DNA from: a virus
Reading direction: 5' to 3' (one strand)
Virus record (IMG/VR): IMGVR_UViG_3300034375_007865
Span: 1 to 25,340 of that record
Length of the DNA stretch: 25,340 nt
Made by a program: the position numbers and the translations under genes. Within the stretch, counting starts at the first letter, position 1. Each line of letters opens with the position of its first letter. The notes below the pieces were generated by a model. The model did no database searches. It saw only the letters and a list, made by a program, of their open reading frames with translations, and was not told the origin of the DNA. This document shows positions 1 through 25,340 of this stretch, piece by piece.

Positions 1-1
1 C

Positions 2-277
2 TCAGAGGCGGCTAAGGAAGCTGCTTTCCGTCAGATCTCTGGGCAGATTGGCTCTTACAACGGTTACGTTGGCCCTGACTGGATCTCACGAATTGCTGAT
101 CAGGTACGTGGTGCTGACCCCGAGGGTATGAATGATCTAGTCAAAATGGCTCAGGATAACCGGGCTCAGTATGAGGGTACAGCCCGCATTGACTCGCAAG
201 GGTCTTGGGACATGTGGGACAATATCCTCCGTGGGTTGCTCGCATGTCGCACTGAACAACTTCCTTCAAGTTGTTAA
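2..277 (+). CDS. C-terminal end of an unidentified phage protein (partial)
   Basis: Reading frame 2 is open from the left edge of the window to TAA at 275-277, giving 91 residues of a protein whose start lies outside. The fragment is mixed-charge and soluble-looking, with motifs such as GPDWISRIADQV and AQYEGTARIDSQGSWDMW, and ends in RTEQLPSSC. I do not recognise a family. Upstream of a T4-type protease and capsid gene one might expect the portal or another head gene, but nothing in this tail proves it. Codon use matches the downstream structural genes. Confident that it is coding, not confident about function. Confidence 0.6.
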   Translation, partial: SEAAKEAAFRQISGQIGSYNGYVGPDWISRIADQVRGADPEGMNDLVKMAQDNRAQYEGTARIDSQGSWDMWDNILRGLLACRTEQLPSSC

Positions 278-354
278 TTAACCTTTATAGGAAGTAAATA
301 CGTTAAGGGGCTTACAAGAGTACCGATTTTTCTGAGAGAATGGAGTAGGTTTAG

Positions 355-576
355 GTGCTTTGGGAAACTACGCTTGGTCCAGATCACCCCTATTTTGCAA
401 ACTCGGATGTAAAAAAGGTTAAATCATTGATAGCTGAAGCAATATCAAACATGGATGCTGTTGTTAGACTTATTGTTAATACCGAGCATGCTGATTTGAA
501 GCCCTTTGAAGACAAGGCAAGAACAATTAGAGATCTAGCTGAATCCCTTAAAAGGGACTTAGATCACGTAATTTAA
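355..576 (+). CDS. Small hypothetical protein, helical
   Basis: A 73-residue ORF starting at GTG with a good Shine-Dalgarno site (GGAGTAGG, about 342-349). The product looks mostly alpha-helical and charged, with no membrane segment or cysteine motif. Residues 19-28 read VKKVKSLIAE, followed by A. IAE before A resembles the L/I-x-E sites cut by T4-type prohead proteases, but one such tripeptide is weak evidence. It stands between an unidentified gene and a beta-rich virion gene, and is followed by two small hairpins. No function is assigned. Confidence 0.6.
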   Translation: MLWETTLGPDHPYFANSDVKKVKSLIAEAISNMDAVVRLIVNTEHADLKPFEDKARTIRDLAESLKRDLDHVI

Positions 577-578
577 AA

Positions 579-615
579 TACCGCTATTGCGGTAAAACTC
601 TCCTAAAGGGGAGAG
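579..615 (+). other. Two tandem intercistronic hairpins before a ribosome binding site
   Basis: TACCGC (579-584) pairs perfectly with GCGGTA (589-594) across a TATT loop. CTCTCC (598-603) pairs with GGAGAG (610-615). The second stem ends where the Shine-Dalgarno site of the next gene begins (GGGAGG, 615-620; ATG at 628). There is no T-run, so these are not classical terminators. They could mark an mRNA processing point or modulate access to the ribosome site, which is inference. Confidence 0.5.
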
Positions 616-627
616 GGAGGAAATTCA

Positions 628-1566
628 ATGACTAATAATGGAAGAGCATTGGTCTCAGCACCACAGTGTACAACGGTTAGTATCCCCATGAACTCTAGCT
701 CTACCGCAGCGACCGGTTCTCAGACCGTTTTCTCGACTGGTGATGCCAAGCTAACGACAGCAATTGCCGCAGGACACACAACTAATCTAGTTGTTACTCA
801 GCGTAATGGTTTTATTGAGGGTACAATGATTATTGCGCCGGGAACGTCCAAAGAAGAGGAAGTTACCGCTTCTGGCCTCACAACTGAGGTGGGTTCTGGT
901 ACTCTAGCTGTTACCATTACCGAGACACAGAACGCCCATGCTGTTGGTACACGTGTCGTAATGAAGAATAGCCCAATTCGACCCGGTTCACTGACGGTTT
1001 CGATTAACGACGGTACTGCTGTAGCTTTGGACCCAACTGGTTCCGGCACACTTAGCGGGACGCCATCGGGCGCAGTCTCTGCAACCTCAGGTACTGTACC
1101 TGTCGATTACGCTTTAGGTGCAGTTAACTTTACTGTCGCGAACGCTGTAACGGACACTCATACAGTCGTTATCAAAGCTGATACATTCGCTGATAGCCCA
1201 GCTGAAGTTGCTAGTGGGAAGAACTTCTTCAAGAACTTCGCCCGTATGAGCAACGGTCGTGCAGACCTTCCTACGGGAGCAGTTATTTCCAACCTTGGTT
1301 CGGTTGAAGTTGGAGTCTTCGTAGAAAAGGCCAACGCAGAGGGAGCCACGCAGTTTATCGGTGCCACTGATGGTGCTGTGTTGAAAGGCTTCGGCTCGAA
1401 GGTTCTTACCTTCCCCGGGGGCCTTCCTGCTGAGATGCGTATTCGCGCAGGTGCAGACTCGCAGGCTATCATGACTCCAAGCACTAAGACAGAGCGTAAC
1501 AACGATCTGGGCGTCATTGACGTAGCCTACTTCAGTGTTATTAACGCCAACGGTGGTTCTAACTAA
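628..1566 (+). CDS. Beta-rich virion protein, candidate head decoration or structural protein
   Basis: 312 residues, rich in Thr, Ser, Val, Ala and Gly, with almost no cysteine and long beta-strand-like stretches, as in capsid decoration and fibre proteins. It has a strong Shine-Dalgarno site (GGGAGG) 8 bases before ATG. Residues about 117-187 form a module beginning RPGSLTVSINDGTA and containing PVDYALGAVNFTV. The same layout (PGTVQFTDGTQ ... INYESGQCGGAITF) is found in the major capsid protein of this phage at residues 172-235. The C-terminal part (LPAEMRIRAGADSQAI) looks like a compact domain. Position upstream of the protease and capsid genes supports a head role. A fibre protein is the alternative. 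Confidence 0.6.
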   Translation: MTNNGRALVSAPQCTTVSIPMNSSSTAATGSQTVFSTGDAKLTTAIAAGHTTNLVVTQRNGFIEGTMIIAPGTSKEEEVTASGLTTEVGSGTLAVTITETQNAHAVGTRVVMKNSPIRPGSLTVSINDGTAVALDPTGSGTLSGTPSGAVSATSGTVPVDYALGAVNFTVANAVTDTHTVVIKADTFADSPAEVASGKNFFKNFARMSNGRADLPTGAVISNLGSVEVGVFVEKANAEGATQFIGATDGAVLKGFGSKVLTFPGGLPAEMRIRAGADSQAIMTPSTKTERNNDLGVIDVAYFSVINANGGSN

Positions 1567-1592
1567 TCTGTCTTTGGTAGATAGGTAAACAA

Positions 1593-2324
1593 ATGTCGGA
1601 AGGGGCAGCACAGAAAGTTGCATGTGAAAACTGTCATCATGTGGACGTTCCCGCATATGATGGTAAATGCAGCGTATGTGCTGCCCCTCTCCAGCAGAAA
1701 GGAAATGGCATGACTAGAGAAGAGCTTCAGTCGTTACTCCCTCTCCCCGAAGAGTGGACAACAGCCGAAGAGCCTCTCGTTGCCGCCGCACCGGAAGCAG
1801 AGTTAACTGCTGAAGGTTTTATTCCTGAAGTTGAGGCAGAAGACCCTTACTGTGGTTTCTGTGGTGTTACTGTAAGCGAAGAGGATGTGACGTGTTCACG
1901 TTGTGCGCTACCTCTTGGTGAGCAAGAACAGGAAGACGATCAGGAGAAAGAAGGCGACGACGAAGAGGATGATGATGACGGCGAAGGTGATGATGCCGAA
2001 GGTGGCGAGGGTAAGAAGAAACTTCTTCTCGACAAGTCACGTCGCAAAGTCGAGGCTTTCAATCAGCCTAAGACCTTAACCGCACTTGAAGAGGCAACGT
2101 TCTACGTTGACCTTGCTCGTCAACTTGACGAAGCCCAGATTAAGGATCTTGCTGCCCATGTTGCGTGGGGGGATGACGGTAGTCTCGCTGCTAAGCCGCC
2201 ACGGTGGCTTCCTGAGCAGTACCGTGTTGACTGGTCTAAGCTAGTTAATGCTGGTCAGCCTAAGACCTTGATGAGCACGATCACTGCCCTTCGTGGGGTT
2301 GTTGGTTCAAGGGGGGGTTTCTAA
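1593..2324 (+). CDS. Double zinc-ribbon protein with acidic linker
   Basis: 243 residues. Two CxxC...CxxC zinc-ribbon-like units are visible near the N terminus: CENC...CSVC (residues about 11-30) and CGFCG...CSRC (about 88-105). They are followed by a very acidic stretch of Glu and Asp (about 110-145) and a basic-to-mixed C-terminal domain containing LTALEEATFYVDLARQLDE and PPRWLPEQYRVDWSKLV. The stop overlaps the next start (TAATG), so the two are translationally coupled. The location just upstream of the protease-scaffold gene suggests a head assembly or packaging accessory role. I do not recognise a named family. The metal-binding call is from cysteine spacing only. Confidence 0.65.
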   Translation: MSEGAAQKVACENCHHVDVPAYDGKCSVCAAPLQQKGNGMTREELQSLLPLPEEWTTAEEPLVAAAPEAELTAEGFIPEVEAEDPYCGFCGVTVSEEDVTCSRCALPLGEQEQEDDQEKEGDDEEDDDDGEGDDAEGGEGKKKLLLDKSRRKVEAFNQPKTLTALEEATFYVDLARQLDEAQIKDLAAHVAWGDDGSLAAKPPRWLPEQYRVDWSKLVNAGQPKTLMSTITALRGVVGSRGGF

Positions 2325-2602
2325 TGCCTAAATATAAAAAGGCAAAGGAAGTCGCCGTAGAGGTAGAAGAAGTAGTAGCTGAGGAGCCTGTAGAGGCTAC
2401 CCCTGAAGCTGCTCCTGAAGCTGCTCCTGAAGCTGCTCCTGAAGCTGCTCCTGAGCCTGCCGCTGCTCCTGCCGATGTTCAGATTGGTCAGATGCTTGAT
2501 ACCCCTCACGACGGTGCTGGCAAGGTTATCCATTGGGACTCTAATGCACGTGTGGCTCACGTGGATGTGATCGGCGCTATTATCGCTGTCACGGTGCCGT
2601 AG
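2324..2602 (+). CDS. Small acidic Ala/Pro/Glu-rich protein with C-terminal beta domain
   Basis: 92 residues. An N-terminal KKAKE stretch leads into an acidic valine-rich segment, then tandem PEAA repeats (residues about 27-46), then a compact C-terminal part (QIGQMLDTPHDGAGKVIHWD ... VDVIGAIIAVTVP) that looks like a small beta-barrel or SH3-like fold. The start overlaps the upstream stop by one base. The PEAA stretch is likely a flexible linker. It lies 15 bases before the protease-scaffold gene. No family is recognised. A head accessory role is inferred from position. Confidence 0.6.
   Translation: MPKYKKAKEVAVEVEEVVAEEPVEATPEAAPEAAPEAAPEAAPEPAAAPADVQIGQMLDTPHDGAGKVIHWDSNARVAHVDVIGAIIAVTVP
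2402..2461 (+). repeat. 12-bp tandem repeat encoding PEAA
   Basis: Four exact copies of CCTGAAGCTGCT (2402-2449) are followed by a degenerate fifth copy, CCTGAGCCTGCC. The repeat is in frame and encodes a PEAA linker. Being a multiple of three, copy number can change without breaking the gene, so length variation between related phages is likely. Confidence 0.9.
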
Positions 2603-2617
2603 GTATAGGTTCTTATA

Positions 2618-4255
2618 ATGGAGAATCTAGTCGAGTCTGAGGTCTTTCCTTACGAGATCATCGAAGATGCTGGTGACGGTAGTCGTCTGCGTCTAAGGGG
2701 GATTTACCAGCTATCGGATACGAAAAATCGTAACCGACGAGTCTACCCTCGTGGTTTGTGGGAGAAGGTCTTAGCTGAGAATGGTGACTTTAGCCGTAGG
2801 CTTGGGTCACGTTTAGTTCTCGGAGAGCTTGGCCATCCTGCGGACGGTAAGACTCGACTTTCTAACGTCTCACACCTTATTACAAAGGTGTGGATGGATG
2901 AAGGTTATAAGCCTGAATGTGTCGTGTGTAAGGCCAACGGTGGTCCTCACACTCACGTAATGGCTGAAGAGGAGGCACTTAACACGCCGGAAGGTAAGAT
3001 TCTTCAAGAACTCTACCGTGCTGGTGTGCAACTAGGTGTCTCTTCAAGAGGTCAGGGAAGTGTTCGTGGCGGGAATGAAGAGCAATTAGTTTCCGATGAT
3101 TTTCGTCTAGAGACTTTTGATCATGTTCTTGACCCAAGCACTCCGGGGGCCTACCCCAAGGTGATTTCTGAAAGCGTTGTTAGTGCAGTAGAGCGGCTCG
3201 TTGAGCCAGCTTGTAGCGCAGCAGAGCTTCAGGGTTATCGTAAGATTTTAGCCGAGGTGCGGTCTGGGGAAAACCTAGACAATAAAGCGACCATTGATAG
3301 TATGATTGAAACTATCGACGTTCGTATTGCTTCTGGTGATAGTCCAAAGGTTTTCCCGGTATCAAGCTTGCCTGAAACTTCGACAAGCAATCCTTTGGTA
3401 TTAGTACCAGCAAGTGTTGTATCAGTAGCCGCGCCTAATAATGTAACAACAACCATTCCTCATCATTCTAACGATGAGGTTGCGGAGGATAAAAAGATGC
3501 AGGAACTCTCTCTTGAACATCCTGAGGTTCAAAACTTAGTTCGTCGGGAAGTCGAAAAGGTTCGGGAAGAGTTGGAAAGCCGTCTCGCTGAGGCGGCAGC
3601 CATAATTGACAATCTCAATGCCGAGAATTCAGAAGCAGCAGATAGGCTCGCTGCTTCGGACAAAGTCGGTGAAGAGCTTGTTTCTCAGCTTAAGAATGCA
3701 CGCTTCCAGCTGGAAGCGTTCAAGGCTGAGGAAGGCATTGAAATTCCAACTGGTCCCGAGATGTATGATGAAAACCACACGCTTGGTCAGGCTTTCGATG
3801 CTTCCAAAGAAGTTATTGAAGAGCTTCTACAGCGTCTTGAGTTTGCCAACGAGTCGGTTGAGCGTGCTGAGGCGGCTGAAGCATTGCTTGCCGAAACCAT
3901 CGAGCGCGTTCGTCGCCGTGGTACCATTGAGAAGATTGACAGCATTCTCGCGAATGAGTCTGAGGAGCTTTCCAAGCGTCTCCGTCCTATTCTCGCAGAG
4001 TGTCGCTCCGTCGAGGAAGTATCTCATCGCTACAATACCCTCAAGGGTCTTCTCAATGAGGAAGTTTTTGTTCCTCAGGCCTCGTACATCAACGAGGAGA
4101 ATGAATTTAAGTCGGATGGAAGTTTACCGACACACACAAACCAACTAAGTGAGCAATCGCTTGCTGGTGAAAAAGCTTTCGCAATTGCGGAAGAAGCCAA
4201 CACTTTAAATCAAGATCTCTCCCGACGCATTTTGCGCCGCACCCTTGGTGCATGA
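2618..4255 (+). CDS. Prohead protease-scaffold fusion (T4 gp21-gp22 type)
   Basis: 545 residues. The first 200 match T4-type prohead serine proteases: NRNRRVYPRGLW (residues 38-49), GELGHP with the expected catalytic His73, and GVSSRGQGSV with the expected nucleophile Ser142 or Ser143, then DDFRLETFDHVLDPSTPGAYP with acidic candidates. Between His and Ser is an insert with C101xxC104 and H111TH113 that could bind metal. After a Ser/Thr/Pro linker (about 230-285) comes a long charged coiled-coil (about 295-480) typical of core scaffold proteins, then a C-terminal tail. In T4 the protease and scaffold are separate genes, 21 and 22. Here they share one frame just before the capsid gene. The protease should mature the capsid protein and degrade the core by cutting after L/I-x-E. 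Family assignment is firm; residue roles come from family knowledge. Confidence 0.88.
   Translation: MENLVESEVFPYEIIEDAGDGSRLRLRGIYQLSDTKNRNRRVYPRGLWEKVLAENGDFSRRLGSRLVLGELGHPADGKTRLSNVSHLITKVWMDEGYKPECVVCKANGGPHTHVMAEEEALNTPEGKILQELYRAGVQLGVSSRGQGSVRGGNEEQLVSDDFRLETFDHVLDPSTPGAYPKVISESVVSAVERLVEPACSAAELQGYRKILAEVRSGENLDNKATIDSMIETIDVRIASGDSPKVFPVSSLPETSTSNPLVLVPASVVSVAAPNNVTTTIPHHSNDEVAEDKKMQELSLEHPEVQNLVRREVEKVREELESRLAEAAAIIDNLNAENSEAADRLAASDKVGEELVSQLKNARFQLEAFKAEEGIEIPTGPEMYDENHTLGQAFDASKEVIEELLQRLEFANESVERAEAAEALLAETIERVRRRGTIEKIDSILANESEELSKRLRPILAECRSVEEVSHRYNTLKGLLNEEVFVPQASYINEENEFKSDGSLPTHTNQLSEQSLAGEKAFAIAEEANTLNQDLSRRILRRTLGA
3497..4255 (+). CDS. Nested scaffold protein from an internal start
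   Basis: Inside the fusion gene, at its linker-coil boundary, a consensus GGAGG (3484-3488) lies 8 bases before an in-frame ATG (3497). Initiation there would give a 252-residue protein starting MQELSLEHPEVQ and holding only the coiled-coil scaffold part. Phage lambda does the same with C and Nu3, and fused protease-scaffold genes commonly do so to obtain a scaffold excess. The ribosome site is better than that of the full-length gene, whose upstream sequence is only weakly Shine-Dalgarno-like. The site is seen directly. That it is used is inference. Confidence 0.65.
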   Translation: MQELSLEHPEVQNLVRREVEKVREELESRLAEAAAIIDNLNAENSEAADRLAASDKVGEELVSQLKNARFQLEAFKAEEGIEIPTGPEMYDENHTLGQAFDASKEVIEELLQRLEFANESVERAEAAEALLAETIERVRRRGTIEKIDSILANESEELSKRLRPILAECRSVEEVSHRYNTLKGLLNEEVFVPQASYINEENEFKSDGSLPTHTNQLSEQSLAGEKAFAIAEEANTLNQDLSRRILRRTLGA

Positions 4256-4282
4256 GAGACATACTCTAAAAGGAGTTATTAA

Positions 4283-5821
4283 ATGAGCATTAATGCACTC
4301 GTGGAAGACATGAACTCGTCAGGAGTCCATGACAACTTCCTTAGCGTCGGGCGTCATCTCTCTGAGACTAAGTGGCGTGACCTTTGTGAAGATGTTTCGG
4401 CTCCAATCGAGAATGACGACACTCGTTATGGGTTGGCTGTCATGCTTGAGAATACCGAGAGATATATTGCAAACCTTGACGAAACGACACGGGCTGTCGC
4501 AGTTGGCGATTTTCAGAAGTATGCCATGCCCCTCGTTCGTGCAATCTACCCTGAGTTGATTGCCAACGAGATCGTTTCGGTCCAACCAATGCTTGGCCCC
4601 GTCAGCCTCGTGTTCTACATGGACATGGTCTACGGTTCCAACAAGGGAAGCGTAAGACGTGGCGATACCGCATTCTCGTCGGTTGCCCGTGGCGCAAACA
4701 ACCCAGACTATTCGTCACCTAGCATTGACTCAGAGCAGGTCGGCGTTGGTACTGGGGTTGCTGGTGGTGCTGGCACCCCAACCCTTTCGTACCTCCCAGT
4801 CGTCCCCGGCACCGTTCAGTTCACAGACGGTACTCAGGTCATCACTGATGACGGTAATGGTAACCTTGTTGGTGACATTTCCGGTGCCCAGACCATTAAT
4901 TATGAGAGTGGTCAGTGCGGTGGAGCTATTACCTTTGCTCAACCAGTTGCAGCTGGTGTAGCAGTAACGGCTAGCTACCAGTACAACACTGAGGCCAATT
5001 CCAACATTCCTCAGATGGATCTGGTCCTCAACCACTCACCAATTTCGGCCCGTCCCCGCAAGTTGCGTACGAACTGGTCGCTTGAGTCAGCATTCAACCT
5101 CCGCTCGCTCCACGGGCTTGAGGCTGAGGTCGAACTGACGGCAGCAGTTGCAGCCGACATTCGGTTCGAGGTTGACCGTGAGATCATCTATGATCTCCAG
5201 CGCATGGCTGGTGCCGGTTCCGTTTACTGGAACACTGATCCCGGTGGCGGTGCAAATACCAACTACTACAGCTACACCGAGCACAAGCTCTCGATTGTCG
5301 ATGCCTTCGTAACTGGATCGAACCTGATCCACAAGGCAACCGGTCGTGGACGTGCCAACTGGATCATCTGCGGTGAGAAGGTTGCTACGGTTGTTGAGAC
5401 CCTACCCGGTTTCGTTGCAAACCCCGGTATGCCAAATGGCCTTACCAAGGGTGCGTACCGCTGTGGTCGCCTCAATGGAATGTGGGACATCTACAAGGAT
5501 CCCTTCTATCAGGACGATTACTTCGTCATGGGTTACAAGGGAGCTAGCTTCTTAGAGGCTGGTTACGTGTATGCTCCTTACATTCCTCTCTACACCACCC
5601 CGACAATCGTCCTTGACGACTTCGTCGCCCGTAAGGGTCTGGCCACGCAGTACGGCAAGAAAGCTATCAATAGCCTCTTCTACGTCACCGGTCAGATTGG
5701 TAACTTGGCACAGCTTGCTGCCAAGGCTGGCAAGGCTACTTCTGCCTTCACCAACGACAACTTTGGTTCCGCAACAGATATTACTGGAATCACTGACGGT
5801 CGCGGAGTCTTTGGGGCATAG
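4283..5821 (+). CDS. Major capsid protein (T4 gp23 type)
   Basis: 512 residues with AAAAGGAG ahead of ATG. The segment DFQKYAMPLVRAIYPELIAN (about 77-96), then SVQPMLGP and FYMDMVYG, is the conserved N-terminal part of the mature T4-type capsid protein (HK97 fold). An L-D-E tripeptide at residues 65-67 sits just where T4 gp23 is cut by its protease after residue 65. The mature protein would then begin at Thr68. Residues about 172-235 are an inserted beta module (VVPGTVQFTDGTQ to ASYQYNTE) at roughly the place where gp23 carries its insertion domain. The C-terminal half has the typical YAPYIPLYTTPT segment. It follows the protease-scaffold gene directly and is closed by a strong terminator, consistent with very high expression. 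Confidence 0.92.
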   Translation: MSINALVEDMNSSGVHDNFLSVGRHLSETKWRDLCEDVSAPIENDDTRYGLAVMLENTERYIANLDETTRAVAVGDFQKYAMPLVRAIYPELIANEIVSVQPMLGPVSLVFYMDMVYGSNKGSVRRGDTAFSSVARGANNPDYSSPSIDSEQVGVGTGVAGGAGTPTLSYLPVVPGTVQFTDGTQVITDDGNGNLVGDISGAQTINYESGQCGGAITFAQPVAAGVAVTASYQYNTEANSNIPQMDLVLNHSPISARPRKLRTNWSLESAFNLRSLHGLEAEVELTAAVAADIRFEVDREIIYDLQRMAGAGSVYWNTDPGGGANTNYYSYTEHKLSIVDAFVTGSNLIHKATGRGRANWIICGEKVATVVETLPGFVANPGMPNGLTKGAYRCGRLNGMWDIYKDPFYQDDYFVMGYKGASFLEAGYVYAPYIPLYTTPTIVLDDFVARKGLATQYGKKAINSLFYVTGQIGNLAQLAAKAGKATSAFTNDNFGSATDITGITDGRGVFGA

Positions 5822-5846
5822 TTCCGAATAGGGTGCTTACCCATAA

Positions 5847-5885
5847 GGGGGGCAGGGGCACTTGCCTCTGCCCCCCCTTTTTATT
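5847..5885 (+). terminator. Strong intrinsic terminator after the capsid gene
   Basis: GGGGGGCAGGGGCA (5847-5860) pairs with TGCCTCTGCCCCCC (5863-5876) over 13-14 bp with one G-T pair. The stem is followed by C, five T, then ATTTG. This is a textbook intrinsic terminator 25 bases past the capsid stop. Confidence 0.93.
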
Positions 5886-5909
5886 TGTTCAATTAATAGG
5901 AGTAAAAAG

Positions 5910-6059
5910 TTGGATAGTATTAAAGAGGCTCTTGATCAGGTACTAGCTGGGAAATCAATCGAGGAAGTCTTTAGGAAAAATAGAATTAGTAAGCCCACAA
6001 AAGAGCCCGAAAATAAAGAAGCAATAGAATTAGAAGATAGTAGAAGTTCTTTAAATTAA
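5910..6059 (+). CDS. Small hypothetical protein, charged and helical
   Basis: A 49-residue product beginning at TTG with AATAGGAGT 6-7 bases upstream. A longer reading from 5862 is less likely because it would start inside the terminator stem. The sequence (MDSIKEALDQVLAGKSIEEVFRK...) is charged and helical, ending in a Lys/Glu-rich tail. SIEEVFRKNR resembles a short helix-turn segment but no domain is recognised. It is the first gene after the capsid terminator and precedes the neck genes. Confidence 0.6.
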   Translation: MDSIKEALDQVLAGKSIEEVFRKNRISKPTKEPENKEAIELEDSRSSLN

Positions 6060-6069
6060 GGTATTTTAA

Positions 6070-6801
6070 ATGGCCGACCCAACACCACTAATACAGCCGG
6101 AAGAAGTAGACCACTTAGCTGTGTTTCAGTACGTCAAGTCGATGTTCGGTTGGCCCGTCGTTGAAGTTGAAATAACTGACGACATGCTCCACTTCTTCCT
6201 AGAGCAAAGCCTTGAAACGTACTCTAGGTTGATCCCAAAGATTCGCTGGTTTTCGATGCCAGCTTACGCTGGTGTCCAACAGTATAACCCACAGCGAGAC
6301 ACTATTGGTTATGGGATCGTAGAAGTAATGATCCCAAGAATCGACCCTATTGCCCCATTAATGCTTAGCTCAGGGCCTCGATTGGATATATTTGGGTACC
6401 GTTACAGTTACCCATACAGAGATATATCTGAGTTAATGGTTGACTATACATACTTTACAGAGGCGACTAGGATCCTTTCCAGTGAGTTCGACTGGGAGTG
6501 GCAGGATGGCGCACTCCGTATTTACCCTAAGCCTGATGAAGCTTTTACTCTAACGTATGCATCTGCTTTCCCACGGGATCTACACTCAATACCTAAGGAT
6601 GACGTTGATTGGGTTAGAATGCATGTCCTTGCTCAAGCAGAGATAGCTGTAGGTAGAGTCCGTCGTAAGTTCCGTGTACCCGGCGCACAGTCCGAGCAGA
6701 TGTTAGATGGACGTGAGTTAGTAATGGAAGGAGAGCGTCGTCTTCAAATGGCAGAAGAAGATTTGAGATTGAGAACTCCTCCTCTTCCAATATTCAGGTG
6801 A
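6070..6801 (+). CDS. Candidate head-tail connector (neck adaptor) protein
   Basis: 243 residues, soluble. N-terminal helix VDHLAVFQYVKSMFGWPVVE is followed by DDMLHFFLEQSLETYSRLIP, a central beta-rich part (YGIVEVMIPRIDPIAP), then EFDWEWQDGALRIYPKPDEA and a helical C terminus (VRMHVLAQAEIAVGRVRRKF). Helical proteins with an EWQDG-like beta hairpin are typical of phage neck adaptors that dock on the portal, and T4 gp13 fills this role. The call rests on these features and on location between the capsid and tail genes. I have not verified homology. Alternatives are another neck or baseplate-attached protein. Confidence 0.5.
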   Translation: MADPTPLIQPEEVDHLAVFQYVKSMFGWPVVEVEITDDMLHFFLEQSLETYSRLIPKIRWFSMPAYAGVQQYNPQRDTIGYGIVEVMIPRIDPIAPLMLSSGPRLDIFGYRYSYPYRDISELMVDYTYFTEATRILSSEFDWEWQDGALRIYPKPDEAFTLTYASAFPRDLHSIPKDDVDWVRMHVLAQAEIAVGRVRRKFRVPGAQSEQMLDGRELVMEGERRLQMAEEDLRLRTPPLPIFR

Positions 6802-6805
6802 TGTT

Positions 6806-7012
6806 ATGAAGCGTAGACGCTTACCATCAATACCTAGCGGGAAGGGTTCATTTACTGGTCCGGTAGTCAAGTTTTTGACTTCTTGGAGCGACTTTCCACG
6901 CGACGCTGACTACACGAACGATGATGGTAGTGATCCTGACGAAGACTTGTATACGGGCGCTGAGAAGTTGATTAGGTCTAAGTTGGGCGAATGCGTGGCT
7001 TCCACGAGATAG
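6806..7012 (+). CDS. Small protein with capsid-targeting-like peptide near its C terminus
   Basis: 68 residues starting 4 bases after the neck gene stop. It has a basic start (MKRRRLPSIPSGKG), an aromatic segment (VVKFLTSWSDF), an acidic linker (DDGSDPDED) and then AEKLIRSKLGE at residues 52-62, followed only by CVASTR and a TAG. The layout basic-aromatic-acidic-peptide resembles residues 1-81 of the 8697-9332 product, where the same peptide (ADELIKSRLSE) is followed by a further 130 residues. Here the body is missing, so this may be a truncated version or a small regulator. The next gene begins in the same frame after the stop. TAG is a genuine stop elsewhere in the window, so readthrough is not assumed. 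Confidence 0.6.
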   Translation: MKRRRLPSIPSGKGSFTGPVVKFLTSWSDFPRDADYTNDDGSDPDEDLYTGAEKLIRSKLGECVASTR

Positions 7013-7015
7013 AGC

Positions 7016-7351
7016 ATGGGCGTGGATAATAAAGAACTAGCAGAGGTACTCATCAATGAACGACTTCGAGGTCGCCTTGATGAGGTTAGTTTAAAAGATG
7101 CTTTAGAAGGTATTCTTTTACGCTACCATTACATGCCAGATGATGAGAAAGAGATAGTACAGAAAGGCGATGGTTGGTACGTACATGATAAGGGTCATTC
7201 TGTTTTTACTTATCGTGATCCAAAGTATGGGATTCGATGGCACCATTATCAACAGCCTGAAAAAAACCGTAGATCGATTTTTCAGAAGGGGATTGGTGTA
7301 AGGTCTCTAGACGATGCTTTATCGTCCATACATACGGCGGGAGATAATTAA
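7016..7351 (+). CDS. Small predicted prohead cargo protein
   Basis: 111 residues. The N terminus (NKELAEVLINERLRGRLDE, residues 5-23) is a charged amphipathic helix ending in L-D-E, like the targeting peptides of other genes here, although the spacing is looser. The rest (DGWYVHDKGHSVFTYRDP, residues 52-69, then WHHYQQPEKNRRS and SLDDALSSIHT) is a small aromatic- and histidine-rich domain. The cryptic gene at 9329-9667 and the frameshifted tail at 13471-13620 have a similar YHSPEG/FYNPDG plus DDA pattern, so a shared small fold is possible but unproven. It starts 3 bases after the preceding stop and its own TAA is followed at once by the next TTG start. Confidence 0.6.
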   Translation: MGVDNKELAEVLINERLRGRLDEVSLKDALEGILLRYHYMPDDEKEIVQKGDGWYVHDKGHSVFTYRDPKYGIRWHHYQQPEKNRRSIFQKGIGVRSLDDALSSIHTAGDN

Positions 7352-7831
7352 TTGGCTACGGGAGACTTCATTCAAGACACCCCTCAAACGAATTACGTAA
7401 TAACTCCTATAGGTACTTCTCAGAGGGATGTGGAAGTACTTTTAAAAATGAATGCTGAGCAGTTTAGGATTCTTTACCCGCCAGTTAATTACAGGCAACT
7501 CGACAGAACGAACACGGTAGTCGATGATCTGTACGCGGAGTCAGTTGGCGCTTCAGTTCACAAAGACCCTGTACTTGTACCAATCCTATTAATATTTGGC
7601 GATCAAAGGAAGCTATTAAAACGCTATGGGATTGAAGAAGAGCATGAAGCCGCTTGTCTGTTTAGTAACAGGATAAATGCCGAATTAAATGTAGAACCTA
7701 GCACTGGTGACTTAGTTGAGTATCTGGGTATTAATTATGAGATACTTACAGTTAAGTTTACTGATTACATTACAAATACTCAAGTCCCACTAAATTTGAT
7801 AGCTACAATTAAACAAAGCAGCTTACGCTAA
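7352..7831 (+). CDS. Candidate head-closure or neck protein
   Basis: 159 residues starting at TTG immediately after the upstream TAA. There is a helical N-terminal part, a hydrophobic strand (HKDPVLVPILLIFGDQRKLL), then DLVEYLGINYEILTVKFTDY with VPLNLIATIKQ at the end. A beta segment with GDLVEYLGxxYEI followed by a terminal strand is typical of head-closure (stopper) proteins of the SPP1 gp16/T4 gp14 functional class. The gene lies near the adaptor candidate. Homology is inferred from pattern only, and a tail connector protein is the main alternative. Confidence 0.45.
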   Translation: MATGDFIQDTPQTNYVITPIGTSQRDVEVLLKMNAEQFRILYPPVNYRQLDRTNTVVDDLYAESVGASVHKDPVLVPILLIFGDQRKLLKRYGIEEEHEAACLFSNRINAELNVEPSTGDLVEYLGINYEILTVKFTDYITNTQVPLNLIATIKQSSLR

Positions 7832-7843
7832 TTATTTTTAAAA

Positions 7844-8368
7844 ATGGGTATTAAAGTGCCAAAAACTTACAAATTCGTGCAGATTCTCTCATAAAACAAA
7901 TGCTCGAAGCAATTAGTGAGGGTTTTTTTGTCGATGAAAGCTCTAAAAAAAACCAGCCCAATATCGAAATCTGCAAGACGCTATAAGGATAAATCTATAG
8001 ACGGAGAAGGTAGCTCTATAAAATTAAGAAAGCGACAAGCTAGTAGAACAGCTAGAAAGTCAAGTAAAACTAAGAATTTAGAAATTGAAGAAGGTGTTGA
8101 AGAGTTCAAGGTCTGTGCAGATTGTCTGCTTCATCACGGAACTGGTAACCATTCTGAGTTTGATCAGGTTTTTGAGCCTGAGCGATGGAAGGCGAGAGAT
8201 GCAGAGATTACAGCAGCCACTGCACGACATTCTCGTAACGGTATACGCTTTATTGGCACAGGTGATAGGTATGACGAATTTAGCAGGACTCCTTGCGAGT
8301 GGTGTGGGGACCGGAGTGCGGGCGAACGTCATATAGCATACGTCGATACGTTTAAGCCAAGAACCTAA
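7844..8368 (+). pseudogene. Frameshifted cargo-type gene with N-terminal targeting peptide and CxxC pairs
   Basis: Three frame segments make one sensible protein. From ATG 7844 (frame 2) it reads MGIKVPK. After the A5 run at 7861-7865 the sense passes to frame 1, reading NLQIRADSLIKQMLEAISEG then FFVDESSKK to about 7950. After the A8 run at 7945-7952 it returns to frame 2, reading TSPISKSARRYKDK to TAA at 8368. One missing A in the first run and one extra A in the second would restore a protein of about 174 residues. Frame 1 alone has no normal start and stops at about 7977. The body has two CxxC pairs (CADC and CEWC) with His residues, suggesting a zinc-binding fold. ADSLIKQM...ISE matches the recurring peptide. 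Either real decay, frameshifting, or two homopolymer sequencing errors. Confidence 0.6.
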
Positions 8369-8381
8369 ATCAGGAAGAGAC

Positions 8382-8696
8382 ATGAAAGCAGACTTATTAA
8401 TATTGGCAAAACTGAATGAAGGTTTAGTCGGTGGAGCCATTGGTGCAGGCATCGGTGGTTCAATAGGTGCTGGCATAGGGGCGGCAATAGGTGGACCAAT
8501 TGGCGGGTTAACTGGTGGTTTTAAAGGTGCTCGTTTAGGTTCTAAGGTTGGGTACGTTGCTGGTGATGTAGCACCCGCAGCGACTGTCGGTTTAGGTGCC
8601 GCGTACGCTCTACATAAAGCTAATAAATTTAGAAAACGTGTAAAGTCGCGCAAGCATAATCATAAGACTACTAAAGATTCTGACAGAGATAAATAA
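8382..8696 (+). CDS. Glycine-zipper membrane-active protein with N-terminal targeting peptide
   Basis: 104 residues with AGGAAGAG upstream. The first 13 residues, MKADLLILAKLNE followed by G, match the recurring peptide exactly at the N terminus, where T4 capsid-targeting sequences sit. Residues about 15-52 are a dense GxxxG/GxxG stretch (GAIGAGIGGSIGAGIGAAIG), the pattern of glycine-zipper segments that pack in membranes or form pores. A second apolar segment (GYVAGDVAPAATVGLGAAYAL) follows, then a Lys/Arg/His-rich tail. If cleaved after LNE, the zipper would become the new N terminus. A role in the head as an ejected, membrane-inserting protein is inference; a holin-like role is an alternative. 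Confidence 0.65.
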   Translation: MKADLLILAKLNEGLVGGAIGAGIGGSIGAGIGAAIGGPIGGLTGGFKGARLGSKVGYVAGDVAPAATVGLGAAYALHKANKFRKRVKSRKHNHKTTKDSDRDK

Positions 8697-9332
8697 ATGA
8701 AAAAAGTTAATGAAAAGAAAGTTATGGTGGGGACTTTAGGGTCGAAGAAGGTGCCAGTTCGTGGTCTTGGTCCGTGGGCCGGTTTTTGGCGTGATCGATC
8801 CAATGATGAAGATGACCGTGATGACGACGGCGACGAGAGTGGCATGGATGTCGGTGGCGACATGGGCGGTGGTGGCGATGGTGGCGGCGGTGAGTCTTAC
8901 TCGCCAGCAGATGAACTGATTAAATCTCGATTGAGCGAGGCTCGCGTGAGCGACTACCCAAAATACGTAAAAGCTAGAGATACTGCGAGAGCCAATCGTC
9001 GTAGCAATAAGGGTATAGCTAATATCCCAGATGACCACTCTGGTTACTACGACGATGGCTTTGGCGGTGAAATCCACCACTCTGATGCTTCCGAAATAGC
9101 GGGTCAGTGGCATAGTGGTCAATGGTCGCCTTTATATGCTCTTGCATCTACTGGTCATGTAGATAGTTCTACTGAACAAGAAGTTAGTTCTCTACTAAAT
9201 GACATCTCAAAAAATCCAAGTAAGTATCCAGAAGATGATCACGATGATTACGATAACCATACTCAAATTAAACGTCTCCACAACTATGTAGTCTCTAGGA
9301 TTAAAATGGGTCATCACGGGAGGTTAGTATAA
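8697..9332 (+). CDS. Predicted prohead cargo protein with internal targeting peptide
   Basis: 211 residues, starting right after the preceding TAA. It has a basic N terminus (EKKVMVGTLGSKKVPVRG), an aromatic WAGFWRD, an acidic then Gly-rich linker, then ADELIKSRLSE at residues 71-81 and a His/Asp-rich soluble domain (IPDDHSGYYDDGFGGEIHHS, then HSGQWSPLYALASTGHVD and a helical end). Cleavage after LSE would remove the acidic N-terminal part and release a 130-residue body beginning ARVSDYPKY. The stop lies next to a Shine-Dalgarno site and a cryptic ORF in another frame that carries the same peptide. No enzymatic signature is recognised. Confidence 0.6.
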   Translation: MKKVNEKKVMVGTLGSKKVPVRGLGPWAGFWRDRSNDEDDRDDDGDESGMDVGGDMGGGGDGGGGESYSPADELIKSRLSEARVSDYPKYVKARDTARANRRSNKGIANIPDDHSGYYDDGFGGEIHHSDASEIAGQWHSGQWSPLYALASTGHVDSSTEQEVSSLLNDISKNPSKYPEDDHDDYDNHTQIKRLHNYVVSRIKMGHHGRLV

Positions 9333-9667
9333 GCAGTTTTTTAGTCGCTGACGAATTAATTAAGACGAAATTAAATGAATCAAACGATAAAGCAATTATA
9401 AAGTATAGACTTTATCACTCGCCAGAAGGAGTAGATGGTGAGTACCACGGTGAATTTGACACATTTAATGACGCTAAAAGAGAAAGACGTTCCGTAATAA
9501 AAAGAGGGTCTAGCGGGTTAGCTCGACAGCATTTTGGCACTGCTAGGGCAGCAGGTCACTTTGATGGTTATTCTGCTCCAGATTTAAACGGAGAAGAGGA
9601 TTGGGAAGGTTCAAATTACGATGGTGATCACGCAATCGTACCTACCATTTACAGAGTAAAAAAATAA
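9329..9667 (+). pseudogene. Cargo-type ORF lacking a standard start (ATA in start position)
   Basis: A clean frame of 112 codons with no ATG, GTG or TTG at its head. GGGAGG (9318-9323) lies 5 bases before ATA (9329), exactly where a start codon should be, overlapping the upstream stop. The product would begin xSSFLVADELIKTKLNES, so the recurring peptide is at residues 7-17, followed by YRLYHSPEGVDGEYHGEFDT and a soluble mixed-charge body ending YRVKK. It is coding-like throughout and its composition matches its neighbours. Either the start has mutated from ATG to ATA, ATA is used inefficiently, or there is a base error in the assembly. Confidence 0.55.
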
Positions 9668-9681
9668 ATACAGTATAATAA

Positions 9682-9822
9682 ATGTATCACTATTCGTCAG
9701 AAATCTTTAGCCGAATTATAGATATAATTTTTTCCATGATGCTGGACTTAGAGGTCCACAGCTTAAATCTATTAATCGATACGTTAGATACGCTGTACCA
9801 ATTATTTATATTATTTAGTTAA
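9682..9822 (+). pseudogene. Short ORF, probably frameshifted at a T6 run
   Basis: ATG 9682 opens a 46-residue frame to TAA 9822, but after the T6 run (about 9728-9733) a different frame reads more like protein: HDAGLRGPQLKSINRYVRYA, ending at TAG 9818. One extra T would join MYHYSSEIFSRIIDIIFF to it, giving about 45 residues. There is no convincing Shine-Dalgarno site. This and the preceding cryptic ORF account for the otherwise gene-free stretch 9333-9833. Function unknown. It may be a decayed gene or noise. Confidence 0.3.
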
Positions 9823-9833
9823 TGAGGTAGTGT

Positions 9834-10028
9834 ATGAACGGTGGACCCGGAGTTCTTTATTCCAGCAGCAACCCAGTTAAAGCGTTAAGGGCGTCTGTGG
9901 ATAACATGAAAATAGAGGCAAAACCTTGGGAAAGTGGCTTCGATAACCGTAGACTGTATGCTGTAGACCCTCAAGGCAACCCAGTTCATGATAAGATTAA
10001 TGCTAGACCATACCCTAGCCAGAGTTAA
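9834..10028 (+). CDS. Small hypothetical protein
   Basis: 64 residues with AATGAGGTAG ahead of ATG. The sequence is polar and Pro/Asn/Gly-rich (NGGPGVLYSSSNPVKALRAS, then FDNRRLYAVDPQGNPVHDK), with no membrane segment or cysteine. It lacks the recurring targeting peptide. It is followed 13 bases later by the TTG of the signal-peptide protein. No family is recognised. Confidence 0.5.
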   Translation: MNGGPGVLYSSSNPVKALRASVDNMKIEAKPWESGFDNRRLYAVDPQGNPVHDKINARPYPSQS

Positions 10029-10041
10029 CTTGGAGGCTTTT

Positions 10042-10674
10042 TTGTTTAACCTTAACACAATAAAAATTGTAGTAATTTCGGCACTTTTACTGGGACCATT
10101 AGCTTACCCGTCTACGGCCCAAGTAACGGGCGCTAGTGAGGTTAAGTCAGTCGGTCGTACTCCATCCTTAATTGTGCCTGCAAATCAAAACAGATACGAA
10201 GCTACGGCTCAATTAGTTAGTGGGAGTAGTCCAGTCACATGTTCTCAAACGGACTCAAACGTAGTAACTGGTCAAATTAGGTTTAATACTGCCACAACAA
10301 CGACTTTGCAGAGCACTTTACCTCTTTGGTGTGTAAGTACTGATGGCGGCAGTTTTACTTTTGTCTACTCGACAGTGTCCCCGTTTAGTACTTCTGAGAT
10401 CAAGTTAGATATAGGTACTGCATCTATTCTTATCTCTCCGGGCAACTACTCAAATAGAAAGTCTGTATTTATTGGTAATTGTAGCAACGATGCTGTTGCG
10501 TGTGGTTATACGTGTCCAGCTACTGGTACAAATGGCGTCGAGCTAGCCGCAGGGACACCTGAAACTTGTGGTCAAACAGGCTTTAAATTTGAAGGTGGTA
10601 CTGACATTTGTTGTTTAGGTACAAGCACTGCTGACATTATAGTTGTCACCGAACGTATGGCAATCAACGACTAA
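10042..10674 (+). CDS. Exported cysteine-rich protein with signal peptide
   Basis: A 210-residue product from TTG, chosen because GGAGG (10032-10036) lies 5 bases upstream and the protein then begins with a clean Sec signal: a short polar start, K8, a hydrophobic core (IVVISALLLGPLA) and a likely signal peptidase I site STA before Gln27. A longer reading from ATG 9988 would bury the signal and overlap the previous gene. The mature part is Thr/Ser-rich and beta-like with eight cysteines, including CSNDAVACGYTC and ICC, suggesting disulfides in the periplasm or outside the cell. A secreted protein inside a virion cluster is unusual. Possible roles are surface modification, superinfection exclusion or an externally assembled fibre part; none is shown by sequence. 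Confidence 0.65.
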   Translation: MFNLNTIKIVVISALLLGPLAYPSTAQVTGASEVKSVGRTPSLIVPANQNRYEATAQLVSGSSPVTCSQTDSNVVTGQIRFNTATTTTLQSTLPLWCVSTDGGSFTFVYSTVSPFSTSEIKLDIGTASILISPGNYSNRKSVFIGNCSNDAVACGYTCPATGTNGVELAAGTPETCGQTGFKFEGGTDICCLGTSTADIIVVTERMAIND

Positions 10675-10705
10675 CTCACTTAAATGAGTAGGAGAATATA
10701 CTAAT

Positions 10706-11101
10706 ATGAAGAAGGTAATGAATATAAACCTTCGCGAGATGATTGGTCTTTCGGCCCGTATCCCTGATGCAAGGGAGCAGGTTCAGTTTCGCCCTATTTT
10801 AAGCAATTACGTAAAAGAGTTAGAGTCTGAGGAAATCTCAGCAGAAAAGTTAGAAGAAATAAAGTCTTGGTTACAAGAGCACCGTGCGATTTCTGATGCT
10901 TACGTCTCAGTAAGAAGCGCAGTGAACTCACCTAACTTACTAGCAGTATTTATAAAACAACTTTTAGCGTTCTGGGACGCTGGAGATATGACGAAGCCTG
11001 AGGCTTCTGAAGCGGCGTCAATTCAAAGCCGACCTAATCTAGAACAACGTCGGAGCCCAGAAGAGCAAATTGCATGGGAAATGATCAACCGTAGTAATTA
11101 A
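10706..11101 (+). CDS. Hypothetical helical protein
   Basis: 131 residues with a strong site (GTAGGAGAA) before ATG. The protein looks helical and acidic: NLREMIGLSARIPDAREQVQ, then ELESEEISAEKLEEIKSWLQ, SDAYVSVRSAVNSPNLLAVF, and a C terminus with SPEEQIAWEMINRSN. No membrane segment or metal motif. It is followed by two small paralogous beta-rich genes. No family is recognised. Confidence 0.55.
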   Translation: MKKVMNINLREMIGLSARIPDAREQVQFRPILSNYVKELESEEISAEKLEEIKSWLQEHRAISDAYVSVRSAVNSPNLLAVFIKQLLAFWDAGDMTKPEASEAASIQSRPNLEQRRSPEEQIAWEMINRSN

Positions 11102-11116
11102 TCGGGAAACATCTGT

Positions 11117-11476
11117 ATGCCTACATTAGCATTCTCAGGTGCCGTACAACGTTCGGACACCGCTAACATAGTCGATCTATTCACGCTTGCACCTTCTTTG
11201 GCTGTTACTGAAGATAGCGTAGAGACTATTTCATTAGCGAAGAGTCCTGATGCAGGTTATCAACACACTCCCAGCTTACCTTTTACAACTGCAACATTTC
11301 TCGTAGTTACCTCCGATCAAAAACTTTCTATTGTTTTTACTACTGCTGGTGGTAGCTCACCTGCGATTACTGGCAAACAATTTGTTTTTAGTGACACCAA
11401 CATAACTGGGTTAGTCATATCTAATACAAGTATTACTACTGTTGCCAACGTGCGTATAGTTATGGGGGGTGCGTGA
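11117..11476 (+). CDS. Small beta-rich protein, paralogue of the next gene
   Basis: 119 residues, Thr/Ser/Val-rich and beta-like, with no cysteine. It opens with FSGAVQRSDTANIVDLFT and ends ISNTSITTVANVRIVMGGA. The next gene has the same length, the same kind of opening (GKIERADTHELDYVTHFDTF) and the same ending pattern (NARLIVGG), so the pair probably arose by duplication. The stop TGA overlaps the next ATG (TGATG), and the pair is translationally coupled. Candidate roles are a small virion decoration or fibre-associated protein; the evidence is composition only. Confidence 0.6.
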   Translation: MPTLAFSGAVQRSDTANIVDLFTLAPSLAVTEDSVETISLAKSPDAGYQHTPSLPFTTATFLVVTSDQKLSIVFTTAGGSSPAITGKQFVFSDTNITGLVISNTSITTVANVRIVMGGA

Positions 11477-11832
11477 TGGCTTCTACTTATAGCTTACGCA
11501 CTACTGGTAAAATAGAACGGGCTGATACACATGAGCTTGATTACGTCACTCATTTCGACACGTTCACTAGTTTAGCCCAGTTACAGGATTTAGAGCTAAA
11601 GCTGGCGGCAGGCGGGACATACACAGTTGCCGGAATTGCCTCAATAAAAGAACTTACTTTGATCCCCGCAAGTAGGTCTACTGTAAACCTAATAATTGAT
11701 GCTGGTGGCGGTGCTTATACTATCGCCTGCAACAGCCTTACAATTTTAAGGGGTGTTACTTTAAGTAGTGTGCAAGTAACAAATCCATCGGGCACCAATG
11801 CCATAAATGCCCGACTGATAGTCGGAGGGTGA
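11476..11832 (+). CDS. Small beta-rich protein, paralogue of the previous gene
   Basis: 118 residues from ATG 11476, which overlaps the preceding stop. A GTG one codon earlier is possible but less likely. GGGGGGT at 11464-11470 serves as the ribosome site. The layout matches the upstream protein: ERADTHELDY near residue 13, repeated short strands (YTVAGIASIKELTLIPASRS, VNLIIDAGGGAYTIACNSLT), and a terminal NARLIVGG. The pattern of successive short strands with Leu-x-Leu and Gly turns suggests a beta-helix or beta-sandwich. Function unknown; a virion surface component is plausible. Confidence 0.6.
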   Translation: MASTYSLRTTGKIERADTHELDYVTHFDTFTSLAQLQDLELKLAAGGTYTVAGIASIKELTLIPASRSTVNLIIDAGGGAYTIACNSLTILRGVTLSSVQVTNPSGTNAINARLIVGG

Positions 11833-11836
11833 TCTC

Positions 11837-13489
11837 ATGAGTTATTGGGATGACATAAACGAAGGTTTTGGGGCCATTCGTTATAATTACTACAATGACC
11901 GTTATGCGTACGGTAAAAATTCGCTAAACTCTTCAAATAGAGTTAGTTCAAAGGAGACTGCTATGAATTTCAGAGCAAAACGACTCAAGGAAATTTACGA
12001 AATGAATAGGAAAACGTTTGGCGGCATCAAGGAAACAAAAACTTTTAAGGTCAACGAGAATGTCGAAGCGACTAGCACCATCACACTAGCTAGCGGTTAT
12101 ATCCGTAGCGGTGTTAAGGGTGTGGTTGCAGAAGTTTATGACAATTCGTACGTAATTGACTTCGGAGGTCGTGCAGGGAAGGTAGCGATTGCCAAGCAGG
12201 TTGCTGAGGAATCTTTTGTTGCTCGCCCCGTTACTGGAACCCGCGATATCCTTCGTAAGACAATTGAAGGCTCGTTAACTGTTGGCGACTCCATCAACAT
12301 TGGCGATAGAGTTGTTGATGCTGAAGGCAGGCAGTACGCAATTGAGCAGGCTGATGTGTTTGGTCGTCGCTTCAAGGCGCTGAGCGAGAATGGTGTAACC
12401 CGTGTTCTTGATAAGAGTGAAGTCAAAAAGATTGCGGAAGACGCACCTTTAGCTGGCGAAGAAATGCCTAGTGCGGCTGGTAAGATGGTCCGCATCGTCG
12501 GTATTGACCCTCAGTCCAATTCACTCCGTGCCCGTGGAATCCCATCCGGTTCACAGGAAAATGTAGTAGGTCAGGTTGGTGTAGTTGAATTTGCGTACTA
12601 CCCGACTGGTGTGACCGCCCCTATGTTCCGTGTCCTTCTACAAGGCTACGGTCGTCGTGATTTCACTGGTGCTGAACTAGCCCCAGCAGATGGCCCTCAG
12701 ATGGCTCAGGAGGATTATAATAGACGCTCTTCTCTAAGTGAAATAAAAAGATCTAAAAAGTCTTCGTTGCCGTTTCCCACTAAAGGCTTTTTAGATCTCA
12801 CTAGTGGTGAATTGGAGTGGGTGCCAGATGACGAGGTTAGTGGTAAAGACAATTTCCACGACGAGCCCAACAACTCTCCTTTAAAGCTACCCAAAGGATT
12901 TAAAAATCCTTCTAGTGGTGGTAGACGCTCTTCTCTAGGTGAAAGTGCAGCACATCATTCTGATAAAAATGTTAGACATGCTGCTGCAACGGACCACCGT
13001 ACTCACCCAGATGTTCTTCATCTATTAAGTCAAGATAATGACATGGATGTTAGGCGTGCTGTTGCAATGAATCCTAATACTAGGCCAGATACTCTTAGTA
13101 GACTGCGTCGAGATGCTGACAGGGGTGTTAGACGTTCTGCTGTAGCAGATGGGCCTCAGATGGCTCAGGAGGGTGAGAATAGCCTCCCTTTTCCAAGTAA
13201 GGTAAATGAGGCAATTGCGAAGACCCCGTTTGCCCAAAAGCGTAAGGTAACTCAGGGCAAGCACTGGTGGTGTCAAGGTGGCGACTGCGAGAACCGCATG
13301 CACAGCGGAGGTGATTTCTACTTCGTTGCCCTGTCCCCCTCGGCCACGGCCAACGTTTGTAGCACCGATTGTGCGAAGAAGCTGATGGGTACCGGCGGGC
13401 GGGTTCTAGGAGAATCTAGACTCCGCTTGGTTAAGACCCACACGGGCGAAAAAGGGCACACTGCAAAAGTCTATTCTATAAGGACTTAG
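11837..13489 (+). CDS. Modular protein with SH3-like parts, LRV-type repeats and Cys motif; probably frameshifted at its end
   Basis: 550 residues. A second start at ATG 11963 has a better ribosome site (AAGGAG, 11951-11956, 6 bases upstream), so the protein may begin MNFRAKRLKEIYEMNRKTFG. Residues about 80-120 (VKGVVAEVYDNSYVIDFGGR) and 230-285 look SH3/KOW-like. Residues 284-440 contain repeated cassettes: ADGPQMAQE twice, RRSSLSE/RRSSLGE, SLPFPTKG/SLPFPSKV. They also hold a run of LRV-like repeats with DKNVRHAAATD, DMDVRRAVAMNPNTRPDTL and DRGVRRSAVA, about 25 residues apart. The C terminus has WWCQGGDC and CSTDC, suggesting metal binding. RRSSL[SG]E resembles protease sites. The stop is probably premature; see the tail at 13471-13620. 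Confidence 0.65.
   Translation: MSYWDDINEGFGAIRYNYYNDRYAYGKNSLNSSNRVSSKETAMNFRAKRLKEIYEMNRKTFGGIKETKTFKVNENVEATSTITLASGYIRSGVKGVVAEVYDNSYVIDFGGRAGKVAIAKQVAEESFVARPVTGTRDILRKTIEGSLTVGDSINIGDRVVDAEGRQYAIEQADVFGRRFKALSENGVTRVLDKSEVKKIAEDAPLAGEEMPSAAGKMVRIVGIDPQSNSLRARGIPSGSQENVVGQVGVVEFAYYPTGVTAPMFRVLLQGYGRRDFTGAELAPADGPQMAQEDYNRRSSLSEIKRSKKSSLPFPTKGFLDLTSGELEWVPDDEVSGKDNFHDEPNNSPLKLPKGFKNPSSGGRRSSLGESAAHHSDKNVRHAAATDHRTHPDVLHLLSQDNDMDVRRAVAMNPNTRPDTLSRLRRDADRGVRRSAVADGPQMAQEGENSLPFPSKVNEAIAKTPFAQKRKVTQGKHWWCQGGDCENRMHSGGDFYFVALSPSATANVCSTDCAKKLMGTGGRVLGESRLRLVKTHTGEKGHTAKVYSIRT
12686..13171 (+). repeat. Direct repeats inside the modular gene
   Basis: A 27-bp repeat beginning GCAGATGG occurs at 12686-12712 and 13145-13171 (26 of 27 identical, encoding ADGPQMAQE). 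A 23-bp repeat beginning TAGACGCTCT occurs at 12721-12743 and 12922-12944 (22 of 23 identical, encoding RRSSL[SG]E). The near-identity at DNA level suggests recent duplication or recombination within the gene. Confidence 0.85.
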
Positions 13490-13620
13490 ATTGGGATGAA
13501 CACAGGGTTAAGTTTTACAACCCAGACGGTTCTCCTCATGGAAAAGATAGCGACTATCATACTGATGATCTTGACGACGCCCATGGCACCGCTAAGCATT
13601 TCTTAAACCAGATGAGTTAA
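13471..13620 (+). pseudogene. Out-of-frame coding tail, probable true C terminus of the modular gene
   Basis: Frame 1 reads SLFYKDLDWDEHRVKFYNPDG..., then DSDYHTDDLDDAHGTAKHFL and NQMS, to TAA at 13618-13620, and it has no start codon. It joins the upstream gene if one base is inserted, for example in the A4 run of GCAAAAGTC (about 13464-13469), giving KGHTAKSLFYKDLDWDEH. The composition is protein-like and resembles the RLYHSPEG...FDTFNDA segment of the 9329-9667 ORF. It fills most of the 144-base gap before the next gene. A frameshift mutation, recoding or an assembly error would each explain it. Confidence 0.5.
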
Positions 13621-13633
13621 TTAAGAGTAATAA

Positions 13634-13993
13634 ATGCCTAAACAACTAGACACGGCTGATCAGTTCCGTAGGGCTGTTTCTAAGAAGAAGCAGCCTGTTG
13701 GCTTAGACGTTCAGTCGGCAATAAAAGAACTGAAACAAAAGAACCATGCTCAAATAGAATTTGAGTCTGCTCTTAGGTGGGGTTCTTTATCTATTGCTGC
13801 TTATACGTTGTCTAGTGCCGCTGCGGACAAAGAAAAACGTATTTCTTTGTATAGTGACGGTGAGGATTATGCAAATGAGGCGCGTGAGCATGCTGCTCAA
13901 GTTGGTGACGAAGGCAGACTTCTTGAATACCTGAACAAAGAAATTGACAGCGCACATCAAAAAGCTTTCTCGGAGATAGTCAAGTTTTCTTAG
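13634..13993 (+). CDS. Hypothetical helical protein
   Basis: 119 residues, starting MPKQLDTADQFRRAVSKKKQ. The rest is helical: DVQSAIKELKQKNHAQIEFE, then RWGSLSIAAYTLSSAAADK and DYANEAREHAAQVGDEGRLL. The alanine-rich helices with aromatic residues recall a helical repeat or bundle. No signal peptide; the short apolar segment around residues 50-65 is too weak for a membrane span. It lies 12 bases before the next gene. No family is recognised. Confidence 0.55.
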   Translation: MPKQLDTADQFRRAVSKKKQPVGLDVQSAIKELKQKNHAQIEFESALRWGSLSIAAYTLSSAAADKEKRISLYSDGEDYANEAREHAAQVGDEGRLLEYLNKEIDSAHQKAFSEIVKFS

Positions 13994-14005
13994 ATGGGAT
14001 AAATC

Positions 14006-14692
14006 ATGGAAAAATTCAAAGAAATGGTTGAAGCTAAATTAAACGGAGAAAGCGCTAAAGACCTAGTTTCAGGTATTAAGATCGCAGAGACTAGAGTTGG
14101 AGATTTTTTTCGTGCAGCTAAAGCTGGCTATAAAGCTGGGCACGCTGCATATAAAAGCGCAAAAAAAGACTTAGACCGTTTAAGGGACGGCTATAAGCTC
14201 GCTAGAGACGCAGTTAGTTCTGGTGCTAGTGTTAGTAGCATGATCGATAAACACAAAGGTAAGAACTCCACTACTAGTTTTGGCAGCAAAGGTAGCGTTG
14301 AACGTCCTATAATGTTAAGACCTTCGGATCAAATTGCTGCGGATAAACTTTCGGATCATTATAAAAAATTCAATTTGACTCCAAACCATCCTACTAGTAG
14401 CGCAGACATAACAAACGTAAATCTTAGATATGCTCAAGTAAGAGGAGTTGAAAACGCAATTGCTGACGCAATGAGTGATTGGGATCGTGATGAAAAAGGA
14501 AGGAATACTGAAACTTTACCGAGAATGAGTAAAAGTTCAGACAGTGTTTCCCATAGTAGGATGATCCCCGGCATACATGCTGGTCAGATGGGGCTTAAGG
14601 GGGACTCGGTTGCTGCCGTAACCACTAACGGAAAAGAAAAATTCGTTGGTGTTCATGCCCTTAAAGGGCCTAAGAAAAATACAATTAGATAA
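14006..14692 (+). CDS. Predicted prohead cargo protein with N-terminal targeting-like helix
   Basis: 228 residues. The N terminus, MEKFKEMVEAKLNGES, closely resembles the general form of T4 capsid-targeting sequences (a short amphipathic helix beginning MK/ME, with Phe and Glu), although the final site is LNGE rather than a strict L-x-E. Residues about 25-75 form a basic, Ala/Tyr-rich helical region (FFRAAKAGYKAGHAAYKSAK), likely DNA-binding by charge. The rest is polar and ends in a small domain (HAGQMGLKGDSVAAVTTNGK, GVHALKGPKKN). The tyrosine/lysine repeats at seven-residue spacing are notable. A packaged internal DNA-associated protein is the inference. Confidence 0.6.
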   Translation: MEKFKEMVEAKLNGESAKDLVSGIKIAETRVGDFFRAAKAGYKAGHAAYKSAKKDLDRLRDGYKLARDAVSSGASVSSMIDKHKGKNSTTSFGSKGSVERPIMLRPSDQIAADKLSDHYKKFNLTPNHPTSSADITNVNLRYAQVRGVENAIADAMSDWDRDEKGRNTETLPRMSKSSDSVSHSRMIPGIHAGQMGLKGDSVAAVTTNGKEKFVGVHALKGPKKNTIR

Positions 14693-14704
14693 AAGGAGAA
14701 TATT

Positions 14705-14974
14705 ATGGACGGTGTAAATCTTGATTTAGCTCAGAGCTTAGTAATTGCAATTGTCCCTGTACTAACGCCAATTGTAATTTCTTTATTAAAGAGGTTCGTG
14801 GAGCAAATCCCGACCCAGTTCCTTCCAATCCTCGCCCCTGTTATCGGTATGGTTATTACAGGAATTGCCGAGGGGTTTGGTATTGATAGTGCAGCCACAG
14901 GTGCTGTCCTTGGTAGTGCTGGCGTCGGTATTCGTGAAATAGTTAATCAAAACATAACGAAGACTAAAGTCTGA
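14705..14974 (+). CDS. Small membrane protein, holin-like
   Basis: 89 residues with AAAAGGAG before ATG. There are two clear membrane segments: LVIAIVPVLTPIVISLL (about 12-28) and FLPILAPVIGMVITGIA (about 38-54). A Gly/Ala-rich third segment follows (AATGAVLGSAGVGI), then REIVNQNITKTKV. Short size, 2-3 segments and a polar tail are usual for phage holins. No endolysin lies in the window, so a lysis role cannot be confirmed. It could also be a membrane component delivered with the internal proteins. It precedes a PAS protein and another small membrane protein. Confidence 0.5.
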   Translation: MDGVNLDLAQSLVIAIVPVLTPIVISLLKRFVEQIPTQFLPILAPVIGMVITGIAEGFGIDSAATGAVLGSAGVGIREIVNQNITKTKV

Positions 14975-14981
14975 TGTAATT

Positions 14982-15452
14982 ATGCTCGCCCGAGAAAAAT
15001 ACAGACGCCCTATAGGTAAGGATGATAAACTAGAGCGCGTTAAGTCCCTTGGTCGTAGGGTTAGGTCGGACTTCCGTCGTCTTATGGAGATGGAAGACTT
15101 TCTCGACAGTCTCGAAGTAATGTTTCATTCCGTCGATGAAGACGGTTTGATTCTATGGGCGAGTGAATATGAGCTTAATGTACTTGGTTACAAAAAAGAT
15201 CAATTTGTAGGTAAGCCGTTAGGCGATTTTATACTAGACAAAGAGGCCTTGAAGAAAGTCCGTGCTCCTGAGAACCAAAACGGATCTTCAAGGCCTCTTC
15301 TAGTTGATGTTAAATGTTATGACGGTTCACTTCGTAGGATGTACTTACAAGTAGACCTTAGACTCACGGATTCACCAGAAGATGGCCTTGTTAAACTTAA
15401 ACATTCCTACGAAACTGATGCTCGCAAATCAGTCTCGTTGGGCACAACCTGA
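14982..15452 (+). CDS. Stand-alone PAS domain protein
   Basis: 156 residues. A basic N-terminal helix (DKLERVKSLGRRVRSDFRRL) leads into a PAS fold at about residues 42-140: EVMFHSVDEDGLILWASEYE, then LNVLGYKKDQFVGKPLGDFI and LLVDVKCYDGSLRRMYLQVD. The segment with the D-G-x-I-x-W-x-S-x-x-E-L-x-x-L-G-Y pattern is the classical PAS core, with the GK-L and DG-RR strands in order. No kinase, HTH, GGDEF or other output domain is attached. PAS domains bind small ligands or cofactors and mediate protein contacts in signalling. A phage protein of this type between structural genes is unusual. It might sense a host metabolite or compete with a host PAS regulator. Confidence 0.75.
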   Translation: MLAREKYRRPIGKDDKLERVKSLGRRVRSDFRRLMEMEDFLDSLEVMFHSVDEDGLILWASEYELNVLGYKKDQFVGKPLGDFILDKEALKKVRAPENQNGSSRPLLVDVKCYDGSLRRMYLQVDLRLTDSPEDGLVKLKHSYETDARKSVSLGTT

Positions 15453-15480
15453 TGGCACTCTGTGCTAGTCTTATATCAGC

Positions 15481-15705
15481 ATGGGAAGTGACGCACAGAC
15501 AAGGTGGGATGAGTACGAAAAATTAGTTCTTCAAGAACTAGAGCGGCACTCCGCTGAAGTTAAGGAGCTAAATGAGAAGTATTTTAATTTAGCTCAGGAG
15601 TTTGTACTCTTAAAAGAAAAATCAGGGTCTTTAACAAGTTTAATGGTAGCGGCTGCAACTCTCGCCGGGTTTATAGGTGCAGTTTTAAAGTCAGTGGTAT
15701 TTTGA
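15481..15705 (+). CDS. Small coiled-coil protein with C-terminal membrane anchor
   Basis: 74 residues. Residues 1-48 form a charged heptad helix (EYEKLVLQELERHSAEVKEL, NEKYFNLAQEFVLLKEK), followed by one membrane span near the C terminus (LMVAAATLAGFIGAVLKSVV). A coiled coil plus a C-terminal anchor, around 75 residues, is the layout of XhlA-type and related small phage lysis or membrane-associated proteins. There is no good ribosome site before ATG, so the start is the least certain part. It is near the holin-like gene and PAS gene. A lysis accessory role is possible but unproven. Confidence 0.55.
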   Translation: MGSDAQTRWDEYEKLVLQELERHSAEVKELNEKYFNLAQEFVLLKEKSGSLTSLMVAAATLAGFIGAVLKSVVF

Positions 15706-15712
15706 GGCAAAG

Positions 15713-16762
15713 ATGACGGGTTCTACTTCAGTAGGCGTAGGCTTGGTGTCTCCCTTAGGGATGTCTCCCCTAGCGAAAGAATACGCGGATAGGTTTGGTA
15801 CAAGGGCTGGAACCTTAGCGTTCCCTGACTTTGTGCGTGCGCGTAAGTTGTCAGCCGAAGATGTAGCTCAGTTGAGAGCACTCTTAAAGTCTCAGTACCA
15901 TATAGAACCAGTTGCTACTCGTGTAGAGTCAACCTTGTCAAATCTGGACTATTTCTTTGCTGACTTCGCTGTAAACTTCTTTACTAAAATTCTTACTAGG
16001 CCTCCTAGAATTAACGTAAAGAAGGGAAAGAACCCTAAAACTGACAAAGTTAGAAGACAAAAAGCGCGTAGTTCAACCAATCAATTTAAGGGTGGTGAGA
16101 TAAAACACCCTAGTGGTGCTACTACTAAGACTGGATTATCCGCTACACAGACTATTACTCCTAAGAAGCCACGTAAGCTTTTTACAAAGAAGGGTACTAA
16201 AATAATACGCGAAGGGTTAGGCTTCTCGCCAGACGCTGATGGTCGTGGTGGCGGTGTAGGTGGAGGTTCTCCGTTGTCGGCCAGCCCCGATTACAATATT
16301 GAGCCTGAGACCGTCTCCTATGAGTCTGACCCTAAGCGTGACTTAGAGGCAAGGGCGGCTAAGAAAGTCGCAAAGAGGATTAGGAAGGGAAACCCTCTTC
16401 CATATGAGACGGTTATTTCAAACGAGAACGGGGTTAAGGCTCAAACCAAGATGGGCTACGTTAGAGTCCCCGGAGGCCCCGTAAGCGTCAATGAGCAGGG
16501 TTGCGTGGCCTTCAAGTGTATTACCCCAGACTCTGTCGAAATAAGCGCTGGAGGCGTCTCTACGGTACACCAGCGTCCTGTTTTGGCACATGCAGTGAGG
16601 CACCGACTCTCTCCCTATGGTCGGACGTTCAATGACAGGTTGCCGAAGGTTCTGGAGTGGCTTTGGTATCGAAGCTCTCCCGGCCAGAGTCTTGTCCTCG
16701 ACCCTGCCAGCAGCAGTGCGTACGTCATCAACGAAGGTGGGTATAAGAGTGAAGCGTTCTGA
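15713..16762 (+). CDS. Hypothetical virion-region protein with basic linker
   Basis: 349 residues with TTTTGAGGCAAAG before ATG. Residues 1-110 are a helical N-terminal domain (MSPLAKEYADRFGTRAGTLA, then LSAEDVAQLRALLKSQYHIE). Residues 110-250 are very basic and low in complexity (NVKKGKNPKTDKVRRQKARS, PKKPRKLFTKKGTKI) with Gly-rich linkers. A C-terminal domain (TKMGYVRVPGGPVSVNEQGC to VINEGGYKSEAF) is mixed beta. The end overlaps the next gene by 14 bases. The basic region suggests nucleic-acid contact, so it might be an internal or packaged protein, but there is no L-x-E targeting peptide at its start. No family is recognised. Confidence 0.5.
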   Translation: MTGSTSVGVGLVSPLGMSPLAKEYADRFGTRAGTLAFPDFVRARKLSAEDVAQLRALLKSQYHIEPVATRVESTLSNLDYFFADFAVNFFTKILTRPPRINVKKGKNPKTDKVRRQKARSSTNQFKGGEIKHPSGATTKTGLSATQTITPKKPRKLFTKKGTKIIREGLGFSPDADGRGGGVGGGSPLSASPDYNIEPETVSYESDPKRDLEARAAKKVAKRIRKGNPLPYETVISNENGVKAQTKMGYVRVPGGPVSVNEQGCVAFKCITPDSVEISAGGVSTVHQRPVLAHAVRHRLSPYGRTFNDRLPKVLEWLWYRSSPGQSLVLDPASSSAYVINEGGYKSEAF

Positions 16763-17336
16763 ACTAATAGTAAAGACTTCTAAATCTTTATTCGAGCACG
16801 GCTTCACGCGGAACATTTGCAACAATAGTGACGGCTCTTGGTACTTCCGCTCTGGCGGTAGTCGTGTCAAAGTTGGCTACTCTAATAGCCTTCAGGAAGT
16901 TACTTGGGAGCACTACGACAAAAACTTTTTTAGGCCTACGGATGTAGGTATTGGGACTGATTCTTTGAAGAATTTTTTAAATGAAGGAAATTCTTCTAAA
17001 GAAAGCGTGTACCGGATAGAAGAACTCCCGAATAAAAGCGGGCTTTCTCAATATAAGGTTTACGGGCCTAAATCTAAGTATCCTGTTCTTATTAGTTATG
17101 ACGAACAGAGCGACACTTGGAAGGGCTATAACTACGGCAGGGACAGCAATAATTTACTTGGTGATGATCATTACGTTTCTATTGTTAAGCGCTGGAAAAA
17201 AATTGGAAAACCTACCGGAACTTCAGCCAAAGTTGTTGGTTCAGTAGACCGTCAGTACTCTGGGTACGAAGGCCCCCGCTTCTGGAACAGTCAAATGCCT
17301 GTTGGCATACCAGATAAACGAACCCCATTTAGATAA
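16749..17336 (+). CDS. Hypothetical protein with N-terminal targeting-like peptide
   Basis: 195 residues from GTG 16749, which overlaps the previous gene by 14 bases and gives the natural start MKRSELIVKTSKSLFEHG. A longer in-frame reading back to 16617 is rejected because it would overlap far into the preceding gene. Residues 4-16 (SELIVKTSKSLFE) resemble the recurring peptide and end in L-F-E. A second L-N-E before Gly lies in SLKNFLNEGN. The body is polar and aromatic, with many Tyr/Trp/Lys residues (NNSDGSWYFRSGG, KVYGPKSKYPVLISYDEQSD) and a Gly-rich end. Function unknown. It is the last gene of the accessory block before the tail genes. Confidence 0.55.
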   Translation: MKRSELIVKTSKSLFEHGFTRNICNNSDGSWYFRSGGSRVKVGYSNSLQEVTWEHYDKNFFRPTDVGIGTDSLKNFLNEGNSSKESVYRIEELPNKSGLSQYKVYGPKSKYPVLISYDEQSDTWKGYNYGRDSNNLLGDDHYVSIVKRWKKIGKPTGTSAKVVGSVDRQYSGYEGPRFWNSQMPVGIPDKRTPFR

Positions 17337-17361
17337 TATGTGACACACATAAACTATCTGG

Positions 17362-17413
17362 AAAGGGTAAAATAAACCTATCCTAATGGAGGATAGTATA
17401 ACTTTTTCCCTTT
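17362..17413 (+). other. Extended stem-loop in the gap before the tail genes
   Basis: CTATCCT (17378-17384) pairs exactly with AGGATAG (17390-17396) around a 5-base loop. Outside it AAAGGG and AAAA (17362-17372) can pair with TTTT and CCCTTT (about 17403-17413). The T5 run (17403-17407) lies 6 bases past the inner stem, which is poor for an intrinsic terminator. It may be a weak terminator, a processing signal or a control element upstream of gene 17437, which has only a weak ribosome site. Confidence 0.5.
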
Positions 17414-17436
17414 AACAGGCACGCGGGTAAGTCTGT

Positions 17437-18189
17437 ATGGCGCGTCAAGAAATTCTTAAAATTTACGACAAGGCACTCTTCAATTGGATGAAGAAAAAAA
17501 TTGTCGTGTCTGGTCACACGTTGGGTTACCACGTAGCTACGCCTGATCGCCCGTTCGGTTTCGACATACCAACGAATCCAGACGACGGTACGATTGATAC
17601 TAAACGTGCCGTCAATATGCTCATGACGCCACAGGTGTCTTTGATTCGTACGACCATGGACATCGACATGTCTCGCAACAACACGAATACTATTCGTGGT
17701 GTAAACTGGTGGGACGAAGAAAAAAAGATGTCCATACGCAGCAAGTATCCGCGTCCTTGGAACCTTAACTATCAAATAGATATTGTTGCTAGACTTCGTA
17801 ATGACATACAAAACGCCATACAATGGTTTTTGTACTATACAGACCCCGTGCGTTTAATAAAAGTTGATTTCCAATACCCTTGGGGAAATCGTTTTATTAC
17901 TTTAAAGTTTAGCAGGATTGAAGACAATTCTGACATAGAATCCGGTGAGGGTCTTCGATACTACAGGTACACGATTCCGTGTGTTGTAGAAGCCTTTATG
18001 TTTGAAGCTTTCGAGAGACCGTCTGACATTCCTCATGGTGGTACGAACCCTGATGAATTTACTACACGTAACCGGGTAGTGCACACTAATAAAATTCGAC
18101 TTATTGAAACTTCTTCAAACGCTACTTTAGCTACTTATACAATTGAAACTCCTCCCCCTGATTACAGACCTGATGGGACGTGGAGTTAA
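17437..18189 (+). CDS. Tail terminator/sheath-stabilising protein (T4 gp15 type)
   Basis: 250 residues. The segment RPWNLNYQIDIVARLRNDIQ, followed by NAIQWFLYYTDP, closely matches the pattern of T4 gp15 (a Y-x-L-x-I-x-R helix then IVEQILPYFQP), and LRYYRYTIPCVVEAFMFEAF corresponds to its last conserved strand. gp15 caps the tail tube and sheath and joins them to the head. The gene sits directly before the tail completion, sheath and tube genes, the right place for this role. The C-terminal tail is Pro/Asp-rich and probably flexible. No structural homology was computed. Confidence 0.6.
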   Translation: MARQEILKIYDKALFNWMKKKIVVSGHTLGYHVATPDRPFGFDIPTNPDDGTIDTKRAVNMLMTPQVSLIRTTMDIDMSRNNTNTIRGVNWWDEEKKMSIRSKYPRPWNLNYQIDIVARLRNDIQNAIQWFLYYTDPVRLIKVDFQYPWGNRFITLKFSRIEDNSDIESGEGLRYYRYTIPCVVEAFMFEAFERPSDIPHGGTNPDEFTTRNRVVHTNKIRLIETSSNATLATYTIETPPPDYRPDGTWS

Positions 18190-18192
18190 GTA

Positions 18193-18729
18193 ATGAAACT
18201 TGACGCTTTTTTCGATTGTATGAACAAGGCTTTTAAGCGTGCCTTAGTGGACGCTGCTGTCTGGGAGGGAAGATTTATTGCTGAAGGTTACAAAGCATCC
18301 CTCGTAAAGAATGTAAAAGCTCAAAAATTTAAGGACGGTGGTAATGGATTCCCAGCGTGGAAACCTCTTAACCGGGCTTATGCAGCGAGAAAAGAAAAGC
18401 TAGGATTAGATAATAGAATGTTGATCGCTTCTGGAAATTACCTAAAAGAGATCAAGGTCCGTTTACCTCGTATAGATGATGTTAATGTAACGTACATAGT
18501 TGAGCCTTCTACGAAGACGGTTCGTAACCAGAAAATGTCAGATTTTAATTATGGTTGGTTATCAGTTGTTCTAGAGAGAGGCTCTGTTTCTCGTAATATT
18601 CCCCCAAGGCCGCATTGGGGGCCAACAGGAGCAGAATTCGCAAACCGGCACTCTGAGTTTGCGGAAAAACTGCAAAGAAAATTCGTAAAAGAGTTTGATA
18701 TTAGAATCAAAGACTGTCTTTCACGCTAA
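18193..18729 (+). CDS. Tail completion/neck protein (virion morphogenesis type)
   Basis: 178 residues starting 3 bases after the preceding stop, with GGAG before ATG. The order FPAWKPLNRAYAARKEKLGL, then MLIASGNYLKEIKV, then LERGSVSRNIPPRPHWGPTG matches phage virion morphogenesis and HK97 gp10-like proteins: W-x-P-L near an ARK helix, a hydrophobic L-x-x-S/T-G-x-L strand, and a terminal PPRPHWG. These form or complete the head-tail junction. C-terminal helix: EFAEKLQRKFVKEFDIRIKD. Exact assignment within the neck (completion versus connector) is inferred from the motif order. Confidence 0.6.
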   Translation: MKLDAFFDCMNKAFKRALVDAAVWEGRFIAEGYKASLVKNVKAQKFKDGGNGFPAWKPLNRAYAARKEKLGLDNRMLIASGNYLKEIKVRLPRIDDVNVTYIVEPSTKTVRNQKMSDFNYGWLSVVLERGSVSRNIPPRPHWGPTGAEFANRHSEFAEKLQRKFVKEFDIRIKDCLSR

Positions 18730-18763
18730 GGTGCGTTGCTAGTACAGTAAAGGAGATCTTAAA

Positions 18764-21355
18764 ATGCCAGCATCTTATGTAAGCCCCGGCTTATACGTCA
18801 GAGAGATTGACGAGTCGCTATTCGTCCCCGCTCTTGCTGATACGCCTTTTGGGGTAGTTGGTTTTGCAACTTGGGGCCCTATTGCAGGCGACCCAGATGA
18901 TACTGTCACCGCACCTACTTTGGTGACCAGCGCTGGACAGCTTTCTAAAGCCTTTGGGCCTAACACGGGCGTTCCAGTTGATAGTTACAGTGATGGCACT
19001 GACGAGTACCCTACTCACCCTATGCTGTATGCCGCATCTAGGTATCTACGCTCAGGCCGTCGCTGTTATGTAGCACGTGTAGCGGACCTTGCTACGGCAG
19101 CCAAAGCTATCGGCTACCTCAAAGGGACACCTACTAACGTAGCACCACCACTCACTAATACATCTAACCCAATTAATGTCCCCAACCCCACTACAGCACA
19201 GGGGATTACTACTGGTACAGCAGGTACTGGCGGTTTCTTACCTCCAGACACTACTTTCCAGTTTGCTATCACATTTAACGATGGTGCTGGTGGTGAGACC
19301 ACTATCGGTACTACTGAGGTCTCAGAAACAACTTCATCTACTCCTACTGACGATACTCACAAGTTAACTTTTGAGTTCACTGGTACTTGGCTAACAAATA
19401 CTTCTACCGGCGCTGAATTGCCGTCTGCAAACATTTACATGCGTCAGGCTGGTGGAACTTATGGCTTGCTCGCTGCAAACCAAACCAAAGCCCAAATGGA
19501 GGCTATTCGTGACGTTACAACTTTACCGTTCGATACGTCTTCAAACGTTTACAAAGTCTGGGCTAAGTATAAAGGTACGCTTGGTAATCGTATAAAAGTA
19601 GGCGTAGCCCCCGGTGGCGACACGAGTGTTACTAAGCCAACTAAAAAATACACAGTTAGCTTACAATCTCCTGTAACTTCTTCCATAGTCAGTCAGGTAG
19701 AAATTTTTGACGGTGTTGCATCGAACCCATACGACAAAAATTCTGATGGTACTAGTAATGATGTACTTAAAAGAATTACTGTTAATAACAGTGACTTCAT
19801 TTATTTAGATTTAATAAGTGCTCCGACCAGTAACACAGCATTAAATTCTAGTAATACTCTCATTTCTGACCCTACAGAAGGTAGTGGAAACAATTTTACT
19901 GCCAGTGCAACGAACGGCATAGGGTTGTTTGAAGGTAACGCGCCTACGGACGGTTCTACTACAAAAAATGGTTACGTTCGTGTTGGAATCTCTTTTACAG
20001 GTGTTAATGGCGGCGAAACATTAGTAGCTACTAATGCAAATCCAATCCAAGTAACATCAAATTGGACTACTTCGGGCGCTTATGTATCTGGTAATGGGGA
20101 TATTACTGTACAAGTCGAAGCTGGTGCAGTCTCTGCTACTGATGTTAGCCATGTTAATATTTACTTAAGTAAAGAAATTGCTTCAACGGATACTGAAGCA
20201 ACAATAACTGACCTTCGTTTGACTAGGTCGATACCTGTTTCTCAATGGGGAGATACGAATGTCGCTAATACTTCTTGGGTACTAAGTAGATTACCGGGAC
20301 AGCAACTACCAGCCAACACTAACACTGTTACAGGTATTAGTCTTTCTGGTGGATTAGACGGACTTCCATCAACTAGTGCAACTACGGCTGAAAAAGATGC
20401 ACTTTATATTGGCAAAGTAAAGGACGCTGTCCAAGAAGCTAGTGGGTTACAGATCTTTAGAGACACTGAAACTACAGACATAAGTCTTTTAGCAGTGCCC
20501 GGTGTATCTACTGCTTCAGTTGTTACTACTTTAATTGATGTGGCTGAAAAAAGAGGTGATTGTGTTGCACTAGTAGATCCACCTTCTAAAGGAGGTCCAG
20601 ACGGTGCCGGTACTGGTGGTATTAAAAGCGCTGACGGTGTCATTAAGTGGCACAACGGTGTTTCAGGCCTAGTCGATGCGCCAACAACTTCCCTGAACTC
20701 TAGCTACGCCGCACTCTTTTGGCCATGGGTTCAGATCATGGATGGTCTAAATTCTCAAAAGCTTTACATCCCACCTTCAGGAATTGCTGCTGAGGTATTT
20801 GCTCAAAGTGATTACGCTAGCGAGCAATGGTTTGCACCGGCAGGTTTAAACCGTGGCACTGTAAAGAACATCCTTCAAGCTCAATTCCGTCCAACTTTAG
20901 GCGAGCGCGATGCAATGTACTCACAGGGCAATGCAATCAATCCAATTGCAACTTTCCGGGGTTCAGGCGTTGTCGTTTGGGGACAGCGTACTCTACAGCG
21001 TCTTCCAACAGCATTGGATAGAATTAATGTACGACGCTTACTTATTTTCTTGAGGAGGGTAATTGACAGAGCCGCTGTTGGTCTTGTCTTTGAACAAAAT
21101 GATTCGACCATGTGGCGTAAGTTTAATAACATCGTCAGCCCGATTCTTGACGGGGTAAAAGCTCGTCGTGGTATTGTTGATTACAGAGTCGTGATGGACG
21201 AAACAACTAACACGCCTGATATCATTGAGCAGAACCAAGCTGTTGGTGACATTTTTATCAAGCCCACCAAGACTGCCGAAATCATCATCTTGAATTTTAT
21301 TGTGACTTCGCAGACTAGTGATTTCACTGAGACGACAACGACCGGCTCTCTTTAA
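18764..21355 (+). CDS. Contractile tail sheath protein
   Basis: 863 residues with AAAGGAG before ATG. The N terminus (YVSPGLYVREIDESLF, then FGVVGFATWGPIAGDP) and the C-terminal half (RINVRRLLIFLRRVIDRAAV, then FEQNDSTMWRKFNNIVSPIL and DIFIKPTKTAEIIILNF) are classical tail sheath signatures. T4 gp18 has 659 residues. The extra length lies in inserted Thr/Ser/Gly-rich beta domains at about residues 163-265 and 403-498. These share the pattern F-x-x-x-I-[ST]-F-x-x-x-x-G-G-E-T and NIY-[ML] and look FN3-like. Such insertions should project from the sheath surface. The tube gene follows directly. Confidence 0.92.
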   Translation: MPASYVSPGLYVREIDESLFVPALADTPFGVVGFATWGPIAGDPDDTVTAPTLVTSAGQLSKAFGPNTGVPVDSYSDGTDEYPTHPMLYAASRYLRSGRRCYVARVADLATAAKAIGYLKGTPTNVAPPLTNTSNPINVPNPTTAQGITTGTAGTGGFLPPDTTFQFAITFNDGAGGETTIGTTEVSETTSSTPTDDTHKLTFEFTGTWLTNTSTGAELPSANIYMRQAGGTYGLLAANQTKAQMEAIRDVTTLPFDTSSNVYKVWAKYKGTLGNRIKVGVAPGGDTSVTKPTKKYTVSLQSPVTSSIVSQVEIFDGVASNPYDKNSDGTSNDVLKRITVNNSDFIYLDLISAPTSNTALNSSNTLISDPTEGSGNNFTASATNGIGLFEGNAPTDGSTTKNGYVRVGISFTGVNGGETLVATNANPIQVTSNWTTSGAYVSGNGDITVQVEAGAVSATDVSHVNIYLSKEIASTDTEATITDLRLTRSIPVSQWGDTNVANTSWVLSRLPGQQLPANTNTVTGISLSGGLDGLPSTSATTAEKDALYIGKVKDAVQEASGLQIFRDTETTDISLLAVPGVSTASVVTTLIDVAEKRGDCVALVDPPSKGGPDGAGTGGIKSADGVIKWHNGVSGLVDAPTTSLNSSYAALFWPWVQIMDGLNSQKLYIPPSGIAAEVFAQSDYASEQWFAPAGLNRGTVKNILQAQFRPTLGERDAMYSQGNAINPIATFRGSGVVVWGQRTLQRLPTALDRINVRRLLIFLRRVIDRAAVGLVFEQNDSTMWRKFNNIVSPILDGVKARRGIVDYRVVMDETTNTPDIIEQNQAVGDIFIKPTKTAEIIILNFIVTSQTSDFTETTTTGSL

Positions 21356-21380
21356 TATAAAAAATTACGGGGTATAAGTC

Positions 21381-21935
21381 ATGCCACTATATACAAGAGC
21401 AACTCAACATTTAGCCACGCAGTCCGGCGGGTTTGAACCTCAAAGACAACATAACTGGTCCTTCGAGGTTTCTGGTATCGGCGGTGACGCCGACTCGCAA
21501 GTACTCGCCCTCTCACTCGTGCAAGGTTTTTTACCTACAGGTTATAACGAAGAAGTTCCTATCCCATATGGTAACGAAATTGTGTACGTTGCCGGTCCGG
21601 CTCGTTGGGAGCCCGGTGGTTTAATCTGTCGAGACTTTATTGACAAGGACGTTGCTGGTCAGTTGCTTGAATGGCGTCGTCAAGTCTACGACCCTGCAAC
21701 TGGTGCGATTGGTCTTGCATCGAGTTACAAAAAACAAGCTAGTATTATATTATTCCCGCCTAACTACGACGAATCTGCCGGTGCAACAAATACGGAGTTT
21801 CAGCGTCAATGGAAACTTTTAGGGTGTTGGCCAATTCGTGTAAATGCTGCTGCTAACGGGCTTGACATGACATCGCCTGGTCAAGTTATGATTGAATTAG
21901 CGATCAGGTACGATAGAGCAGAAGCACTTCTGTAA
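21381..21935 (+). CDS. Tail tube protein (T4 gp19 type)
   Basis: 184 residues, near the 163 of T4 gp19. The hallmarks are present: PQRQHNWSFEVSGIGG at residues 20-35, then ADSQVLALSLVQGFLPTGYN with EEVPIPYGNEIVYVAGP, WRRQVYDPATG and the terminal WKLLGCWPIRVNAAANGLDM and MIELAIRYDRAE. Tube proteins stack as hexamers inside the sheath and share fold with Hcp and gp54. It directly follows the sheath gene and ends with a strong terminator a short distance downstream, consistent with high copy number. Confidence 0.88.
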   Translation: MPLYTRATQHLATQSGGFEPQRQHNWSFEVSGIGGDADSQVLALSLVQGFLPTGYNEEVPIPYGNEIVYVAGPARWEPGGLICRDFIDKDVAGQLLEWRRQVYDPATGAIGLASSYKKQASIILFPPNYDESAGATNTEFQRQWKLLGCWPIRVNAAANGLDMTSPGQVMIELAIRYDRAEALL

Positions 21936-21981
21936 AAATTGTTTGATTAAAGGAGAAAGCTTCTATATTGCTTTTTCAAAT

Positions 21982-22020
21982 AAGAGGGCCCTGCTCTGAT
22001 AAGTAGGGCCCTCTTTATTT
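21982..22020 (+). terminator. Intrinsic terminator after the tube gene
   Basis: AAGAGGGCCCT (21982-21992) pairs with AGGGCCCTCTT (22005-22015), an 11-bp perfect stem with a 12-base loop, followed by a T-rich run (TTATTTTAT). It separates the sheath/tube transcript from the baseplate and tape measure genes. Confidence 0.9.
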
Positions 22021-22056
22021 TATAACTGTTAACCATAGGCCTGTAAGGAGATAACT

Positions 22057-22875
22057 GTGGATAGAGAAATTTTCGGTTTAGGTTCTGAAGTTACGTTACC
22101 ATCTAAAGGGATACTTTACGATGGTCAGGTCATTGGCGGCAAAGTTCAAATCATGCCAATGACAACTCGTGAAGAGAAAATGATCGCGTCTGCCGGTACT
22201 AATGCTGGGATGTCGATTATTGACACATTAATTAATCGTTGCGTTGAAGGCGCGGGCACCATGAAAGCGGATGACTTTCTAGTAGGTGACCGCGCCTATT
22301 TAATTATGGCGATCCGCGCTGTATCACTTGGAGAAGATTACGAATTCGCTCTTCAGTGCGAAGGGTGTAACACCAAGTCCCGACACGAAGTTCAGATACC
22401 TGAAGATCTTTCAGTTATTTATTTAAAAGATGAGTTTGAAGAGCCTATTAAAGTAGAACTTCCGTACTCCAAGTGGGTCGTGAAACTAAAGCTGCTCAGA
22501 GGTAGTGATGAAAAAGACATCGCTCGTTTCTCTGAGAGGGCTTATCGAAACACTAATGCAAAGAAGCAAGGTGACCCAGTTTACACGTACCGCATTGCCA
22601 AACAGATCGTTTCGATTAACCCAAACCCAGAGGATGAAGAGGCAGAGATTGTTAACTCTGACCTTGAATCCATGAAGCAAATCTGTGAGTTGTATGAGAA
22701 GCTCCCTGCCAGGGATGGAGTGGCTATCCGAAACGCTCTTTCAGAGAATGATTGCGGTGTAGATACTGATATTGAGTACCGGTGCCCCAAGTGTGGATAC
22801 AGCGGAGTAATGATGCTGCCAATGCAGATTGAGTTTTTTCGTCCCGGCGGGAACCGAGGCGTCCGCTATTTATGA
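22057..22875 (+). CDS. T4 gp26-type baseplate hub/tail chaperone-like protein
   Basis: 272 residues from GTG with TAAGGAGAT upstream. The order VTLPSKGILYDG (about 12-23), MPMTTREEKMIASAG, INRCVEGAGTMKADDF, then DRAYLIMAIRAVSLGEDYEF and CEGC is the pattern of the T4 baseplate-type family that includes gp26. A second CPKCG pair near the C terminus makes a likely zinc-binding site with the first. The gene lies between tube and tape measure, where tail assembly chaperones usually lie, and it overlaps a frame that could be joined by frameshift. A hub role and a chaperone role are both possible. Family call from motif order, not from a search. Confidence 0.65.
   Translation: MDREIFGLGSEVTLPSKGILYDGQVIGGKVQIMPMTTREEKMIASAGTNAGMSIIDTLINRCVEGAGTMKADDFLVGDRAYLIMAIRAVSLGEDYEFALQCEGCNTKSRHEVQIPEDLSVIYLKDEFEEPIKVELPYSKWVVKLKLLRGSDEKDIARFSERAYRNTNAKKQGDPVYTYRIAKQIVSINPNPEDEEAEIVNSDLESMKQICELYEKLPARDGVAIRNALSENDCGVDTDIEYRCPKCGYSGVMMLPMQIEFFRPGGNRGVRYL
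22834..22839 (+). promoter_or_regulatory. T6 run, candidate -2 frameshift site
   Basis: Near the end of the upstream gene the mRNA reads GAG TTT TTT CGT (T6 at 22834-22839). Slipping back two bases would enter the frame of the next gene and read TTC GTC CCG, giving a fusion through the chaperone-like extension. Phage Mu and relatives use a -2 shift at the equivalent place. Whether it operates here is inference; a separate TTG start downstream (22889) is the alternative. Confidence 0.35.
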
Positions 22876-22888
22876 GGAAGAATTCGCC

Positions 22889-23230
22889 TTGGTCTACAAT
22901 GTCCCCGGAATTACTTATGGAGATGTTGAAGGAATGCCACCTTGGGAAAGGAAGGCATTTTTAGAGTTATTATTAAAGCAAAGAAATATTGAAAAAGAGC
23001 AACATGAAAAGGCAAAAGGTAATGTTTCAGGAAAGCCTGCTGATGGCTTTACGTCTGGTAGGAATGACTTAATGAGGCCCTCTATGAAGGGTGAGGCGTA
23101 TGGAGCAAAAGATCCTAGAGACCGCATTAGGGGTGGGCAACCTGCCAAATTTGTGCCGGGCCCCGGAACAGGCCCGCCAAAAAGGACTTCTACAGTGAAA
23201 ACAGAAAAGGGGCCGTCTCAGGCCTCTTAA
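22889..23230 (+). CDS. Small tail chaperone-extension-like protein
   Basis: A 113-residue product from TTG with GAGGAAG (22874-22880) 8 bases upstream. A longer reading from TTG 22829 overlaps the previous gene by 47 bases and has no ribosome site. The N-terminal part (GITYGDVEGMPPWERKAFLE, then LLLKQRNIEKEQHEKAKG) is typical of the short helical T-type extension of tail assembly chaperones, which binds the tape measure protein. The remainder is basic, Gly/Pro/Lys-rich and probably disordered (SGKPADGFTSGRND, KFVPGPGTGPPKRTS). It lies directly before the tape measure gene. Expression may be independent or by frameshift from the preceding gene. Confidence 0.6.
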   Translation: MVYNVPGITYGDVEGMPPWERKAFLELLLKQRNIEKEQHEKAKGNVSGKPADGFTSGRNDLMRPSMKGEAYGAKDPRDRIRGGQPAKFVPGPGTGPPKRTSTVKTEKGPSQAS

Positions 23231-23271
23231 GTACACCTATAGGCCCCTAGTAACTGTTATTATAGGTGTAC
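23231..23271 (+). other. Perfect 11-bp inverted repeat between chaperone-like and tape measure genes
   Basis: GTACACCTATA (23231-23241) is an exact reverse complement of TATAGGTGTAC (23261-23271), with a 19-base spacer. It begins one base after the stop of the preceding gene and ends 18 bases before the tape measure ATG. No T-run follows the stem, so a terminator is unlikely. It could be an mRNA structure controlling tape measure translation or a processing site, or a DNA operator. Confidence 0.6.
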
Positions 23272-23289
23272 AAAGGTTTGTGAGTTTTT

Positions 23290-25340
23290 ATGGCTAATGG
23301 CGTAAACGTTACTGATAAAGGGATGCAGTTCCTTGTTAGTATTGATGGCTCTGAAGCAATGAGCCAGTTGCGTCAACTTCAGACCAGTATGAAGGGCCTC
23401 GCGACCGAGATTGAGAAATCGGTTGGCTTAACTCAAAAGAACTTCAATAAGACCTTCGATTCTTTAGGTCAGTTAGTAAAAGAACTTGATAAGAACCCCG
23501 GTGTAGGTATCCCCGGAGCAGCATCTAAAGACGCTAGCAAATTCGCTCAGAAGCTCAACCAAGAGCTAGAGAAACAGCGTAAGAAGATGAACGAGGGCTT
23601 TGTTCAGGCACGTCAAGGCATTAGTGACCTCAACAAAGAGACTAACATGTTCAGCACTTCGGTTGAGAGCCTTGGTGATGACATCGAAGATGTTAACGAC
23701 AAGCTCTCTGACATGATTGACTTCGGCCCTAAGTTAAAGGGCCTCGCGGCTGGCCTTTTAGCTGCTTTTGGTATTGAAGCTCTTATTGAACAAACCGTCG
23801 AGCTTGACGAGCAATTATTCCAATTAGGTCAAAGATTCAACAAGACTAAAGACGAAATTTTTGACTCCTCTCAAAAAGCTGCTGCGGGTGTTAACTCGAC
23901 AGCGTCCGCAATGAATAATCTTTTAGCTATTTCAGCTGATGCGGGTAACAACAACTTAGAGCTAGCTACTAGCTTTGGTGAATTATCTACAAAGATGGGA
24001 CAAGTTTTTGGTGTTGAAGCACAGAAAGCACAGTCAACACTAGAGGCCCTTAGGCAAAAAGGATTAGTCACTACTGAGGAGTCGGCTAAGTCTCTCGGTG
24101 ATAGTTTTGTAGTTATTAGACAGCAATTTGGTACTAGTTTTGATCAGATGGCTGAGTCTATTGGAAGGAACTCAGAGGCCCTCTCTAAAATGAGAGAGAG
24201 CATGATTAAACTTGGAGAAGATCCAAAGGTTGCTGAAGAAGCTGTACAAAACTTAGGGAACCAGTTACTCGTCATAGAGAGTACCTTCAGAGAAGTAGGT
24301 GGGGTGTCAAATGGTGTGGCACAAGACCTCACGAATGCGCTTGCTAATCTAACCATAGAGCCTTTAAACGTAAGTTTTAATCAATTTAAGGCAATCCTTG
24401 GTGCCGTCGATGGCGATTCTAGGAAACTGTACGATGGCTTAAGCAAGCTGGCCAAGGGCGATGCAACCGGGATGGTTAAGCTGCTCGATCAGATGGATGA
24501 AGGTACGCAAAAACTAGTACTTAATATGCCAGCTGATCACCTTCAAAAGTTATTTGGTGGCTCTATAGATGACGTAAAAGCTTTGATCGGCGGTATCCAA
24601 CGCATGAAGGAAAATGGCACATCTCTTACACATGAGATGGAAGAGTACAATAAACGCATGGCCGAGGCCAAAGAAAGAGGAGAAATATTAGATAAAGTCT
24701 GGAGAGAGTGGGGTAACACCGTAGGGGGTGCTTGGAACAAAATCTTCACAAAAGTTGTTCGAGTATTTGAATCAATTTCTAATATTGTTAGGGAGCCGTT
24801 AGCAGACTTTTTAAATGGCATTGATGCCGCATTTGAAATCGTTGGTAAAATAGCAGATAAATTTAATGAACTGCCGGGTATTCTCAAAGGAATTGGTGCC
24901 GCTATAGCAGCTGCTTTTAGTGTGGGCGCAATATCAAAATTTGCTGGTGCACTTGGTAAGCTTCCGGGTGGGGGTGCGTTAGTAAAAGGCCTTGGCATGG
25001 GGTCTAAGACAATCACGGAACAAGTCCCCATCCCCGGAAGCTCTTATGTAGGTTTACCTGAGGATGCTGTTAGAACTGTTACTAGAGAAGCTACTTTTCG
25101 TGAGAAGGCTAGAATGAATCTCAGAAGAGGTGCTAAGCTTGGAGGGGCTGTTGGTCTCGGTATGGGGGCGCTTCAGGCCGCTGGTAGTATTAGAAGTACT
25201 TTTGAAGACCCGAAAGCTACCGAAGAAGATAAATTTAGCGCAGTTGGTGGTGGTGTTGGCATGGCTGTCGGCGGTGCCGCAGGTGGTGCGTTAGGTTCTG
25301 CTTTTGGCCCAATAGGCACAATGATAGGGGCCCAAGTAGG
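23290..25340 (+). CDS. Tape measure protein, 5' part
   Basis: The ORF starts at ATG 23290 and is open to the window end (683 residues seen). The N terminus (FLVSIDGSEAMSQLRQLQTS) is typical of tape measure proteins. It is followed by a long helical, charged region (KKMNEGFVQARQGISDLNKE, IEDVNDKLSDMIDFGP), an apolar segment (KLKGLAAGLLAAFGIEALIE), more coiled coil, and apolar stretches (GILKGIGAAIAAAFSVGAIS). Near the end of the visible part comes a Gly-rich zipper (GGGVGMAVGGAAGGALGSAF). Tape measure proteins set tail length, occupy the tube lumen and are ejected into the host. Position after the chaperone-like genes agrees. The ribosome site is weak (CAAAGG about 13 bases upstream). Confidence 0.85.
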   Translation, partial: MANGVNVTDKGMQFLVSIDGSEAMSQLRQLQTSMKGLATEIEKSVGLTQKNFNKTFDSLGQLVKELDKNPGVGIPGAASKDASKFAQKLNQELEKQRKKMNEGFVQARQGISDLNKETNMFSTSVESLGDDIEDVNDKLSDMIDFGPKLKGLAAGLLAAFGIEALIEQTVELDEQLFQLGQRFNKTKDEIFDSSQKAAAGVNSTASAMNNLLAISADAGNNNLELATSFGELSTKMGQVFGVEAQKAQSTLEALRQKGLVTTEESAKSLGDSFVVIRQQFGTSFDQMAESIGRNSEALSKMRESMIKLGEDPKVAEEAVQNLGNQLLVIESTFREVGGVSNGVAQDLTNALANLTIEPLNVSFNQFKAILGAVDGDSRKLYDGLSKLAKGDATGMVKLLDQMDEGTQKLVLNMPADHLQKLFGGSIDDVKALIGGIQRMKENGTSLTHEMEEYNKRMAEAKERGEILDKVWREWGNTVGGAWNKIFTKVVRVFESISNIVREPLADFLNGIDAAFEIVGKIADKFNELPGILKGIGAAIAAAFSVGAISKFAGALGKLPGGGALVKGLGMGSKTITEQVPIPGSSYVGLPEDAVRTVTREATFREKARMNLRRGAKLGGAVGLGMGALQAAGSIRSTFEDPKATEEDKFSAVGGGVGMAVGGAAGGALGSAFGPIGTMIGAQV

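Follow-up and report, generated by a model that had tools for sequence, protein, structure and literature searches.

A stand-alone PAS protein, apparently of bacterial sensor-protein origin, beside a putative holin gene in a T4-type phage

The window analyzed here, a 25-kb (25,340-nt) fragment of an uncultured T4-type myovirus taken from a virus record, encodes at 14982-15452 a stand-alone PAS protein situated between genes for two small membrane proteins. Sequence comparison indicates that this protein originated in one subfamily of bacterial PAS domains found in multidomain sensor proteins, and that its core is under strong purifying selection in both phage copies identified but the central fifth strand, the classical signal exit, seems to have been lost or degraded in them. 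The PAS gene also contains an RNA hairpin which is real and is kept in a related phage; all three findings are new here. The mechanism that best fits these results, which we propose tentatively and with rather less than even confidence, is that the PAS protein functions as a partner-binding module of the lysis cassette. The features concerned are as follows.

14982-15452, plus strand: stand-alone PAS protein, 156 aa, with an N-terminal helix (residues 13-43), a PAS core (residues ~44-124) and a variable tail (residues 132-156)
15090..15374, plus strand: codons of residues 37-131, the stretch which aligns with the bacterial subfamily and spans strands A and B, the helices and strands G and H
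15375..15449, plus strand: codons of residues 132-156, where the fifth strand and DIT motif would lie; the sequence is degenerate and changes quickly
15241-15299, plus strand: RNA hairpin inside the PAS gene, with perfect 15-nt arms (15241-15255 and 15285-15299) and an inner stem, TCCGT/ACGGA
14705..14974, plus strand: holin-like protein, 89 aa, assigned from PHROG holin families and hydropathy
15481..15705, plus strand: 74-aa protein with a charged N-terminal part, a coiled-coil-like part and a C-terminal hydrophobic segment (residues 51-69, tail anchor)
15713..16762, plus strand: 349-aa basic protein, function not assigned, next in the block after the 74-aa gene

Assignment of the 14982 product as a PAS protein is based on several lines of evidence. 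It scores 23.9 bits against the Pfam PAS family PF00989, for which the gathering cut-off is 22.6, and matches PAS_9 with an E value of 1.6e-5, while the corresponding protein of the relative clears the cut-offs of three Pfam PAS families (PF13426, PF00989 and PF08448). In a tblastn search against plasmids the best match, at E 9e-10 and 32% identity, was to a multi-sensor hybrid histidine kinase of the cyanobacterium Chondrocystis. Since Pfam cut-offs are passed by both copies and tblastn leads independently to bacterial PAS proteins, the resemblance is more than chance; no match to the protein was detected in PHROGs. An AlphaFold2 model built from a 67-row alignment with 65 bacterial relatives contains the PAS core fold (strands A and B, helices C-F, strands G and H), with pLDDT values of ~80-97, mostly >90, over residues 41-120; a model built from two sequences reached a pLDDT of 54 and was discarded. 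The best Foldseek matches of the model are PAS domains (3bwl, E 2.3e-5), and VIA-align matched it to KinA PAS-A with a Z score of 11.6 and an rmsd of 2.0 Å over 82 residues. Thus, the PAS core recognized in an earlier sequence-only reading of this DNA is borne out by family, tblastn and structural matches that agree with one another, and the non-PAS fold which that reading had named as counting against it did not arise. It had also described the core as lacking an output domain, and indeed the 156-aa ORF holds PAS only, being ended by a stop codon with no second domain (kinase, cyclase or HTH) matched and no DNA-binding HTH family matched by the protein. Hydropathy analysis revealed no membrane segment, suggesting that the PAS protein is cytoplasmic.

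A scan of 84,980 species genomes yielded at least 80 bacterial PAS domains of one subfamily with similarity to the phage protein, the taxa among the matches listed including Bacteroidota, Cyanobacteriota, Pseudomonadota, Acidobacteriota, Chloroflexota and others. Among the 80 matches listed, the reading frame runs on for a median of 571 aa from the PAS start and two consist of a complete small PAS protein standing alone (143 and 180 aa), so that single-domain use has cellular precedent. The subfamily, whose consensus is DFxENAxVxLHWVxxDGxILWANQAELDLLGYTxEEYIG...HTRCFTxDVT, includes Chondrocystis NIES4102_43620 and proteins of Parapedobacter, Nostoc, Mesorhizobium and others. Its profile matches both phage copies at 64-66 bits, a score that is partly circular, the bacterial set having been gathered by similarity to the phage protein, whereas the plasmid tblastn result is free of this circularity. 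With respect to the window copy (64 bits), the core is shared with no gaps over 93 profile positions. Residues D39, F40, H49, V51, G55, A60, E64, L65, G69, Y70, G77, F83, D86 and G115 are kept in both phages, H49, E64, L65, G69 and Y70 being invariant across the 67 sequences, while N61S, A63Y, H84I, L97E and S124V are altered in both phages relative to the bacterial subfamily. Identity between the phage PAS and any sampled bacterial copy is ~20-31%, and in the PAS tree the two phage proteins sit together on a very long branch, apart from every bacterial row. This placement does not allow a donor or host to be named, and for the same reason host assignment from the tree was ruled out.

Similarity to the subfamily does not extend to the end of the domain. 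The profile matches cover only positions 1-93/94 of 114 in the phage copies, stopping before the last strand, whereas a stand-alone Colwellia protein matches positions 3-111. Last-strand residues are mostly changed in both phages (bacterial T-R-C-F-T), the aspartate being kept in the window copy only, as D146. The tail, residues 132-156, is 32% identical between the two phages with a dN/dS of 0.33, and AlphaFold2 pLDDT falls to <50 over residues 134-155. A weak, gapless match is present in the window copy only, in which DGLVKLKHSYETDA aligns with DGKFVHTRCFTKDI, and the model could have missed a strand. Combined, the alignments and model suggest that the central fifth strand (TRCFTxDVT) has been lost or degraded in both phage copies, in which it is not recognizable. 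If so, the classical signal exit would be gone, and these proteins would provide a natural test of PAS domain function without the signal-exit strand.

These changes bear on the suggestion, made from sequence alone, that the protein senses a ligand. A true ligand or redox sensor gating lysis, in which a small molecule or cofactor bound in the pocket would cause the PAS protein to switch a membrane partner by a VqmA-like logic, would be consistent with retention of the fold and core, including H49, E64, G69 and Y70, with the adjoining holin-like gene and with the precedent of a phage PAS receptor that launches lysis (PMC8284805). However, both phages have changes at N61, H84, R141 and C142 of the subfamily, the fifth strand is degenerate and no output domain is present, VqmA being a transcription factor, which the phage PAS here is not. 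The sensing proposal is thus weakened, with N61, H84, R141/C142 and other last-strand positions changed and H49 kept, and we consider it unlikely.

Loss of output and of the signal-exit strand is also the configuration of a dominant-negative protein, as would be expected of a host-directed decoy, a free PAS that would pair with PAS domains in a sensor kinase or regulator of the host, from the same subfamily, and shut down its signalling during infection. PAS domains often dimerise via an N-terminal helix, a common route for which such a helix is predicted here, and the closest relatives of the phage protein are PAS domains from sensor proteins, hybrid ones included. Two observations argue against a decoy: the gene belongs to a late set of virion and lysis genes, by which time most host takeover would be over, and the ~20-31% identity and very long branch make mimicry of a particular kinase not apparent. 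This explanation is likewise judged improbable.

The context of the PAS gene is a head, neck and tail block, which encloses the trio of genes at 14705, 14982 and 15481 between neck and sheath genes.

2618: prohead protease
4283: Gp23 major capsid protein, head gene of the block
between the capsid gene and the trio: neck genes
upstream of 14006-14692: 119-aa gene
14006-14692: 228-aa gene, directly upstream of the holin-like gene
17437: gp15-like sheath stabiliser
18764: sheath
21381: tube-like protein
22057: baseplate protein

Capsid, stabiliser, sheath and baseplate genes surrounding the PAS gene agree with the earlier placement in a virion gene block. The nearest named phages are Listeria LIS04 and Bacillus SP-15, with capsid and sheath identity of only 37-40%. 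At 863 aa, the window's tail sheath (18764-21355) greatly exceeds the 505-aa sheath of LIS04, and its tblastn matches in SP-15, LIS04 and the other listed phages start only at approximately residue 495-560, Rhizobium phage RHph_I1_18 being the exception. A 550-aa protein encoded at 11837-13489 carries leucine-rich-repeat-variant-like repeats at residues ~381-433, under Pfam cut-offs. Matches to the T4 late promoter, TATAAATA, across the window were not above chance, and a search with a defence-system library gave no convincing match.

A location flanked by neck and sheath genes of like orientation, and maintenance of the gene by selection, would also be expected of a virion or assembly protein, in which the PAS fold would have been redeployed for a structural or chaperone task in the neck or tail. 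Against this, tblastn gave no PAS counterpart in the distant phages SP-15 and LIS04, which have capsid and sheath in common with the window, the gene is flanked by two membrane-protein genes, and its weak ribosome site suggests low expression. A virion role therefore appears quite unlikely.

With respect to the flanking genes, hydropathy reveals two hydrophobic segments in the 14705 product (residues 10-28 and 42-60) and one C-terminal segment in the 15481 product, as expected from the earlier description of two small membrane proteins. The 14705 product matches PHROG holin families at E 8.5e-9 (phrog_1129) and 6.9e-5 and Pfam Hol118 at E 0.0039, the latter under the cut-off; being small, with two membrane segments and a family match, it is classified as a putative holin. 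The 15481 product, which is 91% identical to its counterpart in the relative, gave no significant family match in Pfam, PHROG and further family searches, and no XhlA model matched it in Pfam at E values up to 1. No endolysin was found adjoining the trio. The cassette is called lytic on the basis of its one holin-like gene, PHROG-matched but under the Pfam cut-off.

The PAS protein was detected in one other fragment, IMGVR_UViG_3300000117_000059 (IMG/VR), at 77% identity; both PAS-bearing genomes are fragments, of 25 and 43 kb. IMG/VR scans using the PAS protein, mixed alignments or the bacterial subfamily alone revealed no further relative, scans with the holin and sheath revealed no further genome holding the PAS region, and among GenBank phages (50,697 records), queried with the phage PAS or a bacterial subfamily member, nothing better than E 0.9 was obtained. 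The relative is largely colinear with the window at ~75-80% DNA identity, and the order holin, PAS, 74-aa and 349-aa gene is identical in the two, as are the gaps of 7, 28 and 7 nt. Conservation of the neighbouring trio, proposed earlier as a check, thus held with equal gaps in the only relative carrying the locus, but one genome with a colinear block adds little, and the trio is not shown to be a unit. Over PAS residues 37-131 dN/dS is ~0.06 (0.063), with synonymous change near saturation, and the holin-like gene gives 0.11, indicating that both genes are maintained. A passenger gene with no lysis role, kept for some other cytoplasmic function, would be in keeping with gene traffic at this spot, as the window's own 228-aa gene (14006-14692), which has no family match, is missing at the matching place in the relative. 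The tight 7/28/7-nt packing is nevertheless kept in the relative and purifying selection is strong, and we regard a passenger as rather unlikely.

Other features were observed in comparing the two phages. A 118-nt stretch (4206-4323), from the end of the prohead protease gene to the start of the major capsid gene, is identical in both despite near-saturated synonymous sites elsewhere and is possibly a regulatory element. A second identical stretch, of 71 nt (22829-22899), lies at the overlap between a 133-aa ORF and the end of the baseplate gene, and dual coding may explain it. On the minus strand of the relative, an LCAT-family alpha/beta hydrolase (L010:14620-15771; Pfam 1.7e-14) lies outside the part matching the window, and a 754-aa tail-region protein (L009:5217-7478) with an N-terminal SLT transglycosylase domain is a candidate wall-degrading tail protein.

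The hairpin within the PAS gene, at 15241-15299, has a predicted energy of -31.3 kcal/mol (z -5.4). Measured against synonymous-codon permutations, the PAS gene has the strongest local structure among the 30 window genes, with a z score of -5.3, the next being -3.3, and arms of at least 12 nt arose in 0 of 2000 permutations. The PAS gene of the relative is structured at the matching place (z -2.5 to -3.4), two arm positions differing without compensation. Synonymous codons are kept at 19 of 24 positions across codons 87-111 versus 38 of 89 elsewhere (Fisher p 0.0014), although a best-window scan anywhere in the gene reached this in 168 of 2000 cases, so that codon conservation alone is not decisive. 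No Rfam family was found for the hairpin, and three other viral contigs match the stem pattern, approximately the number expected by chance on a rough estimate, so it was rejected as a widespread element. An ordinary terminator was also rejected, as the 15-bp stem encloses a 29-nt loop, is not followed by a T-run and is absent from the list of terminator-like sites. Programmed bypass or frameshifting was rejected in turn, since the hairpin region shows no insertion when the protein is aligned with bacterial PAS domains and, in both phages, an in-frame stop of its own lies upstream of the next ORF. Translation control, pausing or mRNA processing are possible roles. A second, fairly strong RNA structure (z -3.3) occurs at 13648-13720, at the start of the 119-aa gene, and is weaker in the relative (-20 versus -31 kcal/mol).

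The holin-like gene has a strong Shine-Dalgarno sequence (AAAAGGAGAATATT-ATG), whereas the PAS start lies 7 nt past the holin stop and has no clear Shine-Dalgarno; this arrangement makes coupled, lower PAS expression likely. According to the lysis-cassette proposal, a lineage of T4-type phages would long ago have acquired a cytoplasmic PAS-fold binding module from a multidomain sensor protein of bacteria and fixed it in its lysis cassette. Of the readings considered, this one best suits a PAS core that is cytoplasmic, is probably made together with a holin and a tail-anchored coiled-coil protein, and has neither an output domain nor a recognizable signal-exit strand. The protein would be made by re-initiation after the holin and, through binding the holin or the 74-aa coiled-coil protein, or self-pairing through its N-terminal helix, may set when or how the membrane opens, acting as an adaptor or antiholin-like partner rather than as a complete sensor leading from ligand to output. 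The hairpin within the gene may keep the amount of PAS under that of holin. Neighbouring genes in a long late operon do not necessarily share a function, as nearly the whole block is colinear. A more elaborate version, a holin-coupled switch in which a membrane partner contributes the strand or helix that completes a PAS domain lacking its own central strand, folding of the PAS protein reports the state of the holin and the hairpin sets the holin-to-PAS ratio, is considered very unlikely.

Comparison with known systems places these features in context. XhlA/XhlB-type cassettes combine a holin with a short coiled-coil protein having a C-terminal membrane anchor, and the 14705/15481 pair resembles them in layout only, differing in that 15481 lacks a known-family match and no nearby endolysin was found here; to our knowledge, no PAS protein occurs in such cassettes. 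The small bacterial proteins of Colwellia (L048, 143 aa) and Bacteroidetes (L086, 180 aa) are likewise single-domain PAS with helical ends and no output domain but, unlike the phage protein, keep the fifth strand and, as far as seen, do not lie beside phage genes. Relative to the subfamily as a whole, the phage PAS differs in standing alone and in the loss or change of H84, N61 and the last strand with its R-C and D-x-T. The relevant fold matches in a viral structure library were other PAS proteins, among them small PAS-annotated proteins of uncultured Caudovirales phages (BFVD A0A6J5KZZ3, A0A6J5QVN9 and A0A6J5NY05; 169-205 aa, 14-16% identity over the alignment), so that the occurrence of stand-alone PAS proteins in phages is not in itself new. 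The nearest functional precedent, sharing a phage-encoded PAS fold and a link to lysis, is VqmA of vibriophage VP882, a PAS-HTH receptor which binds DPO and activates transcription of qtip, whose product launches lysis (PMC8284805). VqmA has an HTH output domain, the 14982 product none. Should the holin prove to be a target of the PAS protein, the phage would time lysis with a signalling fold borrowed from a host, at the protein level, unlike the transcriptional VqmA of VP882.
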